From positions 417,001 through 481,000 of the forward strand of contig ONZJ01000002.1 of NCBI GenBank assembly GCA_900313005.1: DNA of 64,000 nucleotides, in the 5' to 3' direction. A model generated the notes under the pieces. The model ran no database searches. It saw only the letters and a list, made by a program, of their open reading frames with translations, and had not been told where the DNA came from. This document shows, piece by piece, positions 1-64,000 of this stretch; the stretch's first letter is position 1; each line of letters starts with the position of its first letter. The position numbers and the translations under genes are program-made. This DNA comes from Rhodobacteraceae bacterium EL129 (GTDB lineage: Bacteria > Pseudomonadota > Alphaproteobacteria > Rhodobacterales > Rhodobacteraceae).

Positions 1-457
1 ATAGGGGCAATTCAACATAAGCACCTTGCGGCACACCCCAGGCGTGCAGTGTCATGCCAAAATCCGCATCTGTGGCGGCAGGCATATTCAACTCGGTCGC
101 CGGGTCGAAGAACCCGCCCAGACCAATCGTTGAGTTGACCACAAACCGATACAGATCTTCTGTCGCACCTTTCATGTTGCCACGCAGCGTGTTGTTGACG
201 ACCGATTGCGGGATCGACAGGTTGCTGGAAAAACGCCCGACGAGGGTTTCAATGTCGTCAGGGACTATGCCGCTGTAACCCTTGCCCGCAGGTCGAACCA
301 AAGCGCGATCCACAGTCTTGTTGAACTCGTGCACCTTGCGGTTTTCTTGCTCGAACGGGTCAAAAGGCGCCCCTTCTTCGCGTGTGGTCGTCGGACCGCA
401 AGCAACCAGCGCAGCAAGGCCCAAGAGGGACACTGCAATGCGCAAGGAACGGGTCAT
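1..457 (-). CDS. mlaA: MlaA (VacJ) family outer-membrane lipoprotein, C-terminus cut by window edge
   Basis: Translating the minus strand from the ATG at 457 gives an unbroken reading frame that runs off the window. It starts with a lipoprotein signal (hydrophobic core, then the lipobox LVAC, Cys at about residue 20). The family motifs follow: DPFEQENRKVHEFN near residue 33, then RFVVNSTIGLGGFFDPA and DFGMTLHAWGVPQGAY near 110-145. MlaA is the outer-membrane ring protein of the Mla system, which removes misplaced phospholipids from the outer leaflet and passes them to periplasmic MlaC. About 152 residues are visible; the family is usually 230-280. It is divergent from the type I exporter. No clear Shine-Dalgarno precedes the start, so the start rests on the signal peptide. 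Confidence 0.93.
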   Translation of the reverse strand, partial: MTRSLRIAVSLLGLAALVACGPTTTREEGAPFDPFEQENRKVHEFNKTVDRALVRPAGKGYSGIVPDDIETLVGRFSSNLSIPQSVVNNTLRGNMKGATEDLYRFVVNSTIGLGGFFDPATELNMPAATDADFGMTLHAWGVPQGAYVELPL

Positions 458-586
458 TGATGGGCGGATGAAGTCAGACAAAGCTTTGTTCGCAAATTTA
501 CCTAGGAAGGTGTTACATAAACCATCTCAGCATACTGCCCAGCGGATCAGAATACGACCCTTGCCTATTGTGGCAGAATGGAGACA

Positions 587-604
587 TTTGCGATATGTCG
601 CAAA
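587..604. promoter_or_regulatory. Perfect 7-bp inverted repeat between mlaA and the type I exporter genes
   Basis: TTTGCGA-TATG-TCGCAAA is an exact dyad in the only sizeable gap here, 53 nt upstream of the exporter start and 130 nt upstream of mlaA. Its shape and position suit a dimeric repressor or activator. I do not recognise the cognate regulator. Confidence 0.5.
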
Positions 605-656
605 CCCAAGGCCGCGTCAATTTAATGCTAACTCAGATCGGTTGTTATAAGGGCGC

Positions 657-2393
657 ATGATGGACAAACGACTTTACCAAATGGGTCTGGATGAACTACG
701 CGCTGCGCGCAAACAAAGCCGCGCGCTCTATTGGTTTGTCGCGATTTTCAGCTTTTTTGTGAACCTGCTGATGCTGACAGGTCCGCTTTATATGTTGCAG
801 GTCTACGACCGTGTTCTGGGCAGCCGATCGGTTGAGACGCTGATCGCACTTTCGGTTCTTGTGGCCTTTCTTTTTGGGATGATGGGCCTTTTGGACTATG
901 CCCGTGGTCGGATCATGGCGCGGGTCGGCGCACGGTTTCAGGCGCAGATGGAGCACCGGGTATTTGATGCTGTCGTGCGCCGTACCGCAGTGACCCAAGA
1001 CCCGGCCGCCACCACCGGCATGTCGGATTTGGACGCGGTGCAACGCTTGCTGTCGGCGCCTGTGCTTATGGCCATCTTTGATATCCCGTGGACTCCGTTC
1101 TTTTTGCTGGCGATCTGGATCTTTCATCCGTGGCTGGGCCTGCTTGCGCTTGTCGGCGGATTGCTGCTGATTTTTGTGACGGTCATCAACCAAGGCGTCA
1201 CACGCCGCCCCACTGAGCGTGCGGGCATCGGAGCGATGCGCGCTGAAGGCATGCTGACACAGATCCGATCCGAATCGGAAATGGTGCAGGCGATGGGGAT
1301 GCGCGATGCCGCGTTCCGGCGCTGGCAGATTGCACGTGACACAGCCCTGGATGATCAGATCTCGGCGGCTGATCTGGGCGGCACCTTTGCCACTGTCTCA
1401 AAGACGTTCCGCCTGTTTTTGCAATCGGCCATGCTGGGTGTCGGGGCCTATCTGGTTTTGCTGCAAGAGCTGACGCCGGGTGCGATGATCGCAGGTTCGA
1501 TCCTGTTGGGTCGCGCCCTGGCCCCAATCGAGCAAGTGATCGGCCAATGGCCTATGGTGCAACGGTCTGCACGGGGTTGGCATAGTCTGGCAGGGCTTTT
1601 GGGAACCGTGCGCCCTGAACCTGAAAAAACCCAACTCCCGCGCCCCAAGGCCGTACTGGACGTCCAGCAGATGTCGATTGTCCCCCCCGGCGAGCAGCAG
1701 GCCGCGCTCAAGGCGGTCAGTTTCAAAGTGCAGCCCGGGCAGGCCGTCGGTGTGATTGGCCAATCCGGCGCAGGCAAGTCCACTCTGGCGCGCGCCCTCA
1801 CGGGGGTTTGGCCTCCGGCCGCCGGGAAAATTCGGCTGGATGGCGCATCTCTCGACCAATACGAGCCTCATATTCTGGGTCAGCACATCGGGTATCTGCC
1901 GCAACGCGTGCAACTCTTTGAAGGCACGATTTCTCAAAACATTTCGCGATTGGCGGAAACCCCTGACGATGCTCAGGTGGTGCTGGCCGCACGGCGGGCC
2001 GATGCCCATGAGATGATCCTGTCTTTGCCCGATGGCTATGACACACGGGTGACGCCCAATGGTGGCCGTCTATCGGGGGGACAAATGCAGCGGATTGGAC
2101 TGGCCCGCGCGATGTACGGCGATCCGGTCCTGCTGGTGCTGGACGAGCCCAACTCGAACCTCGATAACGAAGGATCCGAGGCCGTAAATGCGGCAATCCG
2201 TGGATTCAAATCAGCGGGCAAGTCGATCCTGATCATGGCTCACCGGCCTGCCGCAATCAAAGAGTGTGACCTGTTGTTGATGCTGGAGCAAGGCCAAGTC
2301 CGCGCCTTTGGGCCAAAGGATAAGGTTTTGCGCGAAGTCCTCGCCAACCACACGGATGTTGCAAAATCAGACGGCCAGGGAGGGGTGCAATGA
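657..2393 (+). CDS. prtD: Type I secretion ABC transporter, permease/ATPase (PrtD/LapB-like)
   Basis: Inner-membrane exporter that powers one-step secretion of unfolded proteins through an HlyD-type adaptor and TolC. The N-terminal half (about residues 25-310) is a type 1 ABC exporter membrane domain that starts directly with transmembrane segments, with no C39 peptidase domain. The C-terminal half is the nucleotide-binding domain: Walker A GQSGAGKST near 370, signature LSGGQ near 470, Walker B VLLVLDEPNSNLD just after, and a switch His in MAHRP. The length (578) is normal for the PrtD/AprD class. The start has AAGGG just upstream; a second ATG follows immediately, so the start is certain to one codon. 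It overlaps the adaptor gene by four bases (ATGA). No RTX-repeat substrate lies beside it. Confidence 0.93.
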   Translation: MMDKRLYQMGLDELRAARKQSRALYWFVAIFSFFVNLLMLTGPLYMLQVYDRVLGSRSVETLIALSVLVAFLFGMMGLLDYARGRIMARVGARFQAQMEHRVFDAVVRRTAVTQDPAATTGMSDLDAVQRLLSAPVLMAIFDIPWTPFFLLAIWIFHPWLGLLALVGGLLLIFVTVINQGVTRRPTERAGIGAMRAEGMLTQIRSESEMVQAMGMRDAAFRRWQIARDTALDDQISAADLGGTFATVSKTFRLFLQSAMLGVGAYLVLLQELTPGAMIAGSILLGRALAPIEQVIGQWPMVQRSARGWHSLAGLLGTVRPEPEKTQLPRPKAVLDVQQMSIVPPGEQQAALKAVSFKVQPGQAVGVIGQSGAGKSTLARALTGVWPPAAGKIRLDGASLDQYEPHILGQHIGYLPQRVQLFEGTISQNISRLAETPDDAQVVLAARRADAHEMILSLPDGYDTRVTPNGGRLSGGQMQRIGLARAMYGDPVLLVLDEPNSNLDNEGSEAVNAAIRGFKSAGKSILIMAHRPAAIKECDLLLMLEQGQVRAFGPKDKVLREVLANHTDVAKSDGQGGVQ

Positions 2394-3763
2394 CTGATCA
2401 ACCCTCGCCCAAGGTGCAGATTGGGTCCATCAATCCGCTGAAAGCCCCCGCCGCTGCCCCGATAAATTCCCCCAATCAATGGTCCGTCAAAGCGCCGATG
2501 ATTGTGGGCCTCGTTGGACTGGTGCTGTTGTTGGGCGGGTTTGGCTTGTGGTCGGTGGGTACCAAGATTTCAGGTGCGATTATCGCGGGTGGCCGGATCG
2601 AGGTGGATCAAAACCGCCAAGTCGTTCAGCACCCTGATGGTGGTGTGGTGACCGCAATCAACGTGCGCGAAGGCGATACGGTTGAGGCGGGGCAGGTGTT
2701 GGTAGAACTCGACGCCGCCGAACTGCAATCGCGGCTGTCGATCACCGAAAGCCAGCTGTTTGAGCTTATGGCCCGGCGTGGCCGACTTGAGGCCGAGCGG
2801 GATGAAACAGGCGGCATCACCTTTGATCCGCTTTTGGTCGAGGTGGCCGCCGATAACCCCGATGCGGCTGATCTGATCGCGGGGCAGGAACGGTTGTTGC
2901 AGGCGCGTGCCGATTCAACCGAGCAGGAAATCGACCAGCTGCAAAAGCGGCGCGGTCAGATATTTGAACAGATCAACGGGATCGAAGCACAGCAGACGTC
3001 ACTGAAACGCCAGTTGGAGCTCATCACCGAGGAGCTGGTTGATCAGCAATCCTTGCTGGATCGCGGCCTGGCCCAAGCCACGCGAGTCTTGGCCTTGCAA
3101 CGCGAAGATGCCCGGCTGAGCGGGCAGGCCGGTGAGCTGACGGCACAAAAGGCCCAGGCCCAGGGGCGGATCACTGAGATCGACGTTGAAATCCTCAAAC
3201 TGGGCACGCGCCGCCGCGAAGAGGCGATCTCGAGCTTGCGGGACCTGCAATATCGTGAACTTGAGCTACGCGAAGAGCGCAACGCCCTGATCGAGCGCAT
3301 GCAACGGCTTGAGATCACCTCGCCTGTCAGTGGTGTGGTCTATGGGTTGCGCGTCTTTGCCTTGCAGTCCGTAGTGCGCGCCGCTGATCCGGTGCTCTAT
3401 GTGGTTCCCCAGGACCGTCCGCTGGTCATCAACGCGCAGGTCGAGCCGATTCATATCGACAAGATTTATCTGGGGCAGGATGTGACATTGCGCTTTTCGG
3501 CCCTCGACCAACGCGAAACGCCCGAATTGACAGGGCAGGTGGTGCAAATTTCTGCGGATGCCTTTCAGGATGAAAGCACGCAGCAAAGCTACTACCGCGC
3601 CGAAATCGTGCTGAGCGAGGGCGAGCAGGCCCGCCTTCCCGAAGGTACGACCCTGATCCCCGGCATGCCGGTCGAGGCGTTTATCCGCACCGAAGACCGC
3701 ACGCCTATAGCCTATTTGCTGAAGCCTCTGACGGACTACTTTGCAAAGGCGCTGCGGGACTGA
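2390..3763 (+). CDS. prtE: HlyD-family type I secretion periplasmic adaptor (PrtE-like)
   Basis: Membrane-fusion protein that bridges the ABC exporter to outer-membrane TolC. There is a short cytoplasmic N-terminus, one transmembrane helix at about residues 36-58 and a beta-barrel/lipoyl half-motif (VVQHPDGGVVTAINVREGD near 80-98). A long alpha-helical coiled coil follows at about 110-305, rich in Glu, Gln, Leu and Arg, and then the second lipoyl half (ITSPVSGVVYGL) and the beta-barrel domain with the GMPVEAFI segment near the end. The length (457) is typical. Translation is probably coupled to the exporter gene through the ATGA overlap. The outer-membrane TolC partner is not in this window. 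Confidence 0.93.
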   Translation: MTDQPSPKVQIGSINPLKAPAAAPINSPNQWSVKAPMIVGLVGLVLLLGGFGLWSVGTKISGAIIAGGRIEVDQNRQVVQHPDGGVVTAINVREGDTVEAGQVLVELDAAELQSRLSITESQLFELMARRGRLEAERDETGGITFDPLLVEVAADNPDAADLIAGQERLLQARADSTEQEIDQLQKRRGQIFEQINGIEAQQTSLKRQLELITEELVDQQSLLDRGLAQATRVLALQREDARLSGQAGELTAQKAQAQGRITEIDVEILKLGTRRREEAISSLRDLQYRELELREERNALIERMQRLEITSPVSGVVYGLRVFALQSVVRAADPVLYVVPQDRPLVINAQVEPIHIDKIYLGQDVTLRFSALDQRETPELTGQVVQISADAFQDESTQQSYYRAEIVLSEGEQARLPEGTTLIPGMPVEAFIRTEDRTPIAYLLKPLTDYFAKALRD

Positions 3764-3813
3764 AGCCTTTCGGGACAAACCTGAGACATCAATTAGAGGC
3801 GCTTCAAAACCAC

Positions 3814-4539
3814 CTAAATGCGGACCAGGCCCAGAGAAATGGCTTTGGCCACGGCGTGCAGCGTATTGGTTGCACCCAGTTTGAGCCGGGCTCCTTCGAT
3901 GTAGACGCGCAAGGTGTGTTCCGAGATTGACAGCGTTTCGGCCACCTGAGCCCGGGAATATCCCATCGCAAGCAGGGCCATTGCATCCATTTCGCGTGGG
4001 CTGAGGGCCTGAGCGGCCTCGGGCGCGCGATCTGGCTCAAATTCCAAGGCCTTGCGGTTGAATTCATGGGCGATCAGGATCATGTCGCGGCGATGTTCGC
4101 GCACGAACGCCTCCCAATCGGCATCTGTGCAACTGTGACTGACCGAGAAGAGCGCAAACTGTCCATTTGGTCCGCGGATGGGGACTGAATACCCTTGATT
4201 GCCAACACCGTATTCAATCGCTTCTTTTTGGAAGGCGCGTGCCTGTTTGCCCGTCCAGTCAAAACGTTTCCAATCCACCGGGTGAAACCGTTGAAAGCAG
4301 CCCAGAACAACGGGGTCGATTTTCAGATAATCCTGTTTGAGATATCTTTGCACCCACTTTGGATCGTAGGTGCCACAGCCAAATTGATCACCCGAGGCGC
4401 TGACCCAGTGATACACCATGTGATCAATTGCATATAAGTCGCGTAAATTCTCAATGACCTGCTGTAGATCAGCCGGTTCAGACGCGTTTTCCAACGAGCT
4501 CAAGAGGTTGTCCAGCCGCATTGGCGGCGCGGTTTTCAT
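3814..4539 (-). CDS. LuxR-family quorum-sensing transcriptional regulator
   Basis: Acyl-homoserine-lactone-type receptor and DNA-binding regulator. The N-terminal autoinducer domain has the conserved residues of the TraR/LuxR pocket in the expected spacing (Trp62, Tyr66, Asp75, Pro76, Trp90, Gly116). The C-terminal LuxR helix-turn-helix (about 172-236) has LSPREMDAMALLAMGYS and SEHTLRVYIEGARLKLGA. The length (241) is normal. The start is supported by a GGGGAAGGA Shine-Dalgarno 10 nt upstream. That start lies inside a small ORF on the same strand, so the two overlap by 62 bases in different frames. No luxI synthase is adjacent, which makes this a solo or distal-partner regulator. It is convergent with the exporter adaptor gene, with a 50-base gap. 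Confidence 0.92.
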   Translation of the reverse strand: MKTAPPMRLDNLLSSLENASEPADLQQVIENLRDLYAIDHMVYHWVSASGDQFGCGTYDPKWVQRYLKQDYLKIDPVVLGCFQRFHPVDWKRFDWTGKQARAFQKEAIEYGVGNQGYSVPIRGPNGQFALFSVSHSCTDADWEAFVREHRRDMILIAHEFNRKALEFEPDRAPEAAQALSPREMDAMALLAMGYSRAQVAETLSISEHTLRVYIEGARLKLGATNTLHAVAKAISLGLVRI

Positions 4540-4687
4540 GCGTCGGTATTCCTTCCCCCATCAACGCAAGTTCGGTCGCAGCCAACAGCCTGGTGTCATC
4601 CAGTTGCTCGGCTAAAACGGCCAAACCATTTTTCTGTGCGAAAGTTTTAAGATCGGACAGAACGTCGAGAATCCATTCATTTTGCAT
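4478..4687 (-). CDS. Small luxR-associated conserved protein
   Basis: A 69-residue soluble, mostly helical protein that begins MQNEWILDVLSDLKTFA and continues with LAEQLDDTRLLAATELA. From memory, short proteins of this type recur next to luxR genes in Roseobacter-group genomes; I know no assigned function. It is the first gene of the luxR transcript, with its 3' end overlapping the luxR start by 62 bases, longer than the usual few-base coupling. That suggests translational coupling or modulation of luxR. A TTAA-N7-TTAA box lies 23 nt upstream of its start. The clean frame, conserved-looking helix and position favour a real gene over a shadow. Confidence 0.75.
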   Translation of the reverse strand: MQNEWILDVLSDLKTFAQKNGLAVLAEQLDDTRLLAATELALMGEGIPTHENRAANAAGQPLELVGKRV

Positions 4688-4709
4688 GAGTTACTCTCTT
4701 TAGCGATAG

Positions 4710-4724
4710 TTAACGAAAGGTTAA
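4710..4724. promoter_or_regulatory. CtrA-type box (TTAA-N7-TTAA)
   Basis: TTAACGAAAGGTTAA matches the alphaproteobacterial CtrA consensus of two TTAA half-sites separated by seven bases, and sits just upstream of the small ORF/luxR transcript. CtrA and LuxR circuits are known to be linked in Rhodobacterales. That this particular site is used is inference. Confidence 0.5.
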
Positions 4725-4836
4725 TTCAAGTATAGCGTGTGGAAATAAATTCAGACACTCGCAAATTTCTACTCCCCCAAAATAGCGGGGTAGGCCCGAC
4801 CTAAGTCATTGAAATTACGTAATCGGTACACATAAA

Positions 4837-4870
4837 GTCGCCTGCGACGTTAGAAAACGGCGCAGGCGAC
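4837..4870 (-). terminator. Hairpin terminator downstream of ccrA
   Basis: A perfect 10-bp stem (GTCGCCTGCG / CGCAGGCGAC) with a 14-base loop starts 25 nt after the ccrA stop. Read on the minus strand it is followed by TTTATGT, a weak U tract. It separates ccrA from the luxR transcription unit, which runs in the same direction. Confidence 0.65.
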
Positions 4871-4894
4871 CAGGTTTTTGATTGGTTAAAATCT

Positions 4895-6184
4895 TTACGA
4901 TTTATCAGCGTTCAGCACGTCCTCAACGGTGCGCAGACCCGTCTTGGGCGATTGCACCAGCACCGCCATGTTGCCGGGTTTATGCTCGTTGCGCAGCATT
5001 TTCATATGCGCCTCGGGCAGTTCGGCCCAGGTGAACACTTCGGACATGCACGGGTCCAGCCGCTCCTCAAGCATCAGACGGTTCGCGGACGCGGCTTGCT
5101 TGAGATGGGCAAAGTGGCTGCCCTGCAGACGCTTCTGGTGCATCCACATGTAACGCACATCAAAGGTACAGTTGAACCCTGTGGTGCCCGCACAGATCAC
5201 AACCATGCCACCTTTTTTGCATACGAAGGTCGAGACGGGGAATGTGCTTTCGCCAGGGTGTTCAAAGACCATGTCGACATTATTGCCCTTGCCGGTGATG
5301 TCCCAGATCGCCTTGCCGAACTTACGCACTTCCTTGAACCACTCGGCGTACTCGGGCGTGTTCACCGTGGGCAACTGACCCCAGCAATTGAAATCTTTGC
5401 GGTTGATCACGCCTTTGGCGCCCAGACTCATGACAAAGTCGCGCTTGTCTTCGTCGCTGATCACGCCGATGGCGTGGGCGCCTGCCGCCTTGGCGAGCTG
5501 GATCGCGTAGGACCCCAGACCGCCCGAAGCGCCCCAGACCAGAACAGTCTGGCCGGGCTTCAGATCGTGAGGCGCGTGACCAAAGAGCATGCGATACGCT
5601 GTGGCCAGCGTCAGCGTGTAGCAGGCGCTTTCTTCCCAGGTCAGGTGTTTGGGGCGCGGCATCAGCTGCTGAGCTTGCACATTGGTGAACTGCGCGAAGG
5701 ATCCATCGGGGGTCTCATAGCCCCAGATGCGCTGGCTGGTGGAATACATCGGATCGCCACCATTGCATTCTTCGTCATCGCCGCTGTCCTGGTTGCAGTG
5801 GATCACCACCTCGTCACCAACTTTCCAGCGGGTGACTTTATCGCCCACGGCCCAAACGATGCCCGAGGCATCCGAGCCTGCGATGTGGAAATCTGCGCCA
5901 TGCACATCAAACATGCTGATCGGCACACCCAGGCCTGCCCAGATACCGTTGTAATTGACGCCCGCGGCCATCACCAGAACCAGCACTTCGCTGCTGTCCA
6001 GCGTAGGCACGTCCACCACTTCCAATTGCTGGGCCACGTTTGGTTCGCCCTGGCGATCACGGCGAATGGCCCAGGCGTGCATCTGCTTGGGTACAAATCC
6101 CAGAGGGGGCATTTCACCCATGTCATAAAGGTCTTTCTCGGGAGCGTCGTAAGAGGGGAACCCTGTTTCGGTGTCCAGTGCCAT
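4895..6184 (-). CDS. ccrA: Crotonyl-CoA carboxylase/reductase
   Basis: Reductive carboxylation of crotonyl-CoA with NADPH and CO2 to ethylmalonyl-CoA, the signature step of the ethylmalonyl-CoA pathway for growth on acetate and other C2-yielding substrates. It is a cytoplasmic MDR-superfamily enzyme of 429 residues, the usual length. Visible features are the N-terminal family block (WAIRRDRQGEPN), the CNQDSGDDEECNGGDPM insert typical of Ccr, the nucleotide-binding WGASGGLGSYAIQLAKAAGA, and FEHPGESTFPVS plus MHQKRLQGSHFA of the CO2/CoA pocket. A CTAGGAGG ribosome site precedes the ATG. It lies near ecm, which acts two steps later in the same pathway, and shares an upstream motif with it. Confidence 0.97.
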   Translation of the reverse strand: MALDTETGFPSYDAPEKDLYDMGEMPPLGFVPKQMHAWAIRRDRQGEPNVAQQLEVVDVPTLDSSEVLVLVMAAGVNYNGIWAGLGVPISMFDVHGADFHIAGSDASGIVWAVGDKVTRWKVGDEVVIHCNQDSGDDEECNGGDPMYSTSQRIWGYETPDGSFAQFTNVQAQQLMPRPKHLTWEESACYTLTLATAYRMLFGHAPHDLKPGQTVLVWGASGGLGSYAIQLAKAAGAHAIGVISDEDKRDFVMSLGAKGVINRKDFNCWGQLPTVNTPEYAEWFKEVRKFGKAIWDITGKGNNVDMVFEHPGESTFPVSTFVCKKGGMVVICAGTTGFNCTFDVRYMWMHQKRLQGSHFAHLKQAASANRLMLEERLDPCMSEVFTWAELPEAHMKMLRNEHKPGNMAVLVQSPKTGLRTVEDVLNADKS

Positions 6185-6210
6185 GTTGGCCTCCTAGGTT
6201 TGTCAAAATT

Positions 6211-6222
6211 GCCGCAATGCAG
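6211..6222. promoter_or_regulatory. Shared motif GCCGCAATGCAG upstream of ccrA
   Basis: GCCGCAATGCAG, 27 nt before the ccrA start, matches GCCGCATTGCAG upstream of ecm in 11 of 12 positions. The two genes act in the same pathway, so a common regulator site is plausible. RamB/PccR-type (ScfR family) regulators control this pathway in relatives, but I cannot assign the site to one. Confidence 0.35.
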
Positions 6223-6336
6223 AATCGTTGCTTGCGTTTGAAATACCATGGACGCGCAACAATGCAATGCCTTGGGGCGATTTTTTGTAACTTTATAACC
6301 GTGCAGTTGCAGAAAGATCAGCGAATATGCGCTGCA

Positions 6337-7689
6337 TTAGCGAAAGAGATGCGCGATGGAGTTCGCGTAATACTCCAGCAGAGGCCGGTCTTCTTCGTTG
6401 ATTGTGATCCCGTCAGGGCCATCGGAGACAAATCTACGTTTGCGCAACATCCGCAAGCCCACTTCGGCGGTGTATTGGATATCACCGCGGGCGATATGGA
6501 TATGCGCTTGCGGCATGTCTTCCATGACGCTTGCCATCTGTGCATCGACGGCGTCCTGAGAAATGGGCCCCTCTGCATTCAACAGGATATGCGCAACCAG
6601 CGGCGTGGGCAGTACCGGAACCTCATCACCGATACGGGTCATCAAAAGCCGCCCCAGGTCTTTGACGTCGCCGCGCGGGTGGGTGCGGCGAAACTCTGAC
6701 AAGGCCACTGGCGCGCCAAAGCTGACAGCAGCATACCCATGGCGGTGATACTGTCGTGTCAGGCGCAGCCAGTTTTGTTTGATGAACCATGCGGCGACAA
6801 CGCTGATGCGGGCCCGAAACCGTCGTTCCCCCTTTTGACCGGCACTGACCAAGATGCGGTCTTCCAGCACACGGTCATAGTTGAGGGCAACGGGGACAAA
6901 GACGACATCACGCGTGGTCTCGTCCTCGCGGCCATCCACTACATATTTCAGTAGGCCCAGCTTGGGTGGTGCCAATGCGCCATCCAAGGACAGCCCGCCT
7001 TCGGGGAAAATCGCCTGTGTCACGCCGCCGTCCGTGGCCAGTTGCACATAGCGTTCCAGCACCCGGCGGTAGAGATCATTGCGCGATTTTCGGCGAATGA
7101 AATAGGCGCCCATCGCTTTGATCAGCTTCGACAATGGCCAGACCCGCGCCCATTCCCCGACCGCGTACGAAAGGGCCGAGCGTTCTGCGGCCAACCAGGT
7201 GACCAGAACGTAATCCATATTACTGCGGTGGTTCATCACAAAGATCACCGTGGCATCCTTGTCGACATCGCGCAGAGCGTCTTCGCTGAAATGCCCAAGC
7301 CGAACGCGATAGAGCGAGCGGCTGACGAATTTGGCAAAACGGATCGCGATACCGAAATAGGCAGTGGCTGAAAACCCGGGCACAATCTCGCGGGCATAGC
7401 GTTTGGCCTGCTCAAAGGCCACATTTTCAGGCAGACCTTCAGTTTTGGCGTGTTCGGCCACTGCTTTGCTGACTTCGGGATCATAGATCAGACGCTGGAT
7501 CATGTCATAGCGTCGCGCCAGCTTGAACGGTTCAATCGGGCGCTGAAGTTTTTCATTCAGGCGCTTAACGGCGCGTTCCATGCGGCGACGGAAAAACCAC
7601 CGAACGGATGGAAATAGAAAATGCGAGGCCATCGTTACTGCTGCAAATGCCACCAGCAGGATCAGCGCCCACAAAGGCATTTCAACCAT
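6337..7689 (-). CDS. 1-acyl-glycerol-3-phosphate/GPAT-like membrane acyltransferase
   Basis: Probable membrane-bound phospholipid acyltransferase of the PlsB/PlsC superfamily, transferring acyl groups to glycerol-3-phosphate or its lyso form. There is one N-terminal membrane helix (WALILLVAFAAVTMASHFLF). The acyltransferase motifs follow in order: HX4D in MNHRSNMDYVL, a GAYFIRR block, FPEGGLSLDG, and a later VPVALNYDRV. At roughly 450 residues it is longer than PlsC and shorter than E. coli PlsB. The frame is open further upstream; three ATGs lie close together at 7698, 7689 and 7680, and I chose the middle one because GGGA precedes it. The pathway link to flanking ccrA and ecm is not obvious. 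Confidence 0.85.
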   Translation of the reverse strand: MVEMPLWALILLVAFAAVTMASHFLFPSVRWFFRRRMERAVKRLNEKLQRPIEPFKLARRYDMIQRLIYDPEVSKAVAEHAKTEGLPENVAFEQAKRYAREIVPGFSATAYFGIAIRFAKFVSRSLYRVRLGHFSEDALRDVDKDATVIFVMNHRSNMDYVLVTWLAAERSALSYAVGEWARVWPLSKLIKAMGAYFIRRKSRNDLYRRVLERYVQLATDGGVTQAIFPEGGLSLDGALAPPKLGLLKYVVDGREDETTRDVVFVPVALNYDRVLEDRILVSAGQKGERRFRARISVVAAWFIKQNWLRLTRQYHRHGYAAVSFGAPVALSEFRRTHPRGDVKDLGRLLMTRIGDEVPVLPTPLVAHILLNAEGPISQDAVDAQMASVMEDMPQAHIHIARGDIQYTAEVGLRMLRKRRFVSDGPDGITINEEDRPLLEYYANSIAHLFR

Positions 7690-7742
7690 TCGTCCCATCC
7701 GCACAGCTTTACAGGGTTTATGGGTGGGGTAAATGGCCTTAT

Positions 7743-7754
7743 GCCGCATTGCAG
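7743..7754. promoter_or_regulatory. Shared motif GCCGCATTGCAG upstream of ecm
   Basis: This is the second copy of the motif found before ccrA, 81 nt upstream of the ecm start in the divergent gap between the acyltransferase and ecm. Two 11/12 matches at genes of one pathway are suggestive but not proof. Confidence 0.35.
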
Positions 7755-7834
7755 CGAATTGACACTTGTCCATTGTTACCGTTATCAAGCATTCTAAGTA
7801 AGAAAATTACGTATCCGATTCATGAGGTCCGTTT

Positions 7835-9802
7835 ATGTCGCAATCGCAGAAAGATCGTCCCTGGCTGATCCGCACCTATGCCGGCCACTCGACCGCAACG
7901 GCGTCCAATGCGCTTTATCGTGCCAACCTTGCCAAAGGCCAGACAGGCCTTTCGGTGGCGTTCGATCTGCCGACGCAGACGGGCTATGACAGCGATCATG
8001 AACTGGCGCGCGGTGAAGTGGGCAAAGTGGGTGTGCCTGTGTGCCATCTGGGTGATATGCGCACGCTGTTTCAGGACATCCCGCTGGAGCAGATGAACAC
8101 CTCGATGACGATCAATGCAACGGCACCTTGGTTGCTGGCGCTCTATATTGCCGTGGCCGAAGAGCAGGGCGCGGATGTGAAGGCCCTTCAAGGCACTGTG
8201 CAGAACGATCTGATCAAAGAGTACCTGTCTCGTGGCACCTATATCTGCCCGCCCAAGCCATCACTCAAGCTGATCGGCGATGTGGCCGAATATTGCTACA
8301 CCAATGTGCCCAAATGGAACCCGATGAACGTGTGTTCCTATCACCTGCAAGAGGCTGGTGCCACGCCTGAGCAAGAGCTGTCCTTTGCCTTGGCCACCGC
8401 CATTGCTGTGCTGGACGAACTGAAAACACGCGTGCCCGCCGAGGATTTCCCAGCGCTGGCCGGCCGCATTTCGTTCTTTGTGAACGCGGGCATCCGTTTC
8501 GTGGCCGAGATGTGCAAAATGCGCTCCTTTGTCGATCTCTGGGATGAAATCCTGCAGGACCGTTATGGCGTTGAGAACCCCAAATTCCGCCGTTTCCGGT
8601 ATGGAGTGCAAGTCAACTCGCTGGGCTTGACCGAACAACAGCCCGAAAACAACGTCTACCGTATTCTGATCGAGATGCTTGCCGTTACCTTGTCCAAGAA
8701 AGCCCGTGCGCGTGCGGTGCAACTGCCTGCATGGAACGAAGCTTTGGGCTTACCGCGCCCATGGGATCAGCAATGGTCCATGCGGATGCAGCAGATTCTG
8801 GCGTTTGAGACGGATTTGCTGGAGTACGACGATCTGTTTGAGGGCAACCCGGCGGTGGATGCCAAGGTCGAAGCTCTGAAAGAGGGGGCGCGACACGAAT
8901 TGGCCAATCTTGAGGGCATGGGCGGTGCTGTTGGGTCGATCGAATACATGAAATCGCGTCTGGTCGACAGCAATGCTGAACGTCTGGGGCGCATTGAGGC
9001 CAATGAAACGGTCGTCGTCGGGGTGAACAAATACACCACCACCGAACCCTCGCCGTTGCAAACCGAGGACGGGGGCATCATGGTTGTGGACCCTGCGGTT
9101 GAGCAAGAACAGATCAACCGTCTGAACGAATGGAAAGCCGAGCGCGACAACGACGCCGTGAAAGCTGCGCTGGCCGCCCTGCGCGACGCTGCTGAGAAGG
9201 GCGAAAACGTGATGCCTGCTTCGATTGCTGCCGCCAAGGTCGGGGTGACCACCGGAGAATGGGCCGGCCAAATGCGCCAGGTGCATGGCGAGTATCGCGG
9301 CCCCACAGGCGTGTCCGCCAACCCATCGAACATGACTGAAGGTCTGGATGAAATCCGCGACGCGGTGGATGCCGTCAGCGACCGCCTGGGCAAACGCCTG
9401 AAATTCCTGGTGGGGAAGCCGGGCCTTGATGGTCACTCAAACGGGGCCGAACAAATTGCCTTCCGCGCCCGCGATTGCGGCATGGATATTGCGTATGAAG
9501 GCATCCGCCTGACCCCAGAACAGATTGTCACAGCCGCCAAGGAAGATGGTGCGCATGTGGTGGGTCTTTCGATCTTGTCAGGCAGTCATATTCCGCTGGT
9601 GGAAGATCTGGTCGACCGGATGCGCCGCGAAGGATTGGGCGATGTGCCCTTGATCGTCGGGGGGATCATCCCGGATGACGATGCCGCGCGTCTGTTGAAA
9701 ATGGGCGTTGCACGGGTCTATACGCCCAAGGATTTTGAGCTCAATACCATCATGATGGATATTGTGACGCTGGCCGATCCGCAAGCGGTGGCCGCCGAGT
9801 AG
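7835..9802 (+). CDS. ecm: (2R)-ethylmalonyl-CoA mutase (MeaA-type)
   Basis: Coenzyme-B12-dependent carbon-skeleton mutase that converts ethylmalonyl-CoA to methylsuccinyl-CoA in the ethylmalonyl-CoA pathway. The N-terminal substrate-binding barrel carries SVAFDLPTQTGYDSDHE near 45 and MNTSMTINATAPW near 90. The C-terminal B12 domain has the base-off DxHxxG motif in GKPGLDGHSNG near 525, SILSGSH near 580 and VGGIIPDDDA near 610. At 655 residues it is the single-polypeptide form typical of Ecm, shorter than methylmalonyl-CoA mutase. GAGG lies 7 nt before the ATG. The ccrA-plus-ecm pairing supports Ecm over other mutases. Confidence 0.96.
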   Translation: MSQSQKDRPWLIRTYAGHSTATASNALYRANLAKGQTGLSVAFDLPTQTGYDSDHELARGEVGKVGVPVCHLGDMRTLFQDIPLEQMNTSMTINATAPWLLALYIAVAEEQGADVKALQGTVQNDLIKEYLSRGTYICPPKPSLKLIGDVAEYCYTNVPKWNPMNVCSYHLQEAGATPEQELSFALATAIAVLDELKTRVPAEDFPALAGRISFFVNAGIRFVAEMCKMRSFVDLWDEILQDRYGVENPKFRRFRYGVQVNSLGLTEQQPENNVYRILIEMLAVTLSKKARARAVQLPAWNEALGLPRPWDQQWSMRMQQILAFETDLLEYDDLFEGNPAVDAKVEALKEGARHELANLEGMGGAVGSIEYMKSRLVDSNAERLGRIEANETVVVGVNKYTTTEPSPLQTEDGGIMVVDPAVEQEQINRLNEWKAERDNDAVKAALAALRDAAEKGENVMPASIAAAKVGVTTGEWAGQMRQVHGEYRGPTGVSANPSNMTEGLDEIRDAVDAVSDRLGKRLKFLVGKPGLDGHSNGAEQIAFRARDCGMDIAYEGIRLTPEQIVTAAKEDGAHVVGLSILSGSHIPLVEDLVDRMRREGLGDVPLIVGGIIPDDDAARLLKMGVARVYTPKDFELNTIMMDIVTLADPQAVAAE

Positions 9803-9834
9803 GCGACCATTGCACGCTCTTTGCGCCTGACGGC

Positions 9835-10350
9835 TTACTCGCTGGTGGTCGCCTCTTTGGCGGTGTCTTCTGCCGCTTTCTGAGCCTCTGCTGCGCGTTG
9901 CGCCTGTTGCGCTTTCAGCGCTTCGGCCTGTTGTTTCTCAAACGCCGCTTTCTGTTCGCGCATCACATCAACCTGGGCTGAAATACGTGCTGTCAGGTCT
10001 TCGCTGGTTTGCGCTGCCTTTGAGATGGCGAGGTATTCTTCCGCCGTAATGCCTCGCGCTTTGTTGACCAGCTGAATGGCCACGCGGTCTGCTTCTGCGC
10101 GCAATGCGTTCTGGTCTTCTTCGCTTTCGGCATTGCCGATCTTGTCGGCATATTCTTTGCGCAAGGATTCCAGGGCAATCGCCGCTGTCACGAACGATTC
10201 AATCTGCGCATCTGTCACGGTGTCCGCCGTCAAAGGGGCAGAGGTTTCTGCCGCCGTGCTGTCAGTGCTCGCCTCTTGTGCGAAGGCTATGGGAGCGGCG
10301 GTGAGGCTGAGGGCCACAAATGCTGCGATCAGGCTGAGGGAATGAGTCAC
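9835..10350 (-). CDS. Exported DUF4168-type protein
   Basis: A 171-residue secreted protein with a Sec signal peptide (hydrophobic core, then AFA cut before QEA). A helical domain follows with DAQIESFVTAAIALESLRKEYADKI and an LVNKARGITAEEYLAI segment, as in DUF4168, and then a charged Ala/Gln/Glu/Lys-rich coiled tail. I chose the GTG at 10350: GGAGCC lies at the right distance and it begins the signal peptide directly, whereas longer in-frame starts would put an unlikely 32-residue extension before it. Function unknown; a periplasmic or envelope role is inferred. It is convergent with ecm. Confidence 0.8.
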   Translation of the reverse strand: MTHSLSLIAAFVALSLTAAPIAFAQEASTDSTAAETSAPLTADTVTDAQIESFVTAAIALESLRKEYADKIGNAESEEDQNALRAEADRVAIQLVNKARGITAEEYLAISKAAQTSEDLTARISAQVDVMREQKAAFEKQQAEALKAQQAQRAAEAQKAAEDTAKEATTSE

Positions 10351-10547
10351 GGAATGGGCTCCAATTGTCTGCTCGGACGCGTTTGCGCGCCATCTGTTCC
10401 CTCTCAAATGGGGCATGTGGTGCCTTTTCGCAATTGCTGACGCCAAAAACTGTCTTTGCGGCGGCTATATTCCGCTGGCATTGGGTGGGTTTCTAAGCAA
10501 ACTTGGGCACAGACGGCCCATGACCCCCCGGACAAAGGAAGCCAAAA

Positions 10548-10991
10548 ATGAGTGTCATCATTCGTGAGATTGAACAGGCGGATCAAGCCGACTGGCGTGC
10601 CCTGTGGACCGCCTATCTGGAGTTTTATGAGGCAACCGTGCCGGAAGAGGTCTATGAAACCACCTTCGAGCGGCTCTTGTCGAAGGATCACCCGGATCAG
10701 AATGGGTTTCTGGCAGTCTTGGAGGAGCGGCCGATCGGCCTGGTGCACTACATCTATCACGCCCACAACTGGCGGGTGGATGAGGTGTGTTATTTGCAAG
10801 ACCTCTACGCCGACCCAACCGTGCGCGGCACCGGGGTTGGCCGCAAGCTGATCGAGGCGGTCTATGCGCAGGCGGATGCCGATGGCAGGCCGTCGGTCTA
10901 TTGGATGACGCAGGATTTCAATCACACGGCGCGGCAGCTCTATGACCGGATTGCGCAGCTGACCCCTTTCATCAAATACGCGCGGAGTTGA
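10548..10991 (+). CDS. GNAT-family N-acetyltransferase
   Basis: Small acetyl-CoA-dependent acetyltransferase, 147 residues. The acetyl-CoA pyrophosphate loop is visible as [18 protein letters not shown] (Q/RxxGxG/A motif, about residues 88-105), preceded by a beta strand ending CYLQDLYAD. The C-terminal [16 protein letters not shown] is the usual final helix and strand. The substrate cannot be told from sequence. Its stop lies four bases before the deoD start, so the two are probably cotranscribed. GGAAGCC sits just before the ATG. Confidence 0.87.
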
Positions 10992-10995
10992 GCAG

Positions 10996-11700
10996 ATGAC
11001 CGTTCACATTGGCGCCAAACCCGGTGACATTGCCGAAACCGTGCTTATGCCAGGCGATCCATTGCGGGCGAAATGGGTGGCCGAGACGTTTCTGAGCGAT
11101 GTACGTCAGGTCAATGATGTGCGTGGTATGTTGGGCTTTACAGGCACATGGCACGGACATGCCGTGTCTGTGCAGGGATCGGGCATGGGTATGCCCAGCC
11201 TGTCGATCTATGCCAATGAGCTGATCCGTGAATATGGGGCCACGACCCTTGTTCGCATTGGATCCTGTGGCGGGATGCAACCCCATGTTGCCTTGCGCGA
11301 TGTGATCCTTGCAATGACGGCCTCTTCGGTCACAACCCCATCATCCACCATTCTGCGCGAGCTGACCTATGCGCCCTGTGCAGACTTTGGTCTGCTGCGT
11401 GCAGCTGCTGCTAAGGCCGATGCCTTGGACGTGCCCAGCCATGTGGGAGGGATTTATTCGTCGGATACCTTCTATGATGACCGCCCGGATCTGAACGACC
11501 AGATGGTGCGGCACGGCGTTTTGGCGGTCGAAATGGAAGCGGCTGAGCTTTATACACTGGCCGCCCGTTATGGCGCACGGGCCTTGGCCGTGTTGACGGT
11601 TTCAGACCACCTGCAAACCGGCGAAAGCCTGAGCAGCGCTGACCGCGAAAGCAGCTTTTCAGATATGATCGAGATCGCGCTGACGGCGGCGTTTGCGTAG
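10996..11700 (+). CDS. deoD: Purine-nucleoside phosphorylase, DeoD type
   Basis: Hexameric low-molecular-mass phosphorylase of the nucleoside salvage pathway: purine (deoxy)ribonucleoside plus phosphate gives base plus (deoxy)ribose-1-phosphate. Family motifs are visible: [19 protein letters not shown] at the start, [16 protein letters not shown] near 60, RIGSCGGMQ near 90 (phosphate site), [13 protein letters not shown] near 178 and [11 protein letters not shown] near 202. The length (234) matches the family. It follows the acetyltransferase gene by four bases. Confidence 0.95.
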
Positions 11701-11710
11701 AGAAAAAGAG

Positions 11711-11743
11711 GCCTCCGGCGGGGATATTGATCGCCAGAAGAAG
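11711..11743. repeat. Intergenic element with CCTCCGGCGGGGATATT core (left copy)
   Basis: Directly after deoD. The GGATATT...AGAAGAAG part reappears in inverted orientation about 130 bases later. CCTCCGGCGGGGATATTT-type text is, from memory, common between genes in Rhodobacterales. I see no coding potential in this 273-base gap. Confidence 0.4.
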
Positions 11744-11869
11744 CGGGCGCGCACCAAGGCAACCCCCGCATGAGATCGCTTGAGAAAAGCTTCTCCTGGC
11801 GCGGTCACCGGCATCCCCGCCTGTACCGCTCTTACAGCTTCGCGGCATATGGTTAACAAAGCATTGTTT

Positions 11870-11917
11870 CTTCTTGCCTTAAATATCCCAGGGGGTTTGG
11901 GGGACGGGGTCCCCCAG
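11870..11917. repeat. Inverted partner element with strong GC hairpin, probable glnD terminator
   Basis: CTTCTTGCCTTAAATATCC mirrors the element after deoD and is followed by an 8-bp stem TGGGGGAC/GTCCCCCA with a three-base loop (11898-11916). This is the GGGGG-loop-CCCCC hairpin often found between Rhodobacterales genes. It lies 57-75 nt beyond the glnD stop and could end transcription from both sides; there is no T run. Confidence 0.45.
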
Positions 11918-11973
11918 GGCCTGCGTGGCCTGAACGCAATCAAGCGTCTTGCGGGCCTGCCCGCGCCATAAGG

Positions 11974-14802
11974 TCAAGCAGTGGCACGTTCCACACCCTG
12001 CACAATCGCATCTCGCAGCTTTTTCTCCAGCGATTTCTGCTTGGATTCAGAATGGAACTTCAGCCCGAACATGTCCTTGACATAGAATGTGTCCACCACC
12101 TGTTCTCCGTAGGTCGCGATGACGGCCGAGTTGATGTAAACGTTACTGTTGGCCAGCGTTCGGGTCAGGTCGAACAGCAGACCTGGGCGGTCACGGGTGT
12201 CGACCTCGATGATAGTGTAAATCTCAGACCCTTCGTTGTCGAAAGTGATATGCGTTGGCACCCGAAAGGCCCGTTCGCGTTTCTTGATCTTGTCGCGGTC
12301 CTTGATGGCGTCGCGGGCCACGATCTCACCTTTTAAGGTCTTGTGGATCATATTGCGCAAACGGGGCAGGCGGGATTGTTCGTAAGGATGACCTTCGGCA
12401 TCCTGAATCCAGAAGGCGGCGGTGGCGTAACCGTCTTTGGATGTGTAGGTGCGCGCATCCACGACGTTGGCACCCACGAGCGCGAGGGCTCCGGCCAGAC
12501 GCGAGAAGATGCCAGGATGATCGGCCAAGGCAAAACACGCGCGCGTGGCGTCGCGATCTTCGTCGATGGCCAGGTCGATCGCTACATCCTCGTCATCCAG
12601 ATCGCGCAGGAGACGTGCAAACACGATGTGCGCGGTGACATGCAACCCCTGCCAATATGGGGGGTAATGCCGCGCGGTTTCCACTTTCATGTCCCTGGCA
12701 CCAAAATCGGGCAAGGCATCCCGCAAATTACGTTTGGCGTCTGATCCGCGCTGTTCGCGGTTCAGCGCCTCCAGCCCGCCTTCCATGGCGCGGCGGGTCT
12801 GGCGATAGAGCGCTCGGATCAGGGAGGCTTTCCAGTTGTTCCAGGTGTCCGGCCCGACACCGCGAATGTCGCAGACAGTCAGCACGCACAGCAGGTCGAG
12901 GCGTTCTTTAGTTTGCACGGCCTTGGCAAAATCGCGCACTGTTCGCGGATCGGCAATATCGCGTTTCTGGGCCATATCGGACATCAGCAAATGATAGCGG
13001 ATCAGCCATTCCACCGTGTCCACCTCAGAGGGTTTCAACCCCAGGCGCGGCGCCACTTTGCGAGCGATCTGAGCACCCAGAATGGAATGGTCTTCGTCTC
13101 GGCCTTTGCCGATGTCATGCAGCAGCAAGGCCACGTACAAGACACGCCGGTTGACCCCTTCGTCCAGGATAGAGGAGGCGACGGGCAGTTCTTCTTCCAA
13201 CTCGTGCCGCTCGATCTGGGCGAGGTTACGGATGCATTGAATGGTATGTTCGTCCACCGTGTAGTGGTGGTACATGTTGAATTGCATCATGGCCACGATC
13301 GGTTCGAACTCGGGCAAGAAGGCCGATAGTACACCCAACTCATTCATGCGGCGCAGGGCGCGTTCTGGATTGCCGTGTTTGAGCATCAGGCCCAGGAACA
13401 GTTTTTGCGCCTCGGGATTGGTCCGCATGTCATCATCGATCAGGTCCAGATTGGCTGTGACCAGCCGCATCGCATCGGGGTGGATCAACATGCCCGTGCG
13501 TAGGCCTTCTTCAAACAGGCGCAGAATGTTCAACCGGTCCTTGAGGAAGGTTTTTGGCCGCTCCAGCGCCAGCCTTCCGTGCACTTCCTTATACCCAGAT
13601 TTCAGCTTTTTCTTGCGCCGGAACAGGCGTTGCAGCAACGCGTCCGGTTTGACGTGCAGCGCCTCCAGCTTGGTCATGAAAATTCGGGTCAAATCGCCCA
13701 CCACGGTTGCATGGCGGAAGTATTCCTGCATGAAATGCTCAACCGCGCGCCGTCCGGCGATGTCCACGTATCCCATGCGATCCGCCACCTCGACTTGCAA
13801 ATCAAAGGTCAGCTGATCATTGGGGCGTTTAGTGATCAGATGCAACTGGCACCGCACAGCCCAGAGATAGTTATGGGCATTGGTGAAGGTGTCAAATTCA
13901 TCCTCGGTAAAAAGGCCGGATTTCACCAATTCAGCAACATCAGCGACCTGGTGGATATATTTGGCAATCCAAAACAGGGATTGCAAATCGCGCAGCCCCC
14001 CTTTGCCCTCTTTGACATTGGGCTCGACCATATACCGCTGGTTGCCCTGCTTGATATGGCGCGCTTCGCGTTCGTCTAGCTTGGCCTCGATAAACTCGCG
14101 TTCGGTGCCTTTGAACAGATCCCGCTGCAACCGTGTGTTCAGTTTTTCAGCAAGGGTGAATTCCCCGCCTAGAAATCGGTGTTCCAATAGGGCCGTGCGG
14201 ATGGTGAAATCCTCGGCCCCCAGACGCAGGCAATCTGCGATGGTGCGGCTGGCATGGCCCACTTTCAGTTTCAGATCCCACAGGATGTAGAGCATGGATT
14301 CAATCACGCTCTCCGCCCAGGGGGTGATCTTGTATGGCGTCAGAAACAGCAGATCGATGTCTGACTGAGGGGCCATTTCCCCGCGCCCATATCCGCCGAC
14401 CGCAAAGACGGCGATGCGTTCTGCATCGGTTGGGTTCGACAGAGGGTGCAACACGCGTGTCGCGATATCGAGAACGGTCAGGATCAGGCAATCGGTCAGA
14501 TAGCTGTAGGAGGCAATTGCAGTTTGTGCGGCCCGCGGGGTTGCGGCGAGCGCCGCGGCAATCGTCGCTCGGCCTTGCAGGTTTGCATCTTGCAGAACCG
14601 GCACCATTGCTTTGCGAAGGGCCGAGCTGTCACTTTGGGCCGTCTGCTGGGCCTCGGCCACTGCGATGCGCATTGCAGTGGCGTCAAAGATCTGATCTGC
14701 TGGGCAGATCAACCGGTCCGGATCGACGCGCGCCTGGGTCATCGACGGGGTGGTTCTGGGGGGCGTATCAGAATCCGGCTCCGCTGAATCCTTGTGGGGC
14801 AT
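11974..14802 (-). CDS. glnD: Bifunctional [protein-PII] uridylyltransferase/uridylyl-removing enzyme
   Basis: Nitrogen-status sensor that uridylylates PII proteins when glutamine is low and deuridylylates them when it is high. Domain order: nucleotidyltransferase with GGYGRGEMAPQSDID near residue 138, GlnD-specific helical region, HD domain with LLLHDIGKGRDEDH (deuridylylation), and two C-terminal ACT domains for glutamine sensing (DHPGIFSRLAGALALVGANV and TRDRPGLLFDLTRTL). The length (about 940) fits. The start is uncertain: ATG at 14802 overlaps the end of the upstream lipoprotein gene by 35 bases, while ATG at 14742 avoids the overlap; neither has a good Shine-Dalgarno. All signature residues are present. 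Confidence 0.95.
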   Translation of the reverse strand: MPHKDSAEPDSDTPPRTTPSMTQARVDPDRLICPADQIFDATAMRIAVAEAQQTAQSDSSALRKAMVPVLQDANLQGRATIAAALAATPRAAQTAIASYSYLTDCLILTVLDIATRVLHPLSNPTDAERIAVFAVGGYGRGEMAPQSDIDLLFLTPYKITPWAESVIESMLYILWDLKLKVGHASRTIADCLRLGAEDFTIRTALLEHRFLGGEFTLAEKLNTRLQRDLFKGTEREFIEAKLDEREARHIKQGNQRYMVEPNVKEGKGGLRDLQSLFWIAKYIHQVADVAELVKSGLFTEDEFDTFTNAHNYLWAVRCQLHLITKRPNDQLTFDLQVEVADRMGYVDIAGRRAVEHFMQEYFRHATVVGDLTRIFMTKLEALHVKPDALLQRLFRRKKKLKSGYKEVHGRLALERPKTFLKDRLNILRLFEEGLRTGMLIHPDAMRLVTANLDLIDDDMRTNPEAQKLFLGLMLKHGNPERALRRMNELGVLSAFLPEFEPIVAMMQFNMYHHYTVDEHTIQCIRNLAQIERHELEEELPVASSILDEGVNRRVLYVALLLHDIGKGRDEDHSILGAQIARKVAPRLGLKPSEVDTVEWLIRYHLLMSDMAQKRDIADPRTVRDFAKAVQTKERLDLLCVLTVCDIRGVGPDTWNNWKASLIRALYRQTRRAMEGGLEALNREQRGSDAKRNLRDALPDFGARDMKVETARHYPPYWQGLHVTAHIVFARLLRDLDDEDVAIDLAIDEDRDATRACFALADHPGIFSRLAGALALVGANVVDARTYTSKDGYATAAFWIQDAEGHPYEQSRLPRLRNMIHKTLKGEIVARDAIKDRDKIKKRERAFRVPTHITFDNEGSEIYTIIEVDTRDRPGLLFDLTRTLANSNVYINSAVIATYGEQVVDTFYVKDMFGLKFHSESKQKSLEKKLRDAIVQGVERATA

Positions 14803-15949
14803 TTTCAAGGATCACAACCTTTTTGTCACGGATCGTCGCTACGGCCAATCCACGCTGGTTCGTGCCATCCTGGCGGAAGCGAAACACGCCGTTCACGCCT
14901 TGAAAGCCGGCTTTCTGGGTCAGTGCTCCCCGGCTCAAAGCGTCGCGTTTGCCGCTTTTGGCCAAGGCACCGATGGCGGCGATCCCATCGTAGGCAAGTC
15001 CTGCAATGGCGTGAGGATTTTCCCCGTTTGCAGCTTTAAAACGGTTGCGAAACTGGGCCGCGCGGGCCGGATCAGGCATGGTGAACCATCCGCCCTGCAC
15101 ACCTGGCAAATCCAGGGTTTGCGCAGGCGTGTCCCAGCGTGCCAGCCCCAGATACTGCATATCGCTTGGTCCCAGGCCCGCTTCGGGCAGCATCTGGCTA
15201 AACAGCGGCAAGGCCCCTGCAGCATTGGCCGTCAGGAAGATTGCATCGGCCCCACCGCTCGCGGCAGCGGATTTGATTTTAGGCACAGCACTGACCACGC
15301 CTTGTTGCGAGAAATCATACCCGACAGACCCGGTCACGGTGCCCCCGTTTGCAACAACAGCCTGTTCGATGGCTTGTTTGCCCAGCTGTCCTGCAAGGTT
15401 GTTGGAATACACGGTCAGGATGCGCTTTTTTCCCTGACGCGCTGCGTAGCCCGACAGGCGATTGGCAGTATCATCGAAGGTTTGACCCAGCACAAAGAGG
15501 TTTCCACCCGCAATCGTCGGATTGTTCGAAAATGTCAGTACATTCACATTCTTGGAGGCCACAGCCACCGACACGGCATTGGCCGATTCTGCATGCAACG
15601 GCCCGACGATGATCTTGGCTCCATCTGCCACAGCATTCAGGGCAGCCTGCTGCGCCCTGGCCGCGCTGCCGCTGGTTCCGTAGACACGCAAGTCAATCTT
15701 CACGCCCTGCAAATCAGCAACGGCCAGACGTGCTGCGCGCTCCAGATCGCGGGCCAGTTTTTGCTCTTGCGGACTCGAAGCGCCATGCGGCACCAGCAAG
15801 GCCACAGCAACAGCTTCTCCAGGATTAAGCGAGGGGCCATTGCCCCCACCCAGACTGACGGGTTGACATGCGGCCAGCGCCCAAAGCGCAGCCAGAACAA
15901 TAAAGAAACGGCCAGCGATCTTGCGGGCCGGGGCAAAAGCGGCAAACAT
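14768..15949 (-). CDS. Penicillin-binding protein activator-like lipoprotein (LppC/LpoA-type periplasmic-binding fold)
   Basis: Lipoprotein with a type I periplasmic-binding-protein fold, related to the C-terminal domain of LpoA, which activates PBP1A from the outer membrane. The signal peptide ends in the lipobox LAAC (Cys at about residue 28). The body shows VALLVPHGASSPQEQKLARDL, ARAQQAALNAVADGAKIIVGP, NVLTFSNNPTIAGGN and a final AGLAYDGIAAIGAL block typical of the family. I chose the ATG at 15949 because GGGAG lies at the right distance and the signal peptide follows. It is divergent from rsmI, a pairing common in proteobacteria. At 393 residues it lacks the N-terminal TPR part of E. coli LpoA. 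Confidence 0.85.
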   Translation of the reverse strand: MFAAFAPARKIAGRFFIVLAALWALAACQPVSLGGGNGPSLNPGEAVAVALLVPHGASSPQEQKLARDLERAARLAVADLQGVKIDLRVYGTSGSAARAQQAALNAVADGAKIIVGPLHAESANAVSVAVASKNVNVLTFSNNPTIAGGNLFVLGQTFDDTANRLSGYAARQGKKRILTVYSNNLAGQLGKQAIEQAVVANGGTVTGSVGYDFSQQGVVSAVPKIKSAAASGGADAIFLTANAAGALPLFSQMLPEAGLGPSDMQYLGLARWDTPAQTLDLPGVQGGWFTMPDPARAAQFRNRFKAANGENPHAIAGLAYDGIAAIGALAKSGKRDALSRGALTQKAGFQGVNGVFRFRQDGTNQRGLAVATIRDKKVVILENAPQGFSGAGF

Positions 15950-16030
15950 AGTACGTCTTACTCCCTGAACATGGCGGACCCCCCGCCGATCTGTCGGGGG
16001 CAATCATAAACGTCACAGAGAGCGGGTCCA

Positions 16031-16894
16031 GTGGTAAACCCATCGATCAAGAAACCAGCGCCGGGTTTATACCTGATCGCAACCCCGATCGGCACGGCGC
16101 GCGATATCACCTTGCGTGCGCTCGATCTGTTGGCGGCGGCTGATATGCTGGTGGCCGAGGACACGCGCAGCTTGCGCAAGCTGATGGACATTCACGGCAT
16201 CGCTCTGAATGACCGGAGTGTGATGTCATATCACGATCACAATGGAGACAAGGCCCGCCCGCGTGTTTTGCAAGCTTTGGCGCAGGGGCAGTCGGTTGTC
16301 TACGCCTCGGAGGCCGGCACTCCCATGGTGGCTGACCCCGGGTTTGATCTGGCCCGCGCGGTGGTCGCCGAGGGGCATGCGCTGATCTCGGCGCCCGGGC
16401 CGTCAGCGGTGATCACGGCGCTGACGCTGTCTGGCTTGCCCACGGACCAGTTCCACTTTGCCGGGTTCCTGCCCAATGCGGCCTCCCGGCGGAAATCCGC
16501 ACTTTTGGCACTGGCCGAGGTGCCCGGGACGCTGGTTTTCTACGAATCGCCCAAACGCGTCGCGGCAATGCTGCGCGATGCTTGTGCCGCGTTGGGACAA
16601 GATCGGCCAGCGGTCGTGTGCCGCGAGCTGACCAAGAAGTTCGAAGAGGTGGTGCGCGCTCCACTCGGGGAATTGACTGAGACTATTTCGGCGCGGGCCC
16701 TCAAGGGTGAAATCGTTGTGCTGATCGGCAGTGCCGGTAAACGAATTGTTCATCCCGAGGACATAGAGTTGGCCTTGCGTGCGGCTCTTGAAGGCGGATC
16801 TGTGCGGGATGCGGCGGATGTCGTATCTGCGCAGCTCGGGTTGCCGCGGCGACAGATTTATCAAATGGCTCTGGCACTGGATAAGGACGAATAG
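16031..16894 (+). CDS. rsmI: 16S rRNA (cytidine1402-2'-O)-methyltransferase
   Basis: S-adenosylmethionine-dependent tetrapyrrole-methylase-fold enzyme that 2'-O-methylates C1402 in the decoding centre of 16S rRNA. Motifs: GLYLIATPIGTARDITLRALD near 12-32, AEDTRSLRKLM near 41, YHDHN near 66, YASEAGTPMVADPGF near 90-105 and GPSAVITALTLSGLP near 121-137. The length (287) is normal. Start codon GTG. The reading frame ends in the first base of the yraN start (one-base overlap), so the two are coupled. Confidence 0.95.
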   Translation: MVNPSIKKPAPGLYLIATPIGTARDITLRALDLLAAADMLVAEDTRSLRKLMDIHGIALNDRSVMSYHDHNGDKARPRVLQALAQGQSVVYASEAGTPMVADPGFDLARAVVAEGHALISAPGPSAVITALTLSGLPTDQFHFAGFLPNAASRRKSALLALAEVPGTLVFYESPKRVAAMLRDACAALGQDRPAVVCRELTKKFEEVVRAPLGELTETISARALKGEIVVLIGSAGKRIVHPEDIELALRAALEGGSVRDAADVVSAQLGLPRRQIYQMALALDKDE

Positions 16895-17304
16895 TGCAGC
16901 ATTTTGACCCTAACTCGAAAACAACACAGCCGGTTAAAACACGGCGGACCCGGGGGCGCCGCGCTTATTTGTCTGGGGTGGCCGCGGAAACCAGCGTGAC
17001 CCGCCGCTATGTGGATCGTGACGCGCAAATTCTTGAAAATCGCTGGCGCGGAAGCGGTGGCGAAATTGATCTGATCTGCCTGCAGGATGACGTGATCGTC
17101 TTTGTCGAAGTGAAAAAGGCGCAGTCATTTGAAAGGGCATTGAACAGCCTTTCTGCGGCACAGATCCAGCGGATACACCAAACCGCATCAGAGTATCTGG
17201 CGCATACTCCCAAAGGTCAGTTGAGCGATGTTCGATTTGATCTGGCGCTGGTGGACGAGACGGGTCAGGTCAGGGTCATGGAAAACGCCTTTGGTCATTT
17301 CTGA
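16894..17304 (+). CDS. yraN: YraN family (UPF0102) nuclease-fold protein
   Basis: A 136-residue protein with the endonuclease-like fold of UPF0102. The conserved block is visible: GVAAETSVTRRYVDRDAQIL, then NRWRGSGGEIDLICLQDDVIVFVEVK with the acidic GEIDL and (V/F)VEVK residues of a PD-(D/E)XK-like site. Its role is unproven; YraN commonly neighbours rsmI, as here. The start codon is GTG and overlaps the rsmI stop by one base. The N-terminal 25 residues are Lys/Arg/Thr-rich and poorly conserved. Confidence 0.92.
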   Translation: MQHFDPNSKTTQPVKTRRTRGRRAYLSGVAAETSVTRRYVDRDAQILENRWRGSGGEIDLICLQDDVIVFVEVKKAQSFERALNSLSAAQIQRIHQTASEYLAHTPKGQLSDVRFDLALVDETGQVRVMENAFGHF

Positions 17305-17368
17305 ATTGCACAGCCCCGCCCCATGCCCCATTTAGAAGGCATAGCGACGCAAATGTGGGGACTGCTCT

Positions 17369-18304
17369 GTGAAAATTGCCTTTCAGATGGATCCAATCGG
17401 TCCGATTGATATCACCGCTGACAGCACCTTTCGTCTGGCCGAGGAAGCGCAGGCGCGCGGGCACGAGCTGTTTTACTACACCCCCGACAAACTGGCCTAT
17501 GACCAAGGCCGCGTGACTGCGCGGGGCTGGCCTTTGACAGTGCAACGGGTCGAAGGCGATCATGCCACGTTGGGGGAGGAAGCCACAGTTGATCTGGCCG
17601 AGTTTGACGTGGTCTGGCTGCGTCAGGATCCCCCGTTTGATATGTTTTATATCACCACCACCCATATTCTGGAGCGGTTGATGCCGGGCACCCTAGTGGT
17701 GAATGATCCGTTCTGGGTCCGCAATTATCCCGAAAAGCTGCTGATCCTCGATTTTCCGGACCTGATGCCGCCTACGGCCATCGCACGCGATATTGAGACC
17801 ATCAAAGCCTTCCGTGCCCAGCATGGTGATGTGATCGTGAAGCCTTTGTATGGCAATGGCGGTGCAGGTGTTTTCCATTTGCCGCCCGAGGATCGCAATC
17901 TCAATTCGCTGCATGAGATGTTCACCGGGTTCTCGCGCGAGCCGCTGATCGTGCAAAAATTCCTGCCGGAGATTTCCAAGGGCGACAAACGGGTGATCCT
18001 CGTGGACGGTGCGCCCGTTGGCGCGATCAACCGTGTGCCTGCCAAGGGCGAGACGCGCTCGAACATGCATGTGGGCGGGCGGCCTGAAAAGATCGAGCTG
18101 AGCGCCCGCGATCGCGAGATTTGCGACCGGATCGGGCCTTTGTTGCGTGAAAAGGGGCAGGTGTTCGTAGGGATTGATGTGATCGGCGAGTATCTGACCG
18201 AGATCAACGTGACATCGCCTACGGGTATTCAAGAGCTGGAGCGATTTGACGGCGTGAACATCGCCGCACAGATCTGGGAGGCGATCGAGGCCAAGCGCGC
18301 ATGA
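17369..18304 (+). CDS. gshB: Glutathione synthase
   Basis: ATP-grasp ligase that joins gamma-glutamylcysteine and glycine to form glutathione in the cytoplasm. The N-terminal prokaryotic GSH-synthase domain begins [14 protein letters not shown] and contains [12 protein letters not shown]. The ATP-grasp region has [35 protein letters not shown] and a final [12 protein letters not shown] with metal-binding residues. The length (311) is typical. GTG start with GGGGA upstream. It overlaps the following hydrolase gene by four bases (ATGA). The rsmI-yraN-gshB order, with comM nearby, is common in alphaproteobacteria. Confidence 0.96.
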
Positions 18305-19209
18305 GTTTTGTCGCGCGCCTTTTGAACCCCTATTTGCGGCTGACGGAAAAGCCGATGCTGAAAAAGGCCAGCCCGGAAAAGATGCGCCGGTCGCTGGAGG
18401 TCAAATCCAGGCTGTTTTTCCATCCGCCGCGAGGAACGCGGTATGGGAAAAGGACACTTGGCACGGGCGCGAACCGTGTGGAGGCCGTGACCATTGAAGG
18501 CACGACCCTGACAGGCCCTTTGATTTTGTATTTTCACGGGGGTGGCTATGTCTTCGGCTCGCCCGATACGCACAAAGCAATGTTAGCCAAATTGTCGCGT
18601 TTGACTGGCTGTCCTGTGATCTTGCCCCGCTACCGTTTGGCCCCTGAACATTCGCATCCGGCCCCGATTGAGGATGGGTTGGTGGCCTACCGGGAAATCA
18701 TGGACCACCCCGGGGGAGTCATTCTGGGCGGAGACAGTGCAGGCGGCAGCCTGGCCCTGGGGCTATTGGGAGAGATCATTCGGATGGGCCTGTCTCAACC
18801 ATTGGGCACCTTCGCATTCTCGCCTTTGACGGATCTCACGTTCACAGCCCCCAGTATTTTGGGCAATGATGCCGCAGATGTGGTTCTACCAGGATCCCGA
18901 GCGGCCGAGTTTGCCGAGATGTTTTTGCGCGGCGCAGATCCCAAGGATCCGCGGTGTTCACCGCTGTTTGCCGCGTTCACCGGCGCATCACCCGTCTGGA
19001 TCACCGTCGGCGATACGGAGATTTTGCTGGATGACAGCACGCGTATGGCTGATGTGCTGCGGGCCCAGTCTGTTGACGTGACACTGCGGCTTGAGCGGGA
19101 TTTGCCGCACGTTTGGCCCGTGTTCCAAAATATCTTGCCAGAGGCACGACAGACCCTTCAAGCACTGGCCAATTGGGTGGGCGCGCTTTCCGATTCTGGT
19201 AAGCGATAG
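18301..19209 (+). CDS. Alpha/beta hydrolase (HSL-family esterase)
   Basis: Probable carboxylesterase of the hormone-sensitive-lipase group. The oxyanion motif [16 protein letters not shown] lies near residue 79, the nucleophile motif [11 protein letters not shown] near 140 (Ser of GDSAG), and acid/His positions are plausible in [11 protein letters not shown] and DLPHVWPVF near the end. No signal peptide is seen, so it is probably cytoplasmic. It is coupled to gshB by the ATGA overlap, and its 3' end overlaps convergent comM by 52 bases. The natural substrate is unknown. Confidence 0.9.
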
Positions 19210-20693
19210 CTGATCGCCTCGGCCATATGGGGGCGGCGCACGTCTGAGGATCCATCAAGATCCGCTATCGTGCGCGCCACACGCAACACGCGGTGATAAC
19301 CGCGAGCGGTGAGGCCAAAGCGATCCGCAACGCGGGTCAGAAGCGCGCGGCCTTCGGCATCCGGGCGTGCCACCTCTTCCAAAACCTCGCCTTCGGCATC
19401 GGCATTCAAGCGCATATCGGGCCGCGCGGCATATCGCGACTGTTGCACCGCACGGGCCGTGGCCACCCAGTCAGCCACGGTCGCGGAGGTGTCCCCGCTG
19501 GCAGGCAGGTCTAGATCGGTAAAGGCCACAGGGGGCACATCCACGCGCAGATCAAAGCGATCCATGAGCGGACCCGAGATGCGGCCCATGTAGTCTTCTC
19601 CGCAGATGGGGGCACGGGTACAGGCACGGCCCGGATCGCTGAGATAGCCGCATTTGCAGGGATTGGCGGCGGCCACGAGCATGAACCGGCAGGGGTATTT
19701 CACGTGGGCATTTGCACGGGCCACCATCACTTCGCCTGTTTCGATGGGTTGGCGCAAGGTTTCCAGCACGGTGCGGGGGAATTCAGGGAACTCATCCATG
19801 AACAACACCCCGTTGTGTGCCAGGCTGATCTCGCCAGGATGCGCGCGGCGCCCCCCGCCCACAATGGCCGCCATGGACGCGGTATGGTGTGGCTCGCGAA
19901 ACGGAGGGGTGCGGCAAATGCCGCCTTCATCCAGAAGGCCCACCATCGAGTGAATCATCGAGGTCTCAAGAGCTTCGGCCGCCGAGAGCGGTGGAAGGAT
20001 CCCCGGTAAACGGCTGGAGAGCATGGATTTTCCCGATCCGGGCGGGCCGACCATCATCAGATGGTGACGCCCTGCGGCTGCAATTTCCAGGGCACGCTTG
20101 GCGCGCTCTTGTCCTTTGACATCGCGCAGATCGCGGGCTGTGGCGTCGGTGATCACTTCGCCCGGCTCAGCGGGAGGAAGAGGTGCCTGACCAGTAAAAT
20201 GGCGCACAACCTCTCCGAGACTTGCCGCTCCGATGACTTGCGCGGCCCCGACCCAGGCCGCTTCGGCACCTGAGGCTTTGGGGCACAGGAGCATGCGATC
20301 CTCTTCGGCGGCAGCCATGGCTGCGGGCAGCGCCCCGATGACAGGCACCAATGCACCATCTAGAGACAGCTCACCCAGCGCGCATGTGCTTTCTATCGCG
20401 TCTTTTGGGATAATCTCGAGCGCGGCCAGCAGGGACAGGGCAATGGGCAGATCGAAGTGGCTGCCTTCCTTGGGCATGTCGGCCGGGCTCAGATTGACGG
20501 TGATCCGCTTGGAGGGCAGGGCGATCGCCATGGAACTGAGCGCTGTTCGTACACGGTCGCGGGCCTCAGACACGGCCTTGTCGGGCAGGCCTACAATGGA
20601 AAAGGCTGGCATGCCTGGGGTCACGGCGCATTGGACTTCAACCGAGCGGGCCTCGACCCCTTCAAAGGCGACTGTATAGGCACGGGCAATCAT
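19158..20693 (-). CDS. comM: YifB/ComM family Mg-chelatase-like AAA+ ATPase
   Basis: AAA+ helicase-type protein; ComM promotes branch migration during integration of DNA taken up by natural transformation, and is required in gene-transfer-agent recipients of related bacteria. Domains: N-terminal Lon-protease-like ChlI domain (VEVQCAVTPGMPAFSIVGLPDKAVSE is characteristic), Walker A MVGPPGSGKSML near 217, Walker B GVLFMDEFPEF, a zinc-like CKCGY...C...C pattern near 340, and a C-terminal helical domain with ARTIADLDGS. The length (511) is normal. A TTGA-N7-TTAA near-match to the CtrA box lies in the gap upstream. Confidence 0.95.
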   Translation of the reverse strand: MIARAYTVAFEGVEARSVEVQCAVTPGMPAFSIVGLPDKAVSEARDRVRTALSSMAIALPSKRITVNLSPADMPKEGSHFDLPIALSLLAALEIIPKDAIESTCALGELSLDGALVPVIGALPAAMAAAEEDRMLLCPKASGAEAAWVGAAQVIGAASLGEVVRHFTGQAPLPPAEPGEVITDATARDLRDVKGQERAKRALEIAAAGRHHLMMVGPPGSGKSMLSSRLPGILPPLSAAEALETSMIHSMVGLLDEGGICRTPPFREPHHTASMAAIVGGGRRAHPGEISLAHNGVLFMDEFPEFPRTVLETLRQPIETGEVMVARANAHVKYPCRFMLVAAANPCKCGYLSDPGRACTRAPICGEDYMGRISGPLMDRFDLRVDVPPVAFTDLDLPASGDTSATVADWVATARAVQQSRYAARPDMRLNADAEGEVLEEVARPDAEGRALLTRVADRFGLTARGYHRVLRVARTIADLDGSSDVRRPHMAEAISYRLPESESAPTQLASA

Positions 20694-20873
20694 GTATCAG
20701 CCTTTCGTCAACAAAGGTTAACGATACGGCGGTAGTGGTTGATGAATGGTTAATAGCGACCCTTGAGAGACGTGAAACCCAAGCCTCGCACCCCAAGCAT
20801 GGCCGGCCCTTTCGCAATGCAACGCAATCCGTTAGGTGTCGGGCACGAGCTGTTGTTGTAAAGGCCTTGCTTG

Positions 20874-22412
20874 ATGAAACCCGTGCGTATGCTGTCGAGC
20901 ATTCTGACCGTCGGCGGTTGGACATTGATGAGCCGCATCCTGGGCTTTGTGCGTGATGTTCTGATCGCCAATTTTTTGGGGCCAGGCGCCGCGATGGATG
21001 CCTTTGTGGCGGCCTTCCGATTGCCCAACATGTTTCGCCGGTTCTTTGCTGAAGGGGCGTTTAACGCAGCCTTCGTGCCGATGTTTTCCAAACGCCTTGA
21101 GGCGGGGAACGACGCGGATGGCTTTGGATCGCTGGCCTTTTCGGGGTTGGCGCTTGTTCTGATGGCGCTCACGGGTCTTGCGATGGTGTTTATGCCCGCC
21201 TTGGTCTGGGCAACGGCGGAAGGTTTTGTCGGTGATCCACGTTTTGACATGACGGTGGACTACGGGCGTATCGTGTTTCCCTATATCCTGTTTATTTCAC
21301 TGGCGGCTTTGCTCTCGGGAGCGTTGAACGCAGCCGGTCGGTTTGCGGCCGCGGCGGCGGCACCCGTGGTGTTGAACATTATGCTGGTCACAGCGATGGG
21401 GGTGGCGTGGTACATCGGTGGAGAAGTGGTGCGCGCCCTGGTGTGGACCATCCCTTTTGCCGGTGTGGCGCAGCTGGCCCTGGTCTGGATTGCCGCGCGC
21501 CGGGCCGGGATGAACATTGGTGTGGTGCGCCCGCGCTGGACACCAGAAATGGCCCAACTGGTGCGTATTGCCATTCCGGCAGCCCTTGCCGGTGGGGTGA
21601 TGCAAATCAACCTGTTGGTCGGGCAACAGGTGGCCTCGAACTATGACAAGGCGGTCAGCTGGCTGTATTCGGCGGACCGCCTGTATCAACTGCCATTGGG
21701 GGTTGTCGGAATCGCGGTTGGCATCGTCTTACTGCCCGATCTGTCACGCCGTTTGAAGGCGCAGGATGATGTGGGCGCGCGCGAGGCCTTGTCGCGTGCA
21801 GGCGAGATATCTCTGGCGCTGACCATCCCGTCGGCGGTCGCGCTCGTGGTCATCCCAATCCCGCTGGTAAGTGTTCTGTTTGAACGCGGAGCCTTTGGCG
21901 TGGATGATACAGCTGCCACGGCATTGGCCGTCACGATCTACGGGTTGGGCCTGCCTGCATTTGTCCTTCAAAAGCTGTTGCAACCGATCTTTTTTGCCCG
22001 CGAGGACACCCGAACGCCCTTTCACTATGCAGTGGTGGCAATGGTGATCAACGCGGTGCTGGCGATTGGTCTGTCCTATTATATGGGGTGGGTGGCAGCA
22101 GCCATCGCCACCACTGTCGCGGGGTGGGTCATGGTGGGGCTGCTCGCACTGGGCGCGCGCCAATTTGGGGCAGTTGCCCGATTTGATCGGCGGTTTTGGA
22201 GCCGGATGTGGCGCATTGTCCTGGCCTCAAGCCTGATGGGATGTGTGCTCTGGGCAGCTGGGTTGACGTTGAACCCGTTTATCCTGATCCCCGGCCTGCG
22301 GTGGTTGGCGCTGTTGTTGCTGATCGTTGTGGGGGTTGGCAGCTATTTCATGCTGGGCCGTCTGCTGGGCGCGTTCAGCAAAGGCGAGTTGCGGACGGCG
22401 TTCCGGCGATAA
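20874..22412 (+). CDS. murJ: Lipid II flippase MurJ
   Basis: Inner-membrane MOP-superfamily flippase that moves lipid II to the periplasmic face for peptidoglycan synthesis. About 14 hydrophobic segments run through the protein; the N-terminal signature GGWTLMSRILGFVRDVLIANFLGPG, then FRLPNMFRRFFAEGAFNAAFVPMF, is diagnostic, with the essential Arg residues present. The length (513) is typical. I chose the ATG at 20874; a TTG lies one codon upstream. It is divergent from comM with a 180-base gap that has no recognisable gene. Confidence 0.95.
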   Translation: MKPVRMLSSILTVGGWTLMSRILGFVRDVLIANFLGPGAAMDAFVAAFRLPNMFRRFFAEGAFNAAFVPMFSKRLEAGNDADGFGSLAFSGLALVLMALTGLAMVFMPALVWATAEGFVGDPRFDMTVDYGRIVFPYILFISLAALLSGALNAAGRFAAAAAAPVVLNIMLVTAMGVAWYIGGEVVRALVWTIPFAGVAQLALVWIAARRAGMNIGVVRPRWTPEMAQLVRIAIPAALAGGVMQINLLVGQQVASNYDKAVSWLYSADRLYQLPLGVVGIAVGIVLLPDLSRRLKAQDDVGAREALSRAGEISLALTIPSAVALVVIPIPLVSVLFERGAFGVDDTAATALAVTIYGLGLPAFVLQKLLQPIFFAREDTRTPFHYAVVAMVINAVLAIGLSYYMGWVAAAIATTVAGWVMVGLLALGARQFGAVARFDRRFWSRMWRIVLASSLMGCVLWAAGLTLNPFILIPGLRWLALLLLIVVGVGSYFMLGRLLGAFSKGELRTAFRR

Positions 22413-22419
22413 CCTTTGT

Positions 22420-23109
22420 TCACTCGTGGCGCATTTTGGCGCGCAGCTTGGCAAATCCGCCAGGGCTGAGCACGAATGAGGCCAGAAACCCTGCTACGAA
22501 GCCTCCGATATCCGCCAGCCACTCGCTGTTGCCACCAAACAACAGGCCAAAGATCAGCTGGATCCCCAGAAGGAACCCGATCAAGGTGAAAGCGCGATAT
22601 TGCTGCGCACCCATCTGCCCCAATTTGAGCCACATCAGATAGGTAAACCCGCCGATCAGGCCGTATACGCCGGGAAAGGCACCGATCAGTAAAAGATTGC
22701 TGTTTGACAACAGACCATAGGTCAGAGCGCCGGCTGCCAATGAGACAAGAAACAAGACAAGTGTTGCCCATTGGCTGAAGACATCCCCCACAAACTTTCC
22801 CAGCGCCAAAAGCATCGCTGCCGCAAAAAGCGCATGGGTGAAATTGTGGTGCACAAACCCGTAGCTGATAAAACGAGCGATCTGGTCTCGTGGATAGACA
22901 CCGTTCGCAAACATCCACTGCATGATCCTTTGGCTGAAACCGTAGGTGTCTTGCGCCTGTGAACGCCAGCCGATGGCTTCGGGGCCTCCCAGCATACCGC
23001 GCGCGCCCAGGCTGAACCGCGCCTCCAACAAGAGAATGATCAGAAACAAGATCACAACCACGGGTGGGATCGGGTTTACCGGGCTTGTTTGATTGGGTTC
23101 GCTGCTCAT
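22420..23109 (-). CDS. Rhomboid-family membrane protein lacking the catalytic residues
   Basis: Integral membrane protein, 229 residues, about six transmembrane helices in rhomboid order. The first helix is near 15-31, an L1-type loop follows, and the second core helix starts [21 protein letters not shown]. The fourth-helix motif that is normally GxSG reads [12 protein letters not shown] (143-154), with Phe145 where the nucleophile Ser belongs. The sixth-helix motif that is normally HxGGxxxG reads D200-IGGFVAG, with Asp for the catalytic His; the oxyanion Asn is Ala95 or a neighbour. It is therefore probably a proteolytically dead rhomboid (pseudoprotease). Divergent from trpS. Confidence 0.85.
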
Positions 23110-23201
23110 CTTGGGTGTCTTTCCATGGTGCCCATTGCTTGACGGGGCGTTTGCCTAGGGTTACGCGAGGCAGACACAGAAATCCAGACGGAGCATACCC
23201 C

Positions 23202-24221
23202 ATGACAGAGGTGGTCCACACACCCCGCGTCTTTTCCGGCATCCAGCCTTCGGGCGGGCTGACCCTTGGCAATTATCTGGGCGCGATGAAGCGCTTTGTT
23301 GATATGCAAAACGAAGGGATCGAGACGATCTACTGCATGGTCGATCTGCATGCCATCACCGTCTGGCAAGACCCCGATAAACTGCGTCGCGCCACGCGCG
23401 AACTCTGTGCAGGCTATATCGCAAGTGGTCTGGATCCGGCGAAGTCGATCCTGTTCAACCAATCCCAGGTGGCCGAACACACGCAGCTGGCTTGGATTTT
23501 CAACTGCGTGGCCCGGATGGGATGGATGCAGCGGATGACGCAATTCAAGGACAAGGCCGGCAAGAATGCGCAGAATGCCTCGCTTGGCCTGTTTGGATAT
23601 CCGGCGCTGATGGCGGCGGACATTCTGGTGTATCATGCGACCCATGTCCCCGTGGGGGAGGATCAGAAACAACATCTGGAACTGACCCGGGACATCGCGA
23701 CCAAGTTCAATCACGATTACGGTGTGGAGTTCTTTCCCATCACCGAACCTGTGATTGAAGGGGCGGCGACACGGGTGATGAGCCTGCGAGATGGGTCCAA
23801 GAAGATGTCGAAATCCGATCCGTCGGACATGAGCCGGATCAACATGACCGATGACGCCGACGCAATCGCCAAGAAAATCCGCAAAGCCAAGACGGATCCT
23901 GAGCCTTTGCCATCGGATGTTGATGGGCTTGAGGCGCGACCCGAGGCGCGCAATCTGGTCAATATCTATGCAGCCCTCAGCGAAACCAGTGTGGAGCAGG
24001 TCATGCGTGATGTGGGCGGTAAGGAATTTTCCGCGTTCAAGCCAATGCTGGCGGAACTGGCCGTCGAAAAAATGTCGCCAATTTCTGGCGAGATGGCCCG
24101 GCTGATGCAGGACGAAACCGAGATTGACCGCATTCTGGCCGAGGGTGCTGGTCGCGCGCGGGCCATTGCGGCACCGATCCTGAAGAAAACCTATGAAATT
24201 GTCGGAATGGTCGGCGCATAG
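23202..24221 (+). CDS. trpS: Tryptophanyl-tRNA synthetase
   Basis: Class I aminoacyl-tRNA synthetase charging tRNA-Trp. The HIGH-like motif is in [19 protein letters not shown] at the N-terminus, and [14 protein letters not shown] is the KMSKS loop near residue 197. [11 protein letters not shown] and [16 protein letters not shown] are further TrpRS landmarks. The frame is open 46 codons upstream, but the ATG at 23202 has GGAG at the right distance and gives the normal length (339). A strong intrinsic terminator follows. Confidence 0.97.
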
Positions 24222-24244
24222 CGCGGCCACAGCCGAAGCAATTG

Positions 24245-24280
24245 TAAGAGCGCGCAACCCATCGGCTGCGCGCTCTTTTA
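24245..24280 (+). terminator. Intrinsic terminator after trpS
   Basis: A perfect 11-bp stem AAGAGCGCGCA/TGCGCGCTCTT with a 10-base loop is followed by TTACA, 24 nt after the trpS stop. The A-rich and T-rich flanks make it bidirectional, so it may also end the YkgB-like gene from the other side. Confidence 0.85.
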
Positions 24281-24303
24281 CATGTGCGTAAGTGGTATTG
24301 GGA

Positions 24304-24774
24304 TCAGGCGCGGATAGCGTCACGCAGGGCCCAGATGGACGCCGCGAGCAGGACGATATCTTTCAGCAGGAACTGACCGGGCAGAACCGAGATGGCCAGA
24401 GTGCCGTGATCGGGGATGAAAACACCCGGCGTGCTGAGGAAGAAGCTGGTGGTCACAAGGAAGGTCCCTATGGCGCCCATGGCCCCCACCACGGCCAGTT
24501 TCGGTGCGACAAAGCGCAGGGCCAGAAGGACGGCGATGATCAGCTCGGTTGTGCCGATGAGGTTAGACACGGCCTGCACGCTGAGGATGTTATAGACCCA
24601 GCCCAGAAATGGGCTGTTGGCCACTAGGCCCTCAATGGCGCCGGCCTCGTAGGCGGTGAATTTCATGGCACCGAACCAGAGGAACACCAGGGGCAAGGCG
24701 ACAAAGATGGCTTTGTCGGCCAATGTGTCCAGAAGACGCGATTGGGCTGGAGTATTCAGATCATAAGTTGTCAT
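24304..24774 (-). CDS. YkgB/RclC-like (DUF417) membrane protein
   Basis: A 156-residue inner-membrane protein with four hydrophobic segments. It begins with a polar stretch, then FVALPLVFLWFGAMKFTAYEA (the DUF417 signature), SPFLGWVY, GTTELIIAVLLALRF and a C-terminal LKDIVLLAAS. The E. coli homologue YkgB (RclC) belongs to the reactive-chlorine resistance operon; that this one does the same is inference. An exact copy of the operator found before the TetR gene lies 27-45 nt upstream of the start, so the TetR protein probably controls it. GGGAACC precedes the ATG. Confidence 0.85.
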   Translation of the reverse strand: MTTYDLNTPAQSRLLDTLADKAIFVALPLVFLWFGAMKFTAYEAGAIEGLVANSPFLGWVYNILSVQAVSNLIGTTELIIAVLLALRFVAPKLAVVGAMGAIGTFLVTTSFFLSTPGVFIPDHGTLAISVLPGQFLLKDIVLLAASIWALRDAIRA

Positions 24775-24800
24775 TGTCAGGGTTCCCTTCAGACGTTTTA

Positions 24801-24819
24801 GTTACGGACCGATTGGTCA
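24801..24819. promoter_or_regulatory. TetR-type operator, copy 1 (upstream of the YkgB-like gene)
   Basis: GTTACGGACCGATTGGTCA, identical in all 19 positions to the copy beside the TetR gene. The centre GACC-GATT-GGTC is a dyad, as usual for TetR-family operators. Confidence 0.7.
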
Positions 24820-24838
24820 CATTTGAGGCAAAAGAAAA

Positions 24839-25000
24839 TCAGTGCGCGTGTGTGGCAGAATATCCGGCGGCTAGGGCAGCGTGGGCCAACCCGCGGGGGC
24901 CCGTGTCTGCACGACGCGACAGGCGGATCAGGATGGCATCAAGCTGTTCGATCTCGGCCAATTCGGCGCTGGTGGGGTATGATGTGGGAAAGCGGTTCAT
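24839..25000 (-). CDS. Small protein of 53 residues, unrecognised
   Basis: Reading the minus strand from the ATG at 25000 gives MNRFPTSYPTSAELAEIEQL, then a helical charged stretch with LIRLSRRADTG and an Ala/His-rich end before TGA. AGGAGA lies upstream at a usable distance. The SYPTSAELAEIE start resembles short helical proteins I have seen in Rhodobacter-type genomes, but I cannot name a family with certainty. It lies between the two operator copies, in the same direction as the YkgB-like gene, so it is probably under the same TetR control. Too short for a confident call. Confidence 0.5.
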   Translation of the reverse strand: MNRFPTSYPTSAELAEIEQLDAILIRLSRRADTGPRGLAHAALAAGYSATHAH

Positions 25001-25043
25001 GGATCATGTCTCCTGTCGGTTGTGACTTTATGAAGATGCGCTG

Positions 25044-25072
25044 TTGCATCGTTGATGTGACTGGCATATATC
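25044..25072 (+). promoter_or_regulatory. Sigma-70-type promoter of the TetR gene
   Basis: TTGCAT, 17-base spacer, TATATC. The operator starts at the very next base, over the expected transcription start, which is the arrangement for autorepression. Confidence 0.5.
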
Positions 25073-25091
25073 GTTACGGACCGATTGGTCA
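25073..25091. promoter_or_regulatory. TetR-type operator, copy 2 (at the TetR gene start site)
   Basis: GTTACGGACCGATTGGTCA, the second exact copy. It sits between the divergent TetR gene and the 53-residue gene, so one bound repressor could close both. Confidence 0.7.
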
Positions 25092-25138
25092 ACAATATGA
25101 AGCGCATATTTCAAAAACCTCACGGAAACGAGATAATC

Positions 25139-25675
25139 ATGGCGAGACCCCGCAGTTTTGATCCCGATGAAACCCTGTTGCAGCTCAAGGCGCTTTTCTG
25201 GGCGCAGGGTTTTGACGGGGCCTCGATGAGCGACATTGAAGAGGCCACAGGGCTTAACAAACAAAGCCTGTATCGTCAGTGGGGGGATAAACGGCGGATG
25301 TATCTGGCTGCGTTGCAGTCTTATGCCCGCGAAGAGATGACAGCCGCCGCCAAGATCCTGAATGGCGCTGGTACTCCACGTGAGAAAATGGAGAGATTGT
25401 TTTTGGGTGCCGCTCAGGAGGCCGACCCGCGGGGCTGTTTTTTGTGCAATGCGAGCATTGATCAGGCGCAAGCGGATCAGGATACGCGCCAGGCGGTTCT
25501 GGCAATGATGGCAGCCACATTGCAGGCGTTTGAGGCAGCCTTGCCGTCTGATCACAAACATAAAGCGGCTGCACTGCAGGCCAATTACCACGGGTTGCGG
25601 GTCATGGCGGCGGCGGGTCTGCCGCGCGAGGTGTTGTTGAACGTGGCAGAAGGTGCATTGTCACAGGTGCCATAG
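25139..25675 (+). CDS. TetR/AcrR-family repressor with a CxxC-type pair
   Basis: A 178-residue one-component regulator. The N-terminal helix-turn-helix reads ARPRSFDPDETLLQLKALFW, then MSDIEEATGLNKQSLYRQWGDKRRMYL. The C-terminal domain has RGCFLCNASID at 99-109, with Cys100 and Cys103. A GC(F/L)xxN segment is common in this subfamily; the second Cys could allow thiol-based sensing, which would fit a YkgB/RclC-type target, but that is inference. I chose the ATG at 25139 because the HTH begins there and the two operators then lie upstream. It is probably autoregulated and controls the divergent small gene and the YkgB-like gene. Confidence 0.9.
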   Translation: MARPRSFDPDETLLQLKALFWAQGFDGASMSDIEEATGLNKQSLYRQWGDKRRMYLAALQSYAREEMTAAAKILNGAGTPREKMERLFLGAAQEADPRGCFLCNASIDQAQADQDTRQAVLAMMAATLQAFEAALPSDHKHKAAALQANYHGLRVMAAAGLPREVLLNVAEGALSQVP

Positions 25676-25693
25676 GGTCTCTGTGCACCTGTG
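25662..25693. other. 9-bp inverted repeat across the TetR gene stop
   Basis: CACAGGTGC and GCACCTGTG form a perfect stem with a 14-base loop that includes the TetR gene's stop codon. No T run follows, so it is either a weak terminator or an RNA-stability hairpin. Confidence 0.35.
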
Positions 25694-25776
25694 CACTTAT
25701 GATCTGCGATTGACGCTTATTGTGCGCGTTGTGATTGTCCCCATATGCTGTGCGAACACCCACAAAGGACCATTCA

Positions 25777-26262
25777 ATGACACAAGGTCTACATCCTCGA
25801 ACATCCATTGGTCATGTCCATCTTAAGGTTGCTGATCTTGATCGCGCCATCGGGTTTTACTCCGGTGTGCTGGGATTTGATGTGCAACAACGCATGGGGA
25901 CGCAAGCCGCGTTTCTGGGCGCAGGTGGCTATCATCATCACATTGGGTTGAATACCTGGGAGTCGGCGGGGGGTACGCCTGCGCCGGCGGGGCATACAGG
26001 GTTGTATCACACTGCGTTTTTATACGCCGACCGGGCAGAATTGGCGGATGCGGTGCGCCGGGTGATTGACGCAGGCTATCCGTTGGAAGGCGCGGCAGAT
26101 CACGGTGTGAGCGAGGCGGTTTACCTGTCCGATCCCGATGGCAATGGCGTTGAGCTCTACCGGGATCGACCCGAGGCGGAATGGCCCCGGGACGCGCAGG
26201 GAAACCTCGCCATGGGGAATGCCCGGCTGGATGTCGAGGCCTTGCTTGCCGAGGCGCCCTGA
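25777..26262 (+). CDS. VOC-family (glyoxalase/extradiol dioxygenase fold) protein
   Basis: A 161-residue metalloprotein fold with paired beta-alpha-beta modules. Metal ligands are visible: His in IGHVHLKVADLDRAIGFYSGVLGF (residue about 13) and Glu in SDPDGNGVELYRDRP near the C-terminus, with GLYHTAFLYADRAEL starting the second module. It resembles the CatE-type catechol-2,3-dioxygenase group, but the substrate is not determinable. The ATG at 25777 has AAAGGA upstream. It follows the TetR gene in the same direction after a hairpin, and could belong to the same stress or detoxification cassette. Confidence 0.88.
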   Translation: MTQGLHPRTSIGHVHLKVADLDRAIGFYSGVLGFDVQQRMGTQAAFLGAGGYHHHIGLNTWESAGGTPAPAGHTGLYHTAFLYADRAELADAVRRVIDAGYPLEGAADHGVSEAVYLSDPDGNGVELYRDRPEAEWPRDAQGNLAMGNARLDVEALLAEAP

Positions 26263-26272
26263 TGTCGTGCCT

Positions 26273-27139
26273 TTAGCCTGCCGAGGCTGCCCAATCCCAA
26301 TACATCTCGCGCACGCGGTTGGTGATGGGGCCGATTTGATATGATCGGTCCTCAAAGGCAGTCACGGGTGTGACTTTCATCATGTTGCCGGACAAGAACA
26401 CCTCATCAGCGTCTTGGAAATCGGCGAAGCTCATCACCGTTTCATGGACCGGCACGCCATCCGCACGCAGGTTGGACATGTGGCGTGCACGGGTGATCCC
26501 GGCCAGAAACGTGCCGTTGGGAGCAGGGGTGAACACCTCGCCATCCTTGACGGCAAAAACATTTGCGGTGGCGGCTTCGGCCACGTTGCCCAAGGCATCT
26601 GCGACCAAAGCATTTGAAAAGCCACGGTTTTTAGCCTCGGCCAGCATGCGGGCGTTGTTGGGATACAGGCACGCAGCCTTGGCGTTGACCACGGCATCCT
26701 CCATCACCGGCCGACGGAACCGGGTGCGGCCCAGTGTAGCGCTGTCGCTGGGGGCGGCCATGGGGATTTCTTCCAGACAAATGGCGAAACCTGTCTCTCC
26801 GCCTACTTTGGGGACGATGGCCGAATGCCCACCTTCAATGCCCCAGTACATCGGACGGATGTACACGGCGGCACCCGGTGCATAGCTTTGCAGGCCTTCG
26901 CGGACCATTGCGACCATGTCTTCGGTGCTGACGTTTGGGGTGATCATCAAAGCCTCGGCCGAGGCATTCACACGGGCGCAGTGCTTGTCCAAATCGGGGG
27001 TCAGCCCATTGGCAAACCGCGCCCCATCAAAGACATTGCTGCCCAGCCACATACCATGATCCGCCGCGTTCATCACGGGCACATCACCGTCGTGCCAAGT
27101 GCCGTTGAAATAGGTGCGGATGTTGGTGCCGGTGGCCAT
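26273..27139 (-). CDS. Class IV aminotransferase (branched-chain amino acid aminotransferase)
   Basis: PLP-dependent class IV transaminase, most likely for branched-chain amino acids. RTYFNGTWHDGDVPVMNAADHGMWLGSNVFDG is split over the N-terminal domain. The PLP lysine is in VVNAKAACLYPNNARML near 155, and LGNVAEAATANVFAVKDG plus FLAGITRARHM are the glycine-rich and cofactor loops. At 288 residues it is slightly short for IlvE; D-amino-acid or aminodeoxychorismate activity cannot be excluded, as the class IV members are hard to separate. It is separated from the next upstream gene by 136 bases. Confidence 0.85.
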   Translation of the reverse strand: MATGTNIRTYFNGTWHDGDVPVMNAADHGMWLGSNVFDGARFANGLTPDLDKHCARVNASAEALMITPNVSTEDMVAMVREGLQSYAPGAAVYIRPMYWGIEGGHSAIVPKVGGETGFAICLEEIPMAAPSDSATLGRTRFRRPVMEDAVVNAKAACLYPNNARMLAEAKNRGFSNALVADALGNVAEAATANVFAVKDGEVFTPAPNGTFLAGITRARHMSNLRADGVPVHETVMSFADFQDADEVFLSGNMMKVTPVTAFEDRSYQIGPITNRVREMYWDWAASAG

Positions 27140-27275
27140 GGTTCTGTTCCTTCACGTCGAGTCCCGCGCACCCTAGGCCCCCGGTCCACAGGCGTCCAGA
27201 GGGCGCGCTGATTTGGCCAATAACTTCTGGTCAACCATTGGCAGTCTGCCAATAAATCGCCGAAAAGTTGGCAAT

Positions 27276-28211
27276 TCAAATCTTAACGAGGGTTTTATCT
27301 GGCAGGCGATGCAACTCGTGGCATGAGCAGTGCACACCGCCACCGCCAAGGGCAAACATGTCGTAGTCAATCGCTGTCACCTCAAACCCGCGCTCGCGCA
27401 GTTGGCGGTTCACATTTACATTGTGACTCATCGACAAAACACGCTTGTTGCCGAGCGATACGATATTGCCACCTAGCTGCACGCAATCGGCGTAGGCGAC
27501 TTTGATAGTCTCAATGCCGTGGGTCTCCTCGATGTATTCCAAAGCGTAGGGTTGCAGCGCGTCTTCGCAGACCAATGCGAGGTTTTCCTCAAGCATCACC
27601 ACCACCGCATCCACATGTACGAATTGTGGGGGGATGGGGGTCACCAGCACCTCCCAGTCTTTTGCGCGCAACCAGCTTTCGACTTGTTCTGCACCTTCCT
27701 TGGTGGAGCGATCCCCTGACCAGCCCAAAAGCGCCACGCCGGGTTTGAGGATACAAAAATCGCCGCCCTCAAAATGCCCCGCCGTGACCCAGTTCCAGAT
27801 CGGGATACCAGCGTCCGTGTAAAACTGGCTGGCCACCGCATAGTCCCGACGGCGCGGCGGGGTCTGAATCGAGGTGATCACAGCACCCCAAGGCGCCATG
27901 AAACTGCTGTCGCGGGTGAAGACCGAGGATGGCAAACCCTCATCAGCGTCGACGAAGTGCACGTTGACGCCGTTCTCTTCGTAGACCTCGACCATGCGGG
28001 CGTGTTGGGCCTGGGCGCGCTGGGCGTCAAATCGGTGGCCCATCTGTTCCTGATTGGCGAGCGTCACGGCGGATATGGAATTGAGCGGCACCCAGCGGAA
28101 ATGATCGGGTCGGCCCAGCAATACGTCGGTCAGAACGCCAGTCTGGGCGGTGACGCCCCACTGAACATGCCCAATCTTTGTATCAAGATTTACACTGTAC
28201 TCATTTGGCAT
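27276..28211 (-). CDS. Amidinotransferase-fold enzyme (arginine deiminase/dimethylarginine hydrolase-like)
   Basis: A 311-residue member of the guanidino-modifying superfamily. Catalytic elements are visible: FTRDSSFMAPWG near 98, EGGDFCIL near 148 (acidic base), FVHVDAVVVMLEEN near 203 (catalytic His) and the nucleophile Cys region GGGGVHCSCHELHR near 292. This layout matches arginine deiminase and DDAH-like proteins acting on arginine, methylarginine or related guanidines; I cannot choose between them. It is divergent from a LysR regulator with a dyad in the shared gap, so it is probably that regulator's target. Lower-GC context than the flanking genes. Confidence 0.85.
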   Translation of the reverse strand: MPNEYSVNLDTKIGHVQWGVTAQTGVLTDVLLGRPDHFRWVPLNSISAVTLANQEQMGHRFDAQRAQAQHARMVEVYEENGVNVHFVDADEGLPSSVFTRDSSFMAPWGAVITSIQTPPRRRDYAVASQFYTDAGIPIWNWVTAGHFEGGDFCILKPGVALLGWSGDRSTKEGAEQVESWLRAKDWEVLVTPIPPQFVHVDAVVVMLEENLALVCEDALQPYALEYIEETHGIETIKVAYADCVQLGGNIVSLGNKRVLSMSHNVNVNRQLRERGFEVTAIDYDMFALGGGGVHCSCHELHRLPDKTLVKI

Positions 28212-28239
28212 TTAGGAACCTTCCGGCGCTGGCTCGAAC

Positions 28240-28257
28240 CTTTCCGAAACTGGAAAG
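28240..28257. promoter_or_regulatory. Dyad CTTTCC-N6-GGAAAG before the amidinotransferase-fold gene
   Basis: A perfect 6-bp inverted repeat, 29-46 nt upstream of the enzyme gene and on the far side of the divergent lysR gene. Its core TTCCGAAACTGGAA recurs beyond lysR with 12 of 14 identities. Candidate LysR-type operator. Confidence 0.5.
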
Positions 28258-28388
28258 TGAGGCATTTGGGGTAACTGCCGTTCTCTGGCAATAAGTCATA
28301 GGGCATAAATTAATGTGCGGAAAATTCTAAATAATCGGATTATACGTTAGTTAATCTATCATTATGTTTTTGTGTCTTGGACACTGCC

Positions 28389-29300
28389 ATGCCGCTGAAA
28401 AGAAAAATGTTACCTCTAAATGCGCTGCGTACCTTTGAAGCTGTTGGGCGCCATGGGAGTATTGTACTTGCGGCTGATGAGTTGGGCGTGACACACGGGG
28501 CAGTTAGCCAGTTGGTCAAAAAACTTGAGGACCAACTGAATTGTGCTTTGGTGGACCGCACACATAAACCTTATCACCTGACAGAAAACGGCAAGCAGTT
28601 GCTTGTGACCGTTACACAAGCTTTGGACCTTCTGGCCCGAAAAACTGGCGAAATATCAAGTGGTAAGGTCGAAGGGGAGCTGACTGTGTCCTGTGTGCCG
28701 GGGCTTGGGGCGAACTGGCTGGCACCATTGATCGGAGAGTTTCTTGAACTGCACGATGGTGTGCGGATCAATCTAACGACTGATATTTGGCACAACTCTG
28801 AGCGGTTTGAGGACGCTGATCTGGGCATTGTATTTGACGATGCCGAGCGACCAGGAAAGCGTGTAACGCGACTTGGGCATCCTGACTACTTTCCAGTTTG
28901 CAGCCCAGAGCTTAGTCACGATGGGCAGTTTTCGAGGACTGTCTCGAACATGTTGAAGTTCAACCTTTTGCATGAACACGTTGTATCGACATGGGCGCGA
29001 TGGTTTGCGGGTGTTGGCATTCCAGATGCCATACCCAAACGGAATATCGTTTTCGATGGGGCACATCTTGCGCTTCAGGCAGCAAGGGCAGGGCATGGGA
29101 TTGCACTGGGCGATATTGCTACGGTTGCAGGTGATCTGAAGAACGGCACGTTGGTACAACTATCAGATACAACGATCCCCGCGATTCATCCCTACTACAT
29201 TGTCACTCCCACGATCGACAAGATAAAGCCAGCCGCACTGACGCTGGAAGCTTGGCTTATTGAGAAGTATCGAGCGACCTGCGCTTTTGAACAGGATTGA
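28389..29300 (+). CDS. LysR-family transcriptional regulator (GcvA-like)
   Basis: A 303-residue LTTR. The N-terminal winged HTH reads LNALRTFEAVGRHGSIVLAADELGVTHGAVSQLVKKLE, followed by the effector-binding domain with LTVSCVPGLGANWLAPLIGEF and a central LGHPDYFPVCSPEL. Of the possible starts I chose the ATG at 28389, which begins just before the HTH; a TTG four codons earlier is less likely. It is divergent from the amidinotransferase-fold enzyme and so probably regulates it, with arginine-like effectors as an inference. The base composition is lower in GC than the flanking genes. Confidence 0.9.
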   Translation: MPLKRKMLPLNALRTFEAVGRHGSIVLAADELGVTHGAVSQLVKKLEDQLNCALVDRTHKPYHLTENGKQLLVTVTQALDLLARKTGEISSGKVEGELTVSCVPGLGANWLAPLIGEFLELHDGVRINLTTDIWHNSERFEDADLGIVFDDAERPGKRVTRLGHPDYFPVCSPELSHDGQFSRTVSNMLKFNLLHEHVVSTWARWFAGVGIPDAIPKRNIVFDGAHLALQAARAGHGIALGDIATVAGDLKNGTLVQLSDTTIPAIHPYYIVTPTIDKIKPAALTLEAWLIEKYRATCAFEQD

Positions 29301-29370
29301 GCATCTGTCAGGGTTGGCTGATTATTTAACTGTCCAATGCGGTGAGGGGCGAATGAAGCAGAATCACTTG

Positions 29371-29386
29371 CTTCCGAATTTGGAAG
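29371..29386. promoter_or_regulatory. Dyad CTTCC-N6-GGAAG downstream of lysR
   Basis: CTTCCGAATTTGGAAG shares its TTCCGAA..TGGAA core with the dyad before the amidinotransferase-fold gene. It lies between the lysR stop and the sdh leader, just before the TGTGATCACA pair. Confidence 0.4.
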
Positions 29387-29390
29387 TATT

Positions 29391-29420
29391 TGTGATCACA
29401 GATATTTTCATGTGATCACA
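29391..29420. promoter_or_regulatory. Two TGTGATCACA palindromes upstream of sdhC
   Basis: Two exact copies of the 10-bp palindrome, centres 20 bases apart (two helical turns), about 165-190 nt before sdhC. The form suits a dimeric regulator (GntR- or CRP-like half-sites, but without the usual CRP spacer) controlling the sdh operon. The 160 bases after it carry no evident gene. Confidence 0.6.
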
Positions 29421-29583
29421 ACGTGCATATTCGCGACAATTTGCCTGCTAATCTCTGTATTTAACGCTTTGACCCCGTGACACTCTGTTCAAAACGGGTC
29501 AGAAATGCAGGGAAGGTCACGCCGACGGGTGTGTGCCATGCTGCCAGGGGAACTGCCCCAAGCCTGCCAGAGAGGAATTTGAC

Positions 29584-29967
29584 ATGGCTGACGTCAACCG
29601 GGGCAATCGCCCGCTGTCACCACATCTGCAAATCTATCGCCCTCAACTTACTTCAATGTCGTCAATCATGGTCCGCATGACCGGGCTGGCGTTGTTTGCC
29701 GTGGCACCCCTCGTGGTCTGGTGGCTGTTGGCAGCGGCGACGTCGGACAGTTCATTCGCGGCGATTGATGGGTTCCTGCGCAGCTGGTTCGGGGATCTGC
29801 TGCTGTTGGGGGCGACCTGGGCGCTGTGGTATCACACGCTGGGCCGGTTGCGGCATGTCATCTGGGACTTTGGATATTGTCTGGATGTGCCGACCTCGGA
29901 AAAAATGGGCATTGGCATGTTCGTCGCGGCCACTGTGCTGACCCTGCTGACAATCGTGATCACGTAA
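29584..29967 (+). CDS. sdhC: Succinate dehydrogenase cytochrome b556 subunit
   Basis: Membrane anchor of complex II, 127 residues with three transmembrane segments. RPLSPHLQIYRPQLTSMSSI is the family signature at the start, and His84 and His91 in LWYHTLGRLRHVIWD supply the heme b ligand region. AGAGAGGAA just before the ATG at 29584 fixes the start. It is the first gene of the sdh operon, 12 bases ahead of sdhD. Confidence 0.95.
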   Translation: MADVNRGNRPLSPHLQIYRPQLTSMSSIMVRMTGLALFAVAPLVVWWLLAAATSDSSFAAIDGFLRSWFGDLLLLGATWALWYHTLGRLRHVIWDFGYCLDVPTSEKMGIGMFVAATVLTLLTIVIT

Positions 29968-29979
29968 AGGAGCGAGAGG

Positions 29980-30351
29980 ATGAGATATCTGACAGATCGT
30001 AAGCGCGCCGTTGGTTTGGGCGCAGGCGGATCGGGCACCGAGCAGCATTGGCAGATGATGGTGCGCTCGATGCTGATGGGCATTTTGGCCCCGTTGTTCA
30101 TCTTCACGCTGGCCTGTGGCATGGGGGGCACCAGAGCCGAGGTGGTGGCGTATTTCTCGCAGCCGTTTCCGGCGATTGTCATGGCGCTTGCCCTGATTGT
30201 CGGTCTGATCCAACTGAAGTGTGAAGCACAGGAAGCGATTGAGGACTATGTGCACGGTGTCGCCGAGAAGCTGACGCTCGTTGCCGTGTCGGCGCTTTGT
30301 TATACCATGATCGCGGCAGGGCTGTTCGCGCTTGTGAAATTGGCCCTTTAA
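29980..30351 (+). CDS. sdhD: Succinate dehydrogenase hydrophobic membrane anchor subunit
   Basis: A 123-residue three-helix anchor of complex II. AVGLGAGGSGTEQHWQMMVRSM at the N-terminus is typical of alphaproteobacterial SdhD, and LKCEAQEAIEDYVHG supplies the heme/quinone-site residues. AAAGGAGCGAGAGG precedes the ATG. It lies between sdhC and sdhA with short gaps, in the same operon. Confidence 0.94.
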   Translation: MRYLTDRKRAVGLGAGGSGTEQHWQMMVRSMLMGILAPLFIFTLACGMGGTRAEVVAYFSQPFPAIVMALALIVGLIQLKCEAQEAIEDYVHGVAEKLTLVAVSALCYTMIAAGLFALVKLAL

Positions 30352-30372
30352 GAGAGACCGGAGTTTATCAAC

Positions 30373-32178
30373 ATGGCTGCTTATGAATACGAGACGCATG
30401 ATTATGACGTCGTGGTCGTTGGCGCAGGTGGTGCTGGACTGCGGGCGACCTTGGGGATGGCCGAACAGGGCCTGCGCACGGCCTGTGTGACCAAGGTCTT
30501 CCCGACACGCTCGCACACGGTCGCCGCTCAGGGCGGCATCGCGGCCTCGCTTGGCAATATGGGCCCAGACAGCTGGCAGTGGCATATGTATGACACGGTC
30601 AAGGGCTCGGATTGGCTGGGTGATACCGACGCGATGGAGTATCTGGCGCGCGAGGCCCCCAAGGCGGTCTATGAGCTGGAGCATTACGGTGTGCCCTTCA
30701 GCCGCACCGAGGAAGGCAAGATTTACCAGCGTCCGTTCGGGGGCCACACCACCGAATTCGGCGAAGGCCCTGCGGTGCAGCGCACCTGTGCTGCCGCCGA
30801 CCGGACCGGCCACGCCATTTTGCACACGCTCTATGGGCAGAGCCTGAAGAACAACGCCGAATTTTACATCGAATATTTCGCCATTGATCTGATCATGTCT
30901 GAGGATGGCGCGTGCACGGGTGTCGTCTGCTGGAAGCTGGACGATGGCACGATGCATGTGTTCAACGCCAAGACGGTTGTATTGGCCACAGGCGGCTACG
31001 GTCGTGCCTATTTCAGCGCGACCTCGGCGCATACCTGTACGGGTGATGGCGGCGGTATGGTCGCGCGGGCTGGCCTTGCCCTGCAAGATATGGAGTTCGT
31101 GCAATTCCACCCCACGGGCATCTATGGCTCGGGCTGTCTGATCACAGAAGGGGCGCGTGGCGAAGGCGGGTATCTGACCAATTCCGAGGGCGAGCGGTTC
31201 ATGGAACGCTATGCACCCAACTATAAAGACCTTGCCCCCCGCGATTATGTGTCCCGCTCGATGACCATGGAAATCCGCGAGGGGCGTGGTGTTGGGGCCG
31301 AAGGGGATCACATTCACCTGAATCTAAGCCACTTGCCACCCGAGGCGCTGAACCTGCGCCTGCCGGGCATTTCGGAATCGGCGCGCATCTTTGCCGGTGT
31401 GGACGTGACCAAAGAGCCGATCCCGGTTCTGCCGACGGTGCATTACAACATGGGCGGGATTCCGACCAACTATTGGGGTGAAGTGCTGAATCCCACCAAA
31501 AAAGACCCCAACGCGATTGTCCCCGGCCTGATGGCTGTGGGTGAAGCGGGCTGTGCGAGCGTGCACGGGGCCAACCGTCTGGGATCGAATTCGCTGATTG
31601 ATCTGGTGGTCTTTGGCCGGGCGGCTGCCATTCGGGCGGGCCAGGTTGTGGATGCCGAGAGTGCGGTGCCGTCAACCAATACGGCGTCGGTCGATAAGGC
31701 GTTTGATCGCTTTGACACGCTGCGCCATGCAGATGGTGCGATCCCGACCGCCGATCTGCGACTCGAAATGCAGCGCACCATGCAAGAGGACGCGGCGGTG
31801 TTCCGCACCTCCAAGACCCTGGCCGAAGGCGTCAAGAAGATGGACGAGATCGCGGGCAAGATGGATGACATCAAAGTCACCGACCGCAGCCTTGTGTGGA
31901 ACTCGGACCTGATGGAAACGCTGGAGCTGACCAACCTGATGCCCAACGCCTTGGCCACGATTGCCGGGGCCGAGGCCCGTCAGGAAAGCCGGGGTGCGCA
32001 TGCGCACGAGGATTTCACCACCCGGGATGATGAAAAATGGCGGGTGCACACGGTGTCGCGGGTCGATGGCAAGAAGGTCAACCTGACCTATCGCCCGATC
32101 ATTGAAGATCCGCTGACCACCGAAAAAGAGGGCGGTATTAGCCTTAAGAAAATCGCACCCAAGGAGCGGACGTTTTGA
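30373..32178 (+). CDS. sdhA: Succinate dehydrogenase flavoprotein subunit
   Basis: Catalytic subunit oxidising succinate to fumarate. FAD-binding [20 protein letters not shown] is at the N-terminus; His48 in [11 protein letters not shown] is the site of covalent FAD attachment. [29 protein letters not shown] and [19 protein letters not shown] are family blocks. The length (601) is standard. Its stop overlaps the start of a small exported protein gene by one base (TGATG), and sdhB follows only after four unrelated genes. Confidence 0.97.
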
Positions 32179-32468
32179 TGAAGAAACTTATGCTTGTGTC
32201 GATTGCGGTAGCGACCATCGTCGCGTCTTCGGTATCGGCCAATCCGGTCCTTTATGCGGCCAATGCCCATCAGGAGTGCTATGACGAGGTCGAAAACTCG
32301 AACGCCTTTGGTGTTTCTATCAGGAAAAAATCGGCCAACGCCGTTAGCCTTCGGTTCAAGAAAGCGAAGGGAAAAAAGGTTGAGAACAGTGTTTTCAGGC
32401 AAGCAAAATCTGATTTCAAGGGTTGCATGATACGCAAGCTTGAGCCGCAATCCATAGAAGTGAATTGA
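32178..32468 (+). CDS. Small exported protein, unrecognised (first insert gene in sdh)
   Basis: A 96-residue protein with a clear signal peptide (KKLMLVSIAVATIVASSVSA, cut before NPV). The mature part has two Cys (in HQECYDE and KGCMIRK) that could form a disulfide, and a Lys-rich middle (KKSANAVSLRFKKAKGKK). I do not recognise the family. It starts on the last base of the sdhA stop region (one-base overlap) and has visibly lower GC than sdhA or sdhB, a possible sign of separate origin. The ATG at 32178 is preferred over the TTG one codon earlier. Confidence 0.7.
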   Translation: MKKLMLVSIAVATIVASSVSANPVLYAANAHQECYDEVENSNAFGVSIRKKSANAVSLRFKKAKGKKVENSVFRQAKSDFKGCMIRKLEPQSIEVN

Positions 32469-32497
32469 ACGGATATACTGACCGGGGGGACGAAGGA

Positions 32498-32839
32498 ATG
32501 AAGATCACACATATCGTAACAGGGGCCACGTTGGTGTCGCTTTTGGTGGTATCGGCCTGCACGCGACAAGGGGCCAGCCCGGATGCGCTGGTGCGCGCCT
32601 GTCAGACCGAAGTCGCACCCGCTGGGACGTATCAATACACCGAAGGAACGGGCCTTCCTGTGATGGTTGCCGTGGATGACGGAACCGAGGCAGGCGCTGA
32701 GGCGTTTAATCAGTGTATTCGTGCCAAGGCCGTTCATTTTGGGCTGATCCCGAACCCGGCGACCTCGGGCTACATGTCTTGTCCGGATGGTGCTCCCTTT
32801 ATGTACGGCGGTGCCAGTTACTGTCTCGGCACTAAGTAA
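32498..32839 (+). CDS. Small putative lipoprotein (second insert gene in sdh)
   Basis: A 113-residue protein with a lipoprotein signal: hydrophobic stretch, then VSAC (Cys at about residue 21). The mature part has the conserved-looking Cys in VRACQTEV, FNQCIRAKA, YMSCPDG and SYCLGTK, suggesting disulfides. I do not recognise the family. GAAGGA sits just before the ATG at 32498. It lies 29 bases after the preceding small gene, and the transcript probably continues from sdhA. Confidence 0.72.
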   Translation: MKITHIVTGATLVSLLVVSACTRQGASPDALVRACQTEVAPAGTYQYTEGTGLPVMVAVDDGTEAGAEAFNQCIRAKAVHFGLIPNPATSGYMSCPDGAPFMYGGASYCLGTK

Positions 32840-32900
32840 ACAGGCCTGTTGTTCAGGCTGGCGGGTGCTGGCTGCACCCGTTTTAAAAGAGAAAGAACAG

Positions 32901-33632
32901 ATGTCGCTGGCACAGCAAAAGGCACCTCAGACCGTTCGGTTCCGCGCACGTGGGCCGCACTATCTGGATGTGCTCAGCGCGTTGCATAAGCTTTTGGAAC
33001 CCGACTGGTATCTTGAGATTGGCGCAGGCCGTGGCAATTCACTGCTGCGGGCACCCGGCAAGGCGATATCTGTGGACCCGACTTTTCGTCTGCGCCGGGA
33101 TGTGATGGTGGACCGTCCGCAACTGCATTTGTTTCGCCAGACGTCGGATGCGTTTTTTGCCAGCGGTGTGGCACGCACATTGGTCCCGGCCGTTGACTTG
33201 ACGTTTATTGATGGGATGCATCTGTTCGAGAATGTTCTGCGTGACTTTATCCAGGTGGAAAAACTGTGCCGCCCTGACAGCACCATCTTGCTGCATGATC
33301 TGGTGCCTTTTTCGCCTGCCGCCGCCGCCCGTGAATGGGATGTGGAGGCCACGGGGGGATGGTCGGGTGACGTTTGGAAAATGATCCCGATCCTGCGTAA
33401 ATATCGCCCCGAGCTGGATTTCACCGTACTTGACCCGCGCCCCAGTGGTCTGGGCATGGTTTCAGGTCTGGACCCGCACACCACTGTGCTGGAAGAGGCC
33501 TATGACCAGATCGTCTCGGACTATATCGATCTGGAGTATGAGGATTTTGGCAGTGACACATTGGCGGCATTGGCCGGGATGGTCCCTGTTGCGGATGTGC
33601 TGGACGTTCAAGTTGCGAGTGAGGACACATGA
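32901..33632 (+). CDS. Class I SAM-dependent methyltransferase (third insert gene in sdh)
   Basis: A 243-residue protein of the Methyltransf_24 type. SAM motif I is WYLEIGAGRGNSLL near 34, an acidic strand end is AISVDPTF, the catalytic region LTFIDGMHLFENVLRDF lies near 103, and ILLHDLVPFSP near 130 is also typical. Substrate unknown; no signal peptide. The frame is open further upstream, but the ATG at 32901 follows an AGAGAAAGAA ribosome site and begins the recognisable protein. It ends in an ATGA overlap with the next lipoprotein gene, so the two are coupled. Confidence 0.85.
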   Translation: MSLAQQKAPQTVRFRARGPHYLDVLSALHKLLEPDWYLEIGAGRGNSLLRAPGKAISVDPTFRLRRDVMVDRPQLHLFRQTSDAFFASGVARTLVPAVDLTFIDGMHLFENVLRDFIQVEKLCRPDSTILLHDLVPFSPAAAAREWDVEATGGWSGDVWKMIPILRKYRPELDFTVLDPRPSGLGMVSGLDPHTTVLEEAYDQIVSDYIDLEYEDFGSDTLAALAGMVPVADVLDVQVASEDT

Positions 33633-33955
33633 GTATGATGAAACCCTTGGTCTTTTGTGGGGTTCTGGTCCTGACAGCCTGTTCGGCGGCCAATGATGCC
33701 GCAGATGCCCTGGCGCGTGACCGCGCCAAAACGGTGGTCAACGGTGTGGTTGCCAACAAGTTTCCAGGCGTCAACGCCGCCCCTGTGACCGACTGCATCA
33801 TTGATGCGGCCTCGGCCAGTGAAATTATTTCTATTGCCGGGGCGTCTGTCACCGGTGTGGATGAAAACACGGTGCAACAGGTGATTGAGATTGCCGGACG
33901 CCCCGAAGCCGTTCAATGTATTGCTGAAAACAGCCTGACCCTCTTGGGTGGCTGA
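33629..33955 (+). CDS. Small putative lipoprotein (fourth insert gene in sdh)
   Basis: A 108-residue protein with a lipobox VLTAC at about residue 18 followed by SAANDAADALARDRAKTVVNGVVANKF, a C-terminal VTDCIIDAASASEIISIAG and an AVQCIAENSLTLL end. Two mature Cys may pair. Family not recognised. It overlaps the methyltransferase gene by four bases; sdhB begins 15 bases after its stop, so it is firmly within the operon. Confidence 0.75.
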   Translation: MSMMKPLVFCGVLVLTACSAANDAADALARDRAKTVVNGVVANKFPGVNAAPVTDCIIDAASASEIISIAGASVTGVDENTVQQVIEIAGRPEAVQCIAENSLTLLGG

Positions 33956-33970
33956 TCCGAGGAGAGACCT

Positions 33971-34750
33971 ATGGTACAACTGACCCTCCCCAAAAACTCC
34001 CGCATGGTGTCGGGCAAGACCTGGCCCAAGCCCGAGGGAACCACAAATCTGCGCAAGTTCCAGATTTATCGCTGGAACCCGGATGATGGTAAAAACCCGT
34101 CAGTCGATACCTATTACGTTGATATGGACAACTGCGGCCCGATGATTTTGGACGCGCTGATCAAGATTAAAAACGAGATTGATCCAACCCTGACGTTCCG
34201 TCGGTCGTGCCGCGAGGGGATTTGTGGCAGCTGTGCGATGAACATTGACGGGATCAACACGCTGGCCTGCATTTATGGCATGGATGAAATCAAGGGCGAC
34301 GTGAAGATCTATCCGCTGCCACACATGCCTGTGGTGAAGGACTTGATCCCGGACCTCACGCATTTCTATGCGCAGCACGCTTCGATCATGCCGTGGTTGG
34401 AGACCAAGACGAACCGCCCGGCGAAGGAATGGAAGCAGTCGATTGAGGATCGCTCAAAACTGGACGGCCTCTATGAGTGCGTGATGTGTGCATCCTGTTC
34501 CACGTCCTGCCCATCTTATTGGTGGAATGGGGATCGGTATCTTGGGCCTGCAGCCCTGCTGCACGCCTATCGCTGGATTATTGATTCACGCGATGAGGCG
34601 ACGGGCGAGCGGTTGGATGATCTGAACGATCCGTTCAAGCTCTACCGGTGCCACACCATCATGAACTGCGCCAAGACCTGCCCGAAAGGTCTGAACCCGG
34701 CCAAGGCGATTGCCGAGATTAAGAAAATGATGGTCGAGCGCGCCATCTAA
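33971..34750 (+). CDS. sdhB: Succinate dehydrogenase iron-sulfur subunit
   Basis: Electron-transfer subunit of complex II, 259 residues. The [2Fe-2S] cluster site is [21 protein letters not shown] near 75, the [4Fe-4S] site [16 protein letters not shown] near 160 and the [3Fe-4S] site [21 protein letters not shown] near 220. GAGGAGAG precedes the ATG. It is separated from sdhA by four accessory genes; the gene order sdhC-D-A-(4 genes)-B is the notable point. Confidence 0.97.
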
Positions 34751-34751
34751 G

Positions 34752-35510
34752 GTGGCCGCGTTCTTTCCATTTCTGCACAAGCAGGGCGGCGGCACGGCCC
34801 CGTCCGAACTGGCGGTGTTTGGCGAGCGTAATTCCGGTACGAACCTGGTGCATGCCTTGCTGGCGCGGAACATCTCGGCCTTTGCTGACAGTCCGGGCGA
34901 TCGGATCGGCAAGTTTGGCTTTCGCTATGGCTGGAAACACGGGTTCCCTCAGATGCTGGCCGCACCCGATGCGGCCTTGGCCGTGGCTGTGTTTCGCGCG
35001 CCTGAGACGTGGCTGCGATCCATGCACGCGCGGCCATGGCATGCGATGCCTGCCTTGAAGGATCTGCCGTTTGAGGCGTTCATCCGCGCAGAGTGGCAGA
35101 GCCGCGTGGATGAGAAAAATTTTGGCGTTGACGATGGTGATGCGCGGGCCTTGGTTGAATTGCAGTGGGATCGGCATCCGCTGACCGGTGCACGGTTTGG
35201 CAACATTCTGGCGTTGCGCACTGCAAAGTCGGCGGGTTATTTATCTCTGCCACAGCGGTTCCGTCACTGTGTGTTGGTCCGGTTTGAGGATGTGCAGGCT
35301 GATCCGCAAGGGTTCGTGGCGTGTGTTGCTGCGCTCTACGGGTTAGACCGTGCTTCGGATTTTGTTCCTGTCGAGGAACGCCGGGGCAAGCCGGGGGATG
35401 GAGCGTTTCAACCTGCCAGCTACGCGGCCTTGAGCGACGCGGACCGGGCGTTTGTCTGGGCTGAGTTGGACGAAGCCCAGGAACAAAGGCTGGGTTACGC
35501 GCGGCCTTGA
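34752..35510 (+). CDS. Sulfotransferase-like P-loop protein
   Basis: A 252-residue protein starting at GTG, one base after the sdhB stop. Near residue 22 it has FGERNSGTNLVHALLARN, a P-loop-like 5'-phosphosulfate-binding motif. AVAVFRAPETWLRSMHARPW near 78 and VLVRFEDVQADPQGFVACV near 175 have the look of the 3'-phosphate-binding and Y/FED motifs of sulfotransferases. No transmembrane segment. The family is distant, so the chemistry is not certain. It is probably cotranscribed with sdhB and overlaps the convergent membrane-protein gene at its 3' end by 16 bases. Confidence 0.6.
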   Translation: MAAFFPFLHKQGGGTAPSELAVFGERNSGTNLVHALLARNISAFADSPGDRIGKFGFRYGWKHGFPQMLAAPDAALAVAVFRAPETWLRSMHARPWHAMPALKDLPFEAFIRAEWQSRVDEKNFGVDDGDARALVELQWDRHPLTGARFGNILALRTAKSAGYLSLPQRFRHCVLVRFEDVQADPQGFVACVAALYGLDRASDFVPVEERRGKPGDGAFQPASYAALSDADRAFVWAELDEAQEQRLGYARP

Positions 35511-35893
35511 TCCGCGCGTGTGATGGCGATCACCAGCAAAGCCACCACTGCCACGATCAAAGCGCATACGATGTGGTAGCCGATAAACCACATCTGACCG
35601 GCCGCGGGTTCGTAATTGGCGGAATCAATGAACATTCGGGCAGCACTCCATGTGACATAGAGGGTGGCCAACAAGGCGAGACCCAAGGCGATGGCAAAGG
35701 TGCGGGCGTGGTGGTCAGAGGTGCCTGTGATCCAGATCAACCCGCCACCGAACAGAGCGCCGATCAGGCCACCTGTCAGACTGGCGCGGATTTGCCAGAA
35801 GGGGTGTGACAGATCAGCGGCGGCGATGGCCCCCGACAGCACCAGTGCGGCGAGGGTGATCACTCCGGCGAGGCAGGCAATGGCGATGCGCAT
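35495..35893 (-). CDS. Small four-helix membrane protein, unrecognised
   Basis: A 132-residue protein with four hydrophobic segments: near 5-25 (CLAGVITLAALVLSGAIAAA), 38-56 (LTGGLIGALFGGGLIWIT), 66-85 (FAIALGLALLATLYVTW) and 100-125. No family motif is recognised. It lies 27 bases after the EamA-type transporter gene in the same direction, so cotranscription is likely. Confidence 0.7.
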   Translation of the reverse strand: MRIAIACLAGVITLAALVLSGAIAAADLSHPFWQIRASLTGGLIGALFGGGLIWITGTSDHHARTFAIALGLALLATLYVTWSAARMFIDSANYEPAAGQMWFIGYHIVCALIVAVVALLVIAITRADQGRA

Positions 35894-35920
35894 GAGGATG
35901 GGCTTTCCAAAGGTAAGTTT

Positions 35921-36790
35921 TCAGGAGCGATCTGACATAATCAGCGCCACACCGCCAATCACAATCGCGCCACCCCACAGAACCTGGGTCGAAAGGGTTT
36001 CGCCCAGAAATACGATGCCCCCGATCACGGCAAAGACGGGGAGCATCAGCAAGAAGGGTGCCACAAGGCTGACCGGGTTGCGGCGGATCAGCGTGTTCCA
36101 TAGGCCATACCCGATGGCCGTCATGATCAGCCCCAGATAGAGCACCGCGGCCCAGACGACCCAACCGGCACTGCGAATGGCCTCAACATGTCCGGTCTCG
36201 AATATCAGCGACATAATCAACAGTTGCGGGGCAGCCATGACCGCCATCCATGCCGTGACGGTCATACCGTCGATGTCCTTGAGCTTGCGAATCATCACCT
36301 GGCCCACCGCCCAGATGAACGCCCCGCTGATCACCAGAAGCACTGATCCCCAGGCTTTTGAAATGCTTGGCTCTCCCGCAATTTGCCAAACGCCGAAGAA
36401 GGCCAGCGCGATGCCCACCCATTTGCGAAGACCAGTATGTTCTTTCAGCAAAAAAGCCCCCAGCAGGGTCAGAAACGGCACTTCGAGCTGCACAACAATG
36501 GCCGCGACTGAGGCGTCGAGACCTTTGAGGCCGGTAAACGTTAGGCTGTATTGCACCGCTGATGCGACAAAGGCGATGCCACAAAGGGCCACCATATGCG
36601 TCCAGGGGGGCTTTACGAACCAGACTAGTGCCAGAGCTGTGACGGTAAATCGTAGTGACATCAACAGGATAGGCGGGAAATGTGCAATCGCGGCCTTGGC
36701 GAACACGATCCCCATGCCCCAGGTCAGGGCAACGGTCAGACCCATCAGGATGTCGATCCATCCTAGGCGTGCAGAAACAGGGGATGTCAT
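35921..36790 (-). CDS. EamA-family (drug/metabolite) transporter
   Basis: A 289-residue inner-membrane carrier with ten hydrophobic helices in two EamA repeats. Each repeat starts with the family pattern: GLTVALTWGMGIVFAKAAIAHFPP and, in the second half, GSVLLVISGAFIWAVGQVMIRK. The loop SLVAPFLLMLPVFAVIGGIVFLGE near the end is characteristic. Substrate unknown; many family members export amino acids or metabolites. It is divergent from creD across a 161-base gap. Confidence 0.9.
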   Translation of the reverse strand: MTSPVSARLGWIDILMGLTVALTWGMGIVFAKAAIAHFPPILLMSLRFTVTALALVWFVKPPWTHMVALCGIAFVASAVQYSLTFTGLKGLDASVAAIVVQLEVPFLTLLGAFLLKEHTGLRKWVGIALAFFGVWQIAGEPSISKAWGSVLLVISGAFIWAVGQVMIRKLKDIDGMTVTAWMAVMAAPQLLIMSLIFETGHVEAIRSAGWVVWAAVLYLGLIMTAIGYGLWNTLIRRNPVSLVAPFLLMLPVFAVIGGIVFLGETLSTQVLWGGAIVIGGVALIMSDRS

Positions 36791-36951
36791 GGGTCCAGAT
36801 CATCACGCCTTTGGCCGCATGACTGTCCCAATCGCGACATTTGAAACCACGCTGCACAAATGCGCAAAAACTGCACGAACATCAGGGCATTGAGTGCACA
36901 ACCGCCTGATTACTTCGGCCCCATTGAGGCTCGAGAAAAGGACCCTGTACT

Positions 36952-38403
36952 ATGTCTAGATCCCTTGGATTACGTTTGTTGATTGTCGGAATGCTGATCA
37001 TTCTGATGTTTATTCCAGTGCTTTTTGTGGGCGACATCATTGATGCGCGCGCAGACTACAATCGCGACACCCGCTCGTCGGTGGGTCATGAATGGGGTGG
37101 GCGGCAATCGCTGTCGGGCCCAGTGTTGATCATCCCGGTGCAAGAAACCGTCGTGGTGCGCGAAAAGCGCGAGGTGCTGGACGAAGAGACCGGCATCCAA
37201 CGTTTGGACGCTGATGACAAGCCAGTGTTTCGCTATGTGGATGTGCAGAAAACCCTGCGCCGCAATCCGGTGTATTTGTACCCCGGTGAATTCACCGCCG
37301 ATATCGACACTCAGACCGAGGAGCGCCACCGGGGTATCTTTACCGTGCCGGTTTACACGGCGGGTGCGGATCTGGTGTTTGATTTTCCCACCGAGGATGC
37401 TGTTGATGTCCTGACAGGCGATGAAATCCTGCTTTGGGACGAGGCCGAGTTGCATGTCTCAGTCACCTCCAACCGTGCACTGCGCGGGACGGCTGTGCTG
37501 AAAGCGGGCAGCGAGGTCTTGCAGATGGAGCCACGCGCGTTGAACGAAAACCGCATTGGCGGTGTGCGGGCCCCGACGGGGGATCCGCGCCAGCACGACA
37601 GCTATAGTCTGAGCCTTGATTTTAACGGGGCCGAGGTTCTGTCAATCGCACCCGTGGGGCGCAGCTCAGTCGTGCGTTATACCAGCGATTGGGCACATCC
37701 CAGCTTTAACGGGGCGTTTTTGCCCGATGCGCATGAGATCAGCGAGGACGGCTTCAAAGCCACCTGGAGCATTCCTCATCTGGCCCGCCCCTTGCCGCAG
37801 GTGTCGCGGGAAAGCCAGGATTATGCAGCGCGTTCGACCTCGAGCTTCGGCGTGGAGTTGTATCAACCCAATGATTTTTATCAGAAAAGCTATCGCGCGG
37901 CGCGCTATGGTATCTTGTTCATCGGCCTAACTTTCCTGACGATTTTCCTGATCGAAGGGCAGACCAAAAAGCCGACACACCCGGTGCAATACATCATGGT
38001 GGGTCTGGTGCAGTCGACCTTCTTCCTGTTGATGCTGGCCCTGGCCGAACAGATGGGATTCGGCATGGCCTATCTGATTGCGGCTGGGGCCACCGTGGCG
38101 TTGATCACCGCCTTTGGGGCCATGGCGCTGAAGCTGGGCAAGCGGTGTCTGGTGTTGGGTCTGTTGCTCGCCGTGCTCTATGGCGTGCTTTATCTGATCC
38201 TGCGGTCGGCGGATTATGCGCTGCTTGCGGGCTCAATCCTGACCTTCGGGGCCATTGCCGGCACGATGTACGCCACCCGGAACGAGAACTGGTACGGTGC
38301 ACCAAAGGAGCCCAAACCCCGTCGCGGCTGGTTTGCACGTCCTGACCCCGCCTCCATTGCGTCAGCCGGACCGACCGAGCAGGGTCCCCAACCCCAAGGC
38401 TGA
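36952..38403 (+). CDS. creD: Cell-envelope integrity protein CreD
   Basis: A 483-residue inner-membrane protein. There is one N-terminal helix (LGLRLLIVGMLIILMFIPVLFV), a large periplasmic domain with YNRDTRSSVGHEWGGRQSLSGPVLIIPV, and about five closing helices that include YILRSADYALLAGSILTF-type text typical of CreD. In E. coli CreD belongs to the CreBC regulon and affects envelope properties; no creBC genes lie here. The C-terminal tail is Pro/Arg/Gly-rich. The gene stands alone between divergent and downstream neighbours. Confidence 0.92.
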   Translation: MSRSLGLRLLIVGMLIILMFIPVLFVGDIIDARADYNRDTRSSVGHEWGGRQSLSGPVLIIPVQETVVVREKREVLDEETGIQRLDADDKPVFRYVDVQKTLRRNPVYLYPGEFTADIDTQTEERHRGIFTVPVYTAGADLVFDFPTEDAVDVLTGDEILLWDEAELHVSVTSNRALRGTAVLKAGSEVLQMEPRALNENRIGGVRAPTGDPRQHDSYSLSLDFNGAEVLSIAPVGRSSVVRYTSDWAHPSFNGAFLPDAHEISEDGFKATWSIPHLARPLPQVSRESQDYAARSTSSFGVELYQPNDFYQKSYRAARYGILFIGLTFLTIFLIEGQTKKPTHPVQYIMVGLVQSTFFLLMLALAEQMGFGMAYLIAAGATVALITAFGAMALKLGKRCLVLGLLLAVLYGVLYLILRSADYALLAGSILTFGAIAGTMYATRNENWYGAPKEPKPRRGWFARPDPASIASAGPTEQGPQPQG

Positions 38404-38472
38404 CGCAGCGTCCCTTTCGCCAGATGCGCTTGCTTTGATAAGCTGGGGCAAACGGCGAGGGGGACATTATTC

Positions 38473-40113
38473 ATGCAGGCAGATGTGATCGTGATTGGCG
38501 CGGGGCTGGCAGGCCTCGCGTCGGCGCATGCGGCAGTACAGCGTGGGCGCAGGGTGCTGGTGCTGGATCAGGAAGGCCCGCAATCCTTGGGCGGACAGGC
38601 GTTTTGGTCATTGGGGGGCTTGTTCATGGTGGATACGCCCGAACAAAGACGCATGGGGATCAAGGACAGCCTTGATCTGGCCACCACGGATTGGATGGGC
38701 AGTGCGCAGTTTGACCGTCCCGAAGACGACATGCCGCGCCAGTGGGCCAAGGCGTATCTTGAGTATTCAGCTGGTCCGATGCACGACGAGCTGTCGCAGA
38801 TCGGGATGCGTTGGTTTCCGGTTGTGGGCTGGGCGGAGCGTGGCGGCGCTCAGGCAAATGGCCATGGCAATTCTGTGCCACGCTTTCACATCACATGGGG
38901 CACGGGCGAGGGCATCATCGCGCCCTTCGTGCGTTTTGCGCAAGAGGCCGAGGCGGCCGGAATGTTGCAGTTTGCCTTTCGCCACAAGGTGACCGAGTTG
39001 ACGCAAAGGGCCGGGCGGATCACTGGCGTGACTGGGCAGGTCTTGGCCGCGGATGATGCCGCGCGCGGGGCCTCGACGACGCGCGAGGTGGTCGGGGATT
39101 TTCAGGCGATTGGCGAAAGCGTGATCATCACCAGCGGTGGCATAGGCGGAGATCATGCCAAGGTGCGTGCGCAATGGCCGACCGGTCGTTTGGGCGCGGC
39201 CCCTGATTTCATGGTGTCTGGTGTGCCGGATTACGTGGACGGGCAGATGCAAGAGATCGCTAAATCCGCAGGCGCTGCGGCGATCAACGAAGACCGCATG
39301 TGGCACTATTGCGAAGGTCTTAGAAACTGGAACCCGATCTGGCCCAATCACGGCATTCGTATTCTGCCCGGCCCGTCATCGATGTGGTTTGACGCTTTGG
39401 GACAACGGATGCAGGCCCCCTGTCTGCCTGGGTTCGATACGCTGTCGACCTTGCGGCGTATTCTGTCCACGGGCCATGCACACAGTTGGTTCATTCTGAC
39501 GCAGAAGATCATCGAAAAGGAGTTTGCCCTGTCCGGCAGCGAGCAGAACCCTGATCTGACCTCGGGCAAATGGAGCGCTGTGCTGAAAGAACGGCTGGGC
39601 AAAGGGGCCACTCGCGCGGTCGAGGCGTTCAAGTCCAAGGGTGAGGATTTTGTCGTGGCCGATGATCTGGCCACTTTGGTGAAAGGGATGAACGCCCTCA
39701 CACCCGAGACGCCCTTGGACGAGGGCCACATTCGCGCGCAAATCGAGGCACGGGACGGGCAGTTGCACAATCGCTTTGCCAAAGATGCGCAGATCACGGC
39801 GATCCGGGCGGCGCGCGCGTACCACGGAGATAAACTGGTGCGCACGGCCAAACCCCACGCCATTCTGGACCCGGCCCATGGCCCGTTGATTGCGGTGCGA
39901 TTGAACATCCTGACGCGCAAATCGCTGGGTGGGTTGCACACCGATCTGTCAGGTCGTGTGTTGGGCAAGGATGGCGCACCCGTTGAGGGGCTTTATGCGG
40001 CAGGCGAAGTGGCGGGCTTTGGCGGTGGTGGCTATCACGGCTACAACGCGTTGGAAGGGACGTTTCTGGGCGGCTGCCTCTTTTCCGGGCGCGCGGCTGG
40101 GCGGTCGGCTTAG
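38473..40113 (+). CDS. FAD-binding dehydrogenase (KstD/fumarate-reductase-like flavoprotein)
   Basis: A 546-residue flavoprotein. The N-terminal Rossmann motif is VIVIGAGLAGLASAHAAVQRG, followed by SLGGQAFWSLGGLFMVDTPEQ; the C-terminal FAD signature GLYAAGEVAGFGGGGYHGYNALEGTFLGG closes it. It belongs to the 3-ketosteroid dehydrogenase/fumarate reductase flavoprotein group, but the substrate cannot be read from sequence; proteins of this size in Rhodobacterales are usually called FAD-binding dehydrogenase. Its last four bases overlap the convergent Hint-domain gene. Confidence 0.88.
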   Translation: MQADVIVIGAGLAGLASAHAAVQRGRRVLVLDQEGPQSLGGQAFWSLGGLFMVDTPEQRRMGIKDSLDLATTDWMGSAQFDRPEDDMPRQWAKAYLEYSAGPMHDELSQIGMRWFPVVGWAERGGAQANGHGNSVPRFHITWGTGEGIIAPFVRFAQEAEAAGMLQFAFRHKVTELTQRAGRITGVTGQVLAADDAARGASTTREVVGDFQAIGESVIITSGGIGGDHAKVRAQWPTGRLGAAPDFMVSGVPDYVDGQMQEIAKSAGAAAINEDRMWHYCEGLRNWNPIWPNHGIRILPGPSSMWFDALGQRMQAPCLPGFDTLSTLRRILSTGHAHSWFILTQKIIEKEFALSGSEQNPDLTSGKWSAVLKERLGKGATRAVEAFKSKGEDFVVADDLATLVKGMNALTPETPLDEGHIRAQIEARDGQLHNRFAKDAQITAIRAARAYHGDKLVRTAKPHAILDPAHGPLIAVRLNILTRKSLGGLHTDLSGRVLGKDGAPVEGLYAAGEVAGFGGGGYHGYNALEGTFLGGCLFSGRAAGRSA

Positions 40114-41162
40114 GCCGGGCCCAGTTGCAAGGCCGCCTGCACCTTTTCGCGGGTTTCGCGTGGGGTCAGGCAGGTTCGGGCCGGGGGGCCGTTCCAGACG
40201 CGGCTGCCGCGTGATGGGGTGAAGCGCGTGAACACCTCGGACCGGTCTTCGAAGGGCAGGCGGGACAACACCATCTGCCCCAAGAGCAGGCTTTCAGACC
40301 AGGCGCCATTTGCCCGAACGACGCCGTGGCGTTCCAGTGCAAAGTGGTGCCACATCATCTTGCGTTTGCCTTTCATGAACCGGACGCCCGCCAGATTGGT
40401 CAGCGCCTTGGCAGGCGCCAGGGTTTCCTCGTCAAAGCTGGCGGAGAGTGCCCCGCGCCCCCCGAGCAACATGCGGTGCTGACAAGACACCACCAAATCA
40501 CGCGTGGGCCTGCCGCACCCCAGGGCACCTGCCTTGATCAAAACTGGTTTTTGATCGTCGCGGGCGTCCTCTAACGGTTGATCCCCTGACCACACCCAGA
40601 CAACAGGTTTCGGCCCATTCAGAGTGATCACGACATCGCCGCATCGCAGGTCTTCGACAAGACATGGGCCTTTATCCGTGTCGATCATCACACCCGGCGC
40701 AAAGCAGGCAATTGTGCCTTTGGTGGTGGGGGACCGCGATTCGTATGTGGACCCCTGATCGTCTGTGGTCAGGCTGTCACCCATACTATTGACAGTGCCT
40801 GCATTGGTGCTGGTCATGCCTGACGCAGGGCCTTGGACAGCGGTGATTTCAAACCCTTCGTGGGACAGGAACTGAATGACATTTCCGTTGTTGTCGACAA
40901 AGGCGATGGCGTCATCGGCCCAGATTTCGCCTGATCCGTTAGTGGCGTTGAACCCGGCCGTGTTGCTATCAACGACATAGACATCGTGACCTGCGGTCGT
41001 GCTTTGCACGCTGCCCAAATCCCAGCTTTCGACGATTGTGCCATTGCCTTGATACAAGACGATGGAATAGCCGGACACATCCGTGCCCTCAGGCACGGCC
41101 ACCTCGACAAACTCGGTGTCGGCAAACCCAAAATAGGAATATTCCGAGATATAGCTGGGCAT
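40110..41162 (-). CDS. Hint-domain (hedgehog/intein-like) protein with an N-terminal lamin-tail-like domain
   Basis: A 350-residue protein. Residues about 1-130 begin PSYISEYSYFGFADTEFVEV followed by VPEGTDVSGYSIVLYQGNG, the text of the lamin-tail-like domain often placed at the start of secreted nucleases. A Hint2-type domain follows from TKGTIACFAPGVMIDT, with CLVEDLRCGDVVITLNGPKPVVWVW and a late CQHRMLL block. Such Hint proteins are common in Rhodobacterales and are thought to be exported by type I systems; no signal peptide is seen. The ATG at 41162 begins the recognisable domain; 31 codons of open frame precede it with no good ribosome site. Confidence 0.75.
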   Translation of the reverse strand: MPSYISEYSYFGFADTEFVEVAVPEGTDVSGYSIVLYQGNGTIVESWDLGSVQSTTAGHDVYVVDSNTAGFNATNGSGEIWADDAIAFVDNNGNVIQFLSHEGFEITAVQGPASGMTSTNAGTVNSMGDSLTTDDQGSTYESRSPTTKGTIACFAPGVMIDTDKGPCLVEDLRCGDVVITLNGPKPVVWVWSGDQPLEDARDDQKPVLIKAGALGCGRPTRDLVVSCQHRMLLGGRGALSASFDEETLAPAKALTNLAGVRFMKGKRKMMWHHFALERHGVVRANGAWSESLLLGQMVLSRLPFEDRSEVFTRFTPSRGSRVWNGPPARTCLTPRETREKVQAALQLGPA

Positions 41163-41378
41163 GGATCGGCTTTCAGATGCAGAGAACCGAACCTGCGGGA
41201 AGATGATTAATCTGCCATCAACCACACTGCCGAAAGGGGCGAAGGCCTGTGTCAATCTGTTATGCAGTTGACTTAAATTTTAGGGACGTTGCTGGGAGCG
41301 GAAAGGTCGGCCCGGGCTTTACAAGGCGCCGTAAAAAAGCGTTTGTGGCATAGAAAATGTTCGTTGATATGAAAGTTC

Positions 41379-42227
41379 ATGCTCATGCCACACCCAGCTG
41401 ACGCCGATGCCCGCCGCGCTGTGAAGCCGGTGATTTGCTATCCCAACGACACCTTGCCAGTGCCGCCGTTGGATATGTATCGGCGCGCGTTTGAGGGGGC
41501 TGAAAAGGTGTCAGAGGTTTTCGCCCCCGCCCGAGAGGCTGCGTGCTTTCGCGTGCCTGCGGGACATATGTTTCGCATCTCATCTGTTGAGGGGCCGCAG
41601 GTCGGGGATCTGAACCTGTGGAATGCAAATGATCTGTCCGAGAGGTTTTATTCGGGCAAGTCGCGAGCCTTGCACGGCACCCATCTGACCACCGGTGAGC
41701 GGATGTGGTCTTCGTTTCCTTATTTGCGCCCGATGGCCACGATCATTGAAGACACGCTGCACTGGTACGGCATGGATCAGTATGGTGGATCGGTGCATGA
41801 TGTGATCGGCACACGCTGTGATCCCTATACGGGTAATTTGCTGGCCGGGTCGCAATATCACCATTGCTGCCACTCCAACCTGATCCGGGCTTTGGCGGAT
41901 GAGACGGGCATGTCTTTGGCCGAGGCCGAGCCTTTTGTGCATGATGTGTTGAATGTGTTCATGTGCACCGGGTTCACTCGCGATACGGGGCAGTATTTCA
42001 TGAAGGCCAGCCCAGTACGGCCCGGGGATCACCTGGATTTCTTTGCCGAGATTGATCTGTTGGGCGCGTTGAGTGCGTGTCCCGGCGGGGATTGTTCGTC
42101 CGAGCATTCCTCGGACACGGCGGCGTGTTATCCGCTGAAAGTTGAGGTTTTTGCACCTGTGTCCGGTGCTCTGGAGGGTTGGGAGAGCCCTACGGTGAAT
42201 GGGTATGATGGGACGCATGGGCGGTGA
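41379..42227 (+). CDS. DUF1989 (urea-carboxylase-associated family) protein
   Basis: A 282-residue protein with the DUF1989 pattern: VPAGHMFRISSVEGPQVGDLN near 58, ERMWSSFPYLRPMATI near 105, GTRCDPYTG, HHCCHSNLIRAL, a Cys-rich end ACPGGDCSSEHSSDTAACYPLKVE and a final VFAPV. Members are found beside urea carboxylase genes, which are absent here, so its role is unknown. Divergent from the Hint-domain gene across about 216 bases. Confidence 0.88.
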   Translation: MLMPHPADADARRAVKPVICYPNDTLPVPPLDMYRRAFEGAEKVSEVFAPAREAACFRVPAGHMFRISSVEGPQVGDLNLWNANDLSERFYSGKSRALHGTHLTTGERMWSSFPYLRPMATIIEDTLHWYGMDQYGGSVHDVIGTRCDPYTGNLLAGSQYHHCCHSNLIRALADETGMSLAEAEPFVHDVLNVFMCTGFTRDTGQYFMKASPVRPGDHLDFFAEIDLLGALSACPGGDCSSEHSSDTAACYPLKVEVFAPVSGALEGWESPTVNGYDGTHGR

Positions 42228-42328
42228 CAGATTTTTGAAAAGTAAAGCCGATTGTGGTTCGGCTCTGTGCCCTCACCCAGACCGGGTATTGCTGCCACCC
42301 AGCCGGTTAACAGCGCGCAGCGCCCGGC

Positions 42329-42358
42329 ATCGTCAGGCCCCCTCTTTGGCCTGACGAT
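42329..42358. terminator. Strong hairpin between convergent DUF1989 and GST genes
   Basis: A perfect 11-bp stem ATCGTCAGGCC/GGCCTGACGAT with an 8-base loop in the 267-base gap between two convergent genes. No T run follows on either strand, so a bidirectional terminator is plausible but atypical. The rest of the gap holds only a short AGCCGA/TCGGCT hairpin at 42246-42264. Confidence 0.5.
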
Positions 42359-42494
42359 AATGATGGGCTTGGTGTGACCTCACAAAGGTTGGACGGGTTT
42401 GGCAGTCATAAAGTGTTCCCGATATTCCGTCCGGATCGTCAGTCCGGGGCCTGACAACGTTGGGGTATGCGCAGAGGAAGAGAAGCTCGGCGCG

Positions 42495-43367
42495 CTAACC
42501 TTGATAGATGTCCATAAACGCTGGCCATGCCGCCGGGTCAGCTACAGTCTTGTCACGGCAGAAGGGATTGCAGAAGCCATAGACCTTCCCGCCCAATTCC
42601 AACAAATCCGTGACCGGATCACCGGAATAGGGGCAGATGTCATTTTCAGGCTTACCGCTGTCGACAGCATGCGCCGCCAGAGGCGCAGGGCCGGGCCAAT
42701 CGCCAGTGTCATTGGGTTTGTAATACCGATCCAGCGTCTCGCCATGCACTAGCCCCATGGCACGCCAGCGGCGAAAGGCATCGTGATTGAGATGGGCGTC
42801 GACATAGGCTTGCGCCGAAGGTGACACTTGCAAACCATAGCCTGCAATCCGTGCAGCAACAGGGGCATACATCGCATCCGCCGCTGAATAATCACCACAT
42901 AGCCACGGACCGGAGGGTGTGCACGCCGTGCGGGCATGATCCCAGATCGTTTCAAGCCGTCGCAAATCCTTCTGCACCGCTTCGCTTGGCTCAAAGCCCA
43001 GATAGGCTTTGCGCATGTTCATTGGGCAATCGCCGCGCAGTGACGTGAACCCCGACGCCATTTCCGCCGCCAAAGCACGGGCGGTGGCGCGGGCCTTGGT
43101 ATCCGTTGGCCAAAGGCCTGCATCCGGATGGCGGCTGGCCAGTTCCTCGGCAATTGCAAGGGTTTCGCCGATGATCGCCTCATCCGGCGTGCGTATGGCT
43201 GGCACGGTTTTGGCCGGGGCAAATTGTGGCATTTGCTCGGGCACGCCGCCTTTTTTGAAGTCGACGCGGTGCGTGTTGCGGTCGATCCCGAAGGCCTCAA
43301 AGAAGAGCCATCCGCGCAAAGACCAGCTGGAGTAGGCGTAATCGCCGATTGCTAAATAATATGTCAT
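42495..43367 (-). CDS. Glutathione S-transferase fused to a YHS-like zinc motif
   Basis: A 290-residue protein. Residues about 1-210 form a GST with the N-terminal thioredoxin-fold YAYSSWSLRGWL and PAKTVPAI, and a C-terminal helical domain. After a linker, residues about 243-288 carry ICPYSGDPV, a short spacer, then GKVYGFCNPFCRDKTVADP, the pattern of YHS/TRASH metal-binding domains (Cys245, Cys266, Cys270). Neither substrate nor metal can be told. The frame opens 34 codons earlier, but the ATG at 43367 begins the GST fold. It lies 58 bases downstream of the phosphatase gene in the same direction. Confidence 0.85.
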   Translation of the reverse strand: MTYYLAIGDYAYSSWSLRGWLFFEAFGIDRNTHRVDFKKGGVPEQMPQFAPAKTVPAIRTPDEAIIGETLAIAEELASRHPDAGLWPTDTKARATARALAAEMASGFTSLRGDCPMNMRKAYLGFEPSEAVQKDLRRLETIWDHARTACTPSGPWLCGDYSAADAMYAPVAARIAGYGLQVSPSAQAYVDAHLNHDAFRRWRAMGLVHGETLDRYYKPNDTGDWPGPAPLAAHAVDSGKPENDICPYSGDPVTDLLELGGKVYGFCNPFCRDKTVADPAAWPAFMDIYQG

Positions 43368-43425
43368 GGGGCCAGCGTAACCCGGCAGATCGCGCAGGCC
43401 TATCCAAAGATTGTGGGCCAATGCA

Positions 43426-44004
43426 TCACGGACAGTGATTGACCCGCCCCAGCTGCCAGCCTGTGTCACTGGCGGAAATTGTGGTCACGGAAAGATTGTC
43501 GATCGTATGGCCAAGGGCGTCATAGGGCGTCATCGCCCCGGCACGTTGCACTTGCGTCAGGATCACACCGATGTGGGCCACGGCGATGATATGGGCATCG
43601 GGGTGCGCATGGGTCATCGCGTCCACCACGCGGCACACGCGCAAGGCCGCTGCGTTCCAGCTTTCGCCACCCGGAGGGGCGATATCACCGGGAGTTTCCC
43701 AGTACGCACGGCTGAGATCGGGGTGGGTTTCGGATACTTCCGAGAAGTGTTTGCCGTCCCAGTCGCCAAAGTTGAATTCGCGCAGATCGCGCGCATGGGG
43801 CAGGCGGGTGCGGGTGGCCGCAATGGCGTTGGCCGTGGCGACCGAGCGGATGAGATCAGAGGAGATCAGCAAAGCGCCTTGGGGCAGATGGGCGTTGAGC
43901 CGGGCAATCTGCTCCACATCCGACAAATCGGCCGGCACATCGCGCCATCCGACAAAGTTTTTCTCGTGGGTGGGCCCGTGGCGCACCCAGTGCCAGGTGG
44001 TCAC
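43426..44004 (-). CDS. Histidine phosphatase (alpha-ribazole-phosphatase-like)
   Basis: A 192-residue histidine phosphatase (phosphoglycerate-mutase-like). The phosphate-binding RHG motif is in WHWVRHGPTHEKNFVGWRD at the N-terminus, LISSDLIRSVATANAI follows near 47, and the second His lies in IIAVAHIGVILTQV near 140. Position directly after cobU/cobP with an ATGA overlap suggests it is the alpha-ribazole phosphatase (CobC) of cobalamin nucleotide-loop assembly, but the family is broad and CobC is not proven. Confidence 0.85.
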   Translation of the reverse strand: MTTWHWVRHGPTHEKNFVGWRDVPADLSDVEQIARLNAHLPQGALLISSDLIRSVATANAIAATRTRLPHARDLREFNFGDWDGKHFSEVSETHPDLSRAYWETPGDIAPPGGESWNAAALRVCRVVDAMTHAHPDAHIIAVAHIGVILTQVQRAGAMTPYDALGHTIDNLSVTTISASDTGWQLGRVNHCP

Positions 44005-44522
44005 GGCAAGTCGCCTTTCAAAACCTGCGGCAGGCCTGCGATCACATTCACCACCAACCCGGCCTTGGCGGCTAGTTTCTGGTTCAGACGCCCTTGTGCC
44101 TCGCGGAAGTGACGGGCCATTGCATTTTCGGGAACAACGCTGGCGCCCACTTCGTTGGTGACAATCACAACCGGGGCGGCAGAGAGTGCAAGGCCTGCCA
44201 TCAAACCGGCCTCAGCCTCGGCCATATCGGTGCCCTCGAGCAGATGATTGCTTAGCCACATGGTGGCGCAATCCAACAGCACGCAGGTGTCGCCGCTGAT
44301 CGTGGCCAGTGTCCGGCCCACATCCAGAGATTCCTCAATGGTTTGCCAACCGGGGCCGCGTGCCTTGCGGTGACGCGCCAGTTTTGCACGCATTTCATCA
44401 TCATGGGCCTGTGCGGTGGCCAAATAAACCTTGGCGCGGCCTGTGCCATGCACCAGCCCTTCGGCAAAGTCAGATTTCCCCGAGGCCGCACCCCCGATAA
44501 CAAGGCTAAGTCCTGGCAACAT
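44001..44522 (-). CDS. cobU: Bifunctional adenosylcobinamide kinase/adenosylcobinamide-phosphate guanylyltransferase
   Basis: A 173-residue P-loop enzyme of cobalamin nucleotide-loop assembly that phosphorylates adenosylcobinamide and then adds GMP. The P-loop SLVIGGAASGKSDFAEGLV lies at the N-terminus, YLATAQAHDDEMRAKLARHRKARG carries the conserved His-containing block, LLDCATMWLSNHLL the Walker B-like Asp, and VVIVTNEVGASVVPENAMAR a late motif. Name cobU or cobP. The downstream phosphatase overlaps it by four bases. It is divergent from rpoH. Confidence 0.95.
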   Translation of the reverse strand: MLPGLSLVIGGAASGKSDFAEGLVHGTGRAKVYLATAQAHDDEMRAKLARHRKARGPGWQTIEESLDVGRTLATISGDTCVLLDCATMWLSNHLLEGTDMAEAEAGLMAGLALSAAPVVIVTNEVGASVVPENAMARHFREAQGRLNQKLAAKAGLVVNVIAGLPQVLKGDLP

Positions 44523-44542
44523 CGCTTTTTCGCACTTTCTTT

Positions 44543-44572
44543 TGATCCGGGTTGATTGGGACTGCGTACCAC
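44543..44572 (+). promoter_or_regulatory. Possible sigma-E-type promoter before rpoH
   Basis: TGATCC followed by an 18-base spacer and TACCAC. The -35 and spacer match the RpoE(ChrR) promoter known to drive rpoHII in Rhodobacter sphaeroides; the -10 (TAAGA there) is only a partial match, so confidence is low. Confidence 0.3.
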
Positions 44573-44627
44573 CCTGTGACAGACTGAAAAAGGTAGAAAA
44601 CTACCGAGAGCTTGATGGGGGGTCACG

Positions 44628-45506
44628 ATGCCACTGGATGCACCGCAAGATTTTTCGATGTCTCGGGCTGCGATGAAGGCGGAATTGCTGGATCCAGAGA
44701 CCGAATTGAAGTTGGCATACGCCTGGCGCGACGAGCGCGATGAAGCGGCATTGCATCGTTTAATCACGGCCTATATGCGGCTGGCGATTTCGATGGCGTC
44801 AAAGTTCAAACGTTACGGCGCGCCGATGAATGATCTGATCCAGGAGGCAGGATTGGGATTGATGAAAGCGGCCGATAAATTTGATCCCGATCGCGGCGTG
44901 CGCTTTTCGACCTATGCTGTGTGGTGGATCAAGGCCAGCGTGCAGGATTATGTGATGCGCAACTGGTCGATGGTGCGCACCGGATCCACATCGTCGCAGA
45001 AGTCATTGTTTTTCAACATGCGCCGGGTGCAGGCCCAGATCGAGCGCGAGGCCTTTGCCCAGGGCGAAGAGCTGGACGGGCATCAGCTGCGCGAGATGAT
45101 TGCGCAAGAAGTGGGTGTGCCGCTGCGTGATGTGGAAATGATGCAGGGCCGATTGTCGGGCTCTGATTTTTCGCTGAACGCCACTCAGTCGTCCGAGGAC
45201 GAGGGGCGCGAATGGATGGACACGCTGGAGGATGATGGTCCTCGCGGGGATGAACAGGTTGAAGAAAGTCACGATCTGGCGGCCCTGCGCGGGTGGTTGG
45301 GAGAGGCCATGGACCAGCTGAATGACCGCGAGCAATTCATCATCCGCGAGCGCAAGCTGTCGGACGAGCCGCGAACGCTGGAAAGCTTGGGGAATGAGCT
45401 AAGCCTCAGCAAGGAACGTGTGCGTCAGTTGGAGGCTGCGGCCTATCAAAAAATGCGCAAACATCTTGAACGGCAGGGTGAAGAGGTGCAAAGCCTTTTG
45501 GCATGA
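44628..45506 (+). CDS. rpoH: RNA polymerase sigma factor RpoH (sigma-32 group, RpoHII-like)
   Basis: A 292-residue heat-shock/stress-type sigma factor. Region 2 reads LHRLITAYMRLAISMASKFKRYG, then LIQEAGLGLMKAADKFDPDRGVRFSTYAVWWIKASVQDYVMRN, which includes the -10 recognition helix. An RpoH box-like QKSLFFNMRR follows, and region 4 has LNDREQFIIRERKLSDEPRTLESLGNELSLSKERVRQLEA. It is probably RpoHII, used in oxidative/singlet-oxygen stress in relatives, but I cannot separate it from RpoHI by eye. It overlaps the downstream chaN by four bases. Confidence 0.94.
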   Translation: MPLDAPQDFSMSRAAMKAELLDPETELKLAYAWRDERDEAALHRLITAYMRLAISMASKFKRYGAPMNDLIQEAGLGLMKAADKFDPDRGVRFSTYAVWWIKASVQDYVMRNWSMVRTGSTSSQKSLFFNMRRVQAQIEREAFAQGEELDGHQLREMIAQEVGVPLRDVEMMQGRLSGSDFSLNATQSSEDEGREWMDTLEDDGPRGDEQVEESHDLAALRGWLGEAMDQLNDREQFIIRERKLSDEPRTLESLGNELSLSKERVRQLEAAAYQKMRKHLERQGEEVQSLLA

Positions 45507-46267
45507 TTGCCCGCGCATTTGCCTGTTTGGTCTGCATGTCCTGTGCCGCTTTGGCGCAGGACATTGTTGTTCTGGGTGAGGTTCACGACAATCTCGATCA
45601 TCACCGAGTACAGGCCGAAGAGGTCTCCAAGCTTGCACCAGCGGCATTGGTGTTTGAAATGCTGAGCGCCGCGCAGGCCGATGGGGCTATTCTGGACCAT
45701 GTGGGCGACGCAGGCGCGCTTGGGGCCGCACTTGGCTGGGCCGAGAGCGGCTGGCCAGATTTCGATATGTATTATCCGATATTTGCCGCCGCGCCAGAGG
45801 CCCGGGTCTACGGTGCAGGTGTGACGCGGTCTGATGCGCGGGGCGCGTTGGAGGGGCGACTGAGCACGCTCTTTGGACCGCAAGCCGAGGCCTATAGTCT
45901 GTTGGAGGATTTGCCTTCGGATCAACGCGCGACGCGGTTTGCTTTGCAGATGTCGGCACATTGCGACGCGATTCCCGAAGAGATGCTGCCGAGCATGGTC
46001 GATATCCAGCGCTTGCGTGATGCCACACTGGCGCGCGTGGCCTTGCAGGCGCTTGAGGAAACTGGAGGGCCTGTCGCGGTGATCACCGGCAATGGTCATG
46101 CCCGTCCCGATTGGGGCGTGCCCTCTTACCTGGCGAGAGTATCCCCAGACACAAAAGTGCAGGTTATTGGCCAAACCGAGGGTGATGCGGCATTGGAGGG
46201 AGGGTTTGACACGGTTCTGTCCTCTCCCGCACCGGACCGCGAAGATCCTTGTGATGCGTTCAGGTAA
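45503..46267 (+). CDS. ChaN-family exported protein (heme/iron-uptake-associated)
   Basis: A 254-residue protein with an N-terminal signal sequence (about 18 residues, cut near AQD) and the ChaN (DUF399) core: VVLGEVHDNLDHH near 22, PAALVFEMLSAAQ near 47, and a C-terminal VITGNGHARPDWGVPSYLA. ChaN-like proteins bind heme in some bacteria; whether this one does is not shown by sequence. It overlaps rpoH by four bases, so translation is coupled and expression may follow the sigma factor. Confidence 0.85.
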   Translation: MIARAFACLVCMSCAALAQDIVVLGEVHDNLDHHRVQAEEVSKLAPAALVFEMLSAAQADGAILDHVGDAGALGAALGWAESGWPDFDMYYPIFAAAPEARVYGAGVTRSDARGALEGRLSTLFGPQAEAYSLLEDLPSDQRATRFALQMSAHCDAIPEEMLPSMVDIQRLRDATLARVALQALEETGGPVAVITGNGHARPDWGVPSYLARVSPDTKVQVIGQTEGDAALEGGFDTVLSSPAPDREDPCDAFR

Positions 46268-46272
46268 AACCC

Positions 46273-46300
46273 TCTGCCCCTTGTCACTTGCAGGGGCAGA
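46273..46300 (+). terminator. Hairpin after chaN
   Basis: A 9-bp stem TCTGCCCCT/AGGGGCAGA with a 10-base loop, six bases after the chaN stop and before coaBC. The following CCCTACTCTTT is a weak U tract, so a partial terminator is likely. Confidence 0.5.
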
Positions 46301-46336
46301 CCCTACTCTTTGGCAGGTTAATAAGGACATGCTGCC

Positions 46337-47530
46337 ATGCTCGCCTCAAAACGTATCCTGCTGATTATCGGGGGCGGCATTGCCGCTTTCAAATCGCTCG
46401 ATCTGATCCGCCGTTTGCGTGAACGCGGGGCTTCGGTCACGCCGGTTTTGACCCAGGCCGGAGAAGAGTTTGTGACACCCTTGTCGGTGTCCGCCTTGGC
46501 CGGAGACAAGCTTTACCGGGATCTGTTTGATCTGACGGATGAGGCCGAGATGGGCCATATTGAGCTGTCGCGTTCGGCGGATTTGATTGTTGTGGCCCCG
46601 GCCACGGCGGATCTGATGGCGAAGATGGCGCAGGGATTGGCGAATGATCTGGCCTCGACCCTGTTGCTGGCGACCGACACGCCTGTCCTGGCCGCCCCGT
46701 CGATGAACGTACGCATGTGGGACCATCCCGCCACCCAGCGCAATATGACCACGCTTCAGGGAGATGGCATCCGGGTTATTGGCCCGAATGAAGGCGATAT
46801 GGCCTGCGGCGAATACGGCCCCGGGCGCATGGCCGAGCCGATGGAGATTGTCGCGGCGATCGAGGCGGCATTGGCGGATGGACCGCTGAAGGGCAAACGC
46901 GTTTTGGTCACATCCGGCCCCACGCATGAGCCGATTGACCCGGTGCGCTATATCGCCAACCGCTCGTCCGGGTCGCAAGGCACGGCGATTGCGCGGGCTT
47001 TGGCCGCGCTGGGAGCGGAGGTGGTGTTTGTCTCCGGTCCTGCTGATGTTGATCCTCCGGGCGGTGTTGAGGTTATCCGGGTTGAAACGGCGCAGCAAAT
47101 GCTGGAGGCCGTGCAGGCCGGGCTGCCAGCGGATGCGGCGGTGTTTGCCGCAGCTGTGGCAGACTGGCGGGTTGCCTCGGCGTCGGACAGCAAGATGAAG
47201 AAAACCAAAGGTGGTTTGCCCAAACTGGAGTTTGCCGAGAACCCGGATATTCTGGCGACTGTGGCACAGATGAAGAAAGGCCGCCCGGGGCTCGTCGTGG
47301 GATTTGCAGCTGAAACCGATGATGTTATCGAAAACGCTACCGCAAAACGCAAGCGCAAGGGCTGTGATTGGATCGTGGCCAATGATGTGAGCGCGGAGAC
47401 GGGCATCATGGGGGGCGCGGAAAATGATGTGACCCTGATCACAGATGAGGGCGCCGAAGACTGGCCGCGTATGTCAAAATCTCAGGTCGCGTCAAAATTG
47501 GCGGCCCGGATAGCGGATGAGCTGGCCTGA
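46337..47530 (+). CDS. coaBC: Bifunctional phosphopantothenoylcysteine decarboxylase/synthetase
   Basis: Two-domain enzyme of CoA synthesis, 397 residues. The N-terminal FMN-dependent decarboxylase (CoaC) has ILLIIGGGIAAFKSLDLIRRLRERG, PASMNVRMWDHPATQRN and MACGEYGPGRMAEP with the active-site Cys. The C-terminal synthetase (CoaB) has LVTSGPTHEPIDPVRYIANRSSGSQG and IVANDVSAETGIMGGAEN. AAGGA lies before the ATG. It is followed by dut after 36 bases, an arrangement common in alphaproteobacteria. Confidence 0.96.
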   Translation: MLASKRILLIIGGGIAAFKSLDLIRRLRERGASVTPVLTQAGEEFVTPLSVSALAGDKLYRDLFDLTDEAEMGHIELSRSADLIVVAPATADLMAKMAQGLANDLASTLLLATDTPVLAAPSMNVRMWDHPATQRNMTTLQGDGIRVIGPNEGDMACGEYGPGRMAEPMEIVAAIEAALADGPLKGKRVLVTSGPTHEPIDPVRYIANRSSGSQGTAIARALAALGAEVVFVSGPADVDPPGGVEVIRVETAQQMLEAVQAGLPADAAVFAAAVADWRVASASDSKMKKTKGGLPKLEFAENPDILATVAQMKKGRPGLVVGFAAETDDVIENATAKRKRKGCDWIVANDVSAETGIMGGAENDVTLITDEGAEDWPRMSKSQVASKLAARIADELA

Positions 47531-47566
47531 AGAATTGAATATATTTGGCAAGATGAAGGGCAGGGC

Positions 47567-48028
47567 ATGGTCACTATAAACTGTGTTTGGGACGAAGGTG
47601 CAGACCGCGCTTTGGGTTTACCTGCCTATGAAACTGCCGGGGCGGCGGGGGCTGATCTGCGTGCAAATTTCCCCGCCGGGCAACGAGACGGTGTGACGGT
47701 CGCACCCGGTGCGCGGGTATTGGTGCCCACGGGTCTGCGGCTGGCCATCCCGCAGGGGTATGAGGTGCAGCTGAGGCCGCGCTCGGGATTGGCGCTTAAA
47801 CATGGGATCACCCTGCCCAACAGCCCCGGTACGATTGATGCGGATTATCGCGGTCCCTTGGGCGTGATTGTGATGAATGCAGGGGAGGCTTCCTTTCACA
47901 TCGACCACGGCGCGCGCATCGCGCAGATGATCGTGGCCCCTGTGGTGCAGGCGCAGATGGCGCTGGTGGCATCCTTGGATGAGACGGCCCGCGGTGCGGG
48001 CGGTTTTGGCTCGACCGGGCGGGGCTGA
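47567..48028 (+). CDS. dut: dUTP diphosphatase
   Basis: Trimeric dUTPase, 153 residues, hydrolysing dUTP to dUMP to keep uracil out of DNA. The five conserved motifs are visible in order: AGAADLRAN (motif 1), [10 protein letters not shown] (motif 2), [17 protein letters not shown] (motif 3), [11 protein letters not shown] (motif 4) and [11 protein letters not shown] (motif 5). The stop overlaps the start of the following MoeB/ThiF gene by one base. Confidence 0.96.
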
Positions 48029-49077
48029 TGGCGCTGGTTCTGATCATGGCCGCGGCGCTGTGGGGCATCGGCGTGCTGATGGGCACGCCTCAGCGATTAC
48101 GATGGGTTATGATCGGGATATTGTGGCTGGCTGTCGTAGGCCTGCATCTGGCTTTGCCTGATGGGCACGCCCTGCGGATGGCCACCGGGGAAAGTGCTTC
48201 GCTGTGGCTCCTGTTGGGCGGGGCGGCCTCGCTTGTGTTGGCCTATCGCACGGGGCTGCGTAGATTGCGTAAAACGGCCGAGGCGCGCGCACAGCCGCCG
48301 GAACCGGGTGGCACATTTTCCAATGCCGAGCTGGAGCGCTATGCCCGTCATATCATCCTGCGTGAGATCGGAGGACCGGGGCAAAAGGCCTTGAAAGAGG
48401 CGCGGGTTCTGGTGATTGGCGCGGGGGGATTGGGATCGCCTGCGCTGATGTACCTCGCGGCAGCAGGTGTCGGGACCATCGGGGTGATTGATGATGATTT
48501 TGTCGATTTTTCCAACCTGCAGCGTCAGATCATCCACACCGATGACCGCGTCTATCAACCCAAGGTGCAATCGGCCGTCGAGGCGATGAGCGATCTGAAC
48601 CCCTTTGTCACCCTGCGACCGTACAAACGTCGGCTTGAGGAAGATATGGCCGAGGAGCTGTTCTCTGACTACGATATCATCCTTGATGGGACTGATAACT
48701 TTGAGACCCGGTTCCTGGTCAATGCAACAGCGGTGCATCTGAAAAAACCATTGATTTCCGGCGCGTTGTCGCAGTGGGAAGGTCAAATCAGCGTTTTTGA
48801 TCCGGCACATGGCACGCCGTGTTATCGGTGCATTTTCCCACAGGCCCCTGCCGCTGACCTGGCCCCGTCCTGTGCCGAAGCTGGCGTGGTGGGGCCGCTG
48901 CCCGGTGTGATCGGGTCGATGATGGCCGTTGAGGCCGTCAAGCTGATCTCCGGGGCGGGTGCTCCGCTGCGGAACGAAATGCTGATTTACGATGCACTAT
49001 ACGGTGAAAGCCGGAAACTGAAGCTGAAACCCAACGCGACCTGTCCTGTGTGTTCAGGGCTGCGCACGCAGGTGTGA
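48028..49077 (+). CDS. HesA/MoeB/ThiF-family E1-like adenylyltransferase with N-terminal membrane helices
   Basis: A 349-residue protein. An N-terminal extension (about 1-75) carries two or three hydrophobic helices (LVLIMAAALWGIGVLMG; WVMIGILWLAVVGLHLAL; LWLLLGGAASLVLAY), unusual for this family. The E1-like domain follows: RVLVIGAGGLGSPALMYLAAAGVGTIGVID, DFSNLQRQIIH, then CYRCIFP and CPVCSG as the zinc-binding Cys pairs. It adenylates the C-terminus of ThiS/MoaD-type sulfur carriers; the exact partner cannot be fixed, and no rhodanese domain is present. One-base overlap with dut. Confidence 0.88.
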   Translation: MALVLIMAAALWGIGVLMGTPQRLRWVMIGILWLAVVGLHLALPDGHALRMATGESASLWLLLGGAASLVLAYRTGLRRLRKTAEARAQPPEPGGTFSNAELERYARHIILREIGGPGQKALKEARVLVIGAGGLGSPALMYLAAAGVGTIGVIDDDFVDFSNLQRQIIHTDDRVYQPKVQSAVEAMSDLNPFVTLRPYKRRLEEDMAEELFSDYDIILDGTDNFETRFLVNATAVHLKKPLISGALSQWEGQISVFDPAHGTPCYRCIFPQAPAADLAPSCAEAGVVGPLPGVIGSMMAVEAVKLISGAGAPLRNEMLIYDALYGESRKLKLKPNATCPVCSGLRTQV

Positions 49078-49125
49078 TTGTACGCCCCCGCCTCAGGCCC
49101 TATTTAAAACTTAAAGGAGATTTTG

Positions 49126-51138
49126 ATGACCAATCCGCTTTTGCAAGACTGGGATACGCCCTTTGACCTGGCCCCGTTTGACCGTGTTGATGACGCTCAT
49201 TTCGCCCCCGCCTTTGAAGCGGCTTTGGAGGCGGCCAAGGCTGAGGTGATTGCGATTGCGGACAATCCCGAGCCCGCCCGTTTTGACAATACGGTGGAGG
49301 CATTGGAGGCTTCGGGCAAGGGGCTGAGCAAAGTCTTGTCGGTGTTTTATGCGGTGGCCGGGGCGGACAGCAATCCCAAGCGGCAGGAATTGCAGCGCGC
49401 CTTTGGGCCGAAGTTGGCGCAATTTTCATCGGATGTGACATCGAACACTGCGTTGTTTGCCAGGATCGAAACCCTTTGGGCTGCGCGGGAGGATCTGGAT
49501 TTGAATGCCGAACAAGCGCGGTTGCTGATGCTGACACATCGCCGCTTTCGGCGCGCGGGCGCTGCGCTGACGGGGGCCGAAGCGACACGGATGCGAGAGA
49601 TCATGTCGCGCCTGTCAGAGCTTGGGACCAGCTTCACCCAGAACCTGCTGGCCGATGAGGCCGGCTGGTCGATGGATTTGGCCGAGGCTGATCTGGAAGG
49701 TTTGCCTGGATTTGTAGTCTCTGCAGCGCGGGCCGCGGGGCAGGAGTTGGGCAAGGATGGGCCTGTGGTGACGCTGTCGCGTTCATTGATTGTGCCGTTT
49801 CTGCAATTTTCTCCGCGCCGTGATTTGCGGGAACGCGCCTTTCGCGCCTGGGAGGCGCGTGGCGCCAATGGAGGCACAACGGACAACCGTGGGATTGCCG
49901 CCGAGACCCTTGGCTTGCGCGAGGAGCGGGCGAAATTGCTGGGTTATGCCAGCTTTGCTGATTTCAAGCTGGAAACCGAGATGGCCAAGACGCCCGGAGC
50001 AGTGCGTGATCTGCTGATGTCGGTCTGGGCACCAGCCAAGGCGCGCGCCGAAGCAGATGCCGCTGTGCTTACGCAGATGATGCAGGATGATGGGATCAAC
50101 GATGATCTGGCGCCCTGGGACTGGCGCTACTATGCCGAAAAACGACGCAAGGCCGAGTTCGATCTGGATGAGGCCGAATTGAAGCCCTACCTGCAACTGG
50201 ACCGGATGATCGAGGCGGCCTTTGCCTGTGCCACACGGCTGTTCGGGCTGGAGTTCAAACCCATTGAGGTGCCGCTTTATCATCCCGACTGTCGGGCGTG
50301 GGAAGTTATGCGCGCGGGCGAGCATGTGGCTGTGTTCATCGGCGATTACTTTGCGCGTGCTTCCAAACGATCGGGTGCGTGGTGTTCATCCATGCGCGGG
50401 CAGGCCAAGACGCCCGAGGTGCAGGGCCCCGTTGTGATCAACGTGTGCAACTTCGCCAAGGGGGATCCTGCACTGCTGAGTTATGACGATGCGCGTACGC
50501 TGTTTCACGAGTTTGGCCATGCCTTGCACCATCTGCTGTCGAATGTGACCTATGAGAGCATGTCAGGCACATCGGTGGCGCGGGATTTTGTGGAGCTGCC
50601 AAGCCAGCTTTATGAGCATTGGCTAGAGGTGCCCGAGGTGCTGGCCGAATTTGCCACCCATGCCGAAACAGGTGAAGCGATGCCACCGCTGGTGTTGCAG
50701 AAGGTTCTGGATGCCGCGAATTTTGATATGGGGTTTTCGACGGTGGAATATGTGGCCTCGGCAGCGGTGGATTTGGCGTTTCACGAGAGGGCTGCCCCGG
50801 CTGACCCAATGGCCGAACAGGGCCGCGTTTTGGACGGTTTGGGGATGCCTGCTGCGATCCGGATGCGCCATGCCACGCCGCAGTTTGCCCATGTGTTTTC
50901 AGGGGATGGATATTCGTCTGGCTACTATAGTTATATGTGGTCCGAGGTGATGGATGCCGATGCCTTTGCCGCGTTTGAGGAAGCGGGCGATGCGTTTGAC
51001 GCCAAGACCGCTGCCCGGTTGGAGGAGCACATCCTGTCCACCGGTGGCACGGTAGAAGCCGAAGCGCTCTATACATCCTTCCGCGGGCGATTGCCGGGGG
51101 TTGAAGCGCTTTTGAAAGGGCGTGGATTGGTGGCTTAA
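49126..51138 (+). CDS. M3-family zinc metallopeptidase (oligopeptidase A/Dcp type)
   Basis: A 670-residue cytoplasmic peptidase of the thimet oligopeptidase family. The zinc site is LFHEFGHALHHLLS (HEXXH, about residue 460) with the distal Glu ligand expected in the conserved block ARDFVELPSQLYEHW. Other family blocks are KLLGYASFADFKLETEMAKTP and the C-terminal GYSSGYYSYMWSEVMDADAFAAF. AAAGGAGA lies just upstream; the TTG before the ATG is not needed. It probably degrades oligopeptides; OpdA versus Dcp cannot be told apart confidently. Confidence 0.93.
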   Translation: MTNPLLQDWDTPFDLAPFDRVDDAHFAPAFEAALEAAKAEVIAIADNPEPARFDNTVEALEASGKGLSKVLSVFYAVAGADSNPKRQELQRAFGPKLAQFSSDVTSNTALFARIETLWAAREDLDLNAEQARLLMLTHRRFRRAGAALTGAEATRMREIMSRLSELGTSFTQNLLADEAGWSMDLAEADLEGLPGFVVSAARAAGQELGKDGPVVTLSRSLIVPFLQFSPRRDLRERAFRAWEARGANGGTTDNRGIAAETLGLREERAKLLGYASFADFKLETEMAKTPGAVRDLLMSVWAPAKARAEADAAVLTQMMQDDGINDDLAPWDWRYYAEKRRKAEFDLDEAELKPYLQLDRMIEAAFACATRLFGLEFKPIEVPLYHPDCRAWEVMRAGEHVAVFIGDYFARASKRSGAWCSSMRGQAKTPEVQGPVVINVCNFAKGDPALLSYDDARTLFHEFGHALHHLLSNVTYESMSGTSVARDFVELPSQLYEHWLEVPEVLAEFATHAETGEAMPPLVLQKVLDAANFDMGFSTVEYVASAAVDLAFHERAAPADPMAEQGRVLDGLGMPAAIRMRHATPQFAHVFSGDGYSSGYYSYMWSEVMDADAFAAFEEAGDAFDAKTAARLEEHILSTGGTVEAEALYTSFRGRLPGVEALLKGRGLVA

Positions 51139-51173
51139 GCGATGTTAATCCAAGACTAACAAACGAAGTATTG

Positions 51174-51443
51174 CTATCTGCTGAAGGCCACAAACTCGCA
51201 ATTTTCAAACGGTGGATGAGCCACTTGCCTAAACCATTCTTGGTTGAAATCAGGAAGGTTACCAAGGTGTTGCAATAGCAGTGCCCATCCCTCTAGTTCT
51301 TCGTGAAAAATCCAGGTTCTTCCGTTGATCTCGACTGAACAACAGATCAGGTCTGATGTCAGTGCATCACGTTTATAGAATGTGATTTTATCCACATTCC
51401 TGAGAACCAATTGAGAGATTATTCCGCCGTCAATTTTGCGCAT
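51174..51443 (-). CDS. Small conserved hypothetical protein
   Basis: An 89-residue soluble protein starting MRKIDGGIISQLVLRNVDK, with a central TFYKRDALTSDLICCSVEINGRTW and an end LPDFNQEWFRQVAHPP. I believe similar short proteins occur elsewhere in bacteria but cannot name a family. It is clearly lower in GC than its neighbours (TTTAT-, AAT-rich codons), which suggests a different origin or weak selection. It is convergent with the peptidase and lies 100 bases from the phosphomannomutase stop; that gap shows nothing recognisable. Confidence 0.65.
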   Translation of the reverse strand: MRKIDGGIISQLVLRNVDKITFYKRDALTSDLICCSVEINGRTWIFHEELEGWALLLQHLGNLPDFNQEWFRQVAHPPFENCEFVAFSR

Positions 51444-51542
51444 CGGTTCGTCTTTATGAGGCAGGCCCGTTGCAGATCATAATATGAACCCGCAAAGCTG
51501 GTACTGAATTTCTACCTTCAAGAGCTTCTTGCCAATCCTCGA

Positions 51543-53039
51543 TCAAATCGTCTGATCGTAATCACCCACCGAAGGCTCGGTGCGGATCACCGCGTCGATA
51601 TCGGCAAAGATGGCACGCATCTCGGCGTCGCTTTCCGAGCTTTCGCAGACGACAACCAGATTGGGTGTGTTGGACGAGGCGCGCACCAGACCCCAGCTGC
51701 CATTGTCGAGGATGACCCGGGCGCCGTTGACGGTGACCACCTCTTTGATCGGGCGGCCCGCCAAGGGCTCGCCTGCTTCATGCTTGGCGACCAGTTTTTC
51801 AACAAGCCGTTCCAACACGTCGTATTTTTCGGTGTCGGCGCAATAGGGTGACATTGTGGGCGTGGCCCAGGTCTGTGGCAAAGCCTTGCGCAGATCAGAC
51901 ATCGACATGTCTGGATTGCGGTCCATCAGCTTGCAGATTTCCACTGCCACGCGCATGCCGCAGTCGTATCCACGGCCGACGGGCTCGGCCAAGAAGTAAT
52001 GCCCGGATTTCTCAAACCCGGCCAGAGCGCCGATTTCCTTGACCCGGCGTTTCATGTGGCTGTGGCCGGTTTTCCAGTAGTCGGCTTTCACGCCATTGGC
52101 CTGCAATTCAGGGTCAGACGCAAACAGCCCGGTGGATTTCACATCCGCCACGAAGGTGGCACCGGGATGCAGCTTGCTGAGGTCGCGGGCCATGATGACA
52201 CCGACTTTATCGGCAAAGATTTCTTCGCCCTCGTCATCCACCACGCCGCAGCGGTCGCCGTCGCCGTCAAAGCCGAGGGCAAAATCCGCGCCTGATGCTT
52301 TCACGCTGTCCGACATATCGTGCAGCATTTCCATGGCTTCGGGGTTGGGATTGTAGTGGGGGAAGGTGTAGTCCAGCTCGTTGTGGCTTTCGACCACTTC
52401 GACGCCTATGCGTTTGAACAGCTCTGGCCCAAAGGCGCAGGCCGTGCCGTTGCCGGTGGCGCAGACGACCTTGAGTTTGCGGGTCATTTTGAAATCACCC
52501 ACCAGATCATCCAGATAGGCCTCACGCACTCCATCGACAAATTCGTAGGCACCGCCGGGGCGCGGCTCACCCTTGCCTGTAAGAACGATGTCACGCAGTT
52601 CGTCCATTTCATCCGGGCCGTGGGTGAGGGGGCGATCAAAGCCCATTTTCACCCCGGTCCAGCCGTTGGGATTGTGCGAGGCTGTGACCATAGCCACGGC
52701 GGGCACGTCCAGATGGAACTGACTGAAGTAGGCCATCGGGGACACGGCCGGGCCGATGTCTTTGACGCGAATGCCGGCCTGCATAAGCCCGATGATCAGG
52801 GCGTTTTTGATCGACAGAGAATAGTCGCGGTAGTCGTTGGCCACAGCGATCACCGGTGCGATCCCGCGGGCGTGCATCTGTGTACCCAAGCCCAGACCAA
52901 GTGCTGTGATGCCGGGCAGGTTGATCTCATCCGGGTACTTCCAGCGCGCGTCATATTCGCGGAACCCTGTCGGGGTGATCATTGCGTCACGCAGGAAATC
53001 CCAAGTGTTTGGGGTCGAATGAGGCAGGGGTTTTTTCAC
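51543..53039 (-). CDS. Phosphomannomutase/phosphoglucomutase
   Basis: A 498-residue phosphohexomutase of the AlgC/ManB type, interconverting hexose 6- and 1-phosphates for surface polysaccharide precursors. The catalytic phosphoserine is in VTASHNPNGWTGVKMG near 115, metal-binding FDGDGDRCGVVD near 253, a sugar-specificity loop in GEMMA-like position and a C-terminal phosphate site in the LVRASSNTPNLVVV segment. The start codon is GTG. It is the last gene of the kpsT-kpsE-kdsA unit, which supports a role in capsule precursor supply. Confidence 0.92.
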   Translation of the reverse strand: MKKPLPHSTPNTWDFLRDAMITPTGFREYDARWKYPDEINLPGITALGLGLGTQMHARGIAPVIAVANDYRDYSLSIKNALIIGLMQAGIRVKDIGPAVSPMAYFSQFHLDVPAVAMVTASHNPNGWTGVKMGFDRPLTHGPDEMDELRDIVLTGKGEPRPGGAYEFVDGVREAYLDDLVGDFKMTRKLKVVCATGNGTACAFGPELFKRIGVEVVESHNELDYTFPHYNPNPEAMEMLHDMSDSVKASGADFALGFDGDGDRCGVVDDEGEEIFADKVGVIMARDLSKLHPGATFVADVKSTGLFASDPELQANGVKADYWKTGHSHMKRRVKEIGALAGFEKSGHYFLAEPVGRGYDCGMRVAVEICKLMDRNPDMSMSDLRKALPQTWATPTMSPYCADTEKYDVLERLVEKLVAKHEAGEPLAGRPIKEVVTVNGARVILDNGSWGLVRASSNTPNLVVVCESSESDAEMRAIFADIDAVIRTEPSVGDYDQTI

Positions 53040-53060
53040 AGTAATGTCTTTCTAATTCTT

Positions 53061-53894
53061 TTACACAACCACCGGATTGGCTTTGGCAAGCCGGTCAAAC
53101 TGCATCAGTGTGTCGATCAGCCCGGGCATATTGTCCAGTCGGATCATGTTGGGGCCATCACAGGGGGCGTTGTCGGGGTCCTGGTGTGTTTCTGTGAACA
53201 CGGCCCCCACGCCGATGGCCACGGCCGCGCGGGCCAGAACCGGGGCGAATTCGCGTTGTCCGCCCGACGCCCCGCCCAATCCGCCGGGTTGAGCCACGGC
53301 ATGGGTCGCATCCATCACCACCGGATAGCCGGTTTTGGCCATTTCCGGCAGGGATTGCATGTCCACGACTAGACGGTTGTAGCCAAAGCTTGCACCGCGT
53401 TCGGTCAGCAGGATGTTGGTGTTGCCGGTGCTTTCGATCTTGGCCACGACATTGGGCATATCCCAAGGCGCCAGAAACTGGCCTTTCTTGACGTTGATCA
53501 CTGCGCCGGTTTTCCCGGCGGCGAGCAACAGCGAAGTCTGGCGACACAGAAAGGCCGGGATCTGCATCACATCGCAGACTTCGGCCACAGGGGCGCATTG
53601 TTCTTTTTCGTGGATGTCGGTGAGCACCGGCACGCCGATCTGATCCTTTACCGATTGCAGGACTTTCAGGCCTGCATCAAGGCCCAATGCGGGCTTTGCA
53701 TTCAGCGAGGTGCGATTGGCTTTGTCGAAGGAGCCTTTGAAGATGTACTGCGCGCCAGCGGCCGCGCAGGCTTCTTTCATCACACCAGCAATCATCTGCG
53801 CGTGGTCTGCGCTTTCTAGTTGGCAAGGGCCTGCGATCAGCGTCAGAGGCTGGGTGTTGCCAACGCTCAGTCCTGCAAAGTTTACATGTTTCAT
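53061..53894 (-). CDS. kdsA: 3-deoxy-8-phosphooctulonate (Kdo-8-phosphate) synthase
   Basis: Condenses arabinose-5-phosphate and phosphoenolpyruvate to Kdo-8-phosphate. The family pattern is visible: TLIAGPCQLESADHAQM near 16, FKGSFDKANRTSLNAKPALGLDAGL near 52, VLTDIHEKEQCAPVAEVCDVMQIPAFLCRQTSLL near 90-125, and the C-terminal VFTETHQDPDNAPCDGPNMI. Its ATG at 53894 starts one base after the kpsE stop, so the genes are coupled. Placed within a capsule export operon, it may supply the Kdo linker of the capsule glycolipid as well as LPS. Confidence 0.96.
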   Translation of the reverse strand: MKHVNFAGLSVGNTQPLTLIAGPCQLESADHAQMIAGVMKEACAAAGAQYIFKGSFDKANRTSLNAKPALGLDAGLKVLQSVKDQIGVPVLTDIHEKEQCAPVAEVCDVMQIPAFLCRQTSLLLAAGKTGAVINVKKGQFLAPWDMPNVVAKIESTGNTNILLTERGASFGYNRLVVDMQSLPEMAKTGYPVVMDATHAVAQPGGLGGASGGQREFAPVLARAAVAIGVGAVFTETHQDPDNAPCDGPNMIRLDNMPGLIDTLMQFDRLAKANPVVV

Positions 53895-53895
53895 C

Positions 53896-55560
53896 TTATG
53901 AGGATACCTGTTCACGAAGGATGGAAGCGGTCAGAGAGATCATCAGATAGATACCGGCAAAGATCAGGAAGGCCAAGATCGTGTTCTCAAAGGCCTTAGG
54001 ATAGCTTGGATCCTGGCTGGACAGAGGTTTTACGCTGACGGTCAGATAGCGGACCTGTTTGTTGGCTTCTATCTCGGACTGGCGTTTGGTTTCCAATGCC
54101 GCTTGCAGCACCAGATCAGCAGTGGCCAGATCCGCCTGCGCAATCTGGATATCCGCAGCCTGACTGGCCAGCGAGGTACTGCCTTCGGTGGCATCTGTCA
54201 GACGGGCGTTTTGCTTTTCATACTCGGTCGTCAAAACTTCGATTTCGCTGCGCAGGGCATCGACCTTGGATTGATTGGGCCGCGCGTTGTTCAGCTGAAT
54301 ATTCAACGCCAGCTGCTTTTCCTGCAGCTGCAATTCAACCGATGAAATCAATTGCCGGATCGCACCGATTTGCCCCGTAGGATCAAGGATCGTGCCCTCT
54401 TGCATGATCACCAGACGTTTTTGCGCCTCGCGGCGTTCAAACTTGGCCTCTTCGAGGCTGGCGATGGCTGTTTTCACCGCATCGAGACGTTTTTCCTGGC
54501 TCAGCTCATCCACGCGTTCTTCGGCGTAGGTGATGAGCCTTCTGGAAAACTCGGCGCTGACGTCTGGATCGGCGGTTGAAACTTCCATGCGGATGACGCC
54601 CTCGGTGGGGTCGTAGCCCAGTTTGACGTATTTGGCATAAAGCTTGTGCGCGCTTTCGTTGCTGGCATCCGCGCTGAGGCGTTGAATGGCATCAATGCCA
54701 GGTTGGCTGAAGTGATCGCGGAAGCCCAGATCAGAATCGAGACGCAGCATGGCGTCCTTGGATTCAAGATAACTTTGCGTGGCAATGGCGTCCTGTCCGG
54801 TGGCGAATTGGCTGGGCAATAGGCCGCCAAGGCCGCCGCCAGCACCACCGCCTGCGCCATCGGCGGTGAGGATCAGGAACTCGGACTTGGTTGAGTACAT
54901 TGGGGTGGCGATTTGGTAATAGTAAAAACCCACGATAAAAGTAGGCAGCATCACAAAGGCCAGCAGTCGGGAAAACAGCAGCATCATCTTGCGACGGCGG
55001 CGGCGGCCGATGTCGCGCTGAATTTCCATGATTTCCGCGGCCCGGCGATCGGCGGGGTTCAATTCGGTCGAGGGCAGCTGCATCTGGCCCACAGGCACGG
55101 TTTGCGGCAGTTGTACCTTTTTCTTTTGCACGGCGGCGGCTTCGGCTTCGGCCACAGGGGCCTCAAGCCCGTCGTCGGGGTCCTGTGCCACCAACTCAAG
55201 AATGTTGGCGCGCTGGAACGGGTCAATTCCCTTGGCGCGTAGAAGGCGCACGGCGTCAAAATCAGATGTGGGCGCCATGCCTTGTTTTTGTGCCATGCGG
55301 CGGGCCATGCGCAGCTGCCGACCTGTCAGGCCCTCTTTGCGGATGTCGTCAATGCTTTGGGCTGCGGTCATTTCACGTGCGCTGCTGACCTGTCCGTCGC
55401 GGGCGGCGGGGGGTGCAGGTGGTGGTGTTTGGGCTGCAGCCTCAGCAGCCCCTGCAGGGGCAGTGCCTGCTGGCGCAGCGGTGCGCGCAGATGTGGCTCC
55501 GCCGGGGGGCGGGGTCGTGCGACGGATGCGGAACTTCTTAGCCTTGGGTTTCGTAGTCAT
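53896..55560 (-). CDS. KpsE/Wzz-type capsule export inner-membrane protein
   Basis: A 554-residue polysaccharide co-polymerase-like protein of the KpsE/CtrB type. A Pro/Ala-rich cytoplasmic N-terminus (about 1-170, TPPPGG...APAGT) precedes one transmembrane helix (about 185-210, LLAFVMLPTFIVGFYYYQIA). A periplasmic coiled-coil region follows (about 330-520, EERVDELSQEKRLDAVKTAIASLEE), and a second helix near the end (ILAFLIFAGIYLMISL). It couples the ABC exporter to the outer-membrane channel. The long N-terminal extension is unusual against E. coli KpsE. It overlaps kpsT by 23 bases; the chosen ATG at 55560 begins MTTKPKAKK. Confidence 0.85.
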   Translation of the reverse strand: MTTKPKAKKFRIRRTTPPPGGATSARTAAPAGTAPAGAAEAAAQTPPPAPPAARDGQVSSAREMTAAQSIDDIRKEGLTGRQLRMARRMAQKQGMAPTSDFDAVRLLRAKGIDPFQRANILELVAQDPDDGLEAPVAEAEAAAVQKKKVQLPQTVPVGQMQLPSTELNPADRRAAEIMEIQRDIGRRRRRKMMLLFSRLLAFVMLPTFIVGFYYYQIATPMYSTKSEFLILTADGAGGGAGGGLGGLLPSQFATGQDAIATQSYLESKDAMLRLDSDLGFRDHFSQPGIDAIQRLSADASNESAHKLYAKYVKLGYDPTEGVIRMEVSTADPDVSAEFSRRLITYAEERVDELSQEKRLDAVKTAIASLEEAKFERREAQKRLVIMQEGTILDPTGQIGAIRQLISSVELQLQEKQLALNIQLNNARPNQSKVDALRSEIEVLTTEYEKQNARLTDATEGSTSLASQAADIQIAQADLATADLVLQAALETKRQSEIEANKQVRYLTVSVKPLSSQDPSYPKAFENTILAFLIFAGIYLMISLTASILREQVSS

Positions 55561-56197
55561 AGAGCTGCTTTGCCTCTTCCAAGGTATCAAACATATACAA
55601 TTTGCCGCCCATCAGAACGGCGGCTTCACGCGCAAACTTTTCAAGCGTCGCGGCCTGGTGCGACACGATGATGACGGTTGTGGTGCGCAGACGCTCGCGC
55701 AAAATTTCACCCGCTTTGCGGTTAAATTCAACGTCCGTTGATCCGGGCATCCCTTCGTCGATCAGATACATATCAAAATCGAGCGCCAACATCAGCGCGA
55801 AGGTGAACCGAGCCTTCATCCCGGACGAATAGGTGCCCAGGGGCTGATCGAAGTATTCGCCCAGATTGCACATCCAGCGGCAGTAGGCCTCAACATAGTC
55901 GGGATCAAGACCATAGAGCCGCGCAATGTAGCGTGCGTTTTCCATGGCCGATATTTTCGAGATCACTCCGCCCATAAAGCCCAGCGGAAAAGAGATGCGG
56001 CAGCCCCGGCGGATTTCGCCCTCATCCGGCTTCTCCAGACCTGCCATCATGTTGATCAGGGTGGTTTTGCCGGTGCCATTGGGCGCCAGAATGCCCAGTG
56101 AGCGGCCAATTTCCACGCGAAAAGACACCTGCTCAAGGATCACCTTGCGCTGAGTGCCCGTCCAGAAGGACTTGCTCACGTTGTTAAATTCGAGCAT
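55538..56197 (-). CDS. kpsT: Capsule export ABC transporter ATPase KpsT
   Basis: A 219-residue ATP-binding subunit of a group 2/3-type capsular polysaccharide exporter. Walker A is LGILAPNGTGKTTLINM; the usual first Gly is Ala here, as seen in some KpsT. The signature region is YSSGMKARFTFALMLALDFDMYLIDE, the KpsT version of the LSGGQ/Walker B stretch, and VSHQA near 175 carries the switch His. The permease partner kpsM is not in the window. It is the first gene of the operon, with tandem dyads about 90-130 nt upstream. Confidence 0.93.
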   Translation of the reverse strand: MLEFNNVSKSFWTGTQRKVILEQVSFRVEIGRSLGILAPNGTGKTTLINMMAGLEKPDEGEIRRGCRISFPLGFMGGVISKISAMENARYIARLYGLDPDYVEAYCRWMCNLGEYFDQPLGTYSSGMKARFTFALMLALDFDMYLIDEGMPGSTDVEFNRKAGEILRERLRTTTVIIVSHQAATLEKFAREAAVLMGGKLYMFDTLEEAKQLYDYETQG

Positions 56198-56287
56198 CCA
56201 CTGCGCTCCGAAACTGCTCTGGCACCCTCTTTACCGGGGTTTTGTTAAGACATGATTAGCCATCTTCGCCGCCATTATGACGGATCA

Positions 56288-56326
56288 GGGCAGAATATGC
56301 CAATTAAACAGGGCAAGAATATGCCC
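56288..56326. promoter_or_regulatory. Tandem GGGCA-(N4-5)-TATGCC dyads upstream of kpsT
   Basis: GGGCAGAATATGCC and GGGCAAGAATATGCCC, start to start 23 bases, in the 200-base gap between nhaA and kpsT. Each is a GGGCA/TGCCC-type dyad, so this looks like a double operator for the capsule operon. The regulator is unknown. Confidence 0.5.
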
Positions 56327-56397
56327 GATTGACGAAAAACTTGATTTAAAGGGGAATGAGCCTTGTGAGCAGGGTGCCAGCGCAACCGGGCCAGGCA

Positions 56398-57645
56398 TTA
56401 CAGCTCTTGTTTTACAACCTTTGTCAGCTTGCCCGCCACAATGGAAATCACCGCAGCCATGAAGCTGAATAACGCGCCCATTTTGGCGGCATCCTGGATG
56501 GGACCCGGCTCGAACGCGACGGAGGCCACGAAAAGTGATACGGTAAAGCCAATGGCTGCAACACAGCCAATGACCACAAGGTCGATGATCCGCATCCCTT
56601 GGGGCAAGCCCAGCCCCATCGGTCGTGCGGCGAGCCAGCCAAACAAAAGGATGCCAACCGGCTTGCCGACGATCAGACCTGCCAGAACCAGCCAGGTGGC
56701 ATCGCCGATGGCTTCGAACTTCACGCCGGCGTTCAGCAATCCGAAGAAGAACAGGACAATCTCAACAGGATGTTTCAGGGCGTGCTCCATCACGTTCAGC
56801 AGATCCCGAAGGTATTTCTCGGCCTCGGAAAACAATCCGAAGGCGCGGTCCGCGTGCGGAATGGTCAGGACGATGGGCAAAAGACCGAGTGCCGGGTGCA
56901 GGCCCGAACGCATGAAGCCATACCAGCTGATGCAGCCTGCCAGAATGTAGGGCAGCCCCCCCAGAGATTTACGAATGCGGGACGAATTGGGGCGATCCTG
57001 CTTGCCGCGATCCAGATAGCGCGGAAACCAGTTGAACAGAACAAAGACAGCAATCGCTGCTCCGAATGACATCAGCAGCCATTCTGGTGCAAGATCACCG
57101 CTAGGATAGAATATCGCCAGAATGATCAGCCCGCAGGCGTCATCGGCAATCGCCAGCAGCAGCAAGAACCGCACCGCCGGATGGCCTGCGCCAAAGACCA
57201 GGCGGCCCACCAGATAGCTGAATGCAATGTCGGTCGCGGTGGGAATGGCCCAGCCGTTGGCCACGGCATCATAGGTGTCAGACCCCATCATTGCGGCCAA
57301 GCCGAGGTAAATTGCGATTGGGCCAAACATGCCGCCGGCCGTTGCAATCAAGGGGGTTGCGGCCTTTTTCCCGCGCAAGGAGCCGTTCCTGAGGATCACG
57401 GCCTCCCACACTTCTTTGGCCGCAATGGCAAAGAACAATGCCATCAAAACGTCGTTGACCAGATAGTGCAGGGTCAGGGTGCGATGCCCGTCGTGATAAT
57501 GGCCAATCGGGGCGTGATCCCAGATCACAAACTCAACGAAATGGTGATAGCTGTCGTAATCTACATTTGCCCAGATCAGGGCCGTGACGGCCCCGAGGAT
57601 CAACAGCAAGGAATAGTCGGTGACAAAATTCCAGACGCGGTACAT
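56398..57645 (-). CDS. nhaA: NhaA-family Na+/H+ antiporter
   Basis: A 415-residue inner-membrane antiporter that exports sodium in exchange for protons. About eleven hydrophobic helices; the NhaA pattern ANGWAIPTATDIAFSYLVGRL carries the essential ATDIAF region, with LLLAIADDACGLIILAIFY supplying the acidic pair (Asp-Asp) near 170. Family block VKFEAIGDATWLVLAGLIVGKPVGILLFGWLA is present. I chose the ATG at 57645 because GAGGG lies five bases upstream; a GTG four codons earlier is possible. The gene stands alone between the capsule operon and the permease gene. Confidence 0.95.
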   Translation of the reverse strand: MYRVWNFVTDYSLLLILGAVTALIWANVDYDSYHHFVEFVIWDHAPIGHYHDGHRTLTLHYLVNDVLMALFFAIAAKEVWEAVILRNGSLRGKKAATPLIATAGGMFGPIAIYLGLAAMMGSDTYDAVANGWAIPTATDIAFSYLVGRLVFGAGHPAVRFLLLLAIADDACGLIILAIFYPSGDLAPEWLLMSFGAAIAVFVLFNWFPRYLDRGKQDRPNSSRIRKSLGGLPYILAGCISWYGFMRSGLHPALGLLPIVLTIPHADRAFGLFSEAEKYLRDLLNVMEHALKHPVEIVLFFFGLLNAGVKFEAIGDATWLVLAGLIVGKPVGILLFGWLAARPMGLGLPQGMRIIDLVVIGCVAAIGFTVSLFVASVAFEPGPIQDAAKMGALFSFMAAVISIVAGKLTKVVKQEL

Positions 57646-57771
57646 GGCAGCCCTCACCCGTATTTTGGTCTTTATGGGGTCCGATCAGGAGTAAGCCATT
57701 TCAACTTATGGGGCAACCGAGAGAGAGGGGATGTGGTCCAAGAGTTTGCGTACCTTGCGGCAGCTGGGGGG

Positions 57772-58806
57772 TCACGCCACCATTTGCCAGATCAGCCCGG
57801 CCAGGATCGCGCCGATCATGGCATAGCCGATGTAGGCTGCAAAAACGCGGGGTTTGACCAGCGCCCAGACGGCCACGGCTGCCGGGATGCAGCTGACACC
57901 GCCTGCGATGACAAAGGACATGGCCGCACCCTGCGTCATGCCTTGGGCCAGCAAGGCGTCAACCAGAGGCACCGCTGCATAACCGTTCAGATAGGCCGGT
58001 GCGCCCACCAATGCGCCCAGAATGATCGGCAGGATACCAGTGCCACCCAGCACCTTGGCCACGGCCTCGGCGGGGATATAGGTCAGCATCAGGGCCTCGA
58101 TCACATAGGCCAGCGCCAGCCATTTCAGCAAGAAGACACCGTTGTCCAATGTGGTGGCCTTAAAAGCTGCGATGCGAGGGGATTCCCTCCAGAAGGCCCA
58201 CAAAGGTTTACCTTCAAAGGGTTTTTTGACGCCGCAACAGCCGCCAACCTGCTGTTTTTCACGCAAGGGATCTGCGAAAACCGGTGAGCGTGCCGTCAGC
58301 ATCGTGGCAAACCCGCCCAGCAGGCCGATGGAAATGGCCGCGATGGTTTTGGCGATGGCAAACTCCCAACCCAGGGTGCCCGACGTGATCAGGAACATCG
58401 CCGGGTCCATCAATGGCGAGGCCAGCCAGAACGCCATGACGGCGGCCAAGGGTGCCCCGAGGGCCAACATGGCGGCGATGAAGGGAATGACCTCGCAACT
58501 GCAAAAGGGGGAGAGACCACCCAAGGCCGCTGCGGCGATGATCATACGCACCTGCGGCCCTTCAAAGGCCCGCGCCAGCAAGGTTTCGGCCCCCGTGGCC
58601 TTGAGATAGGCCACCGTCAAAACGGCAAAGAGGATGAACGGCGCGGTGTGCAACAAAGCGCCACTGGCAAATGTCACCGTGGGCCAGAATTGCGGCCAGT
58701 CGAACAGGGCGACGGCAAGCAGGATCAGGACCAGAGCGGCCCAGGCCTTGTCGATCTTCCAGCTGCGTTTGGGCGCGCTGGATTGCGGTTCGGTGATATC
58801 AGCCAT
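57772..58806 (-). CDS. ArsP-type permease (predicted metalloid/organoarsenical exporter)
   Basis: A 344-residue permease of the ArsP/YraQ (DUF318) family with about eight to ten hydrophobic helices. The diagnostic block is LGGLSPFCSCEVIPFIAAMLALG near 110 (the CSC motif), and KPLWAFWRESPRIAAF, GALVGAPAYLNGYAAVPLVDALLAQGM and the C-terminal helices follow. VGGCCGVKKP is a Cys-rich loop, possibly metal-binding. ArsP exports trivalent organoarsenicals; other members may carry other metals. It overlaps arsR by eight bases, so control by that regulator is likely. ATG at 58806 is the most sensible start. Confidence 0.88.
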   Translation of the reverse strand: MADITEPQSSAPKRSWKIDKAWAALVLILLAVALFDWPQFWPTVTFASGALLHTAPFILFAVLTVAYLKATGAETLLARAFEGPQVRMIIAAAALGGLSPFCSCEVIPFIAAMLALGAPLAAVMAFWLASPLMDPAMFLITSGTLGWEFAIAKTIAAISIGLLGGFATMLTARSPVFADPLREKQQVGGCCGVKKPFEGKPLWAFWRESPRIAAFKATTLDNGVFLLKWLALAYVIEALMLTYIPAEAVAKVLGGTGILPIILGALVGAPAYLNGYAAVPLVDALLAQGMTQGAAMSFVIAGGVSCIPAAVAVWALVKPRVFAAYIGYAMIGAILAGLIWQMVA

Positions 58807-59137
58807 GATCATGTTCCGTTTCAGGGCAATCGGCGCAGCATTCGCGCAGAAGAAAGTTTGAGAGCTGTCGCAACTCGTCATAAGCCACGGCCGCACAGAT
58901 GATGGAGCGGCCTTTGCGTTCCTGCGTTACAAGGCCCGCCTGCGCGAGGATTTTCATGTGATGCGTGAGCGTAGAGCCTGTGACGCCGCTGCGTGTGCCT
59001 AATTCGCCGATCGAGAGGCCCTCGGGGCCTGCGCGCACCAGGGTGTGCAGCACGCTAAGGCGTTGTTCGCTGCCAAGGGCCGCAAAGGTCGAAGCGGCGA
59101 GGGTCAGGTCAAGATCGGGAATCGCTGTCTGTTTCAT
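58799..59137 (-). CDS. ArsR-family (SmtB-like) metalloid/metal-responsive repressor
   Basis: A 112-residue winged helix-turn-helix regulator: LAASTFAALGSEQRLSVLHTLVRAGPEGLSIGELGTRSGVTGSTLTHHMKILAQAGLVTQERKG is recognisable throughout. It lacks the classical ELCVCDL arsenic site; a C-terminal CCADCPETEHDHG with three Cys and two His could be its metal site. The ATG at 59137 begins MKQTAIPD. It has no Shine-Dalgarno, and a TATAAT ten bases upstream would give a nearly leaderless mRNA. The -10 lies inside a 20-bp operator, so it probably represses itself and arsP. Confidence 0.9.
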   Translation of the reverse strand: MKQTAIPDLDLTLAASTFAALGSEQRLSVLHTLVRAGPEGLSIGELGTRSGVTGSTLTHHMKILAQAGLVTQERKGRSIICAAVAYDELRQLSNFLLRECCADCPETEHDHG

Positions 59138-59157
59138 ATTTCTAGAATTATAGAAAT
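59138..59157 (-). promoter_or_regulatory. Operator 1 of the ArsR gene, containing its -10 box
   Basis: ATTTCTAGAATTATAGAAAT, an imperfect 20-bp dyad abutting the arsR start codon. Read on the minus strand, TATAAT at 59152-59147 is inside it. Confidence 0.7.
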
Positions 59158-59178
59158 GAATGGAGAAAGGCAAGAGTT

Positions 59179-59198
59179 ATTTCGATAATTATCGAAAT
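59179..59198. promoter_or_regulatory. Operator 2, perfect 20-bp palindrome
   Basis: ATTTCGATAATTATCGAAAT reads the same on both strands. It shares ATTTC-N10-GAAAT with operator 1; centres 41 bases apart. It lies between arsR and the UDG-family gene. Confidence 0.7.
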
Positions 59199-59252
59199 GA
59201 TGGGCTGGGGGTATCCCTGTACAAGGATACAAAGACATCGTTACAAGGGTTT

Positions 59253-59843
59253 ATGCTTGATCTTGCTGATGAAATCCGCGCGTGTCGCCTGTGTGAAGAC
59301 CGCTTTGCCGCGACCCATACGGCACATGAACCGCGCCCCGTTGCATGGTTTCAGCCGACGGCGCGGCTGCTGATCGCAGGGCAGGCGCCGGGGATGCGGG
59401 TGCACCAGTCGGGTGTGCCGTTTGATGATCCTTCGGGCGAGCGGTTGCGCGATTGGCTGGGGCTGGACCGCGATGCGTTTTATGACACCTCCCGCGTGGC
59501 GATTGTACCGATGGCGTTTTGCTTTCCGGGGTATAACGCCAAGGGATCAGACCTGCCACCGCCACCCATTTGTGGAAAGACGTGGCATGAGCGGGTGATG
59601 GCGACGCTGACCGATGTGCAGATGACCGTTTTGGTCGGAGGATATGCGCATAAATACCACATGGGCGTCAAAACATCTGTCACGGACACCGTGCAGAACT
59701 GGCGCGCCCATGCGCCGCAGGTTTTCGCCTTGCCGCACCCGTCGTGGCGCAATACCGGTTGGCTGAAGAAACATCCGTGGTTTGAGGCCGAGCTGCTGCC
59801 CGAACTGCGCCAAAACGTGCAAAAGGTGCTGCATGGCGAATGA
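59253..59843 (+). CDS. Uracil-DNA glycosylase family protein
   Basis: A 196-residue protein of the UDG superfamily. An early Cys-containing segment (DLADEIRACRLCEDRFA, iron-sulfur-like spacing) precedes LLIAGQAPGMRVHQSGVPFDDPSGERLRDWLG, the family motif 1 region, and ALPHPSWRNTGWLKK near the C-terminus is the motif 2 region. It may remove uracil or another lesion; the exact class is unclear. The ATG at 59253 has AAGGG upstream; longer in-frame starts run back through operator 2. It is divergent from arsR, and could be co-regulated through the shared operators. Confidence 0.8.
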   Translation: MLDLADEIRACRLCEDRFAATHTAHEPRPVAWFQPTARLLIAGQAPGMRVHQSGVPFDDPSGERLRDWLGLDRDAFYDTSRVAIVPMAFCFPGYNAKGSDLPPPPICGKTWHERVMATLTDVQMTVLVGGYAHKYHMGVKTSVTDTVQNWRAHAPQVFALPHPSWRNTGWLKKHPWFEAELLPELRQNVQKVLHGE

Positions 59844-60618
59844 AACCCGACTGGATGTCGCCTATGCGGCGACACAACTGGACACTGATGATGATACGGC
59901 ACGCCTTACGTTCTTTGAAGTCTTGGCCGGGACCGAACTGTTTTTGCTGCTGGATGCGGAGCCTGTGGGCGATCAAATCAAGCCGCGTGTGCTGGAGATG
60001 TACGACGAAAGCTTTGTCATGGCTTTTGATCTGCACAGCCGCATGACGGATCTGACCGAAGAAGCCGTGCCCTATGCCGCCGTGTCGGGCCGGGTGCTGG
60101 CAGAAATGCTGGCCCCGCAAAGCATTGGGATTGCCTTGAACATTGATGTGGCCCCGTCCTCGACCTTTATCCTGGGCGAGGAAGTGGTGTGGCTGAACGA
60201 CACGTTGTCTCATGCCCCCGAGGAGATGGAGCAGGGGATCGAGGAGATTTTTGCCCCGAAGGGTTTACCCGAGGCCGTGCTGACGGGGCTGGATGCGCGC
60301 CTTGCGGCCTCGGCCGGGTTGGCGCACAGCGCTTATCTGGTGGGCGCGCGCTATCAGGGCGGTGGACAGGGACATCTGCTGGGGATCATTGACGCCGTAC
60401 CAGGGGCAGAACCTGCCTTGGCCCGTGCAGTGTCCGAAGTGCTGAGCTTTTCGGGGTTGGAGGCGGCCACGCTGGATGTGGCGTTCTTTGCAGCCAGTGA
60501 TCCGGTGACCGCAAAGCTGGCCAAGGAGGGCCTGCGGTTTGACTTGCCCGAACCTGAGGTGGCACAAGCGCCCACTCATCCAGGGATGGACCCGGACAAG
60601 CCACCGCGGTTGCACTGA
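59833..60618 (+). CDS. SseB-family protein
   Basis: A 261-residue protein with the SseB N-terminal pattern: NETRLDVAYAATQLDTDDDTARLTFFEVLAGTELFLLLDAE, then a VMAFDLHSRMTDLTE segment, AIGIALNIDVAPSS-type text and GLDARLAASAGLAHSAYLVGARYQGG. Function unknown; SseB-type proteins are of unclear role in many proteobacteria. AAAAGGTGCT precedes the ATG at 59833, which overlaps the UDG gene by 11 bases, so the two are cotranscribed. Confidence 0.85.
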   Translation: MANETRLDVAYAATQLDTDDDTARLTFFEVLAGTELFLLLDAEPVGDQIKPRVLEMYDESFVMAFDLHSRMTDLTEEAVPYAAVSGRVLAEMLAPQSIGIALNIDVAPSSTFILGEEVVWLNDTLSHAPEEMEQGIEEIFAPKGLPEAVLTGLDARLAASAGLAHSAYLVGARYQGGGQGHLLGIIDAVPGAEPALARAVSEVLSFSGLEAATLDVAFFAASDPVTAKLAKEGLRFDLPEPEVAQAPTHPGMDPDKPPRLH

Positions 60619-60622
60619 AGGC

Positions 60623-61555
60623 TCAGTACCCTGCGCCGCGGTCCACCAAGTAGAGCAGCGGCTCGCCTGCCTCACTGCGCCGGATATTTTCCGCGATGAT
60701 CTGGGCCGAAGTATCGGGCCGTGTATCCGCAGCAATATGGGGCGTGACCGTGACCTTGGGATGCGCCCAATAGGGGTGATCTGTGGGCAATGGTTCGACC
60801 CGAAAGACATCCAGCGTCGCGTGGGCGATATGGTCGGCATCCAGCGCGTCAATCAGCGCATCATCGTCGATAAGCGGCCCGCGACCAGGGTTGATCAGGA
60901 AGGCACCTTTGGGCATTTGAGCCAACGTATCGGCGTTGATGGTGTTGTGCGTCTCAGGTGTGTTGGGCAGAAGCAGTATGGTGATCTGACCGGTTTGCAG
61001 GGCTTGTGTCAGACCTTCGGGGCCAGAGACACAGGTGATGCCCGCGACATCCTTGGGTGACCGGCTCCACCCGGTGACGGGAAAGCCAAGACCGACCAAG
61101 GCCTTGGCACAGGCCTGACCCAGGGTGCCAAGGCCCAGTATGCTGACAGGGCGATCGGCGGCCAGAGGGGGCACTTCGGGATGCCAGATGTGATCGGGGT
61201 TCTGGATATGGCGGTCCATCCCCAGATGATAGCGCAGTACATGACCAGTGACCCATTCGGTCATGCCACGCTCCAACCCGGTGTCGACCATACGGGTCAG
61301 CGGGATGCGCAGGGTGTCGTTGCCGACGATCTGTTCGACCCCGGCCCAGAGGCTGAGCACCGCCTTGGCGTGGGTGTAGGGGGTGAAATCCTGTAACTCT
61401 CCGGTGGGGGCGAAGATGATGTAATCCACTTCGCCCGGCGGCAGCTCTGTTGTGATCTTCACATCAAGACCAGCAGCCTGACAGGCGGTGTTCAGGTGGG
61501 GTTCAAATTCCGGCCAGCGTTGGGGGCGACCTGCAAACAGGACATTCAGGGTCAT
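60623..61555 (-). CDS. ghrA: Glyoxylate/hydroxypyruvate reductase A
   Basis: A 310-residue D-2-hydroxyacid dehydrogenase that reduces glyoxylate and hydroxypyruvate with NADPH. The nucleotide-binding SILGLGTLGQACAKALVGLGFPVTGWSRSPKDV, the substrate Arg in LINPGRGPLIDDDALIDAL, the Glu in DVFRVEPLP, and the catalytic His in VTVTPHIAADTRP are all present. This is the GhrA (YcdW) type. It lies directly downstream of rodA with a four-base gap, in the same direction. Confidence 0.93.
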   Translation of the reverse strand: MTLNVLFAGRPQRWPEFEPHLNTACQAAGLDVKITTELPPGEVDYIIFAPTGELQDFTPYTHAKAVLSLWAGVEQIVGNDTLRIPLTRMVDTGLERGMTEWVTGHVLRYHLGMDRHIQNPDHIWHPEVPPLAADRPVSILGLGTLGQACAKALVGLGFPVTGWSRSPKDVAGITCVSGPEGLTQALQTGQITILLLPNTPETHNTINADTLAQMPKGAFLINPGRGPLIDDDALIDALDADHIAHATLDVFRVEPLPTDHPYWAHPKVTVTPHIAADTRPDTSAQIIAENIRRSEAGEPLLYLVDRGAGY

Positions 61556-61558
61556 GGG

Positions 61559-62698
61559 TTACCTCGGTCTGTGGACGTGGGCGCTTTGGACCAAGCCAAA
61601 GCCGATCAGAAGGACCAGCATGGCCGATCCGCCATAGCTGACCAGTGGCAGAGGCACACCCACAACCGGGGCAAGGCCCATGACCATCGACATATTCACC
61701 GCGAAGAACAAAAAGAACGTGGCCGCGATGCCAAGGGTAAGCAGCGACGAAAACCGGTCCTTGTTGGCCATGGCCGAGGCGATGCAGAAGACAAGGATCA
61801 GGATGTAGAGGCCCAGCAGGGAGAACGCTCCAATGAAGCCGAATTCCTCGGCCAGGGTCGTAAAGATGAAATCGGTGTGTTTTTCTGGCAGGAAGTTCAG
61901 GCGCGATTGCGTGCCTTGCATAAAGCCGCGCCCAGTCCAGCCGCCCGAGCCCAGCGCGATCTTGGATTGGGTGATATGATAGCCCGCCCCCAGTGGATCA
62001 CTGGCGGGATCCAGGAAGGTATCAATCCGGCGGTATTGGTAATCGGCCAGCATTTGCCAATCGGTGCCCCGGCTTTGGAACACGGCGGTGATCAACGCGA
62101 TCCCTGCGGCAATGACGGCGGCAAAGTAAGCCCAGTGCACACCGGCCAGAAACATCATAATACCGCCCGCTGTGATCAGCAGGATCGAAGTGCCCAGATC
62201 AGGTTGGCGCAGCACCATGGCCACGGGCACGAGAATTATGGCGACAGGTAAAAGAACCCATATGGGGCGGGAAATTTTCGACATGGGCAGCCAGTCGTAA
62301 TAGGCTGCCAGCAACATGACGAGCGTTATTTTGCTGAGCTCTGAGGGTTGCAAGCGCATGAACCCCAGGTCAATCCAGCGCTGCGCACCCATGCCGACCG
62401 AGCCAATGAATTCGACCAAGACCAGCAGCACCAATGCCACCAGATAGGCCACCACGGCCATGTTGCGCCAAAACCAGATGGGCACCATGGCCACGATGGT
62501 CATCAACGCCAGTCCCAATCCAAAGCGCTTCATCTGGGGCTCAGCCCATGGCGTGAAAGAGCCCCCAGCCACCGAGTAGAGCATCAAAAACCCGATCGAG
62601 GCCACAGCGATTAACAAAATTGCCAAAGGCCAGTTCATGAACAGAATTTTGCGCAGCCCGGTGGGCGTATGCTGAACGGTATACTCCAGATAGCTCAT
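61559..62698 (-). CDS. rodA: Peptidoglycan glycosyltransferase RodA
   Basis: A 379-residue SEDS-family glycosyltransferase that polymerises lipid II for rod-shaped growth, paired with PBP2. About ten hydrophobic helices; the family blocks LGAGYHITQSKIALGSGGWTGRG, LPEKHTDFIFTTLAEEFGFIGAFSLL and APVVGVPLPLVSYGGSAML near the end are diagnostic. It overlaps mrdA by four bases (ATGA), and the two form the cell-elongation unit. Confidence 0.96.
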   Translation of the reverse strand: MSYLEYTVQHTPTGLRKILFMNWPLAILLIAVASIGFLMLYSVAGGSFTPWAEPQMKRFGLGLALMTIVAMVPIWFWRNMAVVAYLVALVLLVLVEFIGSVGMGAQRWIDLGFMRLQPSELSKITLVMLLAAYYDWLPMSKISRPIWVLLPVAIILVPVAMVLRQPDLGTSILLITAGGIMMFLAGVHWAYFAAVIAAGIALITAVFQSRGTDWQMLADYQYRRIDTFLDPASDPLGAGYHITQSKIALGSGGWTGRGFMQGTQSRLNFLPEKHTDFIFTTLAEEFGFIGAFSLLGLYILILVFCIASAMANKDRFSSLLTLGIAATFFLFFAVNMSMVMGLAPVVGVPLPLVSYGGSAMLVLLIGFGLVQSAHVHRPR

Positions 62699-64000
62699 GC
62701 GCGGTCGCTTTCCTCTTTGGCGGCGGCCTCAAGCCGTTCGCGGCGCATGCGCTCTTGCTGGGCGCGGATGCGGCCCCGGTCCTTGGAGGGATAGGCGCTG
62801 AGCGGCGGGTCTTCGCCATAAAGCGCCTGAAGCGTGATATCGCGTGCAATGGGGGCCGCTGCCTTGGAGCCCCCGCCGCCATGTTCCACCACCACGGCCA
62901 CGGCGATCTTTGGATTGTCGTAGGGGGCGAAGTTGACAAACAGAGCGTGGTCGCGCTGTTCCCACGGCACGTCATTGTTGTTCACCACCGCCGAGCGCAC
63001 CTGAGAGGTTCCGGTTTTGCCGGCCATTTGCATGGCCTCAATCGCGACGCGGCTGCCATAGGCCGTACCGCGACGGCTGTTGGACACGGCGAACATCGCC
63101 TTGCGCACCTGACGCAGGTGGTTCTCATTGAGGCCCAGATCCTCACCATAGCCGGTGGGTTGCTCGACCCCGTCGATGCTTTTGATCAGGCGTGGCGTAA
63201 CCGTGCGGCCGGTGGCAATGCGCGCTGTCATCACAGCCAGTTGCAGCGGCGAGGACAGCACAAAGCCCTGACCGATGGCGGCGTTCACGCTGTCCCCGAT
63301 GACCCATTCGGCACCTTTGACCTCTTGTTTCCAGGCCTTGGTGGGGGCCAGACCCTTGGCCACCGAGGTCATGGCCAGATCGTGTTTTATCCCTAGGCCC
63401 AGCCTGCGTGCCATGGCCGATATGTTCTCGATCCCAGTCTTCAGGGCCAGATCGTAATAATAGACATCGCAGCTTTCGCGAAGGGAGGCGTGCAGGTTCA
63501 TGTTGCCATGTCCGCCGCGCTTCCAGCAGTGAAATTTGCGATCCGCGACCTCCAGATGCCCCGGGCAACGCACGGTAGTTTCGGTGCTGGCCTTTTCGGC
63601 ATCCAGGGCCGCCAGAGCAGTGACCATCTTGAAGGTGGAGCCGGGGGGATAGACGCCTTGCACAGTCTTATTGGGCAGGGGACGATATTTGTTTTCCAAC
63701 AAGGCGCTATAATCAGTCTGACTGATGCCGCGCACAAAGAGATTGGGATCAAAGCTGGGGGCAGACACACAGGCCAGCAAATCACCTGTTTCACAATCCA
63801 TCACCACGGCGGCGGCGCTTTCCGTTGACAGGCGCGCATGGGTGTAGGCCTGCAATTCGCTGTCGATGGTGATCTGGAAATCGGCACCGGCGTTGCCTTC
63901 GACCCGGTCCAGTTCGCGCATCACGCGACCGGCGGCGTTGACCTCGACCCGTTTGGTGCCGGCCTTGCCACGCAGCACCTCTTCCTGCCGCGCCTCCAGC
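62695..64000 (-). CDS. mrdA: Penicillin-binding protein 2 (transpeptidase), N-terminus beyond window edge
   Basis: C-terminal part (about 434 residues) of PBP2, the class B transpeptidase of the elongasome. The reading frame is open up to the window edge, so the true start is outside; the apparent GTG near 63978 is internal. Active-site motifs: SxxK as PPGSTFKMVTALAALD, SxD as LRESCDVYYYD, and KTG as QMAGKTGTSQV. A C-terminal Arg/Glu-rich tail with RAQQERMRRERL closes it. It is transcribed ahead of rodA with a four-base overlap. The N-terminal membrane anchor and dimerisation domain are not visible here. Confidence 0.95.
   Translation of the reverse strand, partial: LEARQEEVLRGKAGTKRVEVNAAGRVMRELDRVEGNAGADFQITIDSELQAYTHARLSTESAAAVVMDCETGDLLACVSAPSFDPNLFVRGISQTDYSALLENKYRPLPNKTVQGVYPPGSTFKMVTALAALDAEKASTETTVRCPGHLEVADRKFHCWKRGGHGNMNLHASLRESCDVYYYDLALKTGIENISAMARRLGLGIKHDLAMTSVAKGLAPTKAWKQEVKGAEWVIGDSVNAAIGQGFVLSSPLQLAVMTARIATGRTVTPRLIKSIDGVEQPTGYGEDLGLNENHLRQVRKAMFAVSNSRRGTAYGSRVAIEAMQMAGKTGTSQVRSAVVNNNDVPWEQRDHALFVNFAPYDNPKIAVAVVVEHGGGGSKAAAPIARDITLQALYGEDPPLSAYPSKDRGRIRAQQERMRRERLEAAAKEESDRA

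Follow-up and report, generated by a model that had tools for sequence, protein, structure and literature searches.

Hypochlorite-responsive control of a DUF417 membrane protein by a TetR-family repressor is already known from the RcrR-RcrB system (rcrARB) of uropathogenic E. coli. RcrR is reported to be a TetR repressor that HOCl inactivates, and the DUF417 protein RcrB to confer HOCl resistance, for which its strain requires it (PMC9600549). In the same work a C95S substitution impaired DNA binding of RcrR even in the reduced protein, and no single cysteine was primary for disulfide formation (PMC9600549), so that RcrR lends less clean support to a step leading from a cysteine to release from DNA. 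Other TetR proteins provide clearer cases: Cys106 of NemR responds to reactive chlorine (PMC7464077), and in AltR Cys100 is essential for the response to thiosulfinates, with other cysteines tuning that response (PMC13178969). In CssR of C. glutamicum the cysteines lie at other positions, 17 and 58, and are reported to lack redox activity (PMC8176726). A second DUF417 protein, RclC of E. coli K-12, has no cysteine and protects against HOSCN as part of HOCl/HOSCN defence (PMC12096828). RclC and RcrB are thereby both known to defend E. coli against hypohalous oxidants.

The cassette described here lies in a 64,000-nucleotide stretch of contig ONZJ01000002.1 from Rhodobacteraceae bacterium EL129 (the window). 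As in RcrR-RcrB, a TetR protein with a candidate redox cysteine is encoded adjacent to a DUF417 gene, and RcrR C95 aligns with C100 of the window repressor. However, RcrR is encoded in an operon, rcrA-rcrR-rcrB, with a DUF1471 gene, whereas the window pair is divergent; the two TetR proteins are 23% identical over 130 aa, RcrR is without the CXXC motif, and among its cysteines (C54, C88 and C95) only C95 has a counterpart in the window protein. The RclR-RclABC system likewise has a DUF417 target, RclC (30% identity), but is controlled by an AraC-family activator, RclR, and forms a three-gene operon with RclA and RclB. The published description of AltR, from Pantoea ananatis, is of a NemR-like TetR with a required Cys100, but AltR recognizes a different operator (CAATCTAC-N6-GTAGATTG) and has another target cluster (PMC13178969). 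Judged by sequence, the window cassette is one that resembles RcrR-RcrB in its gene families while carrying a NemR-like operator, its repressor apparently being an orthologue of neither RcrR nor NemR. What is new relative to RcrR-RcrB is the combination of NemR-type operators, a CXXC sensor and a divergent layout.

Organization of the cassette

The features considered are as follows (window coordinates):

24246..24282, + strand: terminator-like hairpin with a U run between trpS and the cassette; RNA fold -23.4 kcal/mol, z -4.04
24304..24774, - strand: DUF417 (YkgB/RclC/RcrB family) inner-membrane protein, 156 aa; Pfam PF04224, E 4.5e-29; proposed repressed target
24801..24819, + strand: putative operator 1 (O1), exact 19-mer, 27 bp upstream of the DUF417 ATG and between the 53-residue ORF and DUF417
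24839..25000, - strand: 53-residue ORF, an orphan and probably coding, between O1 and O2 and in the same direction as DUF417
25044..25072, + strand: weak promoter-like pair TTGCAT-N17-TATATC facing the TetR gene; pattern once in the window
25065..25092, - strand: promoter-like pair TTGACC-N16-TATATG facing the 53-residue ORF and DUF417, proposed from the consensus; pattern once in the window
25073..25091, + strand: putative operator 2 (O2), exact 19-mer, ending 47 bp before the TetR ATG
25139..25675, + strand: TetR-family repressor, 178 aa, with CXXC (C100-F-L-C103); TetR_N, E 4.9e-10

The DUF417 and TetR genes are divergent, and these two genes and the 53-residue ORF are as the initial annotation, made from the sequence alone, had described them. 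That annotation had also placed the second 19-mer directly behind a TTGCAT-N17-TATATC promoter. The pattern does end directly before O2, but by eye its two hexamers match the sigma-70 consensus at only three of six and four of six positions, and the pair was not listed by the consensus promoter scan. The opposite-strand pair (TTGACC-N16-TATATG, 25092-25065) matches by eye at five of six and four of six positions and was likewise not listed by the scan; its -35 element falls within O2. Since O2 abuts the TetR-facing pair and holds the -35 of the opposing one, occupancy of this single site could close transcription in both directions. The hairpin at the trpS side did not appear in the list produced by the terminator scan.

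The repressor and its cysteine pair

Membership of the repressor in the TetR family was clear (TetR_N PF00440, 39.5 bits against a cut-off of 24), and the structure of the protein was modeled with a pLDDT of 94.7. The closest solved folds were those of CifR of Pseudomonas aeruginosa (Z 19.8), which was also the best match by sequence, and NemR (Z 18.6). CifR C107 aligns with C100 of the window protein, but CifR has no second cysteine at the position of residue 103. CifR regulates the cif operon and responds to epoxides; no DUF417 partner of CifR is known to us. NemR of E. coli K-12 (nemRA-gloA) shares the alignment of its Cys106 with C100, but has a single cysteine there in place of a CXXC, is 22% identical over 142 aa, and controls a single operon that encodes an ene-reductase and glyoxalase I. 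The Cys106-Lys175 pair of NemR also lacks a counterpart, the Lys175 column being occupied by Ala in the window protein and by Arg or Lys in four relatives aligned with it. In the tree, long branches separate RcrR and NemR from every other row, and the window TetR does not appear to be a NemR orthologue.

Cys100 and Cys103, the pair pointed out in the initial annotation, are the sole cysteines of the repressor. In the model, which is confident, Cys100 immediately precedes a predicted helix (101-108), so that C-F-L-C appears to start a helix. The CXXC of thioredoxin likewise starts a helix. Conservation of the two residues was examined in 121 TetR relatives, the window protein included, which came from three sources: a sample of the family, one of the genus, and a scan of a collection from which the best 80 of 569 loci were taken; because two loci (L029 and L088, both on contigs of 95,555 bases) apparently represent the same contig, the 121 are not all independent. 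The collection scan used an alignment as query, and with the single TetR protein as query it returned no relative. With the collection part being the best 80 of 569, Cys100 was found in 120 of the 121 and Cys103 in 20, one of which (L117) is counted as CXXC by its BLAST column only and shows an RCMGC context in the tree alignment. C100 aligns with NemR C106, RcrR C95 and CifR C107. A cysteine that is nearly universal in the wider family says little on its own. Taken together, however, the near-invariance of Cys100, the presence of the CXXC and the occurrence of redox families beside related genes, described below, agree with the earlier suggestion that the repressor may sense thiol stress and be linked to oxidants.

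Proposed operator sequences in the genome and among relatives

Two exact copies of the 19-mer GTTACGGACCGATTGGTCA are present, at 24801-24819 and 25073-25091, each on the + strand. One precedes DUF417, as the initial annotation reported, and the other the TetR gene; the latter, described there as lying at the TetR gene start, in fact ends short of it (see the feature list). No third site with three or fewer mismatches was found in the window, and none of 100 shuffles reached two sites. A contained 16-mer, ACGGACCGATTGGTCA, has no further exact match anywhere in the genome, where one site with one mismatch (inside an aminotransferase ORF) and four with two mismatches were found, and a wider regulon in this genome was rejected at that level. 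A search of the genome and of relatives, which had been recommended at the outset, gave a divided answer: the core GACC-N4-GGTC of the site is conserved in related promoters, but conservation within the genus does not extend to the whole 16-mer, for which only single one-mismatch sites were present outside this genome, in six of 83 genomes, five of them inside ORFs.

The exact core was found within 250 bp upstream of 10 of the 20 CXXC TetR genes and of four of the 101 others (collection part, best 80 of 569), a comparison in which motif and relatedness are confounded, since the CXXC proteins are also the closest relatives of the query. Its background density over all these loci was 0.079 per kb. 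When all 4-mer inverted repeats with gaps of 0-14 were scanned in the CXXC TetR promoters, GACC-N4-GGTC ranked first, in 10 of 21 regions, with the runner-up in five, and in 30 shuffled promoter sets no palindrome exceeded three; the 11 of 21 promoters without an exact core include the DM13-linked ones. The likeness can extend beyond the core, as 18 nt of the O2 neighborhood (GACCGATTGGTCAACAAT) are identical upstream of the TetR gene of G035/L058, the protein of which is only about 42% identical to the window TetR. A palindrome adjoining the repressor's own gene is thus conserved, and its role as operator is putative.

In E. coli, the nemR promoter contains GACCGACTGGTC, 16 bp before the nemR ATG and one base from the window core GACCGATTGGTC, and the core is also carried by non-CXXC, more distant relatives (L090, L097, L120, L136). 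These two observations suggest that the operator type belongs to a broader NemR-type group. GACC-N4-GGTC was not seen, by eye, upstream of rcrA.

The DUF417 protein and its pairing with TetR genes

The target gene had been described as YkgB/RclC-like. Membership in the DUF417 family was borne out (101.7 bits against a gathering score of 27), but the protein scored 81 bits with the NCBIfam RclC model NF040476, far below the cut-off of 275, which makes it a family member and not an RclC equivalog. It has no cysteine and is 27% identical to RcrB and 68% to a Pseudovibrio protein. Prediction of its structure from three sequences was poor (pLDDT 66.5).

A DUF417 gene flanks five of the 20 CXXC TetR genes, the window counted, and none of the 101 others (flanks of 1.5 or 4 kb; collection part, best 80 of 569). 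Besides the window, these loci are L011/L058, L025/L064, L080 of Pseudovibrio and L089 of Marinicaulis; a sixth pair, L196, was found through a DUF417 search in the class sample. The proposed TetR-DUF417 link therefore recurs in five other genomes, and in all six pairs the genes are divergent. In three of them (L058, L064, L089) the intergenic region common to both genes holds two exact core sites at a distance of 69-70 bp, and two (L080, L196) have near-matches to the core between DUF417 and TetR. In a tree of 24 rows the DUF417 label needs five changes, at least three of which are forced by well-supported branches (the bootstrap had not settled), so the pairing appears scattered and not confined to one lineage. 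No description of a CXXC TetR and DUF417 pair was recognized in a non-exhaustive search of the open-licence literature.

DUF417 is itself infrequent, occurring in two of 149 family, two of 292 order and eight of 385 class genomes. Those eight class genomes hold 11 DUF417 loci, and a CXXC TetR lies within 1.5 kb in two of them (the window and L196); the closest DUF417 homologue of the class sample (L193, 66%) has no CXXC TetR in its flank. In a plasmid collection 323 records match DUF417, and six neighborhoods were examined. One was unannotated, and an adjacent TetR was found in none of the five annotated ones. The neighbors were AraC regulators with CMD nearby, MsrA and CMD, MarR, a cupin, and in one case nothing telling, so DUF417 seems to travel with several regulators; CMD or Msr genes recur beside it on the plasmids examined.

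Partner genes of other CXXC TetR proteins include several of redox families. A glutaredoxin gene follows DUF417 in L064, a pyridine nucleotide-disulphide oxidoreductase neighbors the TetR gene in L063, and CMD/AhpD-like neighbors occur in L079 and L082, the TetR of the latter having Ala at 103. DM13 neighbors are present in L059, L069 and L071, and in L089 DUF417 is followed by a SnoaL-like protein scoring below the cut-off. For the YHS and solute-binding protein neighbors of L065 and L061, respectively, a redox link is not obvious. This list leaves out several CXXC members, including L014, L017, L060, L068 and L117.

A model for the cassette and alternative explanations

The locus is probably a two-gene, perhaps three-gene, stress cassette in which the TetR protein represses DUF417 and thiol stress relieves the repression. 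In the unstressed cell a TetR dimer would occupy O1 and O2, repressing DUF417 and its own gene as well as the 53-residue ORF, for which the promoter would be the divergent one at O2. Cys100 would be modified by an oxidant or electrophile that reacts with thiols, most simply through a disulfide joining it to Cys103 where helix 101-108 begins, a bond that we infer from the position of the residues in the model. The modified repressor would then leave the DNA, and the DUF417 membrane protein would be made and would have a protective effect like that of RclC and RcrB in E. coli. Binding, repression, the thiol chemistry, the inducer and the protective effect are all points that we infer, with oxidant induction proposed by analogy to the E. 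coli systems. The step from Cys100 to release draws support from relatives, since NemR Cys106 is reported to respond to reactive chlorine and AltR Cys100 to thiosulfinates (PMC7464077, PMC13178969).

More tentatively, the repressor may represent a group of CXXC TetR proteins that switch by an internal Cys100-Cys103 disulfide, unlike NemR (a Cys-Lys bond) and RcrR (a bond between subunits), that were repeatedly paired with DUF417 and other thiol-redox genes controlled through a common operator of NemR type, and to which, in this strain, an orphan 53-residue protein was added under the same operator. That a group of this kind, in which helix 6 begins with a thioredoxin-like CXXC, has so far gone undescribed is a possibility held just as tentatively. 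Repeated pairing of a CXXC repressor with DUF417 in marine and other alphaproteobacteria implies that the arrangement is not special to pathogens facing neutrophils. The cassette also offers a compact and harmless system for testing sensor chemistry and DUF417 function, and the CXXC group a natural comparison of Cys100 alone with Cys100-Cys103.

A thiol response through Cys100 alone, with C103 tuning it, appears somewhat doubtful; here the chemistry would follow NemR, RcrR or AltR (a mixed disulfide, an intermolecular disulfide or a Cys-Lys bond). The far wider conservation of C100 (120 of 121 relatives, collection part best 80 of 569) than of C103 (20) points in this direction, as does AltR, in which Cys100 is essential and other cysteines are reported to tune the response (PMC13178969). 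The Ala at the NemR Lys175 position speaks against the Cys-Lys version, and a local disulfide is favored by C100 and C103 being the sole cysteines and being separated by a single turn where a helix begins. It is unlikely that the repressor is instead of the ligand type, leaving the DNA when a small organic compound (an epoxide as for CifR, an aldehyde or a quinone) binds in its pocket, with the CXXC structural or incidental. CifR being the closest solved structure agrees with such a mode, and CssR shows that a cysteine-containing TetR may answer other compounds (PMC8176726). Against it stand the retention of C103 along with redox-family partners in several CXXC loci and the service in oxidant defence of the DUF417 proteins of known effect (PMC9600549, PMC12096828). 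Moreover, C107 of CifR, aligned with C100, was a mutated position in the CifR structures, so sensing of a ligand and sensing through a thiol do not exclude each other.

The operators could also be real and the cassette a recent import that is silent or deregulated in this strain. The rarity of DUF417 in the family, order and class samples (2/149, 2/292 and 8/385 genomes), the trpS-VOC intervals of other members of the genus, which lack the cassette, and the weakness of the promoter-like pairs are all compatible with import, but both sites are letter-perfect and all three ORFs are uninterrupted and resemble coding sequence in their codon usage, and this explanation is regarded as quite improbable.

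The VOC gene and the 53-residue reading frame

A VOC gene had been suggested as a further member of the unit, and this was rejected: the gene is common in the genus (55 of 83 genomes) and adjoins trpS elsewhere without the cassette. At the VOC loci of 29 other genomes (of 54 others with a match), trpS was present in nine, with gaps below 200 bp in four (L160, L161, L182 and L187, at 100-190 bp, without the cassette) and larger gaps in five; tblastn of the same 29 loci gave no cassette TetR, DUF417 or 53-residue ORF within about 1.5 kb.

The 53-residue ORF, also proposed in the initial annotation, does look coding, since AGGAG precedes its ATG and its codon score is higher than those of 118 of 119 shadow ORFs and than that of VOC; relatives, however, were found neither in the other 82 genus genomes nor in the other 294 family-sample genomes (the samples overlap) nor in the plasmid collection. 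A copy of a known protein was considered and rejected, there being no Pfam or NCBIfam match above cut-off. The ORF is probably a gene and possibly a new one, as judged from these features of its sequence. It would not fit into the other pairs, since in L064, L080 and L089 the ORFs for DUF417 and TetR are separated by about 120-145 bp. The opposite strand of the ORF shows a faint collinear likeness to TetR coding DNA, noticed post hoc and barely above shuffles (13 of 500 and two of 500 reach it).

DUF417 and CXXC TetR genes beyond the cassette

Homologues of the DUF417 membrane-protein gene, and of its neighbours, were found in the following arrangements elsewhere (locus positions).

L207 (Methylorubrum plasmid), 1785-2908: DUF417 gene divergent from a MarR-family regulator gene, with a Tn3-type element adjoining
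L204 (Raoultella plasmid), 1499-2926: MsrA-CMD-DUF417 gene run, flanked on both sides by transposase genes
L071 (genome G229), 3656-6871: CXXC TetR gene with a divergent DM13 gene, between the VOC and aminotransferase genes

The MarR family is a further regulator type for the same putative target, DUF417. A search of the plasmid collection matched DUF417 in 323 plasmid records, which suggests that it is often mobile cargo. G229 belongs to the same genus as the window, and its CXXC TetR in L071 differs from that of the cassette; with this different repressor and DM13 located there, the VOC/aminotransferase neighbourhood has acquired at least two redox-type TetRs.

Further features of the window

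24246-24282: strong hairpin with a U run, 3' of trpS (z -4.04)

The terminator scan of the window did not pick up this hairpin. Two collinear 15-mers are common to the TetR coding DNA (25420-25483) and the opposite strand of the 53-residue ORF (24884-24934); these may be either a relic or chance, the alignment of the two scoring just marginally above shuffles.
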